Notes under the pieces: model-generated
Told to the model about the DNA's origin: nothing
Databases searched by the model: none
What the model saw: the letters and a program-made list of their open reading frames with translations, nothing else
Translations under genes and position numbers: made by a program
Assembly: GCA_021297895.1 (NCBI GenBank)
Contig: JAJTHN010000029.1
Coordinates: forward strand, 1-64,000
Direction: 5' to 3'
DNA length: 64,000 nucleotides
Source of the DNA: Phycisphaeraceae bacterium
GTDB taxonomy: Bacteria; Planctomycetota; Phycisphaerae; Phycisphaerales; UBA1924
Shown: one piece after another, positions 1-64,000 of the stretch
Layout of the letters: each line of letters begins with the position of its first letter
How positions within the stretch are numbered: position 1 is the first letter of the stretch

Positions 1-60
1 CACCCTCTCAAGTTCCTCCCGCTCCGTGCTGGTCAGATTCAACGGCGTCCGTGTGCTCAT
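1..60 (-). CDS. N-terminal fragment of a probable IS630-family transposase (runs off the window)
   Basis: Only the first 20 codons are in the window. Reading leftwards from an ATG at 60-58, the peptide is MSTRTPLNLTSTEREELERV, which resembles the start of IS630/Tc1-like transposases (a short lead followed by LxLTxxEREELE, the beginning of the helix-turn-helix). A GGAG lies 8 bases before the ATG. The gene points away from the restriction-modification operon. Twenty residues are thin evidence; it could be another small HTH protein. If correct, it means a mobile element sits beside the defence locus. Confidence 0.45.
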   Translation of the reverse strand, partial: MSTRTPLNLTSTEREELERV

Positions 61-439
61 CGCTTCGACTCCAGAGTACCCGGAGTCGATACGCGCATCC
101 CTACAATCGGTTGCGCCCTCCTTCAAGTCAGGTCACTAGCGCACGAAATGCGGGACGGTGCCCGGTCCATCCAGCCCCCCGCACCACGGGCAGACCGACC
201 GCCCGCGAGCACTCGCCCCAACGGGGCGCCCCTCACGGACCGTCGCCACGGGTGGAGCCCGCGCTGGGGGGGGGCGGGCGCGCAACCCGTGGAAAGCGTC
301 CCTCCTGACCCTGCGCCGGACTGCCCCGGAGGGGCAGAGGCAGTTCCGCCCCACCGTGCCGACACGCTCGCCACCCGAGCCGACTGCCTTGAGCGGGGGT
401 GCCGGGGGCAGCTGCCCCGGCATCGGCGGGGCAGCGCGA
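61..439. other. gene-free spacer between probable transposase and res
   Basis: About 380 bases, very GC-rich, open in several frames at once, but no frame gives a recognisable protein or a start with a convincing ribosome binding site. It lies behind the stop of res and in front of the probable transposase start, so it may include the end of the insertion element and the transposase promoter. I see no clear terminal inverted repeat or terminator hairpin. Confidence 0.5.
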
Positions 440-3400
440 TTATCCCTTCGTTGCCGCACTCGCCTCAGCCGACGGTGGCGGACTGCTCAGCATTCGCAAA
501 GTCCTGATCCAACGCCCCATTGCCAAGCCAGCGGGATTGACGTCCGTGATCGGGCTCTCCTGATGCGCAACGTGCTTGTTGCGGTAGTCGTACACGGCGG
601 ACAACTCTTCGAGCACCTTGCGGCTTCCCGCGAAAAGGAACGCCTGCTTCACCGAATCGAAGACGCCGCCGATCTTCGCCTTGTCGTTCAGCGCATAGTC
701 CAGACAGTCCCGCAAGAGCCCCATGGGCATGAGTCCGCTCTGGAACAGCAAGGTCTTCCGCAGATTCTGGGCCACCCGCTTGTACCATTCGGCGGGCCGA
801 GCCTGTGTGCCCTGGAAGTATGGCTCAAACCAGGTCTTCTGGTCCGTTGGCAGCCCCGGCACGAGCGGCCCGAGCTTCTGCTCGATCAGCGCCTTGGCGG
901 CGTTGTCCAGCGCGCCCAGCAACGCCGTAAACGCGGGCGCGAGGTTCACACCCTCGTGCTTGGTCAGGATTCCGAAAAACAGGATCGATTCATCCGCCGC
1001 CTTGCGGGCTGCTTCCGGCAGCGCATCGAGCGTGGCCTGATCGACAAACGCGGGGAGCGCGGCCTTCACGTCCTCGGCGATCGCCTCGGCGAAGAGGGGC
1101 GCCGCCTCCTGCATCTCCTTCTCGTGGACAAGCGTTTGTAGCGCCGGGGCGCACGCGCGGACCAAGTGCGCGAACTCCCCGCCGCTCATCGCCTGCATCC
1201 CGCTTTCGGTGACGTAGACGTACTGCCACTTCGTACTAACCTTCGACGCCGCCTCGCACCACGCCACCGCGGCACGCGCCTTGCGGGAGACGTCGGTGTC
1301 CTCACGCCCCTTGGTCTCGACGAGGTACATCAGCCCGTCGTCGCCGCGCACGAAAAAGTCCGGCGTATAGGTACTCAGTTGCCCGTTGGCCTTCACATAG
1401 TCGATGCGGAGCGCCTGCGGCCCGGCGTTCTTGGCAAACGCCGCTACGCCGTTGCCCGCAAGGTCCAGCCCCGGCACAAGAGCGGCTTCCAACCCGCCCC
1501 GGCACGGAATCAGGTTGAACATCGTCTTGGCAGCGGCCTTGCACGGGTTGCGCTCGCTGTGCGATGCCGGGTACGGCTTCCAGTCCTTCAGGGACACCGG
1601 CGGCAACTCGGGGGTCCGCACTTCGGTCTGCATCGTCCGGTCCCGCACGAGCGGAACAAACACGTGCAGCACGTGCGTCGCCACGTCCGGATCACCCAGC
1701 CGACCCCCCAGTCGCGGATCGTACAGACTCACCGCCTGCTCGAACAGCACTTCCTCGATGAACGACTGGATCAGCCCGCCGATCTTCGGGAACAGTCCCT
1801 GCACCTTGCACTCAGCCTCGATGAGCGTGACGTAGTAGTTCACGGCCATGTTGTTCACGGCCATCAGCGGCATGTCGATCCGCAGCCGGGTCAACAGTTC
1901 GCCCGTCGTCAGCGACCGTCCCTCAAAGCCGATCACTCGGTCGGTCTTGGTGTCCAGCGGTAACTTCTTGAGCTTCGCGAAGCCCGCCTTCACGTCCGCC
2001 ATCGACGGCGCATCGAGCATGGGTTTGCGCTTGACCCCGGCGGACAACTGCGGCAGGACGATGTCGAGTTTCGCAGCGTCCTTCTTCGCGTCCACGAAGA
2101 TGTCCACCGTCGTCTTCTGCGGCTTGTCCGCATCGGCGATCTCGGGGATCACACCCTCTTGTTCCAGTTCCTCCCGGTACAACTCGGCGAAAGCCGGATG
2201 GTCGATGACCGTCACCGTCTCGATCGCCCCCCCCGGCGTTCCCGGCCCCGTCATACGCCGCAGGCCGCGCCCCAGCGTCTGCTCGGCCAGAATCTTCGAG
2301 TCGGCGCTGTACTTGCGCAGCGGCACAATCGTCGTGACGTTTTTGACGTCCCAACCCTCGCGCAGCATCAGCACCGACACGATGCACAGGTACGGCGAGT
2401 CGCCCGAATCCAGTTCGCGGCTGAGCTTGCGCAAGGCCTTGAGATCCTCATCGGTAATGTCCCCTTCCTTTTCGACGAAGACCGCCTGACGCTCGTCGCC
2501 GGACCCCTTCATCACGATCTTGCCCTTGAGGTTCGTGTGCAGGTTGATCGTGCGGCCCTTGAGCAGCGGAAAGACCTCGGGGTCATCGTTCAATCGCTTG
2601 GTGATCTCGTCGGCCTCCTGCGTGCTGTTGCACATGACAAAGAGCAGGGCTTTCTTGCCGAACTTCTGCCAATCCTCCATGGACGCCTGCCAGCGGTTGT
2701 ACCCCAGCCGCAGGTGAGGGTCGAATCGATACGCCGCGTTGACGCTCGGTCCCTCCTTCAGCTTCTCGGCCTTCCCGATGATCGGGAACTTGACGATCCC
2801 ACCGTCCACCGCCTCGCCCAGCGGCGTGTCACAGACGCAGTGCTTGAACAGGTTCCCCTGGTCGTCCTTGGGCGTGGCCGAGAAGTCCAGTTGATGCACG
2901 ACGCCGACGCCGCCCTTCCGCCGACAGCCCTCGTGAAGTGCTTCAATCGCCTCGTTCCACGCCGAGTCCGGGTCCCAGACATGGTGTGCCTCATCGTTGA
3001 GGACCATGATCGACCTGTGCGCCGCGATGCGCTCGCGCAGGGCCTCGCCCACATCCAGCGCGCTCGCCTTGCTCACGCTTGGGCCCATGAAGGTGTGATA
3101 CTCCGCATCCTTCTTCCCCTTGCGCTTGGAGGGGTCGTAGAGCCGATGGATGTTGGTGAGGTAGATCACCCCGCCCGTGGCCGCGCCGCCTGCCGCATCC
3201 TGTTCCACGACGCTGATGTTCCAATCCCCGCGCCACTCAGGCGGGATGATCGGGTCGCCGCCACCACGCAGCGCCGGCGGGCCAAAAATCTTCCCCCCCG
3301 CGAAGTCGTCCTTCAGCCGCTCGTACACCGTCAAGCCCGGCGCGATCATCACGAAGTGCTTGGCCATCGGCGAATCGCTCTCAAAGACCGCGTGGAAGTA

Positions 3401-3916
3401 CGACCACGCGATGGCCAGCGCCATCGCCTTGGTCTTCCCGCTGCCGGTGGCCATCTTGAACGCCGCCCGCGCCCACGCATCCTCTTCGGGCGGCACGCCG
3501 TGGGCCGCAACTTCGAGCAGCGGCCCGCCGTACTCGGCAAGAATCTGGCTCACACGATCAGTCTTGCGCACCTCTTTCAGAAAAATCAGCGTCTCGATCG
3601 CCTCACGCTGGCAGAAGTAGTACCTGAACTCCACGTCCCCATCCGGCCCTGGCACCCGGTGTGAACGCTCGAACCAGTAGTGCAACAGCGTCCGCGTCGT
3701 CCTGCTCGCGCCGGGGTACTCGTTCTCACGCCACTCCCGCACCAAACCCCGCAGCGTGTTCACCACCGGCAGTTTGCTCGGTCGGCGGCGGGCCACCACC
3801 AGCGCGGGCTTGCCCGGCTGGTCCGCCCGCGCCCGGTGGGCCACCGGCTCCTCCCACGGCGCATACAGGGGCGAGACCGCGTCGATGTTCAGTTCGCTCG
3901 GCGTGGCCTCGTTCAT
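440..3916 (-). CDS. res: type III-like restriction subunit Res: SF2 helicase, PD-(D/E)XK nuclease, C-terminal HEPN-like extension
   Basis: A 1158-residue protein that should translocate on DNA and cut when paired with the methyltransferase at 5026-7200. Helicase signatures are plain: Walker A MATGSGKT (residues 155-162), DEAH (308-311), FSATP (345-349) and motif VI QTLGRGLRR (546-554). A nuclease core follows, with PDF (852-854) and ETKG (867-870) as the D...E-x-K residues. Residues about 940-1158 form an extra helical region containing YRNKHVAH (R1112 to H1118), which fits the R-X4-6-H motif of HEPN RNases; that assignment is inferred. Architecture is like the BPTD_3080-type endonucleases. 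Its ATG overlaps the rhuM stop (ATGA), so translation is probably coupled. It looks intact. Confidence 0.88.
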   Translation of the reverse strand: MNEATPSELNIDAVSPLYAPWEEPVAHRARADQPGKPALVVARRRPSKLPVVNTLRGLVREWRENEYPGASRTTRTLLHYWFERSHRVPGPDGDVEFRYYFCQREAIETLIFLKEVRKTDRVSQILAEYGGPLLEVAAHGVPPEEDAWARAAFKMATGSGKTKAMALAIAWSYFHAVFESDSPMAKHFVMIAPGLTVYERLKDDFAGGKIFGPPALRGGGDPIIPPEWRGDWNISVVEQDAAGGAATGGVIYLTNIHRLYDPSKRKGKKDAEYHTFMGPSVSKASALDVGEALRERIAAHRSIMVLNDEAHHVWDPDSAWNEAIEALHEGCRRKGGVGVVHQLDFSATPKDDQGNLFKHCVCDTPLGEAVDGGIVKFPIIGKAEKLKEGPSVNAAYRFDPHLRLGYNRWQASMEDWQKFGKKALLFVMCNSTQEADEITKRLNDDPEVFPLLKGRTINLHTNLKGKIVMKGSGDERQAVFVEKEGDITDEDLKALRKLSRELDSGDSPYLCIVSVLMLREGWDVKNVTTIVPLRKYSADSKILAEQTLGRGLRRMTGPGTPGGAIETVTVIDHPAFAELYREELEQEGVIPEIADADKPQKTTVDIFVDAKKDAAKLDIVLPQLSAGVKRKPMLDAPSMADVKAGFAKLKKLPLDTKTDRVIGFEGRSLTTGELLTRLRIDMPLMAVNNMAVNYYVTLIEAECKVQGLFPKIGGLIQSFIEEVLFEQAVSLYDPRLGGRLGDPDVATHVLHVFVPLVRDRTMQTEVRTPELPPVSLKDWKPYPASHSERNPCKAAAKTMFNLIPCRGGLEAALVPGLDLAGNGVAAFAKNAGPQALRIDYVKANGQLSTYTPDFFVRGDDGLMYLVETKGREDTDVSRKARAAVAWCEAASKVSTKWQYVYVTESGMQAMSGGEFAHLVRACAPALQTLVHEKEMQEAAPLFAEAIAEDVKAALPAFVDQATLDALPEAARKAADESILFFGILTKHEGVNLAPAFTALLGALDNAAKALIEQKLGPLVPGLPTDQKTWFEPYFQGTQARPAEWYKRVAQNLRKTLLFQSGLMPMGLLRDCLDYALNDKAKIGGVFDSVKQAFLFAGSRKVLEELSAVYDYRNKHVAHQESPITDVNPAGLAMGRWIRTLRMLSSPPPSAEASAATKG

Positions 3917-5022
3917 GGTTGCTCGCCCTTGCCCTTCTTGGGGTTCTTGTCACCTTTGGTCTTGGGCAGCGCCTTGGCCTTGGCTTCGAGTTCGCGAATC
4001 AGCTCTGCGTCCGCCCGGGCTTCGATCTCGTCACGCCGCCGCTCCTCGAACTCGGCGTACTCGGCTTCAGCCGCCTTGTCCGCCCGCTCCCGCGTCATTC
4101 GCCCGGCATCGGGCAGCACCTCCCGCTCGTTGAACCTCAGGAACTCGTCGAGCTTCGTGCGCCAATCACTCAGGAACACCTGCTTCCGCCGCTTGGCCTG
4201 ATCCTCGGCGTAGTCCAGGAACATGACCACGATCCGGTTCAGCCCGTCGATCTCCTCGGCGCTCAGGTAGTTCTTGGCGATGGTCACATCGCCCTTGCGG
4301 ACGACGTCCCCCTTCCAACTCGTCAACCCCATGTTGGGCTTCTTCGCATCCGCACGCGACGCGATCAACTCGGGCGCGGTCTTCCCCGTCGCCGCAAAGT
4401 GCAGTTTGTTCTGAATCGTCTGGAAGAAGACGGCCACGTCCGGGGACTTCGCTTCGTAGTCCGCCGCCAGCGCGAGAATCTCCTTGACCCGCAGATAGAC
4501 CCGCTTCTCGCTCGCCCGGATGTCCCGGATGCGCTCCAGCAGCTCATCGAAGTAATCCGGCACGCCCACGCCCGGCGGGTTCTTGAGCCGCTCGTCATCC
4601 ATGGTGAAGCCCTTCACCAGATACTCCGAGAGCCGGGCCGTCGCCCACTGGCGGAACTGCGTCCCCCGTGCCGACCGCACGCGGTACCCCACGGCCAGAA
4701 TCGCTGGCAGGCTGTAGTGTTCGATTTCCCGGGCGACCTCGCGGCCGCCCTCGGATCGAACTATTCGATATCGTCGAATAGTTGCCGCGGGGTCGAGTTC
4801 CCCCTCGGCGTACAGCTCGCCAAGGTGGTGGTTGACCGTGCCAACGCCGATCTGGAACAACTCAGCCATCAGGGCCTGCGTCAACCAGATGGTCTCGGCC
4901 TCAAACCGGCACTCCACCCGCGTCCGCCCGTCCTCGGTCTGATACAGCACGATGCCCGAACGTGGCGGGGGGGGCGGTGGGGGCGGAGAGGGGGGCGGCG
5001 TGGAAGCGGGTGTCTTGGCCAT
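3913..5022 (-). CDS. rhuM: RhuM-family protein embedded in the restriction-modification operon
   Basis: A 369-residue protein of the RhuM (virulence protein, Fic/DOC-N-like) family, recognised by IVLYQTEDGRTRVECRFE, then IWLTQALMAELF, HYSLPAILAVGYRVRS and RGTQFRQWATARLSEYL. The role of RhuM proteins is unsettled; they occur repeatedly in type I and III restriction loci and pathogenicity islands. The N-terminus is a proline run (about residues 9-20) encoded by G/C homopolymers, and the C-terminus is a Lys-rich charged tail after a helical region from about residue 270. The start lies 3 bp behind the mod stop and the stop overlaps the res start by ATGA, so it is a true middle gene of the operon. 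It has no catalytic motif that I can name. Confidence 0.85.
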   Translation of the reverse strand: MAKTPASTPPPSPPPPPPPPRSGIVLYQTEDGRTRVECRFEAETIWLTQALMAELFQIGVGTVNHHLGELYAEGELDPAATIRRYRIVRSEGGREVAREIEHYSLPAILAVGYRVRSARGTQFRQWATARLSEYLVKGFTMDDERLKNPPGVGVPDYFDELLERIRDIRASEKRVYLRVKEILALAADYEAKSPDVAVFFQTIQNKLHFAATGKTAPELIASRADAKKPNMGLTSWKGDVVRKGDVTIAKNYLSAEEIDGLNRIVVMFLDYAEDQAKRRKQVFLSDWRTKLDEFLRFNEREVLPDAGRMTRERADKAAEAEYAEFEERRRDEIEARADAELIRELEAKAKALPKTKGDKNPKKGKGEQP

Positions 5023-5025
5023 GAT

Positions 5026-7200
5026 TTACACCTTCACCCCAACCGTGATGCTCGTGTCACACCCGAACACATCCACCACCTTGACGCACGCCGTATAGGT
5101 GCCCGCCTTCGGGTACTCATACCCCGCCGTGCTCACCGTCACGAGGCTCCGGTCCTTGCGCGTGCGGTAGTCCTGCCAGTGGTGGTTGAACGGCTTCCCC
5201 CCCTCCGCGTGCCAGTCGAAGTCGATGGCCCAGAAGTCGATGAAGTCGAACCCGCTCTTGATCGCGCGCTTGCGGATCTCCTCCAGTTCCTTGTTGTCGA
5301 TCTGCGCCAGCGACGGCAGGAACTTGGTCAACTTGATATCGACCGTGGTTCCCTCTTTGGTCTTCCGGTACACCGGCTCGGCCTCCAGCACAGCCACCTC
5401 CAGCCATGGCGGCGGGTCCTTGCGGTTCCGCTCCATGATCTCCTTGGGGATCGGCAGCGGGTACATCTTGATGCCCGTCTCCGCCTCGATCGCCGCCATC
5501 CGCTGGCGGATGTCCATCTCGAAGTCCCACGCCAGGCAGTACACCTCCGTCGCCCCCATCCCCGCGGCGGCCTGCGCCACGGCCCGGGCCTCGCCGGCGG
5601 TGAAGATGCCGTCGATCCCGTCCACGTGCACCAGCGCCCGCCCCTTGCGCCCGTGGATCAAGGGGCTGGACGACTTGGCCGGGTCCAGAATCTCGGCCTT
5701 GAAGAACTCCAGAACGACCCGTCTGTGTTCCGTGTCAGCGCCCTTGAGGGCCTCCTGCTGCCACCACTGCCGCTCGTAGCGGCCCAGGTTGTGGACATCG
5801 AAGGAGCGGTACGGCTTGCCCTCGGCGCTGAGCGTGCGCTGCACATCGATGAGGCGCTTGCGGGTGGTGTGGATGGCGAAGCGGCCCAGGTCGGCCATGA
5901 TCCAGCGTCTTCCGAGTTTCTCAGCGACAGCCCCAGTTGTCCCCGAGCCACAAAAGAAGTCGGCCACGAGGTCGCCAGGATTGGTCGACGCGGTGATGAT
6001 TCGTTCGATCAGGGCTTCTGGTTTCTGAGTGGCGTACCCGGTCTTTTCGTCGCCGATTGAGTTGACTGGCTCGATGTCAGACCAGAGATTGTTGACCACG
6101 ACCCCTTTTCTGTCCTTGAGATAGTCCTTGTATCGCGGGTGCTTTCCGCCTAGCTGGACGAAGCGCTTCTCCTCTTTTAGTCTCTTCAGCGTCTCGTCGG
6201 AGTACGTGGCCAAGGCCTGAAGTTGGTAGCGGCCTCGCCCGTCGTTGTCGTCGTTGGTGAAGTAGCTATCGATGTAGTCTTGCGAGTACGGTTTGAACTG
6301 CCGATTGAACGTGTACGACGAGGTCTTGGTGAATACCAAGATTGAATCCGTGTCGAACGAGAACCGCTGGGCAATGGCCTTGCTGCTTCCAGTGTTTGTC
6401 GTTCGCGGCCATACGATCTCCGACATCTGGCGGTCGGCACCAAATGTTTCGGATAAAACTTGTTTGAGCGAATGACCAACATGCCAGTCGCAATGAACGT
6501 ACAACGTCCCGCGTTCCGTAAGAAGTTCCTTGATGATCGCCAAGCGATCGGCCATCGTTGAGAGGTACGAGCCAGTCCCTCTTCCCCACATATCTCGATA
6601 GGCCACCATCTCCATCGCCGACTGGTCTTTGGTTACCTCCTCACTTCCGTCCCCCACAGGTACGTCCATCGTGAAGTCCGCGCCGACATCAAACGGCGGG
6701 TCGATGTAGATCAAGTCGATCTTCCCCTTGAACTCCGCCAGTAGCGAGGCCATCACCAGCTTGTTGTCGCCCCAGATCAGTCGGTTACGGAAGTCGTCCA
6801 CCCGCGTGGTCTTCTTCTCGAACATCGCCAGTTGACCCGCGGCGGCAGCTTCGCTGCGGGGCTGGTCGATGGTCTCGATCCGCTGCATCGGCATCGCGCA
6901 CCCCGCGATGTCCACCTCCCGCCGGTTCCCCCACTCGTCGTACTTCCCTTCCCACACCAGTTCGGTCTTCATCGTGCTGAGCGGGTGCGGGTTGTTGGGG
7001 CCCCAGCGGACAGATTGGGGCGGTTGGGGCAGCGAAGTTGGGGATGGCAACGGGCCTCCGCCCGATGTCTTCGCGTCCGCCTCGCTCGAAACGGTGGTTT
7101 CCCGCGTGGTCTCGGGGGTGCTGGCCCTCGGCGGCACCGCCGAACGCCGTGCCTTCACCGTCGCGACGCGATTGGTCTTCTGCTTCCGCTCTTTGGCCAC
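5026..7200 (-). CDS. mod: type III-like site-specific DNA methyltransferase (Mod)
   Basis: A 724-residue beta-class amino-methyltransferase: motif IV DPPF at 167-170 comes before the AdoMet motif I FCGSGTTG at 416-423, as in Mod subunits that methylate adenine N6 (or cytosine N4). I chose the GTG at 7200 because it has GAGGAG six bases upstream; an upstream ATG at 7245 lacks a site. The N-terminal 75 residues are low complexity. The segment between the two motifs, where the target-recognition domain should sit, is clearly lower in GC than the rest (hand counts 48-52% against 67%). After the catalytic core the protein continues for about 300 residues that are shared with this RM subfamily. It is the first gene of mod-rhuM-res. 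Confidence 0.9.
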   Translation of the reverse strand: MAKERKQKTNRVATVKARRSAVPPRASTPETTRETTVSSEADAKTSGGGPLPSPTSLPQPPQSVRWGPNNPHPLSTMKTELVWEGKYDEWGNRREVDIAGCAMPMQRIETIDQPRSEAAAAGQLAMFEKKTTRVDDFRNRLIWGDNKLVMASLLAEFKGKIDLIYIDPPFDVGADFTMDVPVGDGSEEVTKDQSAMEMVAYRDMWGRGTGSYLSTMADRLAIIKELLTERGTLYVHCDWHVGHSLKQVLSETFGADRQMSEIVWPRTTNTGSSKAIAQRFSFDTDSILVFTKTSSYTFNRQFKPYSQDYIDSYFTNDDNDGRGRYQLQALATYSDETLKRLKEEKRFVQLGGKHPRYKDYLKDRKGVVVNNLWSDIEPVNSIGDEKTGYATQKPEALIERIITASTNPGDLVADFFCGSGTTGAVAEKLGRRWIMADLGRFAIHTTRKRLIDVQRTLSAEGKPYRSFDVHNLGRYERQWWQQEALKGADTEHRRVVLEFFKAEILDPAKSSSPLIHGRKGRALVHVDGIDGIFTAGEARAVAQAAAGMGATEVYCLAWDFEMDIRQRMAAIEAETGIKMYPLPIPKEIMERNRKDPPPWLEVAVLEAEPVYRKTKEGTTVDIKLTKFLPSLAQIDNKELEEIRKRAIKSGFDFIDFWAIDFDWHAEGGKPFNHHWQDYRTRKDRSLVTVSTAGYEYPKAGTYTACVKVVDVFGCDTSITVGVKV

Positions 7201-7206
7201 CGGCAA

Positions 7207-7212
7207 CTCCTC
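7207..7212 (-). promoter_or_regulatory. ribosome binding site that fixes the mod GTG start
   Basis: On the minus strand this reads GAGGAG followed by a 6-base spacer and GTG. It decides the start in favour of GTG at 7200. Confidence 0.7.
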
Positions 7213-7309
7213 TTTGCATCCACGCCCCAGGCACGCCGCGAGCACTGGAGGTGCGGACCACGAGTGTACTGGTTGACCCGCTCGTCCGCATTGCCGTCGT
7301 TCGCCCGCT

Positions 7310-7327
7310 CTGACATCATGTTGTCAG
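7310..7327. promoter_or_regulatory. 18-bp palindrome CTGACA-N6-TGTCAG upstream of mod (copy 1)
   Basis: The sequence is CTGACATCATGTTGTCAG, symmetric at 16 of 18 positions, 110 bp before the mod start. A second copy with the same arms and the same CATG centre lies upstream of rmuC at 57833. The shape suits a dimeric helix-turn-helix regulator; which one is not known from the sequence. Confidence 0.5.
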
Positions 7328-7480
7328 CGGCGGACGGCGGGCGTAAGGACCAAGGCAGGGCGGACGCGGCGTTCCGCCATCGTCGTTGGAGCGGCTCCGT
7401 CCCGCGGCAGTGGTGTGCGGATGCGTTGCGGTTGGCCGCGGCATCACCGCCTCGGGGTCCGGGGCGTCGGCCGAAGGTTC

Positions 7481-7669
7481 CGGCTCATCAGCGGGAGAGC
7501 AAAGACGCGCGACTTTGGTTCCCGGCAGCGCTGCCGAGGTCTCCGGCTCATCGCCCGGAGAGCAAAGTCGTGCGTCTTTGGTCCTCGGCAGCGCTGCCGG
7601 AGTCTCCGGCTCATCAGCCGGAGAGCAAAGTCGCGCGTCTTTGGACTCCGGCTGGCCTTCCGGAAGGCT
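7481..7669. repeat. three 63-bp tandem repeats with nested dyads
   Basis: Units start at 7481, 7544 and 7607, exactly 63 bp apart; the third diverges in its last third. Each opens with CGGCTCATC and contains AAAG(A/T)CG(C/T)GCG(A/T)CTTT, a near-palindrome. The version in unit 1 is the exact reverse complement of that in unit 3. Units 1 and 2 also carry the perfect palindrome CGGCAGCGCTGCCG, and unit 3 has the hairpin CCGGCT-CATC-AGCCGG. The 63-bp period is a multiple of three, but no frame makes a recognisable protein. Confidence 0.85.
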
Positions 7670-7873
7670 CAGATGGGTGAATCGGGCTTCGTTTGGGGCT
7701 TCGGAACGGCCCGCGCGGGGGCGGAAATGCGGCTGAACTGGCCGCGGATTCGACGCGGGCGTGGCGGTTCAGGGGAAACGACGAAGAGAACGGCGTGCGG
7801 ACGTGGGGTGGGGAGGGGGTGGAACGGGGCGGGACGGGGGCGGAAGAACCCCCTCCGGCTCGAGGACTCGCCA

Positions 7874-7896
7874 CCTCCCCCGCTGAGCGGGGGAGG
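7874..7896. repeat. perfect 10-bp stem hairpin
   Basis: CCTCCCCCGC-TGA-GCGGGGGAGG: ten perfect pairs around a three-base loop. There is no T-run directly after it on either strand, so it is not a typical intrinsic terminator. It may be a dispersed palindromic element. Confidence 0.75.
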
Positions 7897-7910
7897 AGCT
7901 TTCTGGCTCC

Positions 7911-7964
7911 GCCACTGTGCCACTCTGCCACTCTGCCACTCCGCCACTGCGCCACTCCGCCACC
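7911..7964. repeat. octamer microsatellite GCCACTNN, about 6.75 copies
   Basis: Six consecutive 8-bp units (GCCACTGT, GCCACTCT twice, GCCACTCC, GCCACTGC, GCCACTCC) and a partial seventh, GCCACC. It starts 14 bp after the hairpin at 7874-7896. It is non-coding and prone to slippage. Confidence 0.85.
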
Positions 7965-8090
7965 AGTCCCCTGGACCTCTGCGCGGAACCGGGGGGAGGG
8001 TCGCAGCGGCGGAACGGAGTTGCGATCGGGGCCGCGGGGCTTGAGGTGTGGCTCGTTGAGGTTGGGCGGGGGGGTCGCTATGGTGGCGGC

Positions 8091-9401
8091 ATGAAGATGC
8101 GCGCATGCGGGCGGGTGGTGGTGATGGTGGCCGCGGCGGGGATGGCGGTGTCGCTGCCGACGGGCTCGGCCTGGGCGCAGGCGGCGGCCGAGGCGCCGGC
8201 GAACGCTCCGGCGAACACGCCCGCGCCCGCATCGGCGCCGACGCCGGGCTCCGGCGAGAGCGAGGCGGACAACCGGGCTTCGATGGCGGCGTTGGCCGCG
8301 GCGCAGGCGGGGGCGGCCAAGCCCGAGGCGCGAGGGGCCACGCGGCCGCGTTACGCGCTGGACAGCGAGGGGCGATGGGTCCTCGCCGAGGAGCCCGAGC
8401 CCGGGAGCGATGGGGCGTTCATCGCCGCGGCGCGGCGGGATATCGCCGAGGGGCGGCCCGGCGCGGCCAAGGCGAACCTTGACCGGTGGATCAGCAAGAA
8501 CGAACGCACCGGCAACCCGCTGCTGCCCGCGGCGTATCTCGCTCGCGGCGATGCGATCACCGCGGCGGGCAACGAGTACAAGGCGCTGTACGACTACGAG
8601 GTCATCGGCAAGAGCTTCCCCGGCGCGGAGGAGTACGTCATCGCGGCCGAGCGGCAGTTGGAGATCGCCGTGCGGTACGTCCGCGGGCTCAAGCGCAAGT
8701 GGCTCGGGATCCGCTGGTTCGATGCCTCGGATGTCGGCGAGGAACTGCTCATCCGCATTCAGGAGCGGCTGCCCGGCTCCCGGCTGGCCGAGCGGGCGGG
8801 CATCGAGCTGGCCAACCACTTCTATCGCGAGCGAGAGCTGTCGCTGGCCAACGACGCGTACGAGGTCTTCCTGCTCAACTACCCGCGGTCGAGCTACCGC
8901 ATGTCGGCGATGATGCGTCGGATCTACGCGAACATCGGGCGCTTCAAGGGGCCGATGTACGACGGCTCGGCGCTGCTGGATGCGGGCGTGCTGATCCGCC
9001 GGTTCATGGCCGAGTATCCGCAGCAGGCCCGCGCGACGGGGCTCGATGATTCGCTGCTGACGCGGATCGATGAGAGCGCCGCGGCGTCGATCCTCGAGTC
9101 GGCTCGGTGGTACCTGCGGCGCGATGACGCCGTCTCCGCCCGGTCGATGCTGCGGCGGGTCATCCGCCAGCACCCCATCAGCGATGCGGCGCGGCAGGCC
9201 CGCGAGATCATGAGCGAGAACGGCTGGACCATGCCCGGCGAAAAGCCCGCCGAGATGATTCCCGATCAGGCGACGCCGGCCAGTGCCGCGGCCGGTGCCG
9301 CGGCGGGGACCGACGGTGCGGTGAACGCGCCGCCCGTGCCGCCCAGGCCAGATGGGCCTGCCGTGCCCGCCGGGCCGGGCAACGCGGAGGGGAAGAAGTG
9401 A
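8091..9401 (+). CDS. exported BamD/YfiO-like TPR protein
   Basis: A 436-residue exported protein. The ATG at 8091 opens a signal peptide (MKMRACGRVVVMVAAAGMAV..., cleavage near SAWAQA), followed by a low-complexity Ala/Pro stretch to about residue 60. The central region (about 110-370) is a run of TPR-like helix pairs, including ALYDYEVIGKSFPGAEEY and NDAYEVFLLNYPRSSYR, in the style of the outer-membrane assembly factor BamD. The C-terminus is again Pro/Ala-rich. There is no lipobox, unlike proteobacterial BamD. It is followed immediately by the LptE-like lipoprotein gene (stop and start overlap in TGATG), so both probably serve outer-membrane assembly. Confidence 0.75.
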   Translation: MKMRACGRVVVMVAAAGMAVSLPTGSAWAQAAAEAPANAPANTPAPASAPTPGSGESEADNRASMAALAAAQAGAAKPEARGATRPRYALDSEGRWVLAEEPEPGSDGAFIAAARRDIAEGRPGAAKANLDRWISKNERTGNPLLPAAYLARGDAITAAGNEYKALYDYEVIGKSFPGAEEYVIAAERQLEIAVRYVRGLKRKWLGIRWFDASDVGEELLIRIQERLPGSRLAERAGIELANHFYRERELSLANDAYEVFLLNYPRSSYRMSAMMRRIYANIGRFKGPMYDGSALLDAGVLIRRFMAEYPQQARATGLDDSLLTRIDESAAASILESARWYLRRDDAVSARSMLRRVIRQHPISDAARQAREIMSENGWTMPGEKPAEMIPDQATPASAAAGAAAGTDGAVNAPPVPPRPDGPAVPAGPGNAEGKK

Positions 9402-9955
9402 TGCACGCACGCACGAAGATCCGAAGCGGCTGGGGATGGCGGGGCCTCGCGGCGGTCATGCTCGCCGCGAGCGCCGCGATGAGCCCCGGCTGCGCCACCA
9501 ACCCGGGCGACGGGTACTCGTTCTCGAGCACGTTCCCCGCGGATGTGCAGACCATCGCGCTGCCGATGTTCGAGAACCAGACGTTCGTCCAGGGCATCGA
9601 GGGCGAACTGGCCATGGCCATCGCCAGCGAGGTGCGGCGGAGCACGCCGTGGAAGGTTGTCAACTCCGGCTCGGCCGATGCCGAGCTCAAGGGCTCGATC
9701 GTCTCGGCGAATATCCAGACCCTCAGCCTTGGGCGCAATACCGGCCTGAGCGAGGATGTCGCGTACATCGTCAGCGTGGACTTCGAACTGCGCGATCGGC
9801 GCAGCGGCAAGGTGCTCACGGCGCGGCGGTCGTTCTCGGCCAGCGAGTCGTTCGTGCCCGCGCGGGGCGTCGGCGAGCGTCAGGAGGTCGGTCGGCGGGC
9901 CGCGGTCGGGAAGCTCGCCCGCGACCTGGTCAACGAACTGCGCTCGGGGTGGTGA
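9401..9955 (+). CDS. lptE: LptE-like LPS-assembly lipoprotein
   Basis: 184 residues with a lipoprotein signal peptide ending in a lipobox-like MSPGC (Cys at about residue 30). The mature part matches the LptE/RlpB pattern: an N-terminal strand with IALPMFENQTF, a segment GIEGELAMAIASEVRR and a C-terminal alternating strand region before a helix (AVGKLARDLVNEL). LptE plugs the LptD barrel that inserts lipopolysaccharide at the cell surface. ATG at 9401 shares its A with the TGA of the upstream BamD-like gene; a GTG at 9398 is an alternative. GGAGGGG about 8-14 bases upstream serves either start. A PagL-like gene at 21337 also points to an LPS-containing outer membrane. Confidence 0.75.
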   Translation: MHARTKIRSGWGWRGLAAVMLAASAAMSPGCATNPGDGYSFSSTFPADVQTIALPMFENQTFVQGIEGELAMAIASEVRRSTPWKVVNSGSADAELKGSIVSANIQTLSLGRNTGLSEDVAYIVSVDFELRDRRSGKVLTARRSFSASESFVPARGVGERQEVGRRAAVGKLARDLVNELRSGW

Positions 9956-10249
9956 TCGCCCGGGGGCGAAGGTGGGAGGGGCGTCACGGGGCGGGTTTGC
10001 GGGGCCGGCTCGGGAGATCGGGGCGGTAGGGGGAGTGCGTAGTCGCGAGTGATCTGACGGGGCAGACGTCCCGCCGCGAGGGTGGGCCGCGGTCGATTTG
10101 CCCAGATTCTCGGAACCGTGCGTGAGATTGCGCATCACAGGAGTATCGGAGCCCTTGCCGATGCGTCAATCGGCGGCAGACTTGGTCCGGGGATTCCCGC
10201 TGGACCGTGTGTCAGGGGCGTGCGGCGTCGGCAGACAAGAGGATGCGTC

Positions 10250-12172
10250 ATGAGCAACCAGCGGAAGTGCGGCAAGGGGTCGGGGCGTGCGTCGATGGGT
10301 CGGGCGTGGATGGTCGCGGCGTGCGCGGGCGCGCTGGCGTGCGTGGGCGCTCAGGCGCAGCAGCACGCGGAGATCTTCGCCGGGGCGATCGGCGCGCCGG
10401 CGGTGGCGGCGCTGGAGCAGGACATCCGCGTCATCGAGCATCCTGAGGGCGGGGCGTTCCAGGCGCGGCGGGTGCTGGTGCGGCTGGATCCGTCGATGCA
10501 CGAGAACGATGCCTCGGGGCTTCTGAGTGCGGTGGGCGTGCTCGGGACGCTGGAGACCTATGCGATCGTGCCGGGGCTTCGGCTGGTCGAGGTGCCCGAC
10601 GGGTTTGAGATCGCGATCGCGGATTTGCTGTCCAAGACGCCGGGCGTGATGTACGCGCACGTGGACAGGATCCTGAGCCTTTACGGATCGACGCAGGTGG
10701 TGCCGTACGGCATCAACCTGGTCAATGCGCCGCAGGCGTGGGTCGCGACGCGCGGTGCCGGTGCGCGGGTGGCGGTGCTGGACACGGGCTGGGCGATCGG
10801 GCATGAGGATCTGCCCGCGCCGGTGGCCAGCGCTTCGTTCATCTCGGGCCAGACCGTCGCGGACGGCAACCAGCACGGCACGCACGTGTCGGGCACGGCG
10901 CTCGGTCGCGACAACAACGTCGGCGTGGTCGGCGTCGCGCCGGAGGCCACGCTGCTGACGGGCAAGGTGTGCAGCAACAGCGGCGGCTGTCCGACGAGCT
11001 CATCGATCGGCGGCGTGAACTGGTCGGTGCAGAACAACGCCGACGTGATCAACATGAGCCTTGGCGGAACGGTGTTCGATCAGGCGTTCGCCGATGCGTG
11101 TGCCGCGGCAATCGCGGCGGGTGTCACGATCGTGGCCGCGGCGGGAAACAACAACAGTTCGGTCCCGAGCTACCCCGCGTCGTACGAGGGCGTGATCAGC
11201 GTCGCGAGCGTCGACTCGGCCCTGAACAAGTCAACGTTCTCCAACTTCGGTGCAACTGTGGACGTGACGGCACCGGGCACGGCGGTGTTCTCGAGCGTGC
11301 CGCAGTTAACGATCGCGAACATCTTCACCATCGCCGGGAGCAGCAGAACGGTGAGCTCGTTCACGGGGTCCGGCACGGGCGATGTGACATCCACGACGGT
11401 GTTCTGCGGCTTCGGCGGGACGGCGGCGGACTTCCCGCCGTCGGTCGCGGGGAAGATCGCGCTGATCCGTCGCGGCGGAACGAACGCCTCGGGCGCCGGG
11501 ATCACTTTCCAGACCAAGGCCCTCAACGCCGCGGCGGCGGGCGCGGCGGCGGTGCTGATCGCCAACAACACCTCGGGCACGCTGACGGGGCAGCTCAACA
11601 CCACGGTGAGCATCCCGGTGCTGGGTATCTCTCAGGCCGACGGCGACACGCTGCAGGCCGGCCCTTCGACGATCGTCCGTGCGGCGAGGACCGTTTCGGG
11701 GCCGCTCTACGCGAACCTCAGCGGCACATCGATGGCCAGCCCCCACGTGGCGGGTGTGGTGGCGCTGATGGTCGCCGCGGTCGGCCCGGATCGGGCCGCC
11801 CCGTCGCAGATCGAGCAGGTTCTGATCTCCGCCGTGCAGGATCTGGGCGACCCCGGTCGCGATGACATCTTCGGGCACGGCCTGGTCAAGGCGGACCTTG
11901 CGGTGAACGGCCTGCTGGCCCTCATCGGCCCGCCGCCCGCGGCCTGCTCGCCCGCCGATATCGCCAACACCGACGGCGAAGCCGGGTCTGATCAGGCGGT
12001 GGACTCGGGCGACTTTACGGCATTCTTTAGCGCGTTTTTCCTCCCCGAAGGCGCGGCGGGGAAGATGGTCGCGGATATCGCCGACACCGACGGTGTTGTC
12101 GGGCCGGACGCTCTGGTCGACAACGGCGACTTTTCCCTGTTCTTCGAGTCGTTCTTCGCTGGCTGCCCGTGA
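10250..12172 (+). CDS. secreted subtilisin-family protease with PA domain and Phycisphaerae-type dockerin tail
   Basis: 640 residues. The ATG at 10250 has AGAGG upstream and opens a signal peptide ending near GAQAQQ. A prodomain-like region precedes the S8 catalytic domain: Asp178 in AVLDTG, His209 in NQHGTHVSG and Ser494 in GTSMASPHVAG, with the oxyanion Asn in AAGNNNSS. A protease-associated domain (about 365-470, around GKIALIRRGG) is inserted between His and Ser, as in many secreted subtilases. The C-terminus has two repeats, DIANTDGEAGSDQAVDSGDF and DIADTDGVVGPDALVDNGDF, Asp-rich dockerin-like units that probably bind calcium. A terminator-like hairpin follows. The gene appears monocistronic and all catalytic residues are present. 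Confidence 0.9.
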   Translation: MSNQRKCGKGSGRASMGRAWMVAACAGALACVGAQAQQHAEIFAGAIGAPAVAALEQDIRVIEHPEGGAFQARRVLVRLDPSMHENDASGLLSAVGVLGTLETYAIVPGLRLVEVPDGFEIAIADLLSKTPGVMYAHVDRILSLYGSTQVVPYGINLVNAPQAWVATRGAGARVAVLDTGWAIGHEDLPAPVASASFISGQTVADGNQHGTHVSGTALGRDNNVGVVGVAPEATLLTGKVCSNSGGCPTSSSIGGVNWSVQNNADVINMSLGGTVFDQAFADACAAAIAAGVTIVAAAGNNNSSVPSYPASYEGVISVASVDSALNKSTFSNFGATVDVTAPGTAVFSSVPQLTIANIFTIAGSSRTVSSFTGSGTGDVTSTTVFCGFGGTAADFPPSVAGKIALIRRGGTNASGAGITFQTKALNAAAAGAAAVLIANNTSGTLTGQLNTTVSIPVLGISQADGDTLQAGPSTIVRAARTVSGPLYANLSGTSMASPHVAGVVALMVAAVGPDRAAPSQIEQVLISAVQDLGDPGRDDIFGHGLVKADLAVNGLLALIGPPPAACSPADIANTDGEAGSDQAVDSGDFTAFFSAFFLPEGAAGKMVADIADTDGVVGPDALVDNGDFSLFFESFFAGCP

Positions 12173-12201
12173 ACACGGGCGGCGATTGCACCGTTCGCAA
12201 A

Positions 12202-12241
12202 GCAAAAGAGGGGCAGGCACACCAGTGCCGGCCCCTTTTGC
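12202..12241. terminator. hairpin terminator between convergent genes
   Basis: GCAAAAG...GGCAC pairs with GTGCC...CTTTTGC around the loop ACCA, giving A-rich and T-rich flanks on the two sides. It lies between the subtilase (plus) and the acyl-CoA dehydrogenase (minus), so it can end transcription from both. Confidence 0.75.
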
Positions 12242-12312
12242 ATTTCGTCGCTGTCGATTCACTTACCGCTGACGCCGGAGGTTCAGCGCGACCGTGGACA
12301 AGATGGCCGAGG

Positions 12313-14319
12313 TCAGAAGCCGGTCGAGGCGTACTCGGCCGGAGCCTTGTGGGCGGGGATGCCGTCGCCCGGGAACTGCTTGATGCCGACCTGCGAGGGC
12401 TTGCGGCCCTGGCCGCGCTGCGCGGTGGGGGTCTTCTCGGGGATGATGAAGTCGGTGGTCGGCATGGAGGCGTTGTGCTCCATGGCGACGGCGGCGGTTG
12501 CGAGCATGGTCTCGTCCGCGTTGGAGTAGCACTCGCGGAAGCGCTGCTCGATCTCCAGTTCGGCAAGATCGAAGAAGTGGACCGCCGCGGCGCGGTCGCG
12601 CTTGAACTCCAGGTCCGTGCCGTTGGCACCGCTGGCGCCGTGAGCCCGGATGTCCGAATCAAGGCGTGCGAGGGTGCAGGCCCAGGCGTGCATGAGGATC
12701 GCCGTATCGGCCAGGCGAGCCTGCACAGCCTGACGCTCGAGCATCGCCACGTCGTACTGCTTGCTGAGGACCTTGAACTCATAGGTCAGGCGCTGGACCT
12801 GTCGCGAGAGCCGGTCGGCGTAGGGGCGGAGTTCGGGAAGGATCTTGTTGATCTTCGGCAGCGGGCGGCGGACGCCCATGTAGACCTCCAGCGCCACGGG
12901 GATCGCGAGCCGTGCGATACGCGGATTCAGGGCGTTCTTGATGAACTTGCCAAGGAACGCGAAGAGGCCCTCGTCGCTGTCCTTGGTCATGGCCTGCTTG
13001 ATGCCCAGGAGCTGCTCGGCGAGCTGCTTGCCGCCGTAGCCGAAGATGTAGGACTGCATGACCTCGTTGGCGCCTTCGACGATGAGGTTGATGCGGGAGT
13101 CGCGGAAGATCCGCTCGACCTCGTTCTCCGACATGTAGCTCTCGCCGCCCATGATCTGCAGCGCATCGTTGACGACGCGCCAGCCCATCTCGGAGCAGAA
13201 GACCTTGCACATGGCGGTCTCGACCTGGATGTCGTCGTCCTTTCGGTCGAGCATGCCGGTGGTCATGTACAGCACGCTGTCCATGGCGTAGGTCAGGGCC
13301 GCCATGTGGGCGATGCGCTTGCGGACGAGTTCCTTGTCGTTCAGCGGCTTGGCGAACTGGAAGCGCGTCTGGCTCCAGCGGATGGACTGGTCCATCGCGC
13401 GGCGGGCGCCGCCCAGCATGCCCGCCGAGAGCGTGCAGCGTCCGTAGTTCAGGCACGAGAGGGCGATCTGCAGCCCGCGGCCTTCCTTGCCGAGCAAGTG
13501 GCTCTTGTGGACGCGGACGCCGTGGAAGCGGATGCGGGCCTGCCACGTGCCGCGGATGCCGCACTTGGAGCGGTTCTTCTGGTAGATCTCGACGCCTTCC
13601 ATCCACGGGTGCATGACCAGCGCGGAGATCTTGCCCGAGCCGTCCGGCTTGGACTCGCGGGCCATGACGGTGAACAGGCCCGAGATCGCGCCGCTGGTGG
13701 CCCACTTCTTCTCGCCGGTGACGACGAAGTAGTCGCCGTCCTTGACGAAGGTGGTCTCGGTTCCGCCGGCGTCGCAGCCAACGTTGGGCTCGCTGAGGCA
13801 GAAGGCGCTGACCCACTCGCGGGCGAGCTTGGGGAGCCAGCGCTTCTTCTGGTCCTCGTTGCCGAAGAGCATGACAGCCTTGCAGCCGATGGACTGGTGG
13901 GCGCTGACGAGCACGGCGGTTGAGCCGCAGTACATCCCGATGCGTTCGAGCACACGGTTATACGAAGTAATCCCCATGCCAAGGCCGCCCATGTCCTTGG
14001 GAATGGTCATGCCCAGCACGCCAAGGGCGAAGAGTTTGTCGATGACCCAGCGAGGGATCTCCTGCTCCTGATCGATCTGCACGCTCGGGTGCTCGGTGCG
14101 GAGGTACTCATCGAGTCGGGCGAGCAACTGATCGCACTCGGCCGTCTCGCGGGCGTCGGCCGCGGGATACGGGAAGTAGAACTCTTCCTTGATGTTGCCC
14201 CAGAAGAGATTCTTGACCGGACCCATCTTGCTGGGCTCGGCGCCGAGCCACTCCTCGGCCTGCTCGAGGAGTTTGCGGTCCGCTTCGCTGATGCCCTTGA
14301 GTTTCTTGAGGTCGGCCAT
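12313..14319 (-). CDS. acyl-CoA dehydrogenase, long form
   Basis: 668 residues; FAD enzyme that forms the 2,3 double bond of an acyl-CoA. I chose the ATG at 14319 (MADLKKLKG), which has GGGAG 10 bases upstream. The core is recognised by LGMTIPKDMGGLGMG, FCLSEPNVGCDAGG (FAD/substrate binding), GEKKWATSG and, near residue 430, FRDSRINLIVEGANEV, where the Glu of EGANE is the likely catalytic base. The protein is much longer than the usual 380 residues; the extra 200 C-terminal residues resemble the VLCAD/ACAD9 layout and end in a conserved-looking tail of unknown role. It lies downstream of crotonase-family and HMG-CoA lyase genes on the same strand, which suggests acyl-CoA breakdown. The exact substrate cannot be read from the sequence. 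Confidence 0.85.
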   Translation of the reverse strand: MADLKKLKGISEADRKLLEQAEEWLGAEPSKMGPVKNLFWGNIKEEFYFPYPAADARETAECDQLLARLDEYLRTEHPSVQIDQEQEIPRWVIDKLFALGVLGMTIPKDMGGLGMGITSYNRVLERIGMYCGSTAVLVSAHQSIGCKAVMLFGNEDQKKRWLPKLAREWVSAFCLSEPNVGCDAGGTETTFVKDGDYFVVTGEKKWATSGAISGLFTVMARESKPDGSGKISALVMHPWMEGVEIYQKNRSKCGIRGTWQARIRFHGVRVHKSHLLGKEGRGLQIALSCLNYGRCTLSAGMLGGARRAMDQSIRWSQTRFQFAKPLNDKELVRKRIAHMAALTYAMDSVLYMTTGMLDRKDDDIQVETAMCKVFCSEMGWRVVNDALQIMGGESYMSENEVERIFRDSRINLIVEGANEVMQSYIFGYGGKQLAEQLLGIKQAMTKDSDEGLFAFLGKFIKNALNPRIARLAIPVALEVYMGVRRPLPKINKILPELRPYADRLSRQVQRLTYEFKVLSKQYDVAMLERQAVQARLADTAILMHAWACTLARLDSDIRAHGASGANGTDLEFKRDRAAAVHFFDLAELEIEQRFRECYSNADETMLATAAVAMEHNASMPTTDFIIPEKTPTAQRGQGRKPSQVGIKQFPGDGIPAHKAPAEYASTGF

Positions 14320-14543
14320 GGTGAGTGCTCCCAGAGGTCCGGCGCGAATCGAAAACTGGAGGTGGCTCGAAGCGCGGACGAACGATACTGATACCTTCGG
14401 CAAGACCGGGGTATCTGCTGAGAAGAGTGTACGCGATGGTGCCCACGCGGCGAGCGTGCACAGGCCCGAGAATCGCTCAATGCCCGTGTGATTTGCGGGC
14501 CGTTCATGCATAGTTTGCCTATGCCTCAGCGGCCGGTCGGGTT

Positions 14544-15467
14544 CTACTTCTTGGCGCTCTTCTCGAAGAACGCTCGGATCGCGGCCTTGCCCGCGGGCTC
14601 TGCACGCAAGCGGTTGAGTTCGACACGCTCGACATCCAGAGCCGACGCCCAGGACGCGGCCATTCCGGCTTTGCAGGCGCGGATGCAGGCCTGCGCGGGG
14701 TCATTGCCGGTGAACTCCGCCGCGGCCTGATCGATCGCCGCGAGAACCGCGGCGCGGCGCCCGGTCTGGCCTTGAGTATCGCGGCCGATCCAGCGCAGGG
14801 GCGCGCCGTCGCGACGGCCCTCGTGGGCACGCGGATTGGCGGCGATCCACGCGGTGCAGGTCGGCATCAGTGCTTCGGCGGCTGGTGCCAGCGCATCGAG
14901 CAGGCCCGCGGCGTGGGCTTCGTCGAGCGACATGGGCTTGCCAGCGCACGTGCGGCGGATCGCGTCGATCGGGTCCATGCGTGCCGGAAGCAGGTTCGTG
15001 CCGCCCCAGCCGGGGCAGATGCTCAGGCCCGCTTCCGGAAGGCCGATGGGGTAGGGCTTGGCGGGCTGGCCGTCGCGCGGTGCCGCGGGTGCGGCGATGA
15101 GCGCATCGCAGTGCATGGCCAATTCGAGACCGCCGCCGAGGGCCGCGCCATTGATCGCGGCGACGGTGGGGCAGTTGAGCTTGGCGATCAGGCCGAAGAC
15201 GCGCTGGCCCAGCGACAGGTAGCGGTCGAGTTCATCGTGGCCCATCGCCTCGATGGCCTTGAGGTCCGCGCCGGCGATGAACACACGCGATGATCCCGAG
15301 GCGAGAATGAACCCCGCGAGGCTCGGCGGCAGGGCCTTCAGAGCGGCTTCGAGGCGGAGAATGAGCGATTCATCGAGCACCGTCATCGGGCCTTGATTCG
15401 GGCCGATGGTCATGATGGCGATGCGATCGGGGCCGATGGAGACGGGAAGGGGTTCAGCGGTGGTCAT
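14544..15467 (-). CDS. enoyl-CoA hydratase/isomerase family protein (both catalytic Glu present)
   Basis: 307 residues, crotonase fold. The ATG at 15467 is preferred over an upstream one because the domain starts directly after it. The oxyanion segments are FIAGADLKAIEAM and NGAALGGGLELAMHCDA; the Glu of GGGLE and the Glu of GLPEAGLSICPGWGGT match the two acid residues of true enoyl-CoA hydratases, so this copy should be a hydratase. Its sequence around these motifs resembles the N-terminal half of FadB/FadJ, but no dehydrogenase domain follows. It lies between a LiuC-like gene and the acyl-CoA dehydrogenase on the same strand. Confidence 0.82.
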   Translation of the reverse strand: MTTAEPLPVSIGPDRIAIMTIGPNQGPMTVLDESLILRLEAALKALPPSLAGFILASGSSRVFIAGADLKAIEAMGHDELDRYLSLGQRVFGLIAKLNCPTVAAINGAALGGGLELAMHCDALIAAPAAPRDGQPAKPYPIGLPEAGLSICPGWGGTNLLPARMDPIDAIRRTCAGKPMSLDEAHAAGLLDALAPAAEALMPTCTAWIAANPRAHEGRRDGAPLRWIGRDTQGQTGRRAAVLAAIDQAAAEFTGNDPAQACIRACKAGMAASWASALDVERVELNRLRAEPAGKAAIRAFFEKSAKK

Positions 15468-15533
15468 GCTCGCAGGATATCGCCGAGCGTGTGAGCGGGT
15501 GGGGGGGACGAAACTGCGGCGCAAGCCGCTCCA

Positions 15534-16277
15534 TCATGCGCCGAGTTTGGCGCGAAGCATGGCCTGGGTTGTCGGCGTATTGAGCACATCGGCGGAGAGT
15601 TTGGCGGCTCGGAGCAGCAGTTCGCGGTCGAGCGAGCCATCGAGGGTGTTCAGCAGGCTCTTGGTGGCGCGGATGGCGTTGGGCGCCGAAGCACTCAGGT
15701 GTGCGATCATGCGTTCGCTGGCTTCGTGAAGGTCGGCATGGTGTTCGACCAGGGACGAGACGATGCCGATGTCGCGAGCCTGTGTTCCGTCCATGAGGCC
15801 GCCGGCGAGCAGGACGCTGCGCGCGCGGCCGGGGCCGATCTTGCGGACCAGCCACGGCGCGACGACGGCGGGGCAGACGCCGAGATCGACCTCGGGAAAG
15901 CCCATTGTGTTGTGGGCGAAAGTGATGGCCAGATCGCAGACAGTGACGATGCCGCAGCCGCCGCCGATGGCCGCGCCGTTGACAACGCCGAGGGTGATGC
16001 ACTCGAGCGTGCGGATCTTGTAGGTGAGTTCTGCAAGCAGGGTGAGCAGTTCGAGCGAGCCGGCGGGGTTGCCAAGGACGGCCTTGAGGTCCATGCCAGC
16101 GCAGAACGCTTTGCCCTCGCCGGTGATCACGCAGAGCGAGACGTCGCGCGTTCGGAGTTCATCCACGCGCGCGTGCAGCGCGTTGAGCAGGTCGAGCGAG
16201 AGCGCGTTGCGCTGCTCCGGGCGGTTGATCGTCAGGCGTGCGACGCGGGCGTCGATGGTGAGTGTGGCCAGGGACAT
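15534..16277 (-). CDS. enoyl-CoA hydratase family protein, methylglutaconyl-CoA hydratase (LiuC)-like
   Basis: 247 residues, crotonase fold: FCAGMDLKAVLGN forms the first oxyanion loop and VNGAAIGGGCGIVTVCDLAI the second. The first catalytic Glu is replaced by Gly (GGGCG) while the second is kept (GFPEVDLGVCPAVVAPWLV). That combination, and the PAVVxPxLVRKIG stretch, is typical of LiuC-type 3-methylglutaconyl-CoA hydratases of leucine degradation. An HMG-CoA lyase, which acts at the next step, is encoded two genes upstream on the same strand. The specific assignment rests on motif resemblance and context. Confidence 0.78.
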   Translation of the reverse strand: MSLATLTIDARVARLTINRPEQRNALSLDLLNALHARVDELRTRDVSLCVITGEGKAFCAGMDLKAVLGNPAGSLELLTLLAELTYKIRTLECITLGVVNGAAIGGGCGIVTVCDLAITFAHNTMGFPEVDLGVCPAVVAPWLVRKIGPGRARSVLLAGGLMDGTQARDIGIVSSLVEHHADLHEASERMIAHLSASAPNAIRATKSLLNTLDGSLDRELLLRAAKLSADVLNTPTTQAMLRAKLGA

Positions 16278-16343
16278 AGGGCTCCGGTGCGTGGGCGAGA
16301 ATCGTGCGTGTGGAGAGAGAAGACGTTTCGTGATTGGGCCGGA

Positions 16344-17108
16344 CTAGGGCGCGGGCTTGGTCGGTGTCGGTGTGGCCCACAGAGCCGCGACGCGCTCGCG
16401 CTGCTGGTCGGAACCGACCAGCGACATCGACACGGCCAACCCGTGGTCGAAGGGTTCGTCGGCGTCGACCCGGTCGATCGACGCGAGGAGGGCCTTTGTC
16501 GCGGCCAGTGCGTGCGGGGGTTTGGCGGCGAGTTCGGCCGCGATGCGCAGGGCTTCGGGCAGAACGTCCGCGGGCGTGGCGACACAGCGGTGGGCCAGGC
16601 CAACGCGGAGCGCATCGCGCCCGGTGATCGCGCTGGTATCGAGCATCCGTTCGCGGGCGATTCCGGCGCCGACATGGGCGATGAGCCCGGCGGCGTTGAC
16701 CGCGGGGCTGATGCCAAGACGAAGAACGGGGTATCCCAGTTTGGCGTGTTCGTCCGTGACGACCATGTCTCCGCCGCTGAGCAGGGCGCAGCCGCCGGCG
16801 ATGGCGCCGCCGTGGGCCGCGATGACCACGGGTTGCGGGGCACGACGCATGACGCGCACACAGGCCGAGAGCGAGGCAAGCAAAGCCGGCAACGCCGCGG
16901 CGTCATTGTGAACGAGCTTCATGTCAAAGCCCGAGCAGAAGACCTCGCCCTCGCCGAGCAGCAGCACAACGCGTGCGGCCGGGTCGCTCGCGGCGACGCG
17001 GAGTTCGTGGAGCAGCGAGTCGAGCATTGCCGGCTGGAGCGCGTTGCGTTTCTCGCCGCGGCAGAGGCTGATGGAGCGGACGTGATCTCGAGTTTCGCTG
17101 CGAATCAT
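16344..17108 (-). CDS. crotonase-family protein lacking both canonical catalytic glutamates
   Basis: 254 residues. The fold is clear from GEGEVFCSGFDMKLVHND and AAHGGAIAGGCALLSGGDMVV, but the two positions that hold the hydratase acids carry Ala (GGCAL) and Val (LGYPVLRLG). It may therefore be an isomerase, thioesterase or hydrolase, or a non-catalytic paralogue. The ATG overlaps the HMG-CoA lyase stop by four bases (ATGA), so it is co-translated with that gene. It is one of three divergent crotonase-fold genes in a row. Confidence 0.75.
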   Translation of the reverse strand: MIRSETRDHVRSISLCRGEKRNALQPAMLDSLLHELRVAASDPAARVVLLLGEGEVFCSGFDMKLVHNDAAALPALLASLSACVRVMRRAPQPVVIAAHGGAIAGGCALLSGGDMVVTDEHAKLGYPVLRLGISPAVNAAGLIAHVGAGIARERMLDTSAITGRDALRVGLAHRCVATPADVLPEALRIAAELAAKPPHALAATKALLASIDRVDADEPFDHGLAVSMSLVGSDQQRERVAALWATPTPTKPAP

Positions 17109-18064
17109 GCGTGATTCCTCGGCGTGGCGGAGGCGCGGGCCTCACCCACCACGCGCGTTGCGAACGCGGCCGCGTCGCGGAGCGCCTCGGCGTTCACGCG
17201 TGTGCGAAGGCCGGCTCGCTCGATGACGCTGATCAGGAGCGAGGTGTCGATGTTGCCCGGTGCACGGGATGTGGGTGTGCTGGCGTACGGGCAGCCGCCA
17301 AGACCCGCGATCGCCGAATCAAACGATCGCACGCCCAGTCGCAGCGCCTCGGCGGCGCACGCCCCGGCCAGCCCCCGCGTGTCGTGCAGGTGCAGCGTGA
17401 ACGCTTCGGGCGAGAGCGAGACGCGGCCCGCGGCGATCGTGCGACGCAGCAGAACGCCGATGGTCTCCGGCGTGGCCGCACCGATGGTGTCGCCCAGATC
17501 GATCTCATCAACGCCCGCGTCGAGCAGACGATCGACGACGTTCAGCACGGCATCGGGTGCGATGGGGCCTTCGAACGGGCACGCGATGATTGTCGAGACG
17601 TACCCGCGAACGCGCAGGCCCTGCTCGTGCGAGCGACGTATGACCGGCGCGAAGCGCTCGATGGACTCGGCGATGCTGGCATTGGTGTTGCGACGGGCGA
17701 AGGTCTCGCTCGCCGCCGTGAACACGCTGACCTTGTCGATCACACGCGGGTGACGTCCGGAGTTTGCGAGCGTGACACCGTCCATGCCCTTCTCGTTGGG
17801 AACGAGCGCGGAAAAGGCGATGGCTGATGTGCCCGCGCGGCTACTCGCGGGCTTGAAGGCCGCGGCCCCCGCGATGACGTCCGGTGCGTCGCCGAGTTGC
17901 GGAACCCACTTGGGACTCACGAAACTCGTGACTTCGATTTCGTCGACGTTCGCGGCGCACAGGAGTTCGATCAGGCGGACCTTGTCGCTGGTGGCGATGA
18001 CGCCGGGCTCATTCTGAAGGCCGTCGCGGGGCGAAACATCGGTGATGCGGACCAGGTCGGGCAA
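17105..18064 (-). CDS. mvaB: hydroxymethylglutaryl-CoA lyase
   Basis: 319 residues; cleaves HMG-CoA to acetoacetate and acetyl-CoA in the last step of leucine breakdown. Motifs: ITDVSPRDGLQNE at the N-terminus, EVTSFVSPKWVPQLGD, HLHDTRGLA, and the family signature GLGGCPYA with the active-site Cys. The start is taken as the TTG at 18064 (peptide LPDLVRITD), which is preceded by GGAG seven bases upstream; an ATG much further upstream would add an Arg-rich extension that lies inside pyrC. It starts 44 bp after the pyrC stop and overlaps the next gene by ATGA. It is the best anchor for naming this cluster leucine catabolism. Confidence 0.88.
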   Translation of the reverse strand: MPDLVRITDVSPRDGLQNEPGVIATSDKVRLIELLCAANVDEIEVTSFVSPKWVPQLGDAPDVIAGAAAFKPASSRAGTSAIAFSALVPNEKGMDGVTLANSGRHPRVIDKVSVFTAASETFARRNTNASIAESIERFAPVIRRSHEQGLRVRGYVSTIIACPFEGPIAPDAVLNVVDRLLDAGVDEIDLGDTIGAATPETIGVLLRRTIAAGRVSLSPEAFTLHLHDTRGLAGACAAEALRLGVRSFDSAIAGLGGCPYASTPTSRAPGNIDTSLLISVIERAGLRTRVNAEALRDAAAFATRVVGEARASATPRNHA

Positions 18065-18108
18065 GCGTCGGCTCCGGGAGGGATTCTCGCATCGCGGCCG
18101 TGGGCGAG

Positions 18109-19413
18109 TCAGCGGCGGCTCATCCGGACTTTGCCCGCGACGACCGTCGCGACGGCGCGTCCGCGGACCTGCCGCCCGACGAAGGGTGAGTTTCTGCTGC
18201 TGCCCGCGAAGGTGGCCGCGGAGATGGTCCAACGCTCGCTGGGATCGATGACGGTGATGTCCGCCGGGCCGGCCAGCGTGATGCTGCCGAGCCCGAGCCG
18301 ATCAAGCCGGCACAGGCGAGCGGGTTCGATCGTCATCATGGCGATGAGGCGTGGCCAGTCGATGACGTTTCCTTCGATCAGCGCTTCGGCGTAGAGGGCC
18401 AGCGCGGTCTCAAGCCCGACCATGCCGAATGTCGCCTGATCGAATGGCACGTCCTTGGACTCCGGCGTGTGCGGCGCGTGATCGGTTCCGAGGACGGTGC
18501 AAATGCCGCGGGCGATGGCGTCCTTGAGCGCGTCGATATCGCTCTGCTCGCGGATCGGCGGATTGACCTTGAAGCGTGTGTCGTAGCCGGAGGATTCGAT
18601 CAGGTCGCACATCAGCAGCAGGTGGTGCGGCGTGGCTTCGCAGGTCACGGGCAGGCCGAGTTTCTGTGCCGCGGCGACGATCTCGACCGATCCGGCACTG
18701 CTCATGTGCTGAACGTGATACGCGCACCCGATGGCACGGTTGAGGCGGACATCGCGCTCGATGATGAGTTCTTCGGCGACCCGCGGCCAGCCTCCGAGAT
18801 CCAGACGAGTGCTGACGACGCCGGCGTGCATCGCGGCGTTGCGCGTCATCGTGGGTTCCTGGCAGTGCTGCATGAACGGACGGTCAACGGCTTTGCACGC
18901 GCTGAGCACGCGGGCCATGAGCCCGGCACTGGCGATGCAGTCGCCGTCGTCGCTGAAGCCGCACGCTCCGGCGCGGGCCATGAGCGGAATCTCGGCCAGT
19001 TCGTGGCCGTGGCGACCCTTGCTGGCGGCGCAGACCGGGAAGACGCGGCAGACGCCCGTGGCCTCGGTGCGCGCCTGAACGAAGTAGACCATGGAGTCGT
19101 TGTCGAGCGCCGGGGTGGTGTTGGGCATGCAGCAGACGCTGGTGAACCCGCCGGCAACCGCCGCGGCCGTCCCGGAGGCGATGGTCTCAGCACGCTCGTT
19201 GCCCGGCTCGCGGAGATGCACGTGCGGGTCGATAAGGCCCGGCGTGACCAGGCAGCCTCCGGCATCGAGAACCTGCTCCGGGCGCAGCCCCGCGCGCGAG
19301 AGACCGGGGGCGATCTCGGCGATCACTCCGTTCTCGATCGCAATGTCCGCCTCGACATCGAGCCCCGAGGAGGGATCCAGCACCCGGCCGCCAACGATGA
19401 GCAGTCGTCCCAT
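18109..19413 (-). CDS. pyrC: dihydroorotase
   Basis: 434 residues; closes the dihydroorotate ring in pyrimidine synthesis. The zinc-binding HxH is in LIDPHVHLREPG (H64 and H66), followed by AVAGGFTSVCCMPNT, later histidines in AYHVQHMSSAG and CEATPHHLLL, and the catalytic Asp in LGTDHAPH, all as in the longer (type I) dihydroorotases. The ATG at 19413 gives the usual family start MGRLLIVGGRVLDP; no strong ribosome binding site is visible. It is the first gene of a minus-strand run whose next member is HMG-CoA lyase, an unusual partner; a shared transcript is likely but the functions differ. Confidence 0.92.
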   Translation of the reverse strand: MGRLLIVGGRVLDPSSGLDVEADIAIENGVIAEIAPGLSRAGLRPEQVLDAGGCLVTPGLIDPHVHLREPGNERAETIASGTAAAVAGGFTSVCCMPNTTPALDNDSMVYFVQARTEATGVCRVFPVCAASKGRHGHELAEIPLMARAGACGFSDDGDCIASAGLMARVLSACKAVDRPFMQHCQEPTMTRNAAMHAGVVSTRLDLGGWPRVAEELIIERDVRLNRAIGCAYHVQHMSSAGSVEIVAAAQKLGLPVTCEATPHHLLLMCDLIESSGYDTRFKVNPPIREQSDIDALKDAIARGICTVLGTDHAPHTPESKDVPFDQATFGMVGLETALALYAEALIEGNVIDWPRLIAMMTIEPARLCRLDRLGLGSITLAGPADITVIDPSERWTISAATFAGSSRNSPFVGRQVRGRAVATVVAGKVRMSRR

Positions 19414-19547
19414 AGCGCGTGGAGGATACCCGGCCCGCCGATGCTCCTGCCCCGGGGGCCGACACTTCACATCATTCCTTCACGGCATCAATCGAGCTTC
19501 CTCGGGTGGCCCGTGGCCCGACGCGCGGCTATCCTTGCTCCCTGTCC

Positions 19548-19622
19548 CGGGCTGTAGCGCAGCTTGGTTAGCGCGTTTGACTGGGGGTCAAAAGGTCGGC
19601 GGTTCGAATCCGCCCAGCCCGA
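19548..19622 (+). tRNA. tRNA-Pro (anticodon GGG)
   Basis: The cloverleaf folds by eye: acceptor CGGGCTG pairs with CAGCCCG, discriminator A; D arm GCGCAGCTTGGTTAGCGC; anticodon stem TTTGA/TCAAA with loop CTGGGGG, so the anticodon is GGG after U33; T arm GGCGG-TTCGAAT-CCGCC. CCA is not encoded. An intrinsic terminator follows directly. Confidence 0.95.
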
Positions 19623-19628
19623 TTCCGG

Positions 19629-19668
19629 CAAGGCTCCGAGGTCTCGACCCCGGAGCCTTGTCACTTTT
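19629..19668 (+). terminator. intrinsic terminator of tRNA-Pro
   Basis: CAAGGCTCCG pairs with CGGAGCCTTG, and the inner GGTC-TC-GACC extends the stem. TCACTTTT follows. It begins 7 bp after the tRNA. Confidence 0.85.
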
Positions 19669-19908
19669 GGGGCGTGACCTTCGCTTTGTATCCACTCCCG
19701 GGCTGACCAGTCACGAGCGGCGCCGCATCAGCGGCGGACCCGGGAGGGGGGCGCGAAGGCAACGAGGTTCTCGGACGGTTCAGGTCCGCGATGGCGTGGC
19801 TCGAGCGGTCGTGAAGGGTGAAATTCCCGGAGATTGGCGGTCTACACCTATGGAGGGGTCAACGCGAGGGGCCAAACTGCCGATGAGCAGAGCGGAGGTA
19901 ACGTCCAC

Positions 19909-20265
19909 ATGTCCGCGAATCCCCTGCCGCAGGAGCCGGTTATCGCCGGCGAAGCTCTCACAAGCAGTCTTTCGACCGATCCGGACATGGCGGAGATCGT
20001 CGCCGAGTTCGTGATGGAAATGCCGGGTCGGGTCGAACAATTGACCAAGTCGTGGGACCAGCAGCAGTTGGACGCCGTCCAGCGGCTTGCGCATCAGCTC
20101 AAGGGTGCCGCGGGCGGGTACGGCTTTTCGCAGATCAGCGATGCCGCGGGGAAGCTTGAGCATTCGCTCGTGGCCTTGTCGGGCGCAGGGCTAGAGAGCG
20201 ACATCGCGCGGCTGCGCTCGCAGTTCGGAGAGCTCATCGCGTTGTGTCGTCGCGTGAGGGCATGA
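19909..20265 (+). CDS. histidine phosphotransfer (Hpt) domain protein
   Basis: 118 residues, a stand-alone four-helix Hpt domain. The phosphorylated histidine is H62 in RLAHQLKGAAGGYGF, matching the HxLKGxAxxxG pattern. It passes phosphate between a hybrid sensor kinase and a response regulator in the cytoplasm. The ATG at 19909 has GGAGGT nine bases upstream; an in-frame upstream ATG has none. The response-regulator diguanylate cyclase gene starts 39 bp downstream on the same strand and is the obvious partner. No sensor kinase gene is nearby. Confidence 0.88.
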   Translation: MSANPLPQEPVIAGEALTSSLSTDPDMAEIVAEFVMEMPGRVEQLTKSWDQQQLDAVQRLAHQLKGAAGGYGFSQISDAAGKLEHSLVALSGAGLESDIARLRSQFGELIALCRRVRA

Positions 20266-20304
20266 GCGGCTCGGCGGCGGGTGTGAGCGGAACAGCGTGT
20301 TGAG

Positions 20305-21297
20305 TTGGTGGTGCAGGTCGGTGCGGTGGTGAAGCCGGGAACACTTTTGGTTGACAGTAACTCAAAGCCTGTGGTCCTCCTCATCGACGACTCGGCGGAT
20401 GTCCACCGCCTTGTGCGGACGAGGCTGCGCTACGAAGCGATCGAACTTGTCACGGCGTTCTCGGGTGTAGAGGGAATCGCGATCGCGCGAGAGAAGCAGC
20501 CGTGGACGATCCTGCTCGACCTAGACATGCCGGAGATGGACGGCTTTAGCGTGCTGCGCGAGCTCAAGGCCGCCAGCGACACGACGAGTATCGCCGTCAT
20601 CGTGCTCTCGGGCATCAGCGAAAGTCAGGACAAGGTCACGGCCTTCGATCTTGGCGCGATCGACTACGTCACCAAGCCGTTCGACTTCGCCGAACTGCGG
20701 GCGCGGTTGCGATCGTCGCTGCGGATGCAGAGGCTCATGAAGATGCTCGCCGAACGGGCGGAGGTCGACGGGCTGACGGGCCTTGGCAACAGGCCGCAGT
20801 TCGATCGTCGCCTGCGGCAGGAACTCTCGGAAAATGCGCGTTACGGCCACCCGCTGTCGCTCGCGCTGATGGATCTGGATCACTTCAAGTCGATCAACGA
20901 TACCTACGGCCACCCAGCGGGCGACGAGGTGCTTCAGGAGTTCGCCAAAATCGTTTTTGGGAGTATCCGCAGCACCGACATCGCCTGCCGATACGGTGGA
21001 GAAGAGTTCGCGCTGATCATGCCCAACACCGCGCCGGACGATGCCCGCGCCGTCTGCGATCGGATCCGTGCGGCGGTCGCCGCGGTCAAGTGGGCCCGGC
21101 ACCCCGAGCGGCCGATCACCGTGTCGATGGGCCTGAGCGGCCTGGCCGGACCGGGACCGGGATTGACGGCCGAAGCGTTCATCGAGGGCAGCGATCGGGC
21201 GCTGTACACCGCCAAGCGGTCGGGTCGGAATCAGGTCGTCGTCGGCAACCCGGCAACGCCCGGCGGCAGCACGCCGCCGCTGGCCAAGGCAGGCTGA
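20305..21297 (+). CDS. response regulator with diguanylate cyclase (GGDEF) output
   Basis: 330 residues. The receiver domain (about 20-140) has the acid pair in LLIDDSAD, phospho-acceptor D72 in LLDLDMPEMDG and Lys in YVTKPFDF. The cyclase domain follows with DGLTGLGNRPQFD, MDLDHFKSINDTYGH and the active-site variant GGEEF at 231-235, which is competent for c-di-GMP synthesis. RSTD five residues before it is the product-inhibition I-site. The start is uncertain: TTG at 20305, GTG codons just after, or a TTG nearer to LVDSNSK; none has a strong ribosome binding site. It is paired with the Hpt gene upstream, so phosphorylation probably controls c-di-GMP output. Confidence 0.9.
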   Translation: MVVQVGAVVKPGTLLVDSNSKPVVLLIDDSADVHRLVRTRLRYEAIELVTAFSGVEGIAIAREKQPWTILLDLDMPEMDGFSVLRELKAASDTTSIAVIVLSGISESQDKVTAFDLGAIDYVTKPFDFAELRARLRSSLRMQRLMKMLAERAEVDGLTGLGNRPQFDRRLRQELSENARYGHPLSLALMDLDHFKSINDTYGHPAGDEVLQEFAKIVFGSIRSTDIACRYGGEEFALIMPNTAPDDARAVCDRIRAAVAAVKWARHPERPITVSMGLSGLAGPGPGLTAEAFIEGSDRALYTAKRSGRNQVVVGNPATPGGSTPPLAKAG

Positions 21298-21336
21298 GAT
21301 GCGGCCGGGCTCCGGGCCCGCAACTCCGACGAGTTG

Positions 21337-22032
21337 TCAATCGAGCGGGAACACGATCGCGCCGTAGAGCATCGCGGCATCGCGGCCGGGATTGCGGTCG
21401 CTGCCGCGGGTATTGGCGTTGGAGATGTGGTGCCACCGCACGCCCATGAGCAGGCGGGCGTCGCTGTCTTCAAAGAGCCGACGCGTGAAGCCGGCGCCGA
21501 TCCCGGGGAGGAAGTTGAACTCCGTGCCGTTGGACGGAACGTTATCGAATCCTGCGAGGATGCCGATGCGGGCTTCGGCAAAGAGCGTCCAGTCGCGATC
21601 ATCGGCCTGCAGGAAGTGATAGCGGAACACGCCCGAGAGCGAGACGCCGCCGGTGCTGTCGCCGGGCTGGTCGAAGTACCAGCCGCCGAGTTCGAGGCCT
21701 GCTTCCAGCCGCGGCGCGACGAAGGTGAACGCCGAGACAGTCACGGGCACATCGATCGCGTCGTCGAAATCGCTCGAGATTCCCGCGCCGACGCTGAGCC
21801 ACCATCGGCCGGGGTCGCCAAAGCGGAGCGTTGGTGTTGAGAGTTGCGTGTCGGTCGCGGGCGCCGCGTTGCCGCCGGCGGGGGCCGGGGTGCCGGGCTG
21901 CTGTGCCGCGGCGCTGGCGACGCCGGCGGACTGGTCGAGACGAAGCTCGGTGCTCGCGCGAGCGGTCGCGGCGATCGCCATCAGAAGACCGACGGATGCA
22001 ACAACGGGCGGCGTGATCTTGATCATGGGCAT
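21337..22032 (-). CDS. PagL-like acyloxyacyl hydrolase (lipid A deacylase), outer-membrane beta-barrel
   Basis: 231 residues with a signal peptide (MPMIKITPPVVASVGLL..., cleavage near ARAS), a 40-residue Ala/Pro linker and a region of amphipathic strands. The C-terminal third carries RWHHISNANTRG followed by NPGRD, matching the catalytic H-x-S and NPG signature of PagL lipid A 3-O-deacylases (here H202 and S204). PagL removes an acyl chain from lipid A at the outer membrane. The neighbouring slyX start is only 29 bp away and divergent, so the promoter must lie within slyX or the gap. A start at 22026 is also possible. Confidence 0.72.
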   Translation of the reverse strand: MPMIKITPPVVASVGLLMAIAATARASTELRLDQSAGVASAAAQQPGTPAPAGGNAAPATDTQLSTPTLRFGDPGRWWLSVGAGISSDFDDAIDVPVTVSAFTFVAPRLEAGLELGGWYFDQPGDSTGGVSLSGVFRYHFLQADDRDWTLFAEARIGILAGFDNVPSNGTEFNFLPGIGAGFTRRLFEDSDARLLMGVRWHHISNANTRGSDRNPGRDAAMLYGAIVFPLD

Positions 22033-22061
22033 GAGGATAGCGGATTCGCTACAGTCCTGCC

Positions 22062-22373
22062 GTGAGCAACGAGGACTCATCCACATGCGCGGCGGATTCA
22101 CCGGGAGAGCACCCGATCCATCGTCGGCTTCAGCGTGTCGAGGAGGGGCTTGGCTTCAGCGAGCACACGATCGAGCAGATGCACACGCTGGTGCTCGATC
22201 TGGGTCGCCGCGTGGATGCGCTCACGCGCAGGCTCGCGGCGCTGGAAGCCGCGCAGCGATCGGGGGCCGACGGACGGGCGGACGGCCAGTCCGCCAGCGA
22301 TGTGTCGGGTGGTCTACCGAGCAGCAGCGGGGTTGATGGCGATGGGCGCGCCGATGGGCCGATGAACGACTGA
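22062..22373 (+). CDS. slyX: SlyX-like small coiled-coil protein
   Basis: 103 residues from a GTG at 22062. The central part, RRLQRVEEGLGFSEHTIEQM followed by a leucine-rich heptad stretch (LVLDLGRRVDALTRRLAALE), fits the SlyX family, short coiled-coil proteins of unknown function. The C-terminal 40 residues are Gly/Ser/Asp-rich and not part of the family. No ribosome binding site is obvious. It ends 4 bp before the convergent gpmI stop. Confidence 0.65.
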   Translation: MSNEDSSTCAADSPGEHPIHRRLQRVEEGLGFSEHTIEQMHTLVLDLGRRVDALTRRLAALEAAQRSGADGRADGQSASDVSGGLPSSSGVDGDGRADGPMND

Positions 22374-22377
22374 GGCT

Positions 22378-24102
22378 TCAGCCGACGATCAGGCTGGTCC
22401 CTTCCATCTCGGGCGGAACAGGCAGGTTGCCCATGTGCAGCAGGGTCGGCGCGATATCGCCGAGGCGCCCGCGCTGGGCGCGAACCGCCGGCGAGAACCA
22501 GCCGGATGCATCCTGATCGCCACGCAGCCAAGCGTTTCGCAGACGCTCGCTGACGAGAATCATCGGGACGTCGTAGGTCGTGTGCGCCGTGTGGGGCGCG
22601 TTGGTTTCCGGGTCGAACATCTGCTCGGCGTTGCCATGATCGGCGGTGACGATGAGTTGTCCGCCCCGCTCGAGTGTTGCCTTGACGACCTGGCCCACGC
22701 ACGCGTCGACCGCGGCACAGGCCTTGATCGCGGCTTCGAGCGAGCCCGTGTGGCCCACCATATCGCCGTTGGCAAAGTTCACGACGATGACATCCTGACA
22801 ATCCGGCGCGGCGAGCCGAGCGAGCACGGCATCGCGAACATGGTCGGCGCTCATCTCCGGCTTGAGGTCGTACGTCGCGACCTTCGGGCTCTGAGGGTTC
22901 TGCCGCTGCTCGCCGGGGTAGGGCTCCTCGCGATAGTCGTTGAAGAAGAACGTCACGTGTGGGTACTTCTCGGTTTCGGCGCAGCGGAACTGTGTGAGCC
23001 CAAGGGCGGAGATGTGCTCGCCGAGGATCTTGCGCATCTTCGGCGGCTTGGGAAAAATCACGCCCGCTACGTGTGGCAGAAGCGCATCCCAGTACTCGGT
23101 CATGATGACGTAGTGCAGGTCCAGCTTCCGTCCGCGATCAAAGCCGTGACGCCCCGAGTCCGGGCTGGGCTTGACCTTGGCCCAGAGATCATCGGGGAAC
23201 GCGAACGCGGCGGAAAGTTCTCGCGGGCGGTCCCCGCGATAGTTCACGAACACCACGCTGTCACCATCGCGAACGAGCATGGGCTGCCACTGCTCCATGG
23301 TGCCGATTCGGCACGGGGTGACGAACTCGTCTCCGGCCATTGTGGGTGCGGGCGGGTTGGCGTACGCATGGCGCATCGCCTCGGCCGCGGTATCGAACTC
23401 GGGCGTCGCGTTGCCGCCAACGAGGCACTCATAGGCCAGTTGCACCCGCTCCCACCTGTTGTCGCGATCCATGGCGAAGTACCGGCCCATGACGCTCTGC
23501 ACGCGTCCAACGCCGATGGCGACCAACTCTCGCTCCACCCGCTCAACGAACCCGCCGCCCGCGCCGTCGGGGCCGCCGCCGGTGTACGGACCAGTGTCCC
23601 GTCCGTCGGTGATGAGATGGACCGCAACGTGGGACTGTCCTAGGACCTTGCAGGCGCGGACCATCGCGAAGAGGTGCTCGAGTTGCCCGTGCACGCCCGC
23701 GTCGGAGCAGATGCAGAGCAGGTGAACGACGCTGGGCGTTCCGTCGGCGCGTGTCCGGCCGATCGTCCGGGTGATCGCCTTGGCCACGACCGCATTCTCG
23801 TGCAGGCCGCGAGGAGGGCGGCAGGCCTTGGTGATCGCGACGCTTTCCTGATCGACAACGCGCCCGGCACCGATGTTCTGGTGCCCGACCTCGCTGTTGC
23901 CCATCGTGCCGTCGGGAATGCCGACATCTTCGCCGCTGGTCTTGATGAGAGTCCAGGGGTACTCACGCATCAGGCGATCGGCGACGGGCGTGAGCCCGCG
24001 CTGGCTCGCGAGTTTGACCGCGTTGAACGCGTCGTGCTGGGGGTGGGGGTTCATGCCCCAGCCATCTCGGATGACCAGGACGAGCGGGCCGTTGTTCATC
24101 AT
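22378..24102 (-). CDS. gpmI: 2,3-bisphosphoglycerate-independent phosphoglycerate mutase
   Basis: 574 residues; interconverts 3- and 2-phosphoglycerate in glycolysis, an Mn-dependent alkaline-phosphatase-fold enzyme. Metal ligands: Asp13 in VIRDGWG and the nucleophile Ser70 in TMGNSEVGHQNIGAG; later DGRDTGP, NYRGDRPRELS, FFNDYREEPYPGE, FANGDMVGHTGS and VTADHGNAEQM complete the two metal sites. It is somewhat longer than the usual 510 residues. Start could be the first or second of two adjacent ATGs. It converges on slyX and is otherwise alone. Confidence 0.95.
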   Translation of the reverse strand: MMNNGPLVLVIRDGWGMNPHPQHDAFNAVKLASQRGLTPVADRLMREYPWTLIKTSGEDVGIPDGTMGNSEVGHQNIGAGRVVDQESVAITKACRPPRGLHENAVVAKAITRTIGRTRADGTPSVVHLLCICSDAGVHGQLEHLFAMVRACKVLGQSHVAVHLITDGRDTGPYTGGGPDGAGGGFVERVERELVAIGVGRVQSVMGRYFAMDRDNRWERVQLAYECLVGGNATPEFDTAAEAMRHAYANPPAPTMAGDEFVTPCRIGTMEQWQPMLVRDGDSVVFVNYRGDRPRELSAAFAFPDDLWAKVKPSPDSGRHGFDRGRKLDLHYVIMTEYWDALLPHVAGVIFPKPPKMRKILGEHISALGLTQFRCAETEKYPHVTFFFNDYREEPYPGEQRQNPQSPKVATYDLKPEMSADHVRDAVLARLAAPDCQDVIVVNFANGDMVGHTGSLEAAIKACAAVDACVGQVVKATLERGGQLIVTADHGNAEQMFDPETNAPHTAHTTYDVPMILVSERLRNAWLRGDQDASGWFSPAVRAQRGRLGDIAPTLLHMGNLPVPPEMEGTSLIVG

Positions 24103-24262
24103 GGCCTGAGGTTAGCGGCGAGGATGGGCACCGGTACGGGACAAGCGGCATGATCCGGTCATAAGTACAGCAGGGCGACGGCGAGCCGGTCGCCGCGGGG
24201 CACTCGGGGTGCACAGACCACGCGGAAGGCGTCTTCACATCGGTGTCGCTTGACCGCTACCC

Positions 24263-24291
24263 TTGACATCCACAATACTGGTCGCTTATGC
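24263..24291 (+). promoter_or_regulatory. possible sigma70-type promoter for the propeller lipoprotein
   Basis: A perfect TTGACA at 24263-24268 is followed by 17 bases and TTATGC, a weak -10. The start codon is 45 bp further on. The -35 is convincing, the -10 less so. Confidence 0.4.
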
Positions 24292-24336
24292 CGGGGCGAA
24301 CCCGCCCCGTCAGGCTTCCCTGTTCCGGAGATCCGC

Positions 24337-25557
24337 GTGCACACCGCCTTCCCCGCCCCGCGTCTTTCCCGCCAAGTCACCGCTTCGCTGCTGCTGCTTC
24401 TGAGCGCGGGGTTGGCCGTGCTTCCCGCGTGCGCCTCGGCGGAACGCGCCGAAGCCGGGGCTGGTGCACCCGCGAAGGACCAGGCCGTCACCACGCCGGC
24501 CCAGTCCGCGACACCCGCCCCGAAGGCCGATGTGCAGAATTCCGGCGATCCGATCGTCGCGATGGGCTATTCGCTGCGATGGATCGGCTTTGCGCCGAAC
24601 CCCTCCGGCGCCCGTTTGGTGAACCTCGTGAGCGTCGGAAACGACCTGCTTGTCGCCGATGACAACCGCGGCGGCCTGGCGCTGATCTCGGCTTCCAGCG
24701 GCGAGGTCCGCTGGGCGCGCTCGCTCGCCTCATCGAGCACGAAGTTCATGAACCACTTCCTCGCCAGCGGCGGGCTGGTCAGCGTTACGGGAAGCTCCGC
24801 GTCGCTGCTCAACATCGACACCGGCCTGGATGTCTTCGGGCAGACCACGGGTAGGCCCATTCGTCAGCAGATGAGCCGTCTGCCCGCGACGCCACCCTTG
24901 CTGCAGGACGGCCGGATCGTCTATGCCACTTTCGACGGTCACATTGTCGGGCAGGCGCTGGGCACGGGTCTGAAGCTCTGGGAAAGCCGCGTCACCGGGG
25001 GCATCACGACGGCTCCCATCGCGATGGGACCGAACGTCATCGGTGTGCTCAGCGACTCCGGCAATGTCGCGATCATCGAGACCGCCACCGGCACAAGCCT
25101 CCGCACCGCCTCGATCTTCGCGGGCTCTGAGGGACCGATGGCCAGCGCGGGAGACACGCTGTTCATCGCCAGCCGGGACCAGTCCGTGTACGCCATCGGC
25201 GTGCGAGACGGGCTGCGTTGGCGGGTTCGCACCGACCGCGAGCTGCGCGACGGGCTGGCATACCACGATGGTCGGGTGTACGTCTCGGTCCCTGGCGTGG
25301 GTCTTGCTGCACTGGACGCCGCCACGGGCAATCGCATCTGGGCGGCTCAGGGAGTTGACGGCACGGTCATCGGCATTCGCGCCGGGACGCTGATCGTCTG
25401 GAACGGGTCGACGATCACCAGCGTTGACGCGGATGGCGCGGTCATCGACCGTCGCGAACTCGGCTCGGCGCTGAAGGTGCGTACCGATTCGTTCGTCGAC
25501 GGCTCTCTGTACATCAGCGACGACGCCGGGCAGATCCGCAAGTACTCGCCGCGGTGA
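24337..25557 (+). CDS. BamB-like PQQ-repeat beta-propeller lipoprotein
   Basis: 406 residues from a GTG at 24337 that has GGAG six bases upstream. A signal peptide ends in a lipobox (LAVLPAC), so it should be a lipoprotein. The body is a series of four-strand blades with PQQ-type repeat patterns such as GGLALISASSGEVRWARSLA, TGLKLWESRVTGG, GLAALDAATGNRIWAAQG and DAGQIRKYSPR. The layout resembles BamB and other PQQ-like repeat proteins that act as scaffolds; no PQQ-enzyme catalytic residues are seen. purH starts 45 bp downstream on the same strand. Confidence 0.75.
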   Translation: MHTAFPAPRLSRQVTASLLLLLSAGLAVLPACASAERAEAGAGAPAKDQAVTTPAQSATPAPKADVQNSGDPIVAMGYSLRWIGFAPNPSGARLVNLVSVGNDLLVADDNRGGLALISASSGEVRWARSLASSSTKFMNHFLASGGLVSVTGSSASLLNIDTGLDVFGQTTGRPIRQQMSRLPATPPLLQDGRIVYATFDGHIVGQALGTGLKLWESRVTGGITTAPIAMGPNVIGVLSDSGNVAIIETATGTSLRTASIFAGSEGPMASAGDTLFIASRDQSVYAIGVRDGLRWRVRTDRELRDGLAYHDGRVYVSVPGVGLAALDAATGNRIWAAQGVDGTVIGIRAGTLIVWNGSTITSVDADGAVIDRRELGSALKVRTDSFVDGSLYISDDAGQIRKYSPR

Positions 25558-25602
25558 TCCGGCGGAAACGGGACGATCGCCGACATTCATCGAGAACACC
25601 CC

Positions 25603-27270
25603 ATGCCCGACCTCGTCCGTCCGCGTCGCGCTCTGCTGTCAGTCTCGGATAAGTCCGGCCTCATCGACCTGGCGAAGGAGCTGCACCGCCTCGGTGTCGA
25701 GCTCATTTCCACCGGCGGCACGGCTCGTGCGCTGGCCGATGCAGGCTTGCCCGTCACGCCCGTTGAGCGAGTCACCGGCTTTCCGGAGATGATGGACGGC
25801 CGCGTCAAGACCCTTCATCCGCTGATCCACGGCGGGCTTCTGGGCATGCGCGACAATCCCGAGCATGTTCGCGCAATGAACCAGCACGCCATCGCGCCGA
25901 TCGATCTGTTGTGCGTGAATCTCTACCCGTTCGCCCAGACCATCGCCCGCCCCGGCTGCACCCGACACGATGCGATCGAGAACATCGACATCGGCGGTCC
26001 GGCCATGGTGCGATCCGCGGCCAAGAACCACCAGGACGTCGCGGTTCTCACGTCTCCCGAGCAGTACGCAGGGATCATCACCGAACTGCGAGCCCGCGAC
26101 GGCTGCACGAGCCTGGCGACGAGGCAGCGGCTCTGCGCCGAGGCCTTCTCGCACACGGCCAGGTACGACGCGGCGATCAGCGCGTATCTGCTGCGTGAAC
26201 TCGCCGACACGGCCGCGGCGGGTGGGACGCCGCGCCCCGCCGCTCCCGACGTCGACCCCTTGCCGCTGCGCTTCGAGGTCGCGATGCCCATCGCGCAGTC
26301 CCTTCGCTACGGCGAGAACCCGCACCAGCGTGCCGCGGTGTATGCGCGACAGGGTTCGGTTACACCCAGCGTCGTTGGCGCTCGCCAGCTCCACGGCAAG
26401 GAACTCTCGTACAACAACATCGCCGACGCGTCCGCGGCGCTCGAGCTGGCCTGGGCCCTGAGCGAGCGCACGAAGTTTGAGCGTCCCGCCGCGGCGGTCA
26501 TCAAGCACGCCAACCCATGCGGCGCAGCCATCGCGGGCACGCTCTCCCGAGCGGTCGATCGCGCCATCGCCGGTGATCCGGTGGCGGCCTTCGGCGGAAT
26601 CATCGCGTGCTCACACGAACTCAACGAAGCCACCGCGATGCGCCTCGCGGGCAAGGACACGTTCCTCGAGGTCGTCCTCGCGCCGTCCATCACGCCCGAG
26701 GCGCTGGAGGTGCTCAAGGCCCGCAGCGCGAACGTTCGGCTGCTGGAGGTCGGACCGCTGCGCGGTCGCGTGCCCGAGCGACTGATGTTCCGCAGCATTC
26801 CCGGCGGCGTGCTGGTGCAGGATCGGGACCTGCTCCCGCCAGCGGGCGAGAAGTGGACACACGCCGCGGGACCGTCGCTCGGCGAGTCACTCGCATCGAT
26901 CGCCGATCTCGAATTGCTGGAGATCATGGGCCGAGCCGTGGCGAGCAACGCCGTTGTGCTCGGGGCTCGAGATGAGGACAGCTTCCGCCTGATCGGTGTG
27001 GGCGTGGGGCAGGTTGACCGTGTGACCAGTTGCCGTCTGTGCGTGGAGAAGGCCCGCCAGTTCTCGCGCGGATTGCTCGATGCGGGTGCCGCGGTGGCCT
27101 TCAGCGACGCGTTCTTTCCTTTCGACGACGGCCCGAAGGTGCTCGTCGATGCGGGTGTGCGCGCGATCGTTCACCCCGGCGGCAGCAAGCGTGACGCCGA
27201 CACCTTCGCGCTCTGCAACGAGCGCGGCGTGACATGCCTGATCACCGGCACACGCCGGTTCAGGCACTAA
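25603..27270 (+). CDS. purH: bifunctional AICAR formyltransferase / IMP cyclohydrolase
   Basis: 555 residues; catalyses the last two steps of IMP synthesis. The N-terminal MGS-like cyclohydrolase domain starts RRALLSVSDKSGLIDLAKEL and has KTLHPLIHGGLLGMRDN. The C-terminal transformylase carries the catalytic pair K301-H302 in VIKHANPCGAA, plus RYGENPHQRAA and HGKELSYNN. Length is normal for the family once an insert in the middle is counted. purL lies 5 kb downstream on the same strand but is not in the same operon. Confidence 0.96.
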   Translation: MPDLVRPRRALLSVSDKSGLIDLAKELHRLGVELISTGGTARALADAGLPVTPVERVTGFPEMMDGRVKTLHPLIHGGLLGMRDNPEHVRAMNQHAIAPIDLLCVNLYPFAQTIARPGCTRHDAIENIDIGGPAMVRSAAKNHQDVAVLTSPEQYAGIITELRARDGCTSLATRQRLCAEAFSHTARYDAAISAYLLRELADTAAAGGTPRPAAPDVDPLPLRFEVAMPIAQSLRYGENPHQRAAVYARQGSVTPSVVGARQLHGKELSYNNIADASAALELAWALSERTKFERPAAAVIKHANPCGAAIAGTLSRAVDRAIAGDPVAAFGGIIACSHELNEATAMRLAGKDTFLEVVLAPSITPEALEVLKARSANVRLLEVGPLRGRVPERLMFRSIPGGVLVQDRDLLPPAGEKWTHAAGPSLGESLASIADLELLEIMGRAVASNAVVLGARDEDSFRLIGVGVGQVDRVTSCRLCVEKARQFSRGLLDAGAAVAFSDAFFPFDDGPKVLVDAGVRAIVHPGGSKRDADTFALCNERGVTCLITGTRRFRH

Positions 27271-27307
27271 GCACGCGTGGGCGTTTCCGCTGACTCGAGT
27301 CTTGCGA

Positions 27308-27841
27308 TCACCATGCCCGCTGGGGCAGGTCCTTGCCCTCGGCGGCGCCGGCATAATCCTTGAAGCGTTGCTGCAGACGGAAAAAGTCCTGCTCGCCTTC
27401 CTGGCCGTAGTCGCGCAGAGTCTTGAGTTGCTCGTGGGCGAGGTGCAGGTACGCCTCGCCGAGGTACTCGCGAGCCTCGGGGAACTTGTCGCGGAGCTTC
27501 AAGGCCTTGGCGTACACGTCGAGACTCTCGCGGACTTTGCCAGTCTTGCGCATCGTGAAGGCTCGCATGTTCGTGATGTCCGCGTCATCGGGCTGGACCT
27601 TGTCCGCCTCCTCGAAGACGCTCAAGGCGTCGGCGAACTTGCCGGCTTTGGCTAGCGTCACGCCACGCTCGTACAGGTCCGCCGCCTTGCCACCGAGGCG
27701 GGGCTTGGCGGGTGCGTCGGCCGGTGTTGCGGGCTTGGCCGGGGGCTTCTCGCGCGACGGGGCGGCGTGAAGACCGACGGCGAACGCTCCGACGATCGCC
27801 ATGCTCATCAGTCCTGTCCGAACGAGTGTGCGCGTCTTCAT
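27308..27841 (-). CDS. exported TPR protein
   Basis: 177 residues. The ATG at 27841 has AGGAG seven bases upstream and opens a signal peptide (MKTRTLVRTGLMSMAIVGAFAVGLHA). After a Pro/Ala/Lys linker come about three TPR units: ADLYERGVTLAKAGKFADAL, DADITNMRAFTMRKTGKVRE and FPEAREYLGEAYLHLAHEQL. TPR proteins of this kind bind other proteins in the periplasm; no specific partner can be named. It converges on purH with 37 bp between stops. Confidence 0.75.
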   Translation of the reverse strand: MKTRTLVRTGLMSMAIVGAFAVGLHAAPSREKPPAKPATPADAPAKPRLGGKAADLYERGVTLAKAGKFADALSVFEEADKVQPDDADITNMRAFTMRKTGKVRESLDVYAKALKLRDKFPEAREYLGEAYLHLAHEQLKTLRDYGQEGEQDFFRLQQRFKDYAGAAEGKDLPQRAW

Positions 27842-27973
27842 TCTGCGTCTCCTGTTGAGTCGGCGGCGTGTGCCGCGGGATGAACGGCCTACCGCGATGG
27901 ACACGCTCGGTGGCGGACGCATGCGAGCAAGGGCGAGCAAAGGCGAGCGAAGTCGATGCCCGACCCGGCCGCG

Positions 27974-28435
27974 TCACTTGGTGCCGTACGCCACAAGTCC
28001 TACGCCGAGCGCGACGAGCACGACGCCGAGGATGCGCGGTACCGAGATCTCCTTGACGTTCAGCCCGACCCAGCCCCAGTGATCCGCCGCCATCGAGACG
28101 ATCAACTGCCCCAGCACGATCGAGGCAAAAAGAAGCGTCACGCCCATCTTGGGCGCCAGGATCGCCGCCGTCGCGACCATCCACGCCCCGAGCAGGCCCC
28201 CGAGCCACGCCCACCACGGCATGCCGCGGGCTTTCTCCGCCGTCGGCATCGCGGCCTGTCCGGCGCTGATGAGCACCGCGGTCAGCGCCAGGAGGGCCAG
28301 AAGCCCGACGATGAAGTTCACCACCGTTGCCAGCACGCCGTGGCCCAGACCCTCGCGCACTTTGGCGTTCATCCCGGCTTGGAGCGGCAGACATGCACCG
28401 GAGAGCATCGCAAAGAACAGGTACACCGGGTTCAT
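27974..28435 (-). CDS. DMT-superfamily membrane protein, YdcZ/DUF606 type
   Basis: 153 residues, about five hydrophobic segments. The opening [20 protein letters not shown] followed by [10 protein letters not shown] is characteristic of the YdcZ (DUF606) family, half-sized relatives of EamA drug/metabolite exporters; such proteins usually work as dimers. The ATG at 28435 has GGAG eight bases upstream. Substrate unknown. It is divergent from the cyclophilin gene downstream of it and on the same strand as the exported TPR gene, 132 bp away. Confidence 0.8.
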
Positions 28436-28655
28436 GAGCAGTTCTCCGGGAGCCGCGAGGGGAGCGGGCGACAGGGAAGGGTTCGGGCTCCACGCGTCAT
28501 TGGAAGGCTGTGACCGAAGGGTAGTGGGGGGCCGCCCCGGGGTGTCGGTGTGCATCTTGTGCACGCAGTTTGGCGAAAACACCGTGCCCACGGGCCGGAC
28601 GTACCCTTGGGTAGCGAGTGTTCCCGTCCGAGTATCCAAACCCAGGAGCCCAAGC

Positions 28656-29549
28656 ATGACGAAGAAGACAGCCCGTTCGACCGTCGCCACCTCCGCCATG
28701 ATCGCGCTGTTCGGCGTGATGAGTGTCAGCGGCCTCGCGTTCGCCCAGGCCGACAAGCCCGCGGTCGCCCCCGCCGCAACGCCCGCCGCAACGCCCGCCG
28801 CCACGCCCGCCGCCACCCCCGCCGCTGCACCGAACACCCCGGCCGAGGCCCCCAAGGCCCCGGCGACCGACAAGATGATCTACGCGACCATGTCCACGAG
28901 CATGGGTGACATCGTGCTGGAACTCAACCGCGAGAAGGCTCCGCTCAGCGTCGACAACTTCGTCGAGTACGCCAAGAGCGGGCACTACGACGGCACGGTC
29001 TTCCACCGCGTGATCCCCGGCTTCATGATTCAGGGCGGCGGCTTTAGCAGCGACATGACGCAGAAGCCCACCCGTGCGCCGATCAAGAACGAGTGGCGCA
29101 ACGGCCTGAAGAACAGCCGCGGCACGATCGCAATGGCCCGCACCGCGGTCGCCGACAGCGCCACCTGCCAGTTCTTCATCAACGTCGTCGACAACGGCTT
29201 CCTCGATCAGCCCAACGACGGCGCGGCGTATGCGGTCTTCGGCAAGGTCGTCAGCGGGATGGACATCGCCGACAAGATCGTCGCAGTGCCCACCACCCGC
29301 AGCGGCCCGCACGCGAATGTCCCCGCAACGCCCATCACCATCAACAGCGTGAAGATCCTCACGCCGGAGGAGGCCGCAAAGTTTGCGACCCCCGCGGCCC
29401 CCGCCGCGCCCGCAGCCCCGGCGACGCCGGCGGCACCGACCGCTCCCGCCGCACCGACCGCTCCCGCCGCCCCGACCGCTCCCGCCGCCCCGACCGCTCC
29501 CGCCGCCCCGACCGCTCCCGCCGCTCCGGGCAAGCCCGCCGGTCAGTGA
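28656..29549 (+). CDS. exported cyclophilin-type peptidyl-prolyl isomerase with Ala/Pro repeat arms
   Basis: 297 residues. The ATG at 28656 has AGGAG seven bases upstream and gives a signal peptide (to FAQA). A (TPAA)n arm follows to about residue 70, then a cyclophilin domain (about 75-235): [20 protein letters not shown] with the catalytic Arg, and [12 protein letters not shown]. The C-terminal 60 residues are APTAPA repeats coded by nearly identical 18-bp units (29440-29525). It should speed proline isomerisation in the periplasm; the arms may span or bind the cell wall. The neighbour at 29717 is a cytoplasmic paralogue sharing a 99-bp identical block. A terminator follows. Confidence 0.92.
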
Positions 29550-29594
29550 TGCCGGTCCCTCAGCGGCCACGCCACAAATCCTGAACACGTTCGC

Positions 29595-29624
29595 GGGCGG
29601 CCCCACTCGGGCCGCCCGATTTTC
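29595..29624 (+). terminator. intrinsic terminator after the exported cyclophilin
   Basis: GGGCGGCCC-CACTC-GGGCCGCCC, nine perfect pairs, then GATTTTCATTT. It separates the two cyclophilin genes into different transcripts. Confidence 0.8.
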
Positions 29625-29716
29625 ATTTCTGCTCACGCGGCGACCCATCTATCATCCGGCCCGATTCACCGCCGAGCGTTCAGTCGGCATCCGTCACCAA
29701 CGAAGGAACCCGCATC

Positions 29717-30220
29717 ATGCACGTGCTCATGCAGACGACCAAGGGCGACATCGTCCTCGCGCTGGATCAGGACAAGGCCCCGATTTCCGTCGCGAACTTT
29801 CTGCAGTACGTCGACGATGGCCACTACGACGGCACGATCTTCCACCGCGTCATCGCCCACTTCATGATCCAGGGTGGCGGCTTCACCGCCGACATGCGCC
29901 AGAAGTCCACACGCGCGCCGATCAAGAACGAGTGGAAGAACGGCCTGAAGAACACCCGCGGCACCGTCAGCATGGCCCGAACCCGCATCGCTGACAGCGC
30001 CACCTGCCAGTTCTTCATCAACGTCGTCGACAACGGCTTCCTCGATCAGCCCAACGACGGCGCGGCGTATGCGGTCTTCGGCAAGGTCGTCGCAGGGATG
30101 GACGTTGTCGATGCCATTCGCTCCGTCCGTACCGGTGCTCAGGATGTTCCGACGGAGACCATCGCCATCACCAAGGCCCGCCGCCTTTCCGCCGACGAGG
30201 CCGCCAAGCTCTCGGCGTAA
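29717..30220 (+). CDS. cytoplasmic cyclophilin-type peptidyl-prolyl isomerase
   Basis: 167 residues, no signal peptide. Complete cyclophilin domain: [40 protein letters not shown] with the catalytic Arg, RGTVSMART and [19 protein letters not shown]. It matches the short PpiB-like bacterial form. The ATG at 29717 follows a loose AAGGAA. It is a tandem paralogue of the exported cyclophilin upstream, with 99 bp (29993-30091) identical to 29154-29252, a sign of recent duplication or gene conversion. Confidence 0.92.
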
Positions 30221-30269
30221 GGGCCGACGCACCCAAGTTGTCTAGATTCTCGCGAAATCGCACGGTTTC

Positions 30270-30297
30270 TTGCCTCACGCGAAGAGCGTGGTAGACT
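30270..30297 (+). promoter_or_regulatory. promoter with a dyad in its spacer, upstream of a PEP-CTERM-like gene
   Basis: TTGCCT (30270-30275), 16-bp spacer, TAGACT (30292-30297). The spacer is filled by the inverted repeat CACGC-GAAGA-GCGTG, a position where a regulator could block or reshape the promoter. Confidence 0.5.
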
Positions 30298-30342
30298 TCT
30301 CCGCCTTTCCGCCTCGAAATCCACGGGAAGAAGGAGATCCCC

Positions 30343-31050
30343 ATGCTCATGGTTCGTTCGTGCGTTCCGGTCCTCGCGATCGGTGTGTTTTGTGCGTCCG
30401 CCGGTGCCGCGATTGTTCCGAGCATTGAGACGTTTGCGACCGGTCCCGCGAACTGGCGTCGTGCCGATGGCCTGCTGTCGCCGAACTGGCAGGCCAACGC
30501 CGGCCCGGAGAACGCGCCGTTCATCGGCACGTCGATGAACTTCGTCGACAACCCCGCGGGCTCTCAGATCACGCTGCTCCGTGCTGAAGACACGTTCTCC
30601 GGTGGGCCGTCGAGCAACGGGCAGTTCTTCGGCAACTGGATCGCCGGCGGCGCGACGGCCGTGTCGTTCAGCGTGTTCCAGAACACGGGCGTGGACCTGC
30701 CGATCTTCCTGCGAATCGCCCGCTCGCTGACAAATCCCGGCGGCACGACCGGCACAATCGCGTCGCCACTGCCCGCCGTGCCGTCGGGCGTATGGACCAC
30801 CATCACGATTCCGCTGGTGTACAGTCCCGCGAACTGGGTCAACGAGGGAGCGCCGACGCCCGCGTTCTTCAATACGGTCCTGTCGAACGTTGGCCGGCTC
30901 CAGTTCGGCATTCTGCCCTTGCCCGCCTCGCTGGCCAACACGAACGTGACGTATCAGTTCAACATCGCCCAGGTCCGTCTGATCCCCACGCCTGCCGCCG
31001 CGACGTTGCTGGGCTTTGCGGGAGTCGTTGCGACTCGACGCCGACGCTGA
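30343..31050 (+). CDS. exported protein with PEP-CTERM-like sorting tail
   Basis: 235 residues. AAGGAG lies six bases before the ATG. A signal peptide (MLMVRSCVPVLAIGVFCASAGAA) is followed by a beta-rich region that I cannot assign to an enzyme family. The C-terminus, LIPTPAAATLLGFAGVVATRRRR, has the tripartite PEP-CTERM layout: a short PxP motif, a hydrophobic helix and a basic end. Such proteins are processed by an exosortase-type system and anchored at or released from the surface. The same tail type occurs at 37640 and 53783. A promoter with a spacer dyad lies upstream. Confidence 0.8.
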   Translation: MLMVRSCVPVLAIGVFCASAGAAIVPSIETFATGPANWRRADGLLSPNWQANAGPENAPFIGTSMNFVDNPAGSQITLLRAEDTFSGGPSSNGQFFGNWIAGGATAVSFSVFQNTGVDLPIFLRIARSLTNPGGTTGTIASPLPAVPSGVWTTITIPLVYSPANWVNEGAPTPAFFNTVLSNVGRLQFGILPLPASLANTNVTYQFNIAQVRLIPTPAAATLLGFAGVVATRRRR

Positions 31051-31117
31051 ACGCAACGAACCGTGAAGTCTCAGATCATTGTTGCGTAATCGCGCGGGCC
31101 GCGGTACGCTTTCGCCC

Positions 31118-32029
31118 ATGAATCAGCCGGGGGCGAAAATCTGCATCCGCTGCGGCGAAGACTGCTCCGATCGCCCGCGCCTCAAGGACGCGAGCGGGCG
31201 GTACATGTGCAAGGCCTGCGCCGCACGCGAGGCACGGGTGCCCGCCGCGCCGATCGACCCCTCGGACCTTGGCCCGATCATGCTTGATGACGCCGGCGCG
31301 ATCCCGCTCGCGGGCGATGCACCGTCGGAATGCCCGAAGTGCAAGGCGAAGATGTCCGAAGGGGCGGTGCTGTGCGTCGCCTGCGGCCACGGTGCGGAGC
31401 GGTTCATCCCCGCGACGCCGGCGGAGCCCGAGCGATTGTCGCGTCCGTCGCGAATGCGATTCGCGGTCCCCGCCAAGTGCCCGCGATGCTCGTACGACCT
31501 CAAGGGCGTCAAGTCCGAACGCTGCCCTGAGTGCGGCGAACTCATCACCCCCGCCGCGATGCGCCGGTTGTACAGCGAGCGGGCGCGCCGGGAGGTGTAC
31601 GTCAAGAGCTACGTGATTCCGGCCGCGTTGCTGTTCGTTGGGCTTGCGGTGTGGGTGCCGGTGTACGCCATGGAACACGGCGCGGGCGACGTGGTGGCCG
31701 AGATAATTGGCCGCATCGTCGCGGTCGCGCTCGGACTTCTCGCGTACTTCATCTGCGGGATTCTGTGGCTCGGCTTCGATGCGCCTTGGCACCTTACCGC
31801 GCTCCGGCTGCTCGGAATTCAGAACTTCGGCATGGGTCTTGTCGCGGGTCTCGACCTGATGGGGGTTCCGGGCTTGCTCTCGCTTGTCGCGTGGGTGCTG
31901 GTCACGTACGTGCTGCTGATGTCGCTTATGGACATGGAGTCTCAGGACGCGATCGGATTTCTCGCGGTGGTCATGATCATCTACATGGCGCTCTTCTTCG
32001 TCCTCCTGAGTTCTGGTTTACTGGGCTGA
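31118..32029 (+). CDS. zinc-ribbon membrane protein
   Basis: 303 residues, function unknown. The N-terminal half carries three CxxC-type ribbons: CIRCGEDC with CKAC, CPKC with CVAC, and CPRC with CPEC, which should bind zinc. From about residue 165 there are four hydrophobic segments (YVIPAALLFVGLAVWVPVY, IIGRIVAVALGLLAYFICG, and two near the end), so the ribbons probably face the cytoplasm ahead of a membrane domain. Multi-ribbon membrane proteins are common in planctomycetes. The start at 31118 is the first ATG ahead of the first ribbon; an earlier start would add only a short stretch. purL follows after 42 bp. Confidence 0.8.
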   Translation: MNQPGAKICIRCGEDCSDRPRLKDASGRYMCKACAAREARVPAAPIDPSDLGPIMLDDAGAIPLAGDAPSECPKCKAKMSEGAVLCVACGHGAERFIPATPAEPERLSRPSRMRFAVPAKCPRCSYDLKGVKSERCPECGELITPAAMRRLYSERARREVYVKSYVIPAALLFVGLAVWVPVYAMEHGAGDVVAEIIGRIVAVALGLLAYFICGILWLGFDAPWHLTALRLLGIQNFGMGLVAGLDLMGVPGLLSLVAWVLVTYVLLMSLMDMESQDAIGFLAVVMIIYMALFFVLLSSGLLG

Positions 32030-32071
32030 GCGTGCCCGCCGGGTATCCGCGCACGCGGTCTAAACTGCCTT

Positions 32072-35000
32072 ATGCCCAGCCCCGCCGCCTCCGCCGCCCC
32101 CGGCGTCGCGAACGCCGCCCCGGTTCACCGCTTCGAGGTCACGCCCGCACCGGGCCAGCGAGACCCCATCGGCCAGAGTGTCGCTCGCGATGCCGCGGCC
32201 ATCGGGCTCGCCCCCGCCAGCGTCCGCGCCACGCACGTGTACCTCGTCTCCGCGCCGCTCTCGGCGACCCAGTTGGACACCATCGCACGCGAACTGCTCG
32301 CCGACCCCATCACCGAGCGTGCGAGTGTCGGCTCGCAGCCGACCCAGCCCGGCGAGCGGGTCGTCGAGGTTCATCCGCTTCCCGGCGTGATGGACCCCGT
32401 CGCGCAGTCCGTCGCCCTGGCCATCCGCGAACTGACCGGGGTCGATGCCGAGGTCGCCAGCGGCTGGCGCTACGACATCGCCGGGCTCGACGCCCATCAG
32501 GCCCGCAGGCTGGCCCAGTCCCTGCTGGCCAACCCGGTGATCCATCGCGTCACCGACACGCCCTACACACCCGCGAGTTTCCCCCGCGGCACATCGCACG
32601 AGCATGAAGTCCGCTCGATCCCGATCATCGCTCTGAGCGACGATCAGCTCGTGCGTCTCTCGCGCGAGGCGCACCTGTTTCTTTCCCTCGATGAGATGCG
32701 ATCGGTGCAGGCCCACTACCGCTCGATCGGCCGCGAGCCGCGGGACATCGAACTTGAAACGCTCGCCCAGACCTGGAGCGAGCACTGCGTCCACAAGACG
32801 CTCAAAAGCACCGTCACCTACCGCGACACGCTCCTGCCCGCCAGCGGATCCTCGCGCCGCCAGATCGACTGGTCGAGTCGCCCCGGCACGATGGTGCATG
32901 CCGACGGGTCGATCACCATCGCCAACATGCTCAAGAGCACCGTCGCCGCGGCGACGTTCGAACTCATCGCCGATGGTGTCGACTGGACCCTGAGCGTCTT
33001 CAAGGACAACTCCGGCGTCATCGCGTTCGACGAGAACGTCGGCGTTTGCGTGAAGGTCGAGACGCACAACCACCCCTCCGCCATCGAGCCCTACGGCGGT
33101 GCCGCAACCGGCGCGGGCGGCTGCATTCGCGACGTCATCGGCACCGGCCTTGGCGCCAAGCCGATCGCCAACACGGATATCTTCTGCGTCGCGTTCCCCG
33201 ATCACTTCCGCAGCGATGCCGACGCGAACGCGACCGGCGCGGATGACTCCAGGCAGCCTCTGCCCCCGGGCACGCTCCACCCTCGCCGCGTGCTGACGCA
33301 GGTCGTCGCGGGCGTGCGCGATTACGGCAATCGGATGGGCATCCCGACGGTCAACGGCGCGGTCGCGTTCGACGACCGCTACGTCGGCAACCCGCTGGTC
33401 TTCTGCGGCTGCATCGGCGTGATTCCGCGCGACAAGGTCAAGGGTGCGGCACGCCCGGGCGACCGCATCATCGCCGTCGGCGGCCGCACCGGTCGAGACG
33501 GCATCCACGGCGCGACCTTTTCGAGCGCCGAGCTCGAGCAGACCGCCAGCGACGAGTTCGCGCACGCCGTGCAGATCGGCAACGCCATCACCGAGAAGCA
33601 GGTTTTCGACGCCATCCTCCGCGCCCGCGATCACGCCGACGGCTGCCTCTACACCGCCATGACCGACTGCGGTGCCGGCGGCTTCTCATCGGCCGTCGGC
33701 GAGATGGGCTCCAAGCTCGGGGCCGAAGTCCATCTTGAGCGTGCGCCGCTGAAGTACCCCGGGCTCTCGTACACCGAGATCTGGATCAGCGAGGCGCAGG
33801 AGCGCATGGTCCTGGCTGTTCCGCCGGAGAATGTCGCCAAGTTGCGCGCGATCTGCCAGCAGGAGGGTGTGGAGATCGCCGACCTAGGCCACTTCGGCAC
33901 GCCTGAGGCGGATCTGATCCTGAACTTCCACGGTCGCGAGGTCGGCCGGCTGAGCATGGCTCTGCTGCACGACGGCATCCCGATGCCCACGCGCGAGGCA
34001 ACGTGGACACAGCAGGTTCCGCGCGCTTTCACCGGCGCGGCCCAGCCGCACATCAAGGATGCGTTGCGATCGCTGCTCTCGCACCCGGACATCGCCAGCA
34101 AGCAGTTCATCATCCGTCAGTACGACCACGAAGTGCAGGGCGCGACCATCGTCAAGCCCCTTGTCGGCCCGCGTTCCCGCGGCCCCGCCGACGCGAGCGT
34201 GATCGAGCCCGTCCCCGGCTCCGGCCGCGGCCTGGCTATCGCCAACGGCCTGCAAACACCCGTCGGCGACCCGCAACTCGGCGGCGATCCGTACCTCATG
34301 GCGCTGGCCGCGGTCGATGAGTGCGTGCGGAACCTCGTCTGCGTCGGTGCCGATCCTTCGCGCATCGCGATCCTCGACAACTTCTGCTGGCCCAGTTGCG
34401 CCAAGGGCGAGAACCTCGGCTCGCTTCTTCGCGCGTGCATCGGCTGCTACGACGCCGCAAAGGCCTATCGCACACCGTTCGTCAGCGGCAAGGACTCGCT
34501 CAACAACCAACTCAAGTTCACCGATCCCGCCACCGGCCTCGAGCGCGTCATCGAGATTCCGCCCACGCTGCTCATCTCGGGCATCGCCATCGTCCCGGAC
34601 ATCACCCGCTGCGTCACCAGCGACGCCAAGTCACCGGGTAACGCGCTTCTGCTCATCGGCCACATTCAGAGCACCATGGGCGGCTCGCGCTATCAGCAAC
34701 TCTTCGGCCTGCCATCGCCCGCATTCCCGCACAGCGCCTCGAACCTTGTCCCGGGCACGAATCTGCACGCCGGGCCCGCCGCGGCTCGCTTTGTCGCGTC
34801 GCTCATCGCCGATGGCCACGTCCGCAGCGCACACGATGTGTCCGATGGCGGGCTGCTCTGCGCCGTCAGCGAGATGCTCATCGGTGCGTTCGCGCACGCG
34901 GGCCTGGGCCTGAACACGCCCCCGGCAGGGCCCATCGGCGCGGACCTGCGTTTGTCGATGGTCCACGCCGAGGCCATCGTCGCGGCTTTCAGCGAGTCTC

Positions 35001-35191
35001 CTTCGTGCTATGTGCTGGAGGTCGAGGCCGATCGTGTGCAGCGTGTGCTGGCGATGGGCGCTCAGGCCGGCGTGCCGGTCACACCGATCGGCAGCCTGAA
35101 CGACTCGGGCGTGCTCACCGACCCGGCGCTCCGCCTCAGCGCGGTCGTGGGCGATCTTGTGCACGCATTCACGCACCCGCTTGCCTGGTGA
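32072..35191 (+). CDS. purL: phosphoribosylformylglycinamidine synthase, PurS-PurS-PurL fusion
   Basis: 1039 residues; forms FGAM in purine synthesis. Residues about 210-1039 are PurL: LAQTWSEHCVHKT with the catalytic His, VKVETHNHPSAIEPYGGAATG, TDCGAGGFSSAVGEMG and FVSGKDSLNNQ. The first 180 residues hold two PurS-like segments, FEVTPAPGQRDPIGQSVA and VEVHPLPGVMDPVAQSVA, each followed by a helix and strand. In other bacteria PurS is a separate small protein; here two copies are fused, as in the N-terminus of large PurL. There is no glutaminase domain at the C-terminus, so a separate PurQ is expected elsewhere. It may be co-transcribed with the zinc-ribbon gene. Confidence 0.93.
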   Translation: MPSPAASAAPGVANAAPVHRFEVTPAPGQRDPIGQSVARDAAAIGLAPASVRATHVYLVSAPLSATQLDTIARELLADPITERASVGSQPTQPGERVVEVHPLPGVMDPVAQSVALAIRELTGVDAEVASGWRYDIAGLDAHQARRLAQSLLANPVIHRVTDTPYTPASFPRGTSHEHEVRSIPIIALSDDQLVRLSREAHLFLSLDEMRSVQAHYRSIGREPRDIELETLAQTWSEHCVHKTLKSTVTYRDTLLPASGSSRRQIDWSSRPGTMVHADGSITIANMLKSTVAAATFELIADGVDWTLSVFKDNSGVIAFDENVGVCVKVETHNHPSAIEPYGGAATGAGGCIRDVIGTGLGAKPIANTDIFCVAFPDHFRSDADANATGADDSRQPLPPGTLHPRRVLTQVVAGVRDYGNRMGIPTVNGAVAFDDRYVGNPLVFCGCIGVIPRDKVKGAARPGDRIIAVGGRTGRDGIHGATFSSAELEQTASDEFAHAVQIGNAITEKQVFDAILRARDHADGCLYTAMTDCGAGGFSSAVGEMGSKLGAEVHLERAPLKYPGLSYTEIWISEAQERMVLAVPPENVAKLRAICQQEGVEIADLGHFGTPEADLILNFHGREVGRLSMALLHDGIPMPTREATWTQQVPRAFTGAAQPHIKDALRSLLSHPDIASKQFIIRQYDHEVQGATIVKPLVGPRSRGPADASVIEPVPGSGRGLAIANGLQTPVGDPQLGGDPYLMALAAVDECVRNLVCVGADPSRIAILDNFCWPSCAKGENLGSLLRACIGCYDAAKAYRTPFVSGKDSLNNQLKFTDPATGLERVIEIPPTLLISGIAIVPDITRCVTSDAKSPGNALLLIGHIQSTMGGSRYQQLFGLPSPAFPHSASNLVPGTNLHAGPAAARFVASLIADGHVRSAHDVSDGGLLCAVSEMLIGAFAHAGLGLNTPPAGPIGADLRLSMVHAEAIVAAFSESPSCYVLEVEADRVQRVLAMGAQAGVPVTPIGSLNDSGVLTDPALRLSAVVGDLVHAFTHPLAW

Positions 35192-35226
35192 TACGTCTCT
35201 GTCCTCAAACACCCGGAGCTCCAAGA

Positions 35227-37359
35227 ATGAACCTGAGCACTCTGCTTGTCGGCGTCGGCATCGCCGTCACTTCATTGGCCCTCGGCTGCGCGGCAAGCGG
35301 CGACGGTTCGCAGCGATCGACGCGCACCACGACCCCCGCCGGGCTCATCAGCCGCAGCGTGCTCTTCGGCAACCCCGATCACGCTTCACCGCGCGTGAGC
35401 CCCGACGGCACGCAGATCGCCTTCCTCGCTCCGCTCGACGGCGTGATGAACATCTTCGTCGCGCCCGTCAGCCGCCCGGATCAGGCCCGCCCGCTCACGC
35501 GAGAGCCCGTCCGCGGCCTGCGCTCCTTCCAGTGGGCCTTCACCAGCAAGCACATCCTCTACCCACAGGACGATGCCGGAGATGAGAACTTCCGCATCTT
35601 CGCCGTCGATCTTGCGACCGGAACCTCCCGCAACCTCACGCCTATCGACTCCATCGCAGGCCCAGACGGCAAGCCGATCATGCTGCCCAGCGGCAAGGCC
35701 CTGCGCCCGACCGCCCGCATCCAGCACCTGAGCCCGAAGTTCCCGACGCAGGCGCTCATCGCGCTCAACAGCCGCGACCCGCGCTTTCACGACATCTTCC
35801 GTATCGACCTCCTGACCGCCGAGCGCACGCTCGTGCAGCAGAACCCGAACTTCAGCGACTTTGTCACCGATGACGACTTCAACATCCGCCTGGCCGGCAG
35901 GCCCCGCGACGACGCCGGCCGCACGATCCTCCGCCCGCAGGGCGACCGAGGCCCGCAGGGTTATTCGGACTGGAATCCATGGATCGATGTCTCGCTCAAC
36001 GACGCTTCGACCACGGCCGCGGTCGCGTTCGACCGGTCCGGCCAGCGCTTGTACATGACCGACAGCCGCGACCGCGACACATCGAGCATGGTCGAGGTGA
36101 GCCTCGACACGGGCTTCTCGCGTGTGCTGGCGCAGAACCCCAAGGCCGATGCCGGCGCATCGCTCTTCGACCCAGCGACGGGCAGACTGCAGGCCGTTGC
36201 GTTCAATCACCTCCGCACACAGTGGCAGGTTCTCGACCCCGCGATCCAGCCCGCTCTCGATACCCTGCGTGCCGTCAGCGATGGCGACATCTCGATCACG
36301 TCCCGCAGCCTCGATGACAAAGTCTGGACCGTCGCGTTCCTCATCGATGATGGACCAACGCGGTTCTTTCTGTTCGATCGTGCCGCGGGCCGGGCCACGT
36401 TCCTGTTCAACGCCAACCGCGCTCTGGCAAACTCGCCGCTGCAGCGGATGCACCCGCTGATCATCAAGTCGCGCGACGGGCTGGAAATGACGGCGTATCT
36501 CACGCTCCCGCCAGGGTCGGATCCCGATGGCGATGCCCGACCCGCCGCACCGGTCCCCATGGTTCTGAATGTTCACGGCGGTCCGTGGGCTCGCGACGCG
36601 TGGGGCTTCAACAGCGAGCATCAGTGGCTCGCAAACCGCGGGTACGCGGTCCTCAGCGTGAACTTCCGCGGCTCAACAGGCTTCGGCAAGGCGTTCCTCA
36701 ACGCCGGCAACCGCGAGTGGGCCGCCAAGATGCACGACGATCTGCTCGACGCCGTCAAGTGGGCCGTGGACAACAACATCGCCCTCAAGGACAAGGTGGC
36801 GATCTACGGCGGTTCGTACGGCGGCTATGCGGCCCTGGTTGGTGCGACGTTCACGCCGGAGGTCTTCGCGGCCCATGTCGCGGTCGTTGGCCCGTCGAAC
36901 CTCGTCACGCTCCTGAACACGATTCCGCCGTATTGGGCCAGCGCGCTCAACACCCTCCGCGCGCGAGTGGGGGACAACAGCACCCCGGAGGGCCGGGCGT
37001 TCCTGGAGTCCCGCAGCCCGCTGTTCAAAGTCGATCAGATCCAGCGGCCGCTGCTCGTGGCCCAAGGCGCGAATGACCCGCGTGTCAAGCAGAGCGAGAG
37101 TGATCAGATCATCGAGGCGATGCAGCGCAAGAACATCCCGGTGACCTACGCCCTCTTCCCTGATGAGGGCCACGGCTTCGTCCGCCCGGAAAACCGGCTG
37201 GCCTTCTATGCCCTGGCGGAGGCGTTCCTCGCCCAGCACCTCGGCGGCAAGGCGGAGCCTGTCGGGGACGACTTCGCGGCGTCCAGTATGCAGCTGCCTA
37301 CAGGGGCAGATGCCATTCCCGGCCTGCCGGCGGTGGCCGCCCCACCAGGGTCAAAGTGA
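35227..37359 (+). CDS. S9-family prolyl oligopeptidase-like lipoprotein
   Basis: 710 residues. The start at 35227 has CGGAG eight bases upstream. The signal peptide ends in a lipobox (SLALGC), so the enzyme is probably anchored by lipid. Residues about 45-410 form a WD/TolB-like propeller (SPDGTQIAFLAPLDG and related strands); residues 430-690 are an alpha/beta-hydrolase with the triad Ser530 (GGSYGGYA), Asp617 (GANDPRV) and His649 (DEGHGF). The oxyanion strand NVHGGPWARD is present. It should cleave short peptides, likely in the periplasm. It begins 35 bp after purL. All catalytic residues are intact. Confidence 0.9.
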   Translation: MNLSTLLVGVGIAVTSLALGCAASGDGSQRSTRTTTPAGLISRSVLFGNPDHASPRVSPDGTQIAFLAPLDGVMNIFVAPVSRPDQARPLTREPVRGLRSFQWAFTSKHILYPQDDAGDENFRIFAVDLATGTSRNLTPIDSIAGPDGKPIMLPSGKALRPTARIQHLSPKFPTQALIALNSRDPRFHDIFRIDLLTAERTLVQQNPNFSDFVTDDDFNIRLAGRPRDDAGRTILRPQGDRGPQGYSDWNPWIDVSLNDASTTAAVAFDRSGQRLYMTDSRDRDTSSMVEVSLDTGFSRVLAQNPKADAGASLFDPATGRLQAVAFNHLRTQWQVLDPAIQPALDTLRAVSDGDISITSRSLDDKVWTVAFLIDDGPTRFFLFDRAAGRATFLFNANRALANSPLQRMHPLIIKSRDGLEMTAYLTLPPGSDPDGDARPAAPVPMVLNVHGGPWARDAWGFNSEHQWLANRGYAVLSVNFRGSTGFGKAFLNAGNREWAAKMHDDLLDAVKWAVDNNIALKDKVAIYGGSYGGYAALVGATFTPEVFAAHVAVVGPSNLVTLLNTIPPYWASALNTLRARVGDNSTPEGRAFLESRSPLFKVDQIQRPLLVAQGANDPRVKQSESDQIIEAMQRKNIPVTYALFPDEGHGFVRPENRLAFYALAEAFLAQHLGGKAEPVGDDFAASSMQLPTGADAIPGLPAVAAPPGSK

Positions 37360-37489
37360 TGCCTCCACGGGTGGTTTCGCCCGGCAATTGTTCCACAATG
37401 GCACACATGTTCGAGTGGTGCCGAGTGCCTCGAGGCATCGACGGACGATGCCTTGATCCAGCAAATTGCTCATGTCCTGTCGACAGGTG

Positions 37490-37517
37490 TTGACGAGGCG
37501 GAATGTGGTGGTATGTT
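37490..37517 (+). promoter_or_regulatory. sigma70-type promoter for the PEP-CTERM-like gene at 37640
   Basis: TTGACG (37490-37495), 16-bp spacer, TATGTT (37512-37517). About 120 bp of leader precede the start codon at 37640. Confidence 0.55.
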
Positions 37518-37639
37518 AGAGCCAGAGACAGGGTCGCTGCGCTAACGCGTTTCGTCCCTGCCCATACGCCCATGGCTTGAGCCCCGACGCATCGTCGCGT
37601 CGGGACGGAGCCGGCAAGTTGTTCCGTGAGGAGAGAGAG

Positions 37640-38383
37640 ATGAAGAAGATTCTGTCTGTTTTGGCTGTCGCTGGTCTGGCCAGCAGCGCTCTGGCTGCCC
37701 CCGCTCTGACGCTCAACGAGGGCGCTTCGCCCGCCGTGTTCGCCAACGGCGCCGGTTCCGGCTTCGGCGGCACCCTGGGTAGCGGCAGCATCTCTATGGA
37801 TGTCGTCGGCAGCAATCTGGTCATCTCCTTCGCCGCTGGCGGGTCGTTGAATGACCTCGTCGCGATCTTCCTCGACACGCGTTCCGGCGGCTTCACGGAC
37901 GCCGACATGAACGACAACGCCGACGGTGGTCGCCGCGCCATCTCCAACCTGACCCGCGACATCAATGACAACGGCCCTGCGGGCATGGGTGCGGCCGACT
38001 TCGGTCTGGTCATCGCCGGCTTCGGCTCGGTTCTGTTCCAGCTCAACGCTGGCAGCACCGACGGTCACCTTCAGTTCGAGATCTTCAACGGCACGCAGAA
38101 CATCTCGATCCCGCTCGCCCTCCTGGGCAACCCGAGCCAGGTTGACTTCTACGCCGCCTATGTCTCCGACAGCGGCTACAGCTCCAACGAGTCCCTGCCC
38201 GCCAGCCCCGGTCTGCAGGCCAACGGCAACCCCGGCTTCGGCAACGGCGAGTTCGGCGGCGTGACGCCCGCCTCGGGCGAGGTCGACTACACCGCCTTCA
38301 ACCGCTTCGTGATCCCCACCCCGGGCGCCGCCGCCCTGGTCGGCCTCGGCGCTCTGGTCGCCGGCCGTCGTCGTCGCGCCTGA
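37640..38383 (+). CDS. exported protein with PEP-CTERM-like sorting tail
   Basis: 247 residues, strong GAGGAG six bases before the ATG. The signal peptide is MKKILSVLAVAGLASSALAAP. The middle is Gly/Asn/Ser-rich and beta-like, with no enzyme motif that I recognise. The C-terminus FVIPTPGAAALVGLGALVAG followed by RRRRA is a PEP-CTERM-like sorting signal with IPTPG in place of VPEP. It has its own promoter (37490) and a very strong terminator (38443), so it is probably well expressed alone. A surface or extracellular matrix role is an inference from the tail. Confidence 0.82.
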   Translation: MKKILSVLAVAGLASSALAAPALTLNEGASPAVFANGAGSGFGGTLGSGSISMDVVGSNLVISFAAGGSLNDLVAIFLDTRSGGFTDADMNDNADGGRRAISNLTRDINDNGPAGMGAADFGLVIAGFGSVLFQLNAGSTDGHLQFEIFNGTQNISIPLALLGNPSQVDFYAAYVSDSGYSSNESLPASPGLQANGNPGFGNGEFGGVTPASGEVDYTAFNRFVIPTPGAAALVGLGALVAGRRRRA

Positions 38384-38694
38384 TCGCGATCGGCTCACGA
38401 CATGACCTCATCCGTCTGCGGATGAGCGAAAAGTGCCTTTTCGCCGCCGCGGATGCCCAGTGCATCCGCGGCGGCTTTTTTGGTTTGCCCCGGGTTATCG
38501 CGACCAACGACGCGACGAGGAGCGATCCGCGCCGGCTTGCTCGTCTTGCGCGCGGCCCTCGGCGACCGGACTGACCCGCCCAGCCGCTACAACCCGCACG
38601 ACATGCAGCATCCGCTCACATTCCGCGAATCGTCTGAACAAGACTCCGCACTCAGCCGCCGATGTACCTCCGGACAGCACTGGAGCAATCGGCC
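38384..38694. other. spacer after the PEP-CTERM-like gene
   Basis: About 310 bases. It holds a strong intrinsic terminator (38443-38481). In the remaining 200 bases I see no gene, promoter or repeat that I can support. Confidence 0.6.
38443..38481 (+). terminator. strong intrinsic terminator
   Basis: GCCGCCGCGGATGC pairs perfectly with GCATCCGCGGCGGC (14 bp) around CCAGT, followed by six T. It ends the PEP-CTERM-like transcript. Confidence 0.93.
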
Positions 38695-39036
38695 ATGGGG
38701 ACTTCACAGCGTACATTCGAGCAGGTCAAGTCAATCCTGGGCAAGCTTGACCAGAGGATCGATAACCTGCGCCAGCGACGGGCCGAGCCCGCCATGTTGC
38801 CGGCGGGTCCGATGATCGGTGCCGCGGCCATGCCCGCGACAACCAGCTACTTTGCTCCGATAACCAGCGCCTTCACCGCGGCGACGCTTCCCCCCTCAGC
38901 CCCGGCGGTCCAGCCCGTCGCGCCCGTCGCCGCACCGAGCACGACGCAAAGCCCGGCGCAGACGCCATCGACCCCGAGCACGCCCGCGCCATCACGCTCG
39001 CCCTACGGCAAGGCCACGCCCATCCGTCGCCCGTAA
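38695..39036 (+). CDS. small protein with helical N-terminus and Pro/Ala/Thr-rich tail, function unknown
   Basis: 113 residues from the ATG at 38695, which has GGAG nine bases upstream (an in-frame ATG at 38662 is an alternative). The first 35 residues, including QVKSILGKLDQRIDNLRQRR, predict a short amphipathic helix or coiled coil. The rest is a disordered Pro/Ala/Thr/Ser tail ending in YGKATPIRRP. There is no signal peptide. I do not recognise a family. It converges on the DUF885 gene with 18 bp between stops. Confidence 0.5.
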   Translation: MGTSQRTFEQVKSILGKLDQRIDNLRQRRAEPAMLPAGPMIGAAAMPATTSYFAPITSAFTAATLPPSAPAVQPVAPVAAPSTTQSPAQTPSTPSTPAPSRSPYGKATPIRRP

Positions 39037-39054
39037 TGGCCGTCGCGGCCTCCG

Positions 39055-40926
39055 TCAGCGTCGGCTGATCCACCGATCGATCCTGCGCTCCAGCACGTCC
39101 ACCGGCAGCGATCCGCCGCTGAGCACAACATCGTGAAACGCTCGCAGGTCGAAGCGCTCTCCGAGCTTCTCCTCCGCCCGCGTTCTCAGTTCCCGGATTT
39201 TCAGCTCGCCGACCTTGTACGCGCAGGCCTGCCCGGGCCAGGCGATGTAGCGGTCAACCTCACGCTCCACGTTCAACTGCGACAGCGCCGTGTTCGCGAG
39301 CATGTACTCGATCGCGCGTTCGCGGCTCCAGCCCAGCGCATGAATGCCGGTGTCCACCACCAGCCGCGTCGCACGCCACATTTCGTAGGTGAGCCGCCCG
39401 AAGTCGTCGTACGGATCGATGTACATGCCCGTGCCGCCGGTCAGCTCTGCCGATCGACGGATCGGCGCTTCCATCTCCAGCCCGAGCCGCTCGGCGTAGA
39501 GAGCCCAGCCCTCGATGAACGCCGTGAAGCCGACCAGTTGCCGGTAGGGATGCTGGCCCTCGAGTTCATCCGCCAGAGCCAACTGCAGATGGTGCCCGGG
39601 CATCGCCTCGTGCAGTGTCAGCGCGACCATTTCGTACTTCGGCCGCTGATCGAGCGCGAAGGTGTTGGCCATGAAGTACCCGGGAACTCCGGCCTTGAGC
39701 GAGCCGCGGTAGTAGTACGCGGTCGGGGATGACTCGCTTGCAAACCGCGGGATCGCGCGGATGCCGTACGGGTTTCGAGGAAGGGTGCCAAAGAGCTTGG
39801 CCAGTTCCGGGTCCGCGCGCTTCGCGATGACGCGATACGCATCGAGCAGTTCACGCTCGCTGGTAAAGTAGAACCGCGGCTCGCTCCGCAGGTGAGCGAT
39901 GAACGCCGCGAACAGCTCGTCGCCCGCGAGGGTGTCGCGCTGAGCAAAGTCCGTTCGTGCGATCACGCGCAGCATTTCAGCGCGGATCCGCGCGACCTCG
40001 CCGAGGCCGAGGTCGTGCACCTGCTGCGCCGTCATGGCGGTGGTAGTGTGCTCGCGGAGCATGTGGTCGTAGAGCGCCGGCCCATCGACCGACGCCCCGG
40101 CCGCGATCGTCGCGCGAGCCGCCGGTACGTACGACTTCTCGAGGAAGTCCGCTAGTTCCGCGAACGCCGGGACGATCCCGCCGGCGATGGCCTTCTTCGC
40201 ACGCTCGCGCAGCGGATCCGTCGCTTCCAGAGCCGCCAGAGGCATGAAGAACGCCGAGGCCGTCGGGTCCGCGGCAATCTCCGCTCGGGATTGCGCCCGC
40301 GCCTGCTGGGCGATCCGCGTCACCGTTACACGCGGCGGCACACGCCCCGCCTCAAGCCCCGCGCGCATCTGCTGCATCTGCTGGCCGAGTAGAGTCGGGA
40401 TCGCCTCCAGCCGCGCCACATAATCCTCCCGATGCTTCCGCGTGCTCATCGGCACGCGCTCGCCCAACTGCGGCAGCCACACCGCAGGGCCGCTGCGGTC
40501 GTCCATCGGCATCTGCTCCTGAAAGAACCGCGCCGCGGCGATGTTGTCGCGCAGCTCCAGAATCAGGATCTCAGCTGATACCAGCTCATCCTCGCTCCAC
40601 GACTTGGCCGCGTCGCCGGTGCTCAGGGCCTCCAGCCGAGCCAGCCTGTCGGCCCAGATCGCCCGGCGTGCGATGTACGCCGCGGGGCTCTCGTCGCGAA
40701 GCTGATCGTTGAATCGCAGATCGCCACGCGTGCTGGCGGTCGTCGGCTGGTCGAGCATGAGAAAGTCGACGTGCTCATCGAGAAGCGCCCGCAGACGCGG
40801 CTCGCCGCCAGCGGTCGCCATCGCGGAGACTCCGAGCATCGCGGCGCAGAAACCCGCGATGCCGATCATTCGTGATCGAGGCAAACGCTCGTGAGACGAT
40901 CCTGGTGAACGAGGTTCCTGGTTCAT
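39055..40926 (-). CDS. exported DUF885-family protein, probable zinc metallopeptidase
   Basis: 623 residues with a signal peptide (RSRMIGIAGFCAAMLGVSAMATAG). It matches the DUF885 family by KYEMVALTLHEAMPGHHLQ (His439, Glu440, with HH downstream), FIEGWALYAERLGLEM and the C-terminal LGWSRERAIEYM and WPGQACAYKVG stretches. The HExxxxHH-type motif and downstream Glu resemble a zinc peptidase site; the M32-like helical fold is presumed from the family. It should act in the periplasm. A small lipoprotein gene lies divergently 43 bp away. Confidence 0.87.
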   Translation of the reverse strand: MNQEPRSPGSSHERLPRSRMIGIAGFCAAMLGVSAMATAGGEPRLRALLDEHVDFLMLDQPTTASTRGDLRFNDQLRDESPAAYIARRAIWADRLARLEALSTGDAAKSWSEDELVSAEILILELRDNIAAARFFQEQMPMDDRSGPAVWLPQLGERVPMSTRKHREDYVARLEAIPTLLGQQMQQMRAGLEAGRVPPRVTVTRIAQQARAQSRAEIAADPTASAFFMPLAALEATDPLRERAKKAIAGGIVPAFAELADFLEKSYVPAARATIAAGASVDGPALYDHMLREHTTTAMTAQQVHDLGLGEVARIRAEMLRVIARTDFAQRDTLAGDELFAAFIAHLRSEPRFYFTSERELLDAYRVIAKRADPELAKLFGTLPRNPYGIRAIPRFASESSPTAYYYRGSLKAGVPGYFMANTFALDQRPKYEMVALTLHEAMPGHHLQLALADELEGQHPYRQLVGFTAFIEGWALYAERLGLEMEAPIRRSAELTGGTGMYIDPYDDFGRLTYEMWRATRLVVDTGIHALGWSRERAIEYMLANTALSQLNVEREVDRYIAWPGQACAYKVGELKIRELRTRAEEKLGERFDLRAFHDVVLSGGSLPVDVLERRIDRWISRR

Positions 40927-40969
40927 CCCAGCAGGTTACCGCCGACACCTCGGGCGTGTACCCTCGATC

Positions 40970-41272
40970 ATGGACTCCCAAGAACAACGACCCTCCAGCC
41001 GCGTGCCGACCTCGCGGCGGGACCGACGGATCACGGCGCACGCGGGCCTCGCCGCCCTGATCTGTACGCTGGTCGCGATTCCGGCTTGCGAGCGGTCGGC
41101 CACAAAGCCCAGCGCTTCCGCGGACATGGAAAAGCGAAAGAAGTCGCTCGTCGAATCGATGGACAAGTACGCCGAGCCCGAGCCGCCGCCCGCCCCGCAG
41201 TCGGACCAAAAGCCCGAACCTAGCCCCGCGACCTCGCCCGATTCCGCCCCAACGCCGACGCCCAGCCCGTGA
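40970..41272 (+). CDS. small lipoprotein with acidic, Pro-rich tail
   Basis: 100 residues. The N-terminal basic stretch, hydrophobic segment (HAGLAALICTLVAIPAC) and lipobox IPAC with Cys at about residue 40 make it a predicted lipoprotein. A short charged helix (DMEKRKKSLVESMDKYAE) follows, then a disordered Pro/Glu/Ser tail. No family recognised. It is divergent from the DUF885 gene and upstream of tRNA-Gln. Confidence 0.65.
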   Translation: MDSQEQRPSSRVPTSRRDRRITAHAGLAALICTLVAIPACERSATKPSASADMEKRKKSLVESMDKYAEPEPPPAPQSDQKPEPSPATSPDSAPTPTPSP

Positions 41273-41342
41273 TCGGGACCAAAAAGTCACCCCCCGCCTC
41301 GGAGTGGACTCGACGCGGGAAGCCGATACAGTTCCGGTGCCT

Positions 41343-41413
41343 TGGGGATTGGTGTAACGGTAGCACGACTGACTCTGACTCAGTTAGTCTAGGTTCAAAT
41401 CCTAGATCCCCAG
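41343..41413 (+). tRNA. tRNA-Gln (anticodon CTG)
   Basis: Acceptor TGGGGAT pairs with ATCCCCA, discriminator G; D arm with GGTGTAACGGTAGCA; anticodon stem ACTGA/TCAGT with loop CTCTGAC, giving anticodon CTG; T arm CTAGG-TTCAAAT-CCTAG. The leading U and short length (71 nt) are usual for tRNA-Gln. Confidence 0.95.
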
Positions 41414-41472
41414 TTTTCTCCGACGCCCCGCACCCGCGGCGTTCGCCCCTCAAAGGCCCATCAGTTGAACCT

Positions 41473-41494
41473 CGCGGCGGATTCTTCCGCCGCG
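41473..41494. repeat. 9-bp stem hairpin downstream of tRNA-Gln
   Basis: CGCGGCGGA-TTCT-TCCGCCGCG, nine perfect pairs and a four-base loop. There is no T-run after it. It could be a terminator-like structure for the tRNA or a leader structure. Confidence 0.65.
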
Positions 41495-41650
41495 AATGTG
41501 GCTGTGATCCATCGGTCCGCCACGCGTCCGTCCGAGAATCGTCCCCGGCCCAACGGCTCTGCGGCCTGGCCGCTGTTCGCACAGGTTCCCCGGCGGTGGA
41601 ACCGCTGTCGCGACCACGGAGAAGCGTTGGTACCAGCTCTGAATGACGAT

Positions 41651-41663
41651 ACACTTGAAGTGT
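41651..41663. promoter_or_regulatory. inverted repeat ACACTT-G-AAGTGT upstream of the Cys-rich genes
   Basis: A perfect 6+1+6 palindrome, 58 bp before the ATG of the Cys-rich gene at 41721. Its place and symmetry fit an operator for a dimeric, possibly metal-sensing, regulator; no regulator gene is near, so this is only a suggestion. Confidence 0.4.
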
Positions 41664-41720
41664 CTCGCGGCGGCATCGACTTTGGCGATCAAGCCGCTGA
41701 GTACCTTTTCTGAACGCACC

Positions 41721-42218
41721 ATGATTCTTCGCGTGCTCATGTCGCTGCTCATGATCGTCCAGCCGCTGGCGGCTGGCGAGTGGTGCCGCTGCATGGCCCG
41801 CGTTTCGTCCGCGATGGTGGCCGCGGGACCGTGCGTGTCCGAGGCCGAAGGCCGGAACTGTGCCGACGCCGACGACTGCTGCCCAATCGAGTCGAGCGTC
41901 GTCGCGGACCCATGCTGTTCGGCACTCTCGGACACCGGGCCAGCCCACGATCAGATCGATCAAGGTTGCTGCTCTCCATGGGACGACTGTTCGTCCTGCG
42001 AGACCTGCGGCCTGCTGCCCGTTGATGAGTCGAAGATACCGGCATTGCCGGTGCACACGCCTTCGATGGCGGATCTCGTGCCGAACCCCTCGGACCTGCC
42101 GACGGGTGTGGTGATGGAGGTCGCGCCGCCGACGGTCCCGAACTTGCCAAACCTGGCGCGGGCGTTGCCCCCGCCTGCTCCTCCCGATCGGGCGGCGCTT
42201 TCTGTTTGGGTGATCTGA
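41721..42218 (+). CDS. exported Cys-rich protein of unknown function
   Basis: 165 residues from the ATG at 41721, with a signal peptide (MILRVLMSLLMIVQPLAAG). The mature region up to about residue 100 holds many cysteines in clusters: EWCRC, DDCCPIE, DPCCSA, GCCSPWDDCSSCETCG. The C-terminal 65 residues are Pro-rich and end in DRAALSVWVI. The Cys pairs suggest metal binding or a disulfide-rich exported protein. No family recognised. A second, even more Cys-rich exported peptide follows 199 bp downstream, and a palindrome lies upstream. Confidence 0.65.
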   Translation: MILRVLMSLLMIVQPLAAGEWCRCMARVSSAMVAAGPCVSEAEGRNCADADDCCPIESSVVADPCCSALSDTGPAHDQIDQGCCSPWDDCSSCETCGLLPVDESKIPALPVHTPSMADLVPNPSDLPTGVVMEVAPPTVPNLPNLARALPPPAPPDRAALSVWVI

Positions 42219-42417
42219 TTCGAAAGTGCGTTCTGCCACCGCCGGAGCATGCATGATGCCCCCGGCGGGGCTGTTGCTCGCGTCGACCGTGCCACGTTCT
42301 CTCGGCACGCTCGGCGTGCAAGTCCATCAAGCGTGTCTTTCGATTGACAGTCATCCAAACCCTCCCGGGCGGATCGCATCGCGATACACCCCGGGCCAGA
42401 TCTCAAGGATCCATCAC

Positions 42418-42657
42418 ATGTTGACCATGAAGCTCATCGCCCTCATGTCCGCCGCCATGCTCTCGTTCTCCGGCGTCGGCTCTTCCACGACCGCCGTGGC
42501 GGCCAATGGCTGCGGCGCCGGTTGCTCCTGCTCGTGCGCCTGCTGCGCCTCGTCGTGCTGCTGCTGCGGCGGCTGCTGCGGCTGCTGCTCGGGCTCGAGC
42601 TGCTGCTGTGACGACTGCACCTGCTGCGACGCCGGTTGCGGCTGCTGCGCCAAGTAG
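42418..42657 (+). CDS. exported 79-residue Cys-rich (metallothionein-like) peptide
   Basis: 79 residues, start ATG at 42418 with AAGGA about nine bases upstream. A signal-peptide-like N-terminus (MLTMKLIALMSAAMLSFSG to about TAVAA) is followed by about 50 residues of which 23 are Cys, with only Gly, Ser, Ala, Asp, Asn, Thr and Lys between them (for example CSCSCACC, CCCC, CCGCC, CCCDDCTCCDAGCGCC). Such composition suits binding of soft metal ions, but known bacterial metallothioneins (SmtA/BmtA) are cytoplasmic and not like this. It could instead be a disulfide-rich structural protein. A strong hairpin terminator follows at 42694. Confidence 0.7.
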   Translation: MLTMKLIALMSAAMLSFSGVGSSTTAVAANGCGAGCSCSCACCASSCCCCGGCCGCCSGSSCCCDDCTCCDAGCGCCAK

Positions 42658-42693
42658 TCGCGACACATCAGGGCATTGAGCCCGGAAATGATC

Positions 42694-42734
42694 GACGGGC
42701 GGCGCACCAAGGTGCGCCGCCCGTCTTCGATTTT
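42694..42734. terminator. bidirectional hairpin terminator after the Cys-rich peptide
   Basis: GACGGGCGGCGCAC-CAAG-GTGCGCCGCCCGTC, 14 perfect pairs, followed by TTCGATTTT. It sits between convergent genes (stops at 42657 and 42770) and probably serves both. Confidence 0.8.
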
Positions 42735-42769
42735 GCCTCAGATCAACATCTGCCTTGCACCGGCCCCGA

Positions 42770-44458
42770 TTATCGCTCGGTCGGCGTCGGCACCGGCGTA
42801 ACGGGCGAACCTTCAAGCGTCCCCGGGTTCACCGGCCCGCTCGGAGTCGAACTCCGCACGGGCTGAAGGTTCACGACATCCACCCGCGTCGGCACGACGA
42901 TCATCGCGTTCATCGAGTCCTCGAATCGGCTCTCGCCCTGAATGCCGACGATCGCACCGAGCTTCGACTGCAGGTCCAGCTTCGGATCCGGCACCAGATA
43001 GCCGATCGTGCGGCCCGTGCCGGGCTCCGGGCTCTGGATGCGATACATCAGCGGCAGGCGCTGGCCGTCGTACACAACCGACGGGATCAGCCGCCCGATG
43101 TACGCGTACACGCGCGAGTTGCTCAGTTCCGTGAGCTGCTGGCCGATGCGTTGCTGCTGGGTGTCGAGCGTGCGGCTGGTTTCCTGACGGCTGCGCATCG
43201 CTTCGCGCACCTGCACGCGAAGCTCCATCGCCTCAACGAACTTACCCAGCCGACGGCGAAGGTTCTCATCACCCGGATTGCCGCCGAGCGTGCCGATGTA
43301 GTTCCGGAACTCCGTGATGGCCGAGTCCAACTCGGCTTCCATCAGCGGCTGCTGACGCACGCGCTCGTACTGCTGGACGAGAACATCCACCGGGTTGGGC
43401 TTGGGAGGTGCCGGCGGCGCGGGTGGTGTGGGCGGTGTCGTGGCCACAGGGGCAGCGGGCGCTTCGCCCGCCGCGCCGGGTGTTGCGGGGACGAACGCCG
43501 GTGCCGAAGGTGCGGCGGTGCCAGTGCCGGTTCGATCGCCCGTCGGGGGCACAACGATCTCGACCGGTGCCGAGCCCGCGGGTGCCGCCGGCGACGGGGT
43601 GGTCGGCGTGCTCGCGGGTTCTGCCGGAGGCGTCGTGGCCGCGGGAGCGGTGGGGGCCGTTGTGGCGGCGGGGGCCGCGGTGGGGGCCGCGGTGGGGGCC
43701 GCGGTGGGGGCCGAAGGAGTTGTGGCGGGGGTCGCGTTCGCGCCCGATGCCGTGCTGGCGGTCCCGAGGAACTGGGCCGACTCCTCCGGCGAGGCTCGAC
43801 GGGTGTTCCCCGCGGCGATAAAGCCCCGGGCCTCGCTCGGCACCGCGACGATGTACGCCGAAATTCGGCCCCCATCATCCTTGAGGGTGTCGAGCACCTT
43901 GAACTCCGTACCGGAGGCCAGCGGTGCCTGCAACAACGGGAAGAAACTGCCACGCTCACCGATCTCAACGTTCAGCGCTCGCAGCGTGCTGGGCTTGGTC
44001 AGTCGCACGGTCGTGTTGTCCGCGCTCGGGCTGCACTCATCGGGACGGACCAGCGCCCGGCCTCCCGCCGGGTAACTGACACGCAGCCAGTTGCCGCTCT
44101 CGCCGTCGACACGCAGCATCGTGTTCACCGGCACGTTGGCAACGGGGTAGTACAGCGTCGCATCGCCCGCGCGCAGCGTCGTCGCCGTCGTAACGACCGC
44201 GACATACGGATCGACGGGGCGTGCCTGGGCCAGCGCGCTGCGGCTGAAGACCGTCGCCGCCAGCGTCGCGCCGACGATCACCGTCGGCATCGACCAGCAC
44301 GCCGCGGCACACATGCTCGCCATCGCCAACACGCGGGCCGAGCCCGCCACGCCGCGGCGGGCGGGCCGACCGTGCTTGGCGTTGCTGCTCGCGCTCGTGA
44401 CGCCGTTCGAGAAGTTCGTGGTGGGCTTTGATTCGCTGACCGTGCTCTGCGTGCGCAT
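42770..44458 (-). CDS. exported SH3-like domain protein with Ala/Pro/Thr linker
   Basis: 562 residues. The ATG at 44458 has GGAG six bases upstream and is preferred to one at 44569 without a site. A long basic lead and a hydrophobic signal segment (about 45-80, ending SRSALAQA) precede an SH3b-like region (VTTATTLRAGDATLYYPVAN, LRVDGESGNWLRVSYPAGG). Then comes about 130 residues of Ala/Pro/Thr, partly coded by a 12-bp tandem repeat (43660-43715). The C-terminal 200 residues are helical (QQYERVRQQPLMEAELDSAI, MELRVQVREAMRSRQET) and end in a strand region. SH3b domains often bind peptidoglycan; no enzyme motif is seen. Confidence 0.72.
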   Translation of the reverse strand: MRTQSTVSESKPTTNFSNGVTSASSNAKHGRPARRGVAGSARVLAMASMCAAACWSMPTVIVGATLAATVFSRSALAQARPVDPYVAVVTTATTLRAGDATLYYPVANVPVNTMLRVDGESGNWLRVSYPAGGRALVRPDECSPSADNTTVRLTKPSTLRALNVEIGERGSFFPLLQAPLASGTEFKVLDTLKDDGGRISAYIVAVPSEARGFIAAGNTRRASPEESAQFLGTASTASGANATPATTPSAPTAAPTAAPTAAPAATTAPTAPAATTPPAEPASTPTTPSPAAPAGSAPVEIVVPPTGDRTGTGTAAPSAPAFVPATPGAAGEAPAAPVATTPPTPPAPPAPPKPNPVDVLVQQYERVRQQPLMEAELDSAITEFRNYIGTLGGNPGDENLRRRLGKFVEAMELRVQVREAMRSRQETSRTLDTQQQRIGQQLTELSNSRVYAYIGRLIPSVVYDGQRLPLMYRIQSPEPGTGRTIGYLVPDPKLDLQSKLGAIVGIQGESRFEDSMNAMIVVPTRVDVVNLQPVRSSTPSGPVNPGTLEGSPVTPVPTPTER

Positions 44459-44680
44459 CGCGTTCTCCAAGATTTCGTGCGTCGTCCCGGTGTGCCCGGG
44501 TGCGGGCGGTGCTGCGGGCTTCCCCGTCGCCCCGGACCCGGTCGCGGCGTTCCGTGCCGTTATGTCCATGGTAGGAGTGTCGGCCCGACACGCCCGCCCG
44601 GTCGAGCATTTACCCACTTCGCCCGGCGATTCCGCCCGGATTCACCGCCCGGCCTCTCGGCAGCCCGGCAACAATGTCGC

Positions 44681-45865
44681 GTGAACGCCGACGACCAGTC
44701 CGATCCCGAACATCGTCCGGGCCACTCGCCGCAGGCTGGCGGAGGCCAGGACCGCGGCGACATCGCCGCGCTTCATGCCGCGGCCCGACGCCTGCGCGAG
44801 GGCGGAATCGTCGCGTTTCCGACCGAGACGGTTTACGGCCTCGGTGCCGATGCGCTCAGCGCCGATGCCGTGCGCCGGGTCTTCGCCCTCAAGGGCCGGC
44901 CGAGCAACAACCCGTTGATCGTGCACGTCAGCGGGCCCGACATGGCCCAGCGCGTCGTCAGCCGTTGGACACCCAAGGCCGACGCCCTTGCCCGCGCGTT
45001 CTGGCCCGGGCCGCTGACGATGGTTCTGCCCAAGGATCCTGCGGTGCCCGATGAAGTCACCGGCGGTCCGGGCAGCAAGACCGTCGCCGTTCGCGCGCCG
45101 AACCATCCGATCGCCACCGCGCTTCTCATGCTCTTCGGCGGGCCGCTGGTCGGGCCGAGCGCCAACCGCTCCGGTCACGTCTCGCCCACCAGCGTCGACC
45201 ACGTCCGCGAGACGTTCAGCCCGCGCGATGTGCTGGCCATCGACGGCGGCGAATGCGGCGTCGGCATCGAGAGCACCGTGCTGCTCGTCCCCGTGATTCC
45301 CGGAATGCGGGCCCGCATTCTCCGACCGGGCATCATCGGCGCCGATGAGATCGCCCGCGTCCTCGGCGAGCCCGTCGACGACGTCGCGCCCGCACAGCCG
45401 CCCATCGGCGGCGATCCGCGGCACGCCGAACCGACGAGGCCGGGCACCGCCGCGATCGCGCAGGGCGCTGCGGAAGAAGCCAACGAGGCCGCCCCGAGCG
45501 ACCGACCGATGCTCAGCCCGGGCACGATGGCCAGCCATTACGCGCCGCGAACGCGGACGGTGATGGTCGACGAGGTCGAGGGATGCGACGCGCTCGAGGA
45601 TCTGATCGATGCCGGCACCGGCCGGGCGGTGATTCTCACCCATCGCATCGTCACGCACGTTCCCCCGCCGCATGAACTGGTTCGGCTCCCGGCAAGGGCG
45701 ATGGAGTATGCGCAAGCGATCTATTCCGCGATGCGCCAAGCCGACCGGGCCAGTGCCGATGTGATCATCATCGAGCGTCCGCCGACGCAGAGCGAAATGC
45801 CGGGCGAAACCGCCGTGTGGCGTGCGATCGCCGACCGCCTCGCGCGGGCGACCGCGCCGCGCTGA
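44681..45865 (+). CDS. threonylcarbamoyl-AMP synthase (Sua5/TsaC)
   Basis: 394 residues from a GTG at 44681; makes threonylcarbamoyl-AMP for the t6A37 tRNA modification. The YrdC domain (about 25-215) has GGIVAFPTETVYGLGADA, the KxR motif in FALKGRPSNNPLIVH, PGPLTMVLPK and the SxN motif in VGPSANRSG. A linker and the Sua5 C-terminal domain follow (LSPGTMASHYAPRTR). The length fits Sua5, which has the extra domain, rather than the shorter TsaC. It is divergent from the SH3-like gene, 222 bp apart. Confidence 0.92.
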   Translation: MNADDQSDPEHRPGHSPQAGGGQDRGDIAALHAAARRLREGGIVAFPTETVYGLGADALSADAVRRVFALKGRPSNNPLIVHVSGPDMAQRVVSRWTPKADALARAFWPGPLTMVLPKDPAVPDEVTGGPGSKTVAVRAPNHPIATALLMLFGGPLVGPSANRSGHVSPTSVDHVRETFSPRDVLAIDGGECGVGIESTVLLVPVIPGMRARILRPGIIGADEIARVLGEPVDDVAPAQPPIGGDPRHAEPTRPGTAAIAQGAAEEANEAAPSDRPMLSPGTMASHYAPRTRTVMVDEVEGCDALEDLIDAGTGRAVILTHRIVTHVPPPHELVRLPARAMEYAQAIYSAMRQADRASADVIIIERPPTQSEMPGETAVWRAIADRLARATAPR

Positions 45866-45929
45866 AGCGGGTCCGGCCGCTTTGGGCGGCCGCGTCAAGG
45901 ACTCGGAAGTCCGCGCAGATCCGCAAGCC

Positions 45930-46505
45930 TCAGGACGCGAACGCCGACGGCAGGCCGAGGCCGCGACGCGTCGTTGAAAGCTGTCCGGTGTGCCAGCCGA
46001 TGTGCCACGCAGTGCGATGCGCCGCGTCCAGCCGCGTCTTGGCGATTCCGTGCGACTCGCCCATCACCGGCTGGTGAAGCTGATCGTCGGTCAGATGGGC
46101 CAGCGCCTCGTTCATGCGCGTAATGCTGGCCTGATAGGCCCGCATCACGTCCTCAAACTTCGGGTACATCTTCGGGTCGTGGGCCGGCTTGCTGCCCATC
46201 CCGAAGAGCGCTTCCCAATCCTTCGGACACACGCCCGGCTCGCCGGTCATGAGCCAGTGGAACCAGTCCGCGCTGGTCGCCAGGTGGCCGACCGTCCACA
46301 TCAGGCTCTGATCATGCGGAAACGGAATCGCGCACTGCTTATCCGCGGGCCAGTTCTTCATCATCGCGTGCACCATCCCGTCGGCGAACTTCAGCAGTTC
46401 GATCGCATGATGCGCATCGCCGAAGGTGTGCGGGTGCTTCTTGTCGTGGCCGCCGGCGTGGGCGGCGTGTGCGGCATGGTCGTTCGGAGTGTGCGTGTGG
46501 CTCAT
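45930..46505 (-). CDS. DinB-family protein with His-rich N-terminus
   Basis: 191 residues. The first 33 residues are His-rich (MSHTHTPNDHAAHAAHAGGH, then DKKHPHTFGDAHH), likely able to bind metal. The rest is a DinB-type four-helix bundle: KFADGMVHAMMKNWPADK, QSLMWTVGHLATSADWFHWL with a metal-ligand His, and HRTAWHIGWHTGQLSTTR with two more. Bacterial DinB proteins are metal-dependent thiol transferases or have no known role. Its stop lies 64 bp from the convergent Sua5 stop. No good ribosome binding site is seen before the ATG at 46505. Confidence 0.78.
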   Translation of the reverse strand: MSHTHTPNDHAAHAAHAGGHDKKHPHTFGDAHHAIELLKFADGMVHAMMKNWPADKQCAIPFPHDQSLMWTVGHLATSADWFHWLMTGEPGVCPKDWEALFGMGSKPAHDPKMYPKFEDVMRAYQASITRMNEALAHLTDDQLHQPVMGESHGIAKTRLDAAHRTAWHIGWHTGQLSTTRRGLGLPSAFAS

Positions 46506-46707
46506 GACAGGAGGGTACCGCCGCGATTCCGCGACGCGATGTCCGGAACGGCAAACCGGATCGACTTGATCAAAATCCCCGTTCTCCAGGGAGATCGCGT
46601 GCGGCCGTGCGTCGTGGCATTCCGCTTCGACATCCGCGATACTGCTCGGCGAACGAACCCGGCTCATCCACGCCGCGCGTCACTTTCGCCTCAACGCCCG
46701 TCACCCC

Positions 46708-47937
46708 ATGACCAACCCACCACCCAGCCCCGCCGTCCCCCGCCTGCTCGCGCTCGATGCTCTCCGCGGCGGCACCATGCTCGCAATGGTCCTGGTCAAC
46801 ACCCCGGGCACTTGGTCGCACGTCTATCCGCCGCTCCGCCACGCCGACTGGCACGGCTGCACGCCCACGGACCTGATCTTCCCGTTCTTCCTCTTCGCCG
46901 TCGGCGCGGCGATGGCCTTTTCCCTCGCCCGCGCGATCACGCCCAGATCCCCCGCCGACCGACGCGGCCTCTGGCCTCGGATTTTCCGCCGCGCCGGAAT
47001 GCTCATCGCCCTTGGCCTTCTGCTCGCTGTCGCGACACCGATACTCAACACGCTGCTCCGCGGCGACACATCGGGCTTTGCCACCATCCGCCTCCCCGGC
47101 GTGCTCCAACGCATCGCCCTTTGCTACGTGCTCGCGTGCGCAGCGGTCCTCTTCTTGCGCGTGCGCGGGCAGGTGATCATTTCGGCCCTCGTGCTTATCG
47201 TCTACTGGGCGCTGCTCGTGCTCGTGCCGATACCCGTTGTCCCGCCAACCCCCGCCGGGGCCGTCGTCGTGGCCGATGCTCTTCGCCCCGGTCTTGGCAA
47301 CGCCGACAACTGGCAACGCTTCATCGATCTGCTGGTCTTCGGCCAGCGGCACCTCTATTCCGGTAACCCGACCGATCCCGAGGGCCTGCTCTCGACCTTT
47401 CCCGCCGTCGTGACGGTTCTGGCCGGGTACTGGACCGGCATGTTCATCCGCACCCAGCGCCCGCTCAACGGCGAGTCGGCGATGGTTCTCGCTCTCGTCG
47501 GCGTCCTGGCGATGCTCTGCGGTCTGGTCCTGCACGCGTTCATCCCCATGAACAAGCCGCTGTGGACGCCCAGTTACGTTGTTTTCACCGCCGGGTGCGC
47601 CATCGTCGCGCTGACCCTCTGCCTGCTGGTGTGCGACCTTCGCCGGGTGTGGCCGATCGCTCGCCCGCTGGAGATCTGCGGCCTCAACGCGATCCTGCTC
47701 TTTGTCGGCTCGGGGTTGGTCGCTCGTGTCCTGGGTGCGATCCGCTTTGAGCAGCCGACCGACAACGCGCCCAATCGCGTCGCCTCGCTCCAGGTCTGGC
47801 TCTTCGAGAACCTCGCGATGCCGCTTTCCGGCGGCGTCCCGATCAACGCGTCGCTGATCTATGCGCTGGCCAACTGCGTGATTTGGCTCCTGGTGCTCTG
47901 GTTGCTGGCCCGCAAGGGCTGGTATTGGAAGGTCTGA
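46708..47937 (+). CDS. HGSNAT-like (DUF5009/DUF1624) membrane acyltransferase
   Basis: 409 residues, about eleven hydrophobic segments. The N-terminus RLLALDALRGGTMLAMVLVN and the loop HADWHGCTPTDLIFPFFLFA are hallmarks of the family of heparan-alpha-glucosaminide N-acetyltransferase homologues; the His of the first loop is the presumed catalytic residue. Such proteins move acyl groups across the membrane onto sugars, but the bacterial substrate is unknown. It ends 72 bp before the PfkB-like kinase gene on the same strand, so a shared sugar-related role is possible. Confidence 0.85.
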   Translation: MTNPPPSPAVPRLLALDALRGGTMLAMVLVNTPGTWSHVYPPLRHADWHGCTPTDLIFPFFLFAVGAAMAFSLARAITPRSPADRRGLWPRIFRRAGMLIALGLLLAVATPILNTLLRGDTSGFATIRLPGVLQRIALCYVLACAAVLFLRVRGQVIISALVLIVYWALLVLVPIPVVPPTPAGAVVVADALRPGLGNADNWQRFIDLLVFGQRHLYSGNPTDPEGLLSTFPAVVTVLAGYWTGMFIRTQRPLNGESAMVLALVGVLAMLCGLVLHAFIPMNKPLWTPSYVVFTAGCAIVALTLCLLVCDLRRVWPIARPLEICGLNAILLFVGSGLVARVLGAIRFEQPTDNAPNRVASLQVWLFENLAMPLSGGVPINASLIYALANCVIWLLVLWLLARKGWYWKV

Positions 47938-48009
47938 CCCGCCGCGTTCTGAGAGGCCGATGTTGGCCCGGGGGTGGATATCCGCCGCCTGTCGGCGAAC
48001 GCTTGGCCA

Positions 48010-49221
48010 ATGAGCAGACGCCGAAGCGAAATCGCCTCCACCGCCGCCGAGCGCCTTTCCAGCATGTCCGTCGCCGGACGCCTCACGACGATCAACGCGC
48101 TGGTCGGGTTCGACGGCTTCATCGACGCGATCATCCGCGTGGTCGATGCCCGCGCAAGCATGGCTCCGAGCGACTTTGTGCCGATCCCCACCATCGACGC
48201 GCTGGCGCGACGTGTCGCCGCCGCGGCGGGCCTGAGCGCGAACATGGAACTGGTCGTTCACGAAGAGCGATTCGGTGGCAACGGCCCGCTCATGGCCGGA
48301 GCCCTCGGCAGCCTCAGCCTCCCGGTCACATACATCGGCGGTGTCGGTCGGCCGGGCGATGAACGCACGCTCCACCCGATCTACGAGCCCTTCGCACGCC
48401 GCTGCGCGAAGGTGTACCCCGTCAGCGCACCCGCCTTCACCGATGCGCTGGAGTTCGACGACGGCAAACTCATGCTCGGCAAGCCCGGCAACCTTCAGGG
48501 CATCACATGGGCCTCGCTCAAGTCGATCTTCGGCCTGCCCGCGCTCATCGATCTCTTCGCCAGCCAGAGGCTCATCGGCATCGTCAACTGGACCATGATG
48601 GGCGGTGTGCAGGGCATCTGGCAGGGACTCTGCGATGAGGTACTCCCGAAACTCCCGGTGCTGCACATCCCCGGTCACATGCCGATCGTCCGCCGACGCA
48701 TCTTCATCGACCTCGCCGACCCCGCAAAGCGCACCGATCCGGACATCCGCAGCGCGATGGCGACCCTCAGAAATCTCGAGGCGCACGCCGACGTCACGCT
48801 CGGCCTGAACCTCGCCGAAGCCGTACGCATCGACCGCGCCCTGAACAGCGGCGCGTTCGCGTCGTGCAGGCACCCGTCGAGCCCGACCGGTCAGGAGGTC
48901 GCCAGCGCGGCGGAAGTCCTGCGCAACGCCACCGGCCTGAGCTGCGTGGTCATTCATCCGCGCAGCGGCGCCGGCGCGAGCGACAGCATGACCGCCGCGG
49001 CGTGGTTCGACGGCCCGATGGTCGCCAAGCCCCGCCTGAGCACCGGCGCGGGCGACCACTTCAACGCCGGATTCGCGCTGGCGCAGGCCGCGGGACTGCC
49101 CCTTGAGGAATGCCTCGCCGCGGGCACCGCCACCAGCGGCGCGTACGTACGCGACGCCGAGAGCCCCACGCTGGCGCGTCTGTGCGAGATGCTCGCGGCA
49201 CTCCCTGAGCCGCAGGCGTGA
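48010..49221 (+). CDS. PfkB-family carbohydrate kinase-like protein
   Basis: 403 residues. The ribokinase-fold signature 1 is in RFGGNGPLMAGALGSLSLP with YIGGVG after it, and signature 2 is in RLSTGAGDHFNAGFALA, where the Asp of GAGD is the catalytic base. About 60 residues longer than typical ribokinases. The substrate cannot be read. The start is uncertain: ATG at 48010 (chosen), a GTG at 47974, or an internal ATG at 48091; none has a clear ribosome binding site. Its stop overlaps the next gene by GTGA, so the DNA methyltransferase is translationally coupled to it. Confidence 0.82.
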   Translation: MSRRRSEIASTAAERLSSMSVAGRLTTINALVGFDGFIDAIIRVVDARASMAPSDFVPIPTIDALARRVAAAAGLSANMELVVHEERFGGNGPLMAGALGSLSLPVTYIGGVGRPGDERTLHPIYEPFARRCAKVYPVSAPAFTDALEFDDGKLMLGKPGNLQGITWASLKSIFGLPALIDLFASQRLIGIVNWTMMGGVQGIWQGLCDEVLPKLPVLHIPGHMPIVRRRIFIDLADPAKRTDPDIRSAMATLRNLEAHADVTLGLNLAEAVRIDRALNSGAFASCRHPSSPTGQEVASAAEVLRNATGLSCVVIHPRSGAGASDSMTAAAWFDGPMVAKPRLSTGAGDHFNAGFALAQAAGLPLEECLAAGTATSGAYVRDAESPTLARLCEMLAALPEPQA

Positions 49222-50012
49222 GCGTTCGCATCGATCACGGTGACTGGCTCGACCTCGCCCCGTCGCTCGATCAGGCGAGCATCGACTTTCTCTACGCCGA
49301 CCCGCCCTTCAACACCGGCAAGACCAGACGCACCCCGCCGAACGCCGCCCGCGCCGGCCGGGACGCCAATACGCAATACGCCGATCGCTTCGAGTCCTCC
49401 GCCGACTACATCCGCTTCCTGCGCGAGCGTCTGGCCGCGACGCTCCCGGCGCTCCGTCCGACTGCGAACATCGCGATCCATGTGGATTGGCGCACCAGCC
49501 ACCTTGTCCGCCTGCTCCTTGACGACATGCTCGGCCCCGATCGCTTTGTCAACCACCTGATCTGGACCTACGGCCTCGGCGGCTCCTCGCCCCGCTGCTT
49601 CGCCCGCAAGCACGACGACATCATCGTGTACTGCCTCGATCCTCGCCGCGCGTACTTCCTCGCGCCCAGAGTTCCCGCGACCAGCCGCCGCCTCGCCGGC
49701 ACGACCAAGAAGGCAACCGATGTGCTGGATATCCCGGCGCTGAACAACATGGCCCGCGAGCGCACCGGATACCCGACCCAGAAGCCCCTGGCGTTGCTCG
49801 AACTGCTCATCGACGCCTTCTGTCCGCCCGGGGGCGCCGTTGTCGACCCTGTCATGGGCAGCGGTACCACGCTCGTCGCCGCGCAAAGGCTTGGGCGTCA
49901 CGCCGTCGGATTTGACACCAACGCCCGAGCGATCACGGTCGCCCGGGGGCGACTGTTCCCGGTGGCCGCGGCCACCCCTCGCCGCCAACGCCCCGAATCG
50001 GCGGGTGATTGA
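49218..50012 (+). CDS. orphan site-specific DNA methyltransferase, beta class
   Basis: 264 residues from a GTG at 49218 that overlaps the kinase stop (GTGA). Motif IV ADPPFNTGK near residue 28 comes before motif I DPVMGSGTTLVAAQRLGRH near residue 215, the beta-class order of N6-adenine or N4-cytosine methylases. It also has GYPTQKPLALLELLIDAF. The C-terminus is a short basic tail. No restriction enzyme or vsr gene is nearby, so it is probably a solitary methylase with a housekeeping or regulatory role. It is compact, with a small target-recognition region, and unlike the long Mod at 5026. Confidence 0.87.
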   Translation: MSVRIDHGDWLDLAPSLDQASIDFLYADPPFNTGKTRRTPPNAARAGRDANTQYADRFESSADYIRFLRERLAATLPALRPTANIAIHVDWRTSHLVRLLLDDMLGPDRFVNHLIWTYGLGGSSPRCFARKHDDIIVYCLDPRRAYFLAPRVPATSRRLAGTTKKATDVLDIPALNNMARERTGYPTQKPLALLELLIDAFCPPGGAVVDPVMGSGTTLVAAQRLGRHAVGFDTNARAITVARGRLFPVAAATPRRQRPESAGD

Positions 50013-50065
50013 CCGACTTCTCGCCCTCGTGCCCGGCTAGCATCGGAACCCGCGTGGAACCACCC

Positions 50066-50698
50066 ATGATCCGTTGGCTCGCCAACCAGTATGCCAGACG
50101 GATCGTCAACATCAACGTCAACATCTGCGTCGCCAGCCTCGCGGCCATCACGCTCACGGCGATCCCGCTCTATCTCTCGCGCTACTTCGGCGTGACGCAC
50201 GAGCACAAGATCACCATTCTCATCATCACGCTCGTCAGCGACTGGATCATCGACCTTGTCATCGCCGTCGGGCTTCACTGGCTGGCCAATCACTGGCCGC
50301 AGCGATGGAAGCGCACCCGCACCCTCGTGGACAAGGCCGACCGCGTTATCGACGCCGCGCCGCCGCCGATCTCGTTCGTCAAGGATGCGACGATCATCCA
50401 GTTGCAGCGTCTGTGCCTCAGTCCGCTCTTCTACATCATCGCGCTGTACACGCAGTGGCTGCTGATGCACGAGGGGCTCGGGCGGGAGATCTCGGCGTTC
50501 CTGGGCTTCCTCCTTGCCGTCATCGTCACGCGAATCCTTCACACGATCTGGCTCTTGCGTTCAGAGCGCAGGGCGTTTGAGCAGTGGGAGGCCATGCAGG
50601 CCGCTCGCGGGCAGAACAACCTGCCCCGCCCCAAGCCCGCTCCGGCCGATGCGCCGCCAACGCGCAGCGCCGCGACCACCAATGCCTCGCGGAACTGA
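50066..50698 (+). CDS. small integral membrane protein of unknown function
   Basis: 210 residues with four hydrophobic helices: INVNICVASLAAITLTAIPLYL, ILIITLVSDWIIDLVIAVGL, LCLSPLFYIIALYTQWLLM and FLGFLLAVIVTRILHTIWLL. The loops are basic, and the C-terminal 40 residues are disordered and Pro/Ala-rich. The ATG at 50066 gives the N-terminus MIRWLANQYARRIV. No family recognised. asnB starts 6 bp after its stop, so the two are almost certainly co-transcribed. Confidence 0.72.
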   Translation: MIRWLANQYARRIVNINVNICVASLAAITLTAIPLYLSRYFGVTHEHKITILIITLVSDWIIDLVIAVGLHWLANHWPQRWKRTRTLVDKADRVIDAAPPPISFVKDATIIQLQRLCLSPLFYIIALYTQWLLMHEGLGREISAFLGFLLAVIVTRILHTIWLLRSERRAFEQWEAMQAARGQNNLPRPKPAPADAPPTRSAATTNASRN

Positions 50699-50704
50699 AT
50701 CACC

Positions 50705-52801
50705 ATGTGCGGCATCGCGGGCATCTATCGCGTTTCCGCCACGCCCATCGCATCCCGCGATGCGATGAGCGATCACGCCGCGGCTTCCTGGTCCATCCCC
50801 GATCACTGGCTCGACACGCTCGATCGCGCGATCGTCCATCGCGGCCCCGACGGCCAGGGCCGATTCCGTGCACGCTCCATCGCGCCCAGCGGTCATCTCG
50901 TCGAGGTCGCGTTTGTTCATCGCCGGCTCAGCGTGATCGATCCGCAGGGTGGGGCGCAGCCCATGCTCGCGCCGAGCGGCGATGCCGACTCGCCCGCATC
51001 GCCGGCCCTCGCCCGCGCCGCCGTCGCGCACGCCCGCCCCGCGGATCACCTTTCCGCCGGCGCTCTGGCCAACATCCCGCCCGGCAACGCCGCGTTTGCC
51101 ATCGTCTTCAACGGCTGCATCTACAACCACCGCTCGCTCCGTGCCGCCCTTTCGGCTCATCGCTTTCGCACTGACCACAGCGATACCGAGACACTGCTGC
51201 ACGTGCTCGCCGGCGACACGAGCGCACTTCCGAAGCTCGACGGCATGTTCGCACTGGCACTCTGGAACGCAAGCGATGCATCGCTGACACTCGCCCGCGA
51301 TCGAGCGGGCGAGAAGCCGCTGCATGTTCTTGAGCTCACAACCGCGACCGAGCGCATTGTCGCGTTCTGCTCATCGGCCGCCGGCCTTGTCCCTTTGCGT
51401 CGGCTCATTCAGCCGCAGGTCAGCCTCCGAATCAACACCGGCGCGCTCGCGTCTTTCTTTGCCATGGGCTTCGGGCCCGCGTTCCCGGCCGACGGTTTCT
51501 CGAGCGTTCCACCCGCTTCGCGGCTGACCATCGCCCCCGGAACGCGCACCTTGGCGACATTCGCCGATGCTCCGCCCTCGGCCGCGCTCGAGCCCACGGA
51601 GCGAACGAACCGACCGGACGCGGCCACGATCGACGCGCTCGTCCGCCAGAGCGTGCGCGAGCGGATGGAGAGCGACGTTCCGCTGGGCTGCTTTCTTTCC
51701 GGCGGAATCGACTCATCGCTCGTCGCCGCGCATGCCGCGAAGTTCGCCCCGGGGCTTCGCACCTTCACCGTCCGCATGCCCGTTTCGGCGTACGACGAAT
51801 CCGGCGTCGCCGGTGCCGTCGCCCAAGCGCTGGGCACCAATCACACCACCGTAGAAGCCGGCCCCGCGCCCGGTCAGTCCATCGCCGATGACCTGGCCGG
51901 GCTCGTCGCCACCCTCGGCATCCCGCTGGCCGACTCATCCCTGCTCCCCTCGACGTGGCTGGCCCGTGCAGTCCGTCAGCACGTCGGCGTCGCACTCAGC
52001 GGCGACGGCGGCGATGATCTCTTCGGTGGCTACCAGCGTCAGGCCGCGGCGGACTTGCTCGCGGGCAACTCGGGCGATCTCCTCCGCGCGCTCCCATCGT
52101 CGCTCTGCGCACTGGCGTGCGCGGTCCTGTCCCGAGGCGCATCGCCAAAGTCCACGCGAGGCAAGCTCTCGCGACTCATCGACGCGGCCCGAGGTGGCCA
52201 GACGCTCGACCTGCTCGCGATTTTCCCTCGCTCAATGCTGCCCCCAGGGCTCAACCCCCAGCCCGACCCGCTCGCCGATGCATGGAGCACACGCGGCACC
52301 GCCGGTGCCCTGGCGATCGATCGCTACCGCTACCTGCCGCAGGACTTGCTGACCAAGGTCGATACCGCGTCCATGTCCTGCGCGTTGGAGGTCCGCGCGC
52401 CCCTGCTCTCGGCCGCACTGCTTGACGTTTCGCGATCCGCGCACCTGGATGCGCTCATGCCCTCCGCGTTCCCCATGCGCAGGCTCAAGGTCCTTCTCCG
52501 CGCCGCCGCGGCACGCCACGTGCCCGCCAGCCTCCTCGATCGCCCCAAGATGGGCTTCGCCCTGCCTCTTGGCCACTTCTTTCGCGACGATGCCATGGGA
52601 ATCCGCCGATCGCTGCTGGCGTCGACGCTCGACGCGAGCCGCGAGGCCTGCCCGATTCCGGGGCTGAGCATCCACCGAACATTTATCGAGCGACTGGTGC
52701 GGGAGCATCAATTCGGTGCCGCCGACCACGCCCAACGCCTGTACGCTCTGCTCGTGGCCGCGATCTGGACTCGCTGGGTGGCATCCGCGGACGCGGGTTG
52801 A
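50705..52801 (+). CDS. asnB: asparagine synthase (glutamine-hydrolysing)
   Basis: 698 residues. The N-terminal Ntn glutaminase starts directly with MCGIAGIYR (nucleophile Cys2), followed by RGPDGQGRFR, HRRLSVIDPQGG with the usual inserted segment, and ETLLHVLAG. The C-terminal synthetase domain has the ATP-binding loop FLSGGIDSSLVAAHAA, DGGDDLFGGYQRQ and LTKVDTASMSCALEVRAPLL. It transfers ammonia from glutamine to aspartate or, in some homologues, to other substrates. It is longer than the E. coli enzyme because of extra residues in the glutaminase part (between HRRLSVID and FNGCIYNHR). Confidence 0.92.
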   Translation: MCGIAGIYRVSATPIASRDAMSDHAAASWSIPDHWLDTLDRAIVHRGPDGQGRFRARSIAPSGHLVEVAFVHRRLSVIDPQGGAQPMLAPSGDADSPASPALARAAVAHARPADHLSAGALANIPPGNAAFAIVFNGCIYNHRSLRAALSAHRFRTDHSDTETLLHVLAGDTSALPKLDGMFALALWNASDASLTLARDRAGEKPLHVLELTTATERIVAFCSSAAGLVPLRRLIQPQVSLRINTGALASFFAMGFGPAFPADGFSSVPPASRLTIAPGTRTLATFADAPPSAALEPTERTNRPDAATIDALVRQSVRERMESDVPLGCFLSGGIDSSLVAAHAAKFAPGLRTFTVRMPVSAYDESGVAGAVAQALGTNHTTVEAGPAPGQSIADDLAGLVATLGIPLADSSLLPSTWLARAVRQHVGVALSGDGGDDLFGGYQRQAAADLLAGNSGDLLRALPSSLCALACAVLSRGASPKSTRGKLSRLIDAARGGQTLDLLAIFPRSMLPPGLNPQPDPLADAWSTRGTAGALAIDRYRYLPQDLLTKVDTASMSCALEVRAPLLSAALLDVSRSAHLDALMPSAFPMRRLKVLLRAAAARHVPASLLDRPKMGFALPLGHFFRDDAMGIRRSLLASTLDASREACPIPGLSIHRTFIERLVREHQFGAADHAQRLYALLVAAIWTRWVASADAG

Positions 52802-52908
52802 CCGGACCGAAGGTCGGGATCTTGGTGGTGATGAAGCGGAGTCGGCCGCCGGCGGGGCCGAGAACAAACACCCGCGCCGTCGTTCACGCTCGGTGCGAAG
52901 GATTGCCG

Positions 52909-53715
52909 ATGACCAAGCTTGTGAGCGAGAACAACTTCAGCAGCGTTTCCCGACGCCACGTGCTGGTCGTCGGTGGTCTGGGCGCCGTCAGCCTTGTGCT
53001 GGCAGGCTGTGCCTCGCCCGGTGGTGCCGACCGCACCGGCGGCGATGAGGACCCGATCCCCGGGCCGTGGGGCGCGCGTGCGGACCGGAACGCCCGCCCC
53101 GCACCGACGCCGCCGCCCGCTCGCGCCGAGACGCCGCAGCCGCTTCCTCGCGCCGGCGGTCCGATCATCGTCCTGCCCCGCACGCGCTGGACCCGCGCCG
53201 GTGTCGCTCGCCCGAGCGAGATCAACCCTATGCGCGGCGTGCGTCGGATCACGATCCACCATGACGGCATGGACTCGTTCACCACCACGGACGAGTCCGC
53301 CTCGCGCCGCCGCCTCGAGCAGATTCGCCGCTCGCACGTCGAGGGTCGCAAGTGGGCCGACATCGGCTACCACTACATCATCGACCCCGCAGGACGAATC
53401 TGGGAGGGTCGCGGCGTTCAGTACCAGGGTGCGCACGTCAAGGACAACAACGAGAACAACCTCGGCATCATGTGCATGGGCAACTACGACAATCAGTCGC
53501 CCACCAACGCCATGCGATCGGCTCTGGACCGGTTCGTTGCGTCTCAGATGCGCCAGTACCGCGTGCCGATGAACGAGGTTCGCACGCATCAGGAACGCAT
53601 GGCCACGGCCTGCCCGGGGCGGAACCTGCAGGCGTACATCCGCGCATCGCGATCCTCCGGCGGCGGGATGACCCTCGCGCTGAACGATGAAGCGTTGAGC
53701 GTGCAGTTCGTCTGA
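52909..53715 (+). CDS. N-acetylmuramoyl-L-alanine amidase-like lipoprotein (PGRP/amidase_2 fold)
   Basis: 268 residues; GAAGGA six bases before the ATG. The signal peptide has SRRHVLVVGGLGAVSLVLAG with an RR motif, then a lipobox AGC, so it may be exported by Tat and lipidated. After a Pro/Arg linker comes an amidase_2 domain with zinc ligands in ITIHHDGMD, the strand IGYHYIIDPAGRIWEGRG, QGAHVKDNN, and the terminal HQERMATACPGRNL, where a Cys serves as third ligand. It should cut the bond between muramic acid and the peptide stem in peptidoglycan. It follows asnB by about 110 bp. Confidence 0.85.
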   Translation: MTKLVSENNFSSVSRRHVLVVGGLGAVSLVLAGCASPGGADRTGGDEDPIPGPWGARADRNARPAPTPPPARAETPQPLPRAGGPIIVLPRTRWTRAGVARPSEINPMRGVRRITIHHDGMDSFTTTDESASRRRLEQIRRSHVEGRKWADIGYHYIIDPAGRIWEGRGVQYQGAHVKDNNENNLGIMCMGNYDNQSPTNAMRSALDRFVASQMRQYRVPMNEVRTHQERMATACPGRNLQAYIRASRSSGGGMTLALNDEALSVQFV

Positions 53716-53782
53716 CCGCCGCGGCCACGACACGCCGGTACCCGTTTCGGGACTTGGTGCCCAGCGTCCGCCGAAGGTCCGT

Positions 53783-54727
53783 TCAGCGTCGACGCCGAGC
53801 GGCGATCACGCCGCCGAGCACCAGCAGCGCCGTCGACCCGGGTGTGGGAATGAGCGGGGCGTAGTTGCGTCCGCTGCCGCTGGTGATGGCAAACTCGGGC
53901 CACGGGATGATCTGCTGATCCGGGCCGCGAACCTCAATCGCCCGCAGCCGAAGCCCGCCGAGCGAGCCCTGCGACTCGCCCCGCGGCGTCATCTGCAGGT
54001 CATCGGCAAAGTTGCTGCTCGCAGAGCCCGAACTGCCCAGCACACCCGCGGTGTTGAACGACGCGGTGCTGACCAGCGACATCGCCACCTGGGTGCCCGG
54101 TCCGTTGACCGCGATCGTGGTCGTGTACGGAATCTCAAGGGCCACGTACGTCCGGGCGAGTTCATCGCCCGTGAGCGATGTGTTGAGCAGCGTCGTCGGC
54201 GTTCCGCTGAACGCGCCGCCGGTGACCAGCACCCTGGACTGCGCCCGGCCGCTCGAGTCCGATCGCGTCATTTCGCCCGTAAGTTCGAAGCGGAACGTGA
54301 CCGACACGGTCGAGACCGAAAGCCCCGAAATGCTGATCACATCCGCCCAGATCGACGTCGATGTGGCCGTGAACGACGCCGCCTGCACGTTCGCGTTCGT
54401 CAGCGACAACGCCGAGCGCGACCGCATGGTCGCGAGCCCCTCATCGCCCGTCCCCGGTCCCTGATACGGCTGGCTCCGCGCCAGCACGTCGCTCATGAAC
54501 GACATCTGATTCGACACCGCCCCGGTCACGAACGAATGCTGCGGCGACGGAAGAGCCTGCGCCACACTCGACGCGCTGAACGAGCTGGTCACCCGCGGCG
54601 AGCCGGTCGGCGGCGTGCCTTGCCACTGCACCTGCGTGCGGGCGGTCTGTCCCTGATTGATCTGCGCACTGGCAACGCTTGCGGGAAGACCCGCGGCCGC
54701 AGCCGTCGCGAACAACGCCCATCGCAT
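53783..54727 (-). CDS. exported protein with PEP-CTERM-like sorting tail
   Basis: 314 residues. AGAAGGAG lies five bases before the ATG at 54727. The signal peptide is MRWALFATAAAAGLPASVASA. The long middle region is Ser/Thr-rich and beta-like (ATSTSIWADVISISG, VSVTFRFELTGEM) without an enzyme motif that I recognise. The C-terminus, APLIPTPGSTALLVLGGVIA plus ARRRR, is a PEP-CTERM-like sorting signal. It is the third protein of this type in the window. Confidence 0.8.
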   Translation of the reverse strand: MRWALFATAAAAGLPASVASAQINQGQTARTQVQWQGTPPTGSPRVTSSFSASSVAQALPSPQHSFVTGAVSNQMSFMSDVLARSQPYQGPGTGDEGLATMRSRSALSLTNANVQAASFTATSTSIWADVISISGLSVSTVSVTFRFELTGEMTRSDSSGRAQSRVLVTGGAFSGTPTTLLNTSLTGDELARTYVALEIPYTTTIAVNGPGTQVAMSLVSTASFNTAGVLGSSGSASSNFADDLQMTPRGESQGSLGGLRLRAIEVRGPDQQIIPWPEFAITSGSGRNYAPLIPTPGSTALLVLGGVIAARRRR

Positions 54728-54878
54728 GTGAACTCCTTCTACCTCGCTTACTGACGTGTACCAAAATAGCACCAACTCGGCGTGAGCCAAGCAAATGCCT
54801 GCAGAAACAACCCGTTTCTGTCAAAATGCGGACACTTTTGAGACGCTCTGAGAGCCCCAGCGCCGAGAGCTAAGTGCT

Positions 54879-56153
54879 TTACCTTGACTCGGCGTTCACC
54901 TTCGTGGGGGGCGCGACGATCTGGGCCGCATCGCCCCGAAGCGCCGACGCCGGGATCGCGAAGGCCCAGAAGTGGGTGTCCTGGTCCTTCCGGAAGTCGT
55001 TATCGCTGACGATGTACAAGACAACGCTCCCGTTCGGCAGGGTCGGACCGAAACACAGGGCCTCGATCTTTTCGGGGAACTCCGCCGAGCGCAGGCCGAA
55101 GGCCGGGTCGAGCATGTCCAGAATCAGTGTCTTCTTCGCCGGCACAACACCCGCGGGGAGCGTGTCCGCGGGAAGGCTGGGGATGTTCGACACATCGGTG
55201 GCGTCGGTAAAGTCGGCGCGGTAGATCCGCTTGGCCTTCGACTTTGCGCCGTCCTTGCCGTCGCGTTCGATCACCAGGAACGTTGTCGCGCTGATCGCGA
55301 GGATCTCGTTGGTGCCCAGGGATGCATCGCTGAGCGGATACACGAGCTGGCGCGAGGTGCCGGAAGCCAGATCGATCTGGAGCACTCGGCAATTGAGCCC
55401 CTTGCGTCCGCCATCCTGAATGAGCGGTGACTGGAGCAGCGCGGTGAGTGTCGAGCCATCGGGAGAGATGGCCAGCCCCTCGAAACCACGATTGGCGACG
55501 CGGCCGGCCGCGTTGGCGGTGATCTCCGCTTCGGCATCCGCACTCGGCTTGGCGATCGCGAAGATCGGCGGGACCGCAATCGAACGGATCGCGACGCCAT
55601 CTCGCGTGAATTCCGTGATTGTGGGGCCGTACTCATCGCTGACAAACACCGATTCACCCGTCTTGCTTACCCGAATGCCTTCCGGGTCCAGCCGGAGCGG
55701 TGATGTGCCATCATCGATCGCGCGGGACAGGCCAACAAACCGGCGCGCAGTCTGGTTTTGCAGCAGCACGGTGCGGCCGATGGAGACCGTCAGGTCGTAG
55801 GGCCGAGTGCTCGGGTCCTTCTTGGGTGTCAGGGTCAGGTCGAGTTCCTGCCAGCGGCAGTCAAAGTCCACCGCGCCGTCCTGCGGCCCGCGATCGGGCA
55901 GGGCGATGAAGCGATCACCGACGCCCGTGTACGCCAGACCCGAGCCAAAGCCGCCGAGTCGCGCGCGGGGTTGGCCGTCGCTCATCGTGCCCGTGAGCCC
56001 GGAGTTGTCGTTCGTCGCTGCGGGAATCACGGCGTGGGCGAGCAGCCGCACGCGATCGTCAGCAGGAATCTTCTCCGGCGTTGCACGCTCGGCCGGCGCG
56101 GGCTGCGTGAGCAGGCTCACGGTGAGCATGGGGATCAGGGCGTTCGTGAACAT
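54879..56153 (-). CDS. exported esterase-like protein of the phytase-like family
   Basis: 424 residues with a signal peptide (MFTNALIPMLTVSLLTQPAPA). It matches the esterase-like phytase domain: SGLAYTGVGDRFIALPDRGP, RLDPEGIRVSKTGESVFVSD followed by EYGPTITEF, GRVANRGFEGLAISPDGSTL and, at the end, KIEALCFGPTLPNGSVVLYI. The fold is a six-bladed propeller; the acid residues of such blades bind calcium in phytases. Substrate unknown; phosphate esters are a guess from the family name. It lies downstream of rmuC on the same strand, with about 95 bp between. Confidence 0.82.
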   Translation of the reverse strand: MFTNALIPMLTVSLLTQPAPAERATPEKIPADDRVRLLAHAVIPAATNDNSGLTGTMSDGQPRARLGGFGSGLAYTGVGDRFIALPDRGPQDGAVDFDCRWQELDLTLTPKKDPSTRPYDLTVSIGRTVLLQNQTARRFVGLSRAIDDGTSPLRLDPEGIRVSKTGESVFVSDEYGPTITEFTRDGVAIRSIAVPPIFAIAKPSADAEAEITANAAGRVANRGFEGLAISPDGSTLTALLQSPLIQDGGRKGLNCRVLQIDLASGTSRQLVYPLSDASLGTNEILAISATTFLVIERDGKDGAKSKAKRIYRADFTDATDVSNIPSLPADTLPAGVVPAKKTLILDMLDPAFGLRSAEFPEKIEALCFGPTLPNGSVVLYIVSDNDFRKDQDTHFWAFAIPASALRGDAAQIVAPPTKVNAESR

Positions 56154-56249
56154 GGCATCTGCTCCGAGGTCAACGCGTGCGGATGAATCGCGACGAAGAT
56201 CGTTCGCCGAGCGGCACGTGAAGAAATGGCAAGCGTGTGAAGATTGGGT

Positions 56250-57779
56250 TCAGGCTTCGGTCCGGCCGCCCGGCGCATCGGGGAGTGCCAGCGCTCGCGG
56301 CCGGACAACAACCGGAGCGAGTTCCGGCAGATCCTTGCTGCCGCGAACGCCCGCGGCCTCGAACTGGCGGAGCGTGGGCTCAAGGCGCGACTCGTACGAC
56401 GAGCAGAACTCGTTGTACTTCTTCACGGCCGATTCCAGTGCGTCGCCGAGTTTCGAGACATGCTCGAAGGCCACGCGGGCGCGCTCGTGGAGCGTGCGCC
56501 CGAGTTCCAGCAGCGCGTCGGCCTCCTGCGCCAGTCGCTGCTCGCGGAAACCCACCGCGACGGCGCGCAGCATCGCGATCAGCGAGGCCGGGCTGGCCAG
56601 CAGCACGTTCTGTGCCGCGGCGGACTCGAGCAGGTCCGGGCGACGCGAGAGCGCGGCATCGAGGAACTGATCACCGGGCAGGAACATGACGACGAAGTCG
56701 GGCGAGCCCTTGTACTGCTGGTAGTAGTCCTTCCGCGCGAGCTTGGTCGCCTGCTCGACGATGCCATCGGCGTATCGGCGCAGGTGCGTTTCGACGTCCT
56801 GAGGTGAGGTGGCCTCCATCGCGTCGAGATAGGGCTTGAGGTTGGCCTTTGCGTCGATGACCAGTTCGCGCCCGTTCGGGAGCTGCACGATCATGTCCGG
56901 TCGCAGTGCCTGGCCGGAATCGTTGATGGTCTGGTCCTGCTCCTTGAAGTCGCAGTACGGGCGCATGCCCGCGAGCTCGGCGACGCGCTTGAGTTGAACC
57001 TCGCCGTAGCGGCCCCGGATCTGCGGCTCACGGAGCGAGCGCACGAGGCGTGCCGTTTCCTGACGGAGCGCGGCGCCCTCGGTTTGCATGGCCCGGACCT
57101 GCTCGCTGAGCGTCGCGTAACTGCCGGTGCGGGCCTGCTCCATGGCCGCGAGTTTTTCATCGGTCTTGCGGAGGGTCTCGGCGATGGGCGCGATGAGCTT
57201 GTCGACGGCTTCGCGGCGGCGCTCGATATCGGTCGCGGCCTCGGCCCGGTCGGCGGCCAGCCGCTGACGCGAGAGTTCGAGCAGTTGCTGCTGGCTCCGC
57301 TCGAGGGCCGCGCCGGCGAGTTGGCCGAAGGACTTCTCCATCATCTGCGAGAACTCGGCGAGTTTGCTCTCGACGTTCTTCTGGGCCTGCTGGACGCTGG
57401 ACAGTTGGGCCTGATGGAGCGAGGCCTTGCTGGCAAGTTCCTGTGCGTGGATCGCGTCGCGCGAGGCGAGGGACTCGCGCAGGCGTTGCTCCGCCGCGGC
57501 GCTGTCGGCGCGACGCTGCTCGTCGAGCGCGGCGAGGCGTTCGTTCAGCCGCGCGGCCTCGGCGTTGGCCTGGGCGATTCGGTCCCCGGCCAGCGCGGCC
57601 TGGGCTCTGAGGGCATCGCGCTCGGCCTTGAAGTCCGCCGCGGCCCGCTCGGCTTCCTCGGCTCGCTGGGTCATGCCCGCGAGCAGTGCGGCGCTCTGGG
57701 ACGATCGCCGGACAAGGACGAACGCCAGAGCCGCCAGGGCGGCGGAGAGGAGCGACAGGACGATGACCGCGATTTCCAT
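56250..57779 (-). CDS. rmuC: RmuC-family protein, DNA inversion/recombination limiting
   Basis: 509 residues. An N-terminal membrane anchor (AVIVLSLLSAALAALAFVLV) leads into a long coiled coil (about 30-200, with SALAGDRIAQANAEAARLNE-like heptads), then the RmuC nuclease-like core: RGRYGEVQLKRVAELAGM, MIVQLPNGRELVIDAKANLK with the D...DxK residues of the PD-(D/E)XK fold, and VVMFLPGDQFLDAAL. RmuC limits illegitimate recombination. An 18-bp palindrome (57833-57850) lies 54 bp before its start and matches one upstream of mod. The C-terminal 60 residues are less conserved. Confidence 0.92.
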   Translation of the reverse strand: MEIAVIVLSLLSAALAALAFVLVRRSSQSAALLAGMTQRAEEAERAAADFKAERDALRAQAALAGDRIAQANAEAARLNERLAALDEQRRADSAAAEQRLRESLASRDAIHAQELASKASLHQAQLSSVQQAQKNVESKLAEFSQMMEKSFGQLAGAALERSQQQLLELSRQRLAADRAEAATDIERRREAVDKLIAPIAETLRKTDEKLAAMEQARTGSYATLSEQVRAMQTEGAALRQETARLVRSLREPQIRGRYGEVQLKRVAELAGMRPYCDFKEQDQTINDSGQALRPDMIVQLPNGRELVIDAKANLKPYLDAMEATSPQDVETHLRRYADGIVEQATKLARKDYYQQYKGSPDFVVMFLPGDQFLDAALSRRPDLLESAAAQNVLLASPASLIAMLRAVAVGFREQRLAQEADALLELGRTLHERARVAFEHVSKLGDALESAVKKYNEFCSSYESRLEPTLRQFEAAGVRGSKDLPELAPVVVRPRALALPDAPGGRTEA

Positions 57780-58079
57780 GGGACCATGCTAACCGGGGCA
57801 TGGCCGCGACCCGGCCGCCGGGCGGGCTCAGACTGACAGCATGGTGTCAGTGGCGCGGCCAAGGGGCGGGGTTGATCGTCGCCGCGGCGTCTGCCAAATC
57901 GACACCCGTTGACGACGGGCTGGCCGCGGGCGACGTCCGGTGGTGGGCAAAAACCCGAACATTCATAAAACAAACTGGCGGTCGGTTTCTCGTTTTTGCG
58001 GTTCTACCGGGCAGTTCGCGGCCTTGCGGGGTGGTGATGGCACGGAGGGCGCGCCGCGTGGCTGGTACTGAGATTGCCC
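57780..58079. other. divergent promoter region between rmuC and the receiver-like gene
   Basis: About 300 bases. It holds the palindrome at 57833-57850 and an AT-richer patch at about 57947-58005 where GCAAAAA is answered by TTTTTGC about 45 bases later, a possible long inverted repeat or promoter element for the plus-strand gene. No gene is seen. Confidence 0.5.
57833..57850. promoter_or_regulatory. 18-bp palindrome CTGACA-N6-TGTCAG upstream of rmuC (copy 2)
   Basis: CTGACAGCATGGTGTCAG, with arms and CATG centre identical to the copy at 7310-7327. It lies 54 bp before the rmuC start codon, a normal operator position. It could belong to a DNA-damage type regulator, given rmuC, but that is inference. 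Confidence 0.55.
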
Positions 58080-58736
58080 ATGGCCTTAACGATGCGTCGG
58101 TCCCGATTCCATTTTGGGCAGGTACTCCCGTGGCTGAGCCGTGGCTTGGCGCGGGGCCACCATGCCGATGTGTTCGATGACGGGGCGCGCGGCGGAGGCG
58201 GGGCGGCGGGAGATTCGGCGACCGGTGGCGGTGCGGGTGCCCCGGGGAACAGGCTGCGGCTGCTGCTATCGACCGGTGGCTGGTCGCCGACACCGTGGGC
58301 CGATGGATTGCCGATGCTGCTCGAGCCGATGGGCGTCAGCAGCGTACGGGTGAGCAGTGCACGACAGGCCGAGCGGGTGATCCGGCGCGAGCCGGTGCAT
58401 ATCGCGGTTGTGGACCTGACGATTCCGCTGGACGAGAGCGACGGCGAGTCGAGCCTCGAGGATGGCGGGACGCGGATACTGGAGTTGCTGTCGCGGTTGG
58501 ATCAGCCGCCGCCGACGGTGGTGATCAAGCCCGTGCGGTCGCATCGGGATGATCACCGGAATCTGCACGCGGCGCTGCGGTGCGGAGCGTTCGCCGTGGT
58601 GGATCGGGCGTCGGCGGATCTTGAGTTGATGCTCGGCGTGATGCAGCGGTGTCTGGCCCGTTTCTATGCGGGTCGCTGGCCGGGCGGGAGCGGGCTTGGG
58701 GGTGGTTTGGGCGGAGGCGGGACGATGTACGTGTGA
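58080..58736 (+). CDS. degenerate response-regulator receiver-like protein upstream of groESL
   Basis: 218 residues. After a Gly/Ala-rich basic N-terminus (about 1-60), residues 60-190 follow the receiver pattern: LRLLLSTGGWSPTP, VHIAVVDLTIPLDESD with an Asp where the phospho-acceptor should be, PTVVIKPVRSH and CGAFAVVDRAS. The acidic pair of strand 1 is missing and the usual Lys of strand 5 is replaced (FAVVD), so phosphorylation is doubtful. The end is Gly-rich. Start ATG at 58080; a later ATG at 58092 is possible. groES starts 145 bp downstream on the same strand. Confidence 0.6.
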   Translation: MALTMRRSRFHFGQVLPWLSRGLARGHHADVFDDGARGGGGAAGDSATGGGAGAPGNRLRLLLSTGGWSPTPWADGLPMLLEPMGVSSVRVSSARQAERVIRREPVHIAVVDLTIPLDESDGESSLEDGGTRILELLSRLDQPPPTVVIKPVRSHRDDHRNLHAALRCGAFAVVDRASADLELMLGVMQRCLARFYAGRWPGGSGLGGGLGGGGTMYV

Positions 58737-58842
58737 GCGGTGGGGGGGGAACAAACGTGGCCCGGTCGGGTCGGTGGGCCGATTCGGCCGGGCGATTGAA
58801 GGATGCGGACGAGCGGGAGGCCGATGACGGCCGACCGAGCAG

Positions 58843-58868
58843 TTTCGAGAACAGTTCACTTTCGAGAA
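58843..58868 (+). promoter_or_regulatory. paired direct repeats TTTCGAGAA ahead of groES
   Basis: Two identical 9-bp copies, 58843-58851 and 58860-58868, 17 bp apart, ending 13 bp before the groES ATG. No CIRCE element is present upstream of groESL, so this pair is a candidate stress-control site; it could also act in the leader RNA. Confidence 0.4.
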
Positions 58869-58881
58869 TTGGAGAAGCACG

Positions 58882-59229
58882 ATGGCCAAGACTGCAGAAG
58901 CGAGCAACGGGACCAAGGCTGGCAAGACCGCGAACGTGGGCTTCCGCCCGCTGGGCGACAAGGTGCTGGTGCGTCGTGACAAGGCGGGCGACCGGACCGA
59001 GAGCGGTCTGTATCTGCCCGAGAAGGCCAAGGAAACGCCGCGGATCGGAACGATCGTCGCCGCGGGCACGGGCCGCACGAATCACAAGACCGGCGACCTG
59101 ATCCCGCTGAGCATCAGCAAGGGCGACCGCGTGCTTTTCAGCAGCTACTCGGGGACCGAGGTGAAGATCGATGGCGAGGAGTACCTGGTGATGACCGAGA
59201 GCGAGATTCTCGCGGTGATCGAGGACTGA
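58882..59229 (+). CDS. groES: co-chaperonin GroES
   Basis: 115 residues; forms the lid of the GroEL folding chamber. GGAG lies seven bases before the ATG. The core starts at FRPLGDKVLVRRDK, followed by the mobile loop region ERTESGLYLPEKAKE-like (TESGLYLPEKAKET), GTGRTNHKTGDL, and ends with the strand YLVMTESEILAVIE. It has an extra 18-residue Ala/Thr/Lys-rich N-terminus compared with the standard 97-residue protein. groEL follows after 99 bp, so the two form the usual operon. Confidence 0.95.
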   Translation: MAKTAEASNGTKAGKTANVGFRPLGDKVLVRRDKAGDRTESGLYLPEKAKETPRIGTIVAAGTGRTNHKTGDLIPLSISKGDRVLFSSYSGTEVKIDGEEYLVMTESEILAVIED

Positions 59230-59328
59230 GTCGATCTCGGCGATGAATGCCGAGTCTGGATTCGAGCGGGCGGGCGGGACGTGTGAAGATCAAGTCGGTT
59301 GAATCGATACCCTGAAAGGAAGCAAGAC

Positions 59329-60960
<1,632 letters not shown>

Positions 60961-61004
60961 TCCGCGACGCGGATTGATGGTTCGAGGCTCGATGTGAAGT
61001 GATC

Positions 61005-61042
61005 CAAGGCCCGCGGATTCGTCCGCGGGCCTTGTTCATTTG
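61005..61042 (+). terminator. intrinsic terminator after groEL
   Basis: CAAGGCCCGCGGA-TTCG-TCCGCGGGCCTTG, 13 perfect pairs with a UUCG tetraloop, then TTCATTT. Confidence 0.88.
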
Positions 61043-61054
61043 GCCGGCCGCGGC

Positions 61055-61288
61055 TCAACGCCGGCGGATGGACTTGAGGATCGATACGACAATGGACATC
61101 GTCAGCACGCCGGCAGCGACCAGCCCGACGCGCTGCCAGAACCACCCGCTGGTCAGGCCCGGGCCGAGCAGGGCGTAAACCGTGGCGACGATGCACAGGA
61201 GCACAATGACGAACAGTCCGCTCAGCGTGCCGATGATCAGGCCCGAAAGCAGACGCGTGCTGAGAGATGCGGTGGTGGTTGGTGGCAT
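61055..61288 (-). CDS. small two-helix membrane protein of unknown function
   Basis: 77 residues. Two hydrophobic helices (LLSGLIIGTLSGLFVIVLLCIVATVYALLG and VGLVAAGVLTMSIVVSILK, split here for reading) with a short loop GPGLTSGWFWQR, and a basic C-terminus SIRRR that should be cytoplasmic. No family recognised. It lies between groEL, with which it converges, and the polyprenyl synthase gene upstream on its own strand, 87 bp away. Confidence 0.6.
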   Translation of the reverse strand: MPPTTTASLSTRLLSGLIIGTLSGLFVIVLLCIVATVYALLGPGLTSGWFWQRVGLVAAGVLTMSIVVSILKSIRRR

Positions 61289-61375
61289 GGGAGAATCCGG
61301 GAGCGAGCAGGGTGCTCGTCGGTTCCGGATGCGCGTGGAGGGGCGGTCCGTCGTGGCGTGGGCGCGGGGCGTTGC

Positions 61376-62422
61376 TCAGAACGCCCGCGTGACCACCGCG
61401 TCGGCCATGAGTTCCATCATGCGTCGGGCGGGGCTCGGCGGGCACTGCCCGAGGGCTTCGCGGGCTTCTCGCACGAGTGTTTCGGCGACTGTGCGGGCGT
61501 GGGCGATCGAGCGGGTTGATTCCAGCGCGCGGCGCAGGGCCTCGGCGGTGTCGCTGGCGCGGTCGGCGGCGTCCTCCAGCAGCAGCAGCGTGCGGCCGCG
61601 CTGCACGGCGTCGGCGGTGGTCAGGTGGTGGATCATGGGCAGCGTGAGCTTGCCCTTCTCCAGATCCTTGAGCAGGCTCTTGCCCACGACGCGCTGATCG
61701 CCGGTCAGGTCGAGCAGATCGTCCTGGATCTGGAACGCGACGCCGAGGCGGAGGCCGAAGCGCTCCAGCGCGGCGACGAGGTTGGCGGGGGCGCCGGCGT
61801 GCTTGGCCCCGAGCCTGCACGCCGCGGCGATGAGACTGGCGGTCTTGCGTTCAACGATGCCGAAGTACGTGGCCTCATCGAGAGACAGGTCGTGGCGGTG
61901 GGCGTTCTGGAGCAGTTCGCCGGCGCAGAGCGTCATGCCGACGCTGGCGATGGACTGGCTGGTGTCCTTGTCGCCCAGGCTCGAGCAGAGGTGGAACGCG
62001 GCGGAGAAGAGGTAGTCGCCGAGAATGACCGCGGCCTCGTTGCCGTGCAGCGCGTTGATCGTGCCCTGGCCGCGGCGGGTGTCGGCGGTGTCGAGCACGT
62101 CATCGTGAACGAGGGTGGCCAGGTGCACCATCTCGCAGACGGTGGCGACGACGAGGATGGGATCGGGCGTGGGCGTGTGCGGATCGGTCGCGACGGAGGC
62201 GTGCGGCTGCGCGGCCTGGCCCGCGGCCAGAGCGCTGAGGATCGTCAGCGCCGGGCGGATCATCTTGCCGTGGTAGCGGGCGACGTGGCGGCAGAGGCTG
62301 TGGACCGCGGGCAGGTCGCTGCGGAGCGCATCGGCGACTCGGCGCTCGACCAGCGAGAGCGAGCCGGCCAGATGGTCCTGCAGCGGCGAGAGATCCGCCG
62401 GGATGTCAAGCATCGAGGGCAT
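61376..62422 (-). CDS. polyprenyl diphosphate synthase (isoprenoid chain elongation)
   Basis: 348 residues; condenses isopentenyl diphosphate onto allylic diphosphates. The first Asp-rich motif DDVLD (107-111) is in LVHDDVLDTADTRRG, the second DDLLD (234-238) in AFQIQDDLLDLTGD, both with the Mg-binding acids intact. HGKMIRPALTILSAL binds the diphosphate of IPP. The absence of extra residues before the first motif fits a long-chain synthase (octa- or nonaprenyl, quinone side chain), but chain length cannot be read with certainty. The ATG at 62422 starts MPSMLDIPADLSPL. Confidence 0.9.
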   Translation of the reverse strand: MPSMLDIPADLSPLQDHLAGSLSLVERRVADALRSDLPAVHSLCRHVARYHGKMIRPALTILSALAAGQAAQPHASVATDPHTPTPDPILVVATVCEMVHLATLVHDDVLDTADTRRGQGTINALHGNEAAVILGDYLFSAAFHLCSSLGDKDTSQSIASVGMTLCAGELLQNAHRHDLSLDEATYFGIVERKTASLIAAACRLGAKHAGAPANLVAALERFGLRLGVAFQIQDDLLDLTGDQRVVGKSLLKDLEKGKLTLPMIHHLTTADAVQRGRTLLLLEDAADRASDTAEALRRALESTRSIAHARTVAETLVREAREALGQCPPSPARRMMELMADAVVTRAF

Positions 62423-62630
62423 TGTCGAGGATAGACGTGGCGGGGCGGGGGGGAGGCAACTGGTCATCTGTGCAAGCCGTCGAGCGGTTGCGTCAGGACC
62501 GCGGCGGCGGGTGGGCGTTGGCGCGGCGGAGAGTGCGTGCTATGCATGCTCCAGGGCACTCGCCCGGCCGCCGCCCGTGCGTTCTCCGGCGTCCCTCCGT
62601 CCCACCGTGCCCCGCGTTCGATCGTTCCGC

Positions 62631-62828
62631 TCAGTCGCCCTCGGCCTGCTTGAACTCCTCGAACGCACCGCGCTTGTCCTCCTCGGCGACGTACGCGCGG
62701 AACTCGGTCATCTTGTAGCTGATGAAGCAGAAGACATGGTGCAGCGTGAGGTACTCGATGTCGGTCGCGTCCTTGGGGACGTCTTTGCGGAGGCGGTCGA
62801 GTTCGGCGAGAAGTGCTTCGGCTTTCAT
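62631..62828 (-). CDS. small cytoplasmic protein of unknown function
   Basis: 65 residues, acidic and helical, with a GGAG nine bases before the ATG. The sequence runs MKAEALLAELDRLRKDVPKD, ATDIEYLTLHHVFCFISYKM, TEFRAYVAEEDKRGAFEEFK. There is no signal peptide or membrane segment. The start and codon pattern look genuine, but no family is recognised. It lies between the ABC transporter genes and the polyprenyl synthase, all on the minus strand. Confidence 0.55.
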   Translation of the reverse strand: MKAEALLAELDRLRKDVPKDATDIEYLTLHHVFCFISYKMTEFRAYVAEEDKRGAFEEFKQAEGD

Positions 62829-62902
62829 GGTCGGCGACTCCAGAAAAAGTGCGCGGTCGGATGCTCAACGTTCAGCGATCACCCCTGATGGCCCCGGCCC
62901 GG

Positions 62903-63829
62903 TCACAGCCCCCGTCCCGTGCTGCCGCCGCGATTCCACAGCGCGGCGAGCGCAAAGCCCGCCGTCAGGGCCAGCACGATGCAGTTGCCCAGTTGCACAT
63001 CGAACTGCAGACTGGCCCACAGCCCGACCAGCAGCCCGGCGACGCCCGCAGCGCAGGCCAGCACCAGCACGCGGCCCATGCGAGAGGACAGCCGCAGCGC
63101 GATGGCCCCGGGCAGGACCAGCAGGGCCGTGGCGGGCACGACGCCGGCCAGGCGCATCGACGTGACGACGGCGACGGCCAGCAGCACCATCAGCGTTGCC
63201 CGCATCAGCCGCGTGCGCACGCCGAAGGCTTCGGCGGAGGTCTCATCGAACGACCAGAACAGCAGCGGTCTCCGCAGCAGCCAGAGCGTCAGGGCCACGC
63301 CGATGGCCACGCCCCAGGCCACGGCGGCGTCGGTCCACGATGCGCCGGAGATCGAGCCAAAGAGGATGCTCTCCCACGTGCGCGAGCTCGTCGGCAGGCC
63401 GCGGGCGGCGGCGGCCTGTCGTGCGACCTCGACCAGCACGCCGCCGAGGGCCATGCTCGCGACCAGAAACAGGCCGATGCCGGTGTCGATGTGCACGGCC
63501 TTGCGGTCGGAGACCGAGGCCATGAGAACGGCCGCGGCGATGCAGAACAGCAGCACGATGACGAACTCGATCCACGCCGCGCCGCTCCCGTCGGCCGCGA
63601 GCAGATCGCCCAGTCCCCAGACCTGCGCCAGCACGGCCAAGACCGCGGCGACACCGACGCCGCCGAAGGCCGAGTGGCTGATGCCCTGCCCGACGAAGGC
63701 CAGCCGCTTGAGCACGACCAGCACGCTCAGCACCGCGCAGAGCAGCACGAGCGCCAGGCCGATGACCGCCGGACGCCAGACCAGCGACACGGCCAGATCG
63801 GGATCGTTGAGATACTCCAGAATGATCAC
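62903..63829 (-). CDS. ABC-3 family metal transporter permease (Zn/Mn/Fe type)
   Basis: 308 residues with about eight membrane helices. The pattern LAFVGQGISHSAFGGVGVAA is the ABC-3 signature of ZnuB/MntB-type permeases, and later AGVVPATALLVLPGAIA is also characteristic. The GTG at 63829 overlaps the ATPase stop (GTGA), so the two genes are translationally coupled. A substrate-binding lipoprotein would be expected beyond the window edge or elsewhere. Zinc or manganese import is the family norm; iron is possible. Confidence 0.87.
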   Translation of the reverse strand: MIILEYLNDPDLAVSLVWRPAVIGLALVLLCAVLSVLVVLKRLAFVGQGISHSAFGGVGVAAVLAVLAQVWGLGDLLAADGSGAAWIEFVIVLLFCIAAAVLMASVSDRKAVHIDTGIGLFLVASMALGGVLVEVARQAAAARGLPTSSRTWESILFGSISGASWTDAAVAWGVAIGVALTLWLLRRPLLFWSFDETSAEAFGVRTRLMRATLMVLLAVAVVTSMRLAGVVPATALLVLPGAIALRLSSRMGRVLVLACAAGVAGLLVGLWASLQFDVQLGNCIVLALTAGFALAALWNRGGSTGRGL

Positions 63830-64000
63830 GGGCGCGGGCCTCCGGATCGGCCGTCGTGCGCGTGGGGGTGCGTGTGATCGGCGGGGCAGGGCTGGCCGGG
63901 CCCGTGCGCGTGGATGTGCATCCCCGACAGCGCCGTGCCGCCGAGTCCCGCGACATCGTGGCTGAACAGTTCGGCCAGCACCTGCGGCGTGAGCCCGGCG
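63826..64000 (-). CDS. C-terminal end of a metal ABC transporter ATPase, His-rich tail (runs off the window)
   Basis: Only the last 57 residues are present, read from 63999 down to a TGA at 63826-63828. The piece GLTPQVLAELFSHDVAG fits the C-terminal region of ZnuC-type ATPases. It ends in a His-rich stretch with HIHAHG, then CPADHTHPHAHD, which could bind the transported metal or act as a sensor. The permease start overlaps its stop. The Walker motifs lie outside the window, so the family call rests on position and this tail. Confidence 0.7.
   Translation of the reverse strand, partial: AGLTPQVLAELFSHDVAGLGGTALSGMHIHAHGPGQPCPADHTHPHAHDGRSGGPRP

Follow-up and report, generated by a model that had tools for sequence, protein, structure and literature searches.

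The window analysed here, a stretch of 64,000 nucleotides, carries a real and unusual gene, P0001, which is known from one genome only, probably that of a Phycisphaera-type planctomycete to judge by this finding and by what its relatives are, and our analysis gives an about even chance that its product is an extracytoplasmic metallothionein-like thiolate peptide. The gene, the parts of its product and its expression signals are the following:

42405 to 42409, plus strand: Shine-Dalgarno-like AAGGA, 8 nt 5' of the P0001 ATG, recognised in the sequence
42418 to 42657, plus strand: P0001, gene of the Cys-rich exported peptide (79 aa, 23 Cys), from the ORF and coding-strand tests
42418 to 42501, plus strand: Sec-type signal peptide, MLTMKLIALMSAAMLSFSGVGSSTTAVA, with probable cleavage between AVA and ANG, from the sequence and a rule-based test
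42502 to 42654, plus strand: mature P0001 peptide, ANGCGAGCSCSCACCASSCCCCGGCCGCCSGSSCCCDDCTCCDAGCGCCAK, from the translation
42694 to 42725, plus strand: intrinsic terminator, a 14-bp stem with a T-rich tail, 37 nt past the stop codon

The ORF consists of 79 codons plus the stop, and the coordinates, frame and Cys count given by an earlier note on this DNA are exact. The full product is MLTMKLIALMSAAMLSFSGVGSSTTAVA followed by ANGCGAGCSCSCACCASSCCCCGGCCGCCSGSSCCCDDCTCCDAGCGCCAK, with all 23 Cys located C-terminal to the signal peptide; they make up 23 of the final 50 residues, or 45% of a 51-residue mature peptide if cleavage falls right after AVA, and are arranged in CC, CCC and CCCC runs. 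Apart from Cys, the mature peptide contains exclusively G, S, A, D, T, N and K, with neither aromatics nor branched aliphatics, a count that bears out the description of the intervening residues as tiny or polar. The frame stays open in the 5' direction as far as a GTG at 42226; the ATG at 42418 is favoured as the start because the Shine-Dalgarno-like element and the signal peptide are found there. The AAGGA lies inside a weak 5-bp hairpin, in a region folding no better than its shuffles, while the terminator is strong (-34.8 kcal/mol, z -6.2). As regards export, P0001 passes a strict signal-peptide rule that was also passed by 11 of 58,167 random ATG starts, one of which has a Shine-Dalgarno element as well; these random-start figures are optimistic, since the rule was written after the P0001 peptide had been seen. 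The ORF, its coding strand, the signal-peptide features, the terminator and the lineage-specific location described below are thus all computed, and the claim of a real exported gene with its own terminator, whose product has 23 Cys in 50 residues, is upheld by the signal-peptide rule, the Cys density, the strand test and the terminator fold.

The Cys density is far above chance. The highest count in any 50-aa ORF stretch was 11 Cys in 10 Mb of simulated sequence (Markov-5, trained on the window) and 12 in 525 kb of real DNA from related genomes, compared with 23 in P0001. Since most genomic ORFs with Cys runs are the antisense of CAG/CAA Gln tracts, the strand had to be tested as well. According to this rival reading, the Cys frame is untranslated, being either the antisense of a Gln-rich ORF (42414 to 42710, minus strand) or a non-coding TGC-rich tract. 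In fact, the antisense frame is open, has normal GC1/2/3 and a total codon score better than that of the sense frame. Moreover, a scan of genome contigs with the Cys spacing of P0001 returned at least 125 ORFs, and the matches listed look like poly-TGC or antisense poly-Gln, while the matches opened from a CC-pattern scan of 163 family genomes were antisense poly-Gln or other frames with Trp, stops or bulky residues. The best look-alike of P0001 (L268, in genome G084) was rejected: it runs antisense to a TatA-like protein, on the minus strand at about 2300 to 2900 of L268, with a long tail rich in Gln, Pro, Tyr and Gly whose antisense mimics a Cys-rich peptide.

Against the antisense reading stands the third base of the TG- codons. 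Were the minus strand coding, this base could be G (Trp) or A (stop) in the sense frame; all 23 TG- codons of P0001 are TGC or TGT, with zero Trp and zero stops, an outcome with log10 P = -6.2 under the codon usage of the window and log10 P = -3.9 when the count is limited to neighbours other than Gln/His codons. Nearly all antisense poly-Gln controls of comparable Cys count contain Trp or stops. The synonymous codon score of the Cys half favours the sense strand (16.4 vs 8.0), both strands scoring similarly in the signal-peptide half. Furthermore, the signal peptide, the Shine-Dalgarno-like element and the terminator are all on the sense strand, whereas the antisense ORF begins within the terminator and has no Shine-Dalgarno element. 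Taken together, the sense reading is held with high confidence, and an untranslated Cys frame is scarcely probable. The Trp/stop test tells genuine Cys-rich genes apart from antisense poly-Gln tracts, a common artefact.

HMMER and tblastn searches for homologues of P0001 covered overlapping sets of planctomycete genomes (61 from relatives, 397 from the class and 343 from the phylum), and none was found; peptide words gave no match in genome contigs, viral contigs and plasmids yielded nothing either, and the weak matches that were opened proved to be unrelated ORFs. P0001 has no Pfam, NCBIfam or PHROGs match and hit none of the metallothionein families. The HMMER filters are severe on such a composition, and in a control phmmer recovered 0 of 30 shuffled peptides of P0001 composition, so these negatives exclude homologues of the same residue order only; peptides of the same composition and unrelated order could exist unseen. 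Standard homology searches are therefore blind to this class of peptides, and others may be missed. The earlier note had named a lack of homologues with a conserved Cys pattern as counting against its proposal, and this lack is what was found in the genomes, viral contigs and plasmids searched, so that conservation gives P0001 no support. Separately, a DinB-family protein with a short terminal Cys/Gly tail, EGGCGPGCGCASK, was observed (L114, G114).

The genomic surroundings of P0001 comprise the following features:

41342 to 41414, plus strand: tRNA-Gln(CTG), bordering the lineage-specific segment on the left
41415 to 42769, no strand assigned: segment with P0003 and P0001, 1,355 bp, single copy in the genome
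41721 to 42218, plus strand: P0003, an exported-looking Cys-rich orphan (165 aa, 13 Cys, CSSCETC), with an alternative start at 41643
42219 to 42417, plus strand: structured spacer between P0003 and P0001, 199 nt
42770 to 44617, minus strand: P0004, an SH3-like conserved protein, convergent, forming the right border and outside the system

The tRNA-Gln and P0004 are 1,355 bp apart here. Among the relatives examined, tRNA-Gln adjoins P0004 only in G084 and G035, at a distance of about 65-130 bp; in G032, P0004 is followed by a different gene, NrfA-like by eye, and no tRNA is present. Because of these short junctions, P0003 and P0001 are placed in a lineage-specific segment of ~1.2 kb, and the pair has therefore either been acquired in this lineage or been kept by it alone. 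The GC content of the segment is 65% (67% in the window). Neither a tRNA attachment-site repeat at its right end nor a second copy in this genome was found, the tRNA was the only Rfam element at the locus, and no recognised metal gene occurs among the neighbours scanned (DUF885, prolyl oligopeptidase, DinB and HGSNAT-like). P0004 occurs in 58 of the 61 family genomes and represents a conserved uncharacterised family, weakly SH3-like on its N-terminal side and with a conserved C-terminal domain, its Pfam matches being marginal. The DinB-family protein (45930 to 46667 of the window, minus strand) has near its N-terminus a His-rich stretch, HTHTPNDHAAHAAHAGGHDKKHPH, possibly metal-binding. A role for P0001 as a poly-Cys attenuator leader is excluded by the geometry, the next gene being convergent and a strong terminator lying between, 37 nt downstream of P0001. 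The orphan status of P0001 and its location in a lineage-specific segment beside tRNA-Gln would also suit a young gene, arisen de novo or laterally gained, that is expressed without a selected function; such a functionless gene is very unlikely, a full set of gene signals together with an extreme and coherent composition being hard to reach without selection.

The preferred reading of P0001 as a metallothionein-like peptide agrees with its size, its export and a composition made up of Cys and tiny or polar residues. According to it, the product would be exported by Sec and its signal peptide removed, releasing a flexible peptide of ~5 kDa in which 23 thiols are set among Gly, Ser, Ala and Asp. 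These thiols would bind soft metal ions outside the cytoplasm in thiolate clusters, most likely Cu(I), or else Zn/Cd, and the peptide would act like a metallothionein sited in the envelope. The presence of a second Cys-rich exported-looking protein (P0003) 5' of P0001 counts in favour of this reading, while the three acidic residues and one Lys of the peptide, and the lack of a homologue, family match or metal-gene neighbour in the scans, count against it. The earlier note had suggested a metal-binding or cross-linked structural peptide; of this proposal the real, exported, terminator-bounded gene has been confirmed, whereas the processing, metal binding, metal choice and biological role are those that we infer, since the searches turned up no homologue and the neighbours checked include no metal gene.

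Once exported, the same thiols may become oxidised, in which case disulfides would be likelier than metal binding. The peptide might then act like a miniature keratin-associated protein, its inter-chain disulfides cross-linking a protein layer in the envelope or outside the cell, a role for which its export and its CC, CCC and CCCC runs are suited. Structural proteins of the keratin-associated type are typified by Pro, Tyr and Arg, which P0001 lacks; moreover, it is very small, single copy and devoid of a repeat module, and, unlike a basic part of the wall, it was found in none of the relatives searched. Older descriptions of planctomycete walls as disulfide-bonded (PMC2754498) make oxidative cross-linking the chief rival, judged possible but unlikely.

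The metal-trap reading could be extended, and is not exclusive, with a role for P0003. This protein has a hydrophobic N-terminus, a CSSCETC motif and a Pro-rich end, RALPPPAPPDRAALSVWVI, in which RALPPPAPPDR is found; RALPPPAPP lies no more than ~20 aa from the C-terminus, and the last 15 residues include PP. Its signal peptide is probable, yet fails the strict rule, its codon usage is merely neutral and no convincing homologue emerged from the searches. CutF and CruR, which are DUF2946 proteins, sense copper as nascent chains for the gene that follows (PMC9973294, PMC9426467), and the family is defined by CxxC and RAPP about 45 residues apart (PMC9426467). In architecture P0003 appears to resemble them, with a probable signal peptide, a CxxC, a C-terminus rich in Pro, a long structured spacer (42219 to 42430, z -2.8, with 1 of 200 shuffles folding as well) and a downstream exported gene on the same strand. 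It differs in that it shows no match to PF11162 at E<=10 and an hhalign probability of 1% against six planctomycete DUF2946 proteins, and in that, CSSC/CETC being present, it has RALPP instead of RAPP, a spacing of 50-53 residues instead of 45, no CxxxC, and a downstream gene that is no known copper gene. Membership of DUF2946 is not supported by profile, alignment, motif or spacing. Planctomycetota do have DUF2946 proteins, with CxxC and RAPP or RGPP ends (L288, L292, L293, L301, L305 and L306), and 14 of the 392 genomes of the phylum reach the cut-off. In the extended reading P0003 would be, in the manner of CutF and CruR, a nascent exported chain, and its Cys motif and Pro-rich C-terminus would control, by way of the spacer, the passage of translation or transcription into P0001. 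The similar architecture and the occurrence of true DUF2946 proteins in the phylum suggest such a role; given the failed family tests, the divergent motif and spacing and the neutral codon usage, it is rather unlikely. Quite unlikely, too, is the full picture of a lineage-specific two-gene cassette in which P0003, as a nascent-chain metal sensor, would switch on P0001, a metal sponge of the periplasm or the cell exterior, controlled co-translationally and denser in Cys than the metallothioneins known to us.

A Sec-exported peptide with 45% Cys would represent a compact metal-capture module, and would mean that bacteria have thiolate metal traps (or disulfide cross-linkers) beyond the cytoplasm too. 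In being short, very Cys-rich (23/51) and free of aromatics in its mature part, P0001 agrees with the compositional side of the broad definition of a metallothionein, which also asks for stoichiometric metal-thiolate binding, and departs from that of the bacterial ones, cytoplasmic and without a signal peptide, by passing the signal-peptide rule. Bacterial metallothioneins have fewer Cys than P0001 and are treated as cytoplasmic. SmtA/BmtA, PmtA and MymT share with it the small size, the abundance of Cys and a putative thiolate cluster, whereas they have no signal peptide and P0001 has one, and no Pfam match. Csp1, a Cys-rich copper-storage protein outside the cytoplasm, is a folded four-helix bundle exported by Tat; P0001 would resemble it as a Cys-rich, putative copper store in the same location, with a Sec-type signal instead and no helix-forming pattern. 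Keratin-associated (ultra-high-sulfur) proteins are likewise CC-rich and Gly/Ser-rich but, unlike P0001, eukaryotic, intracellular, larger and built of repeats. PmtA is explicitly described as having no signal peptide although it is seen on the surface (PMC11237414). Judged by sequence, the nearest composition among the known proteins checked is that of the Neurospora crassa Cu-metallothionein (PDB 1t2y), short, without aromatics, with a C-terminal Lys and a nearly matching Gly/Ser/Ala/Asp/Asn/Lys/Cys set; the likeness is compositional only, 1t2y having 25 aa, 7 Cys and CxC motifs and P0001 51 aa, 23 Cys, CC/CCC/CCCC runs and a signal peptide.
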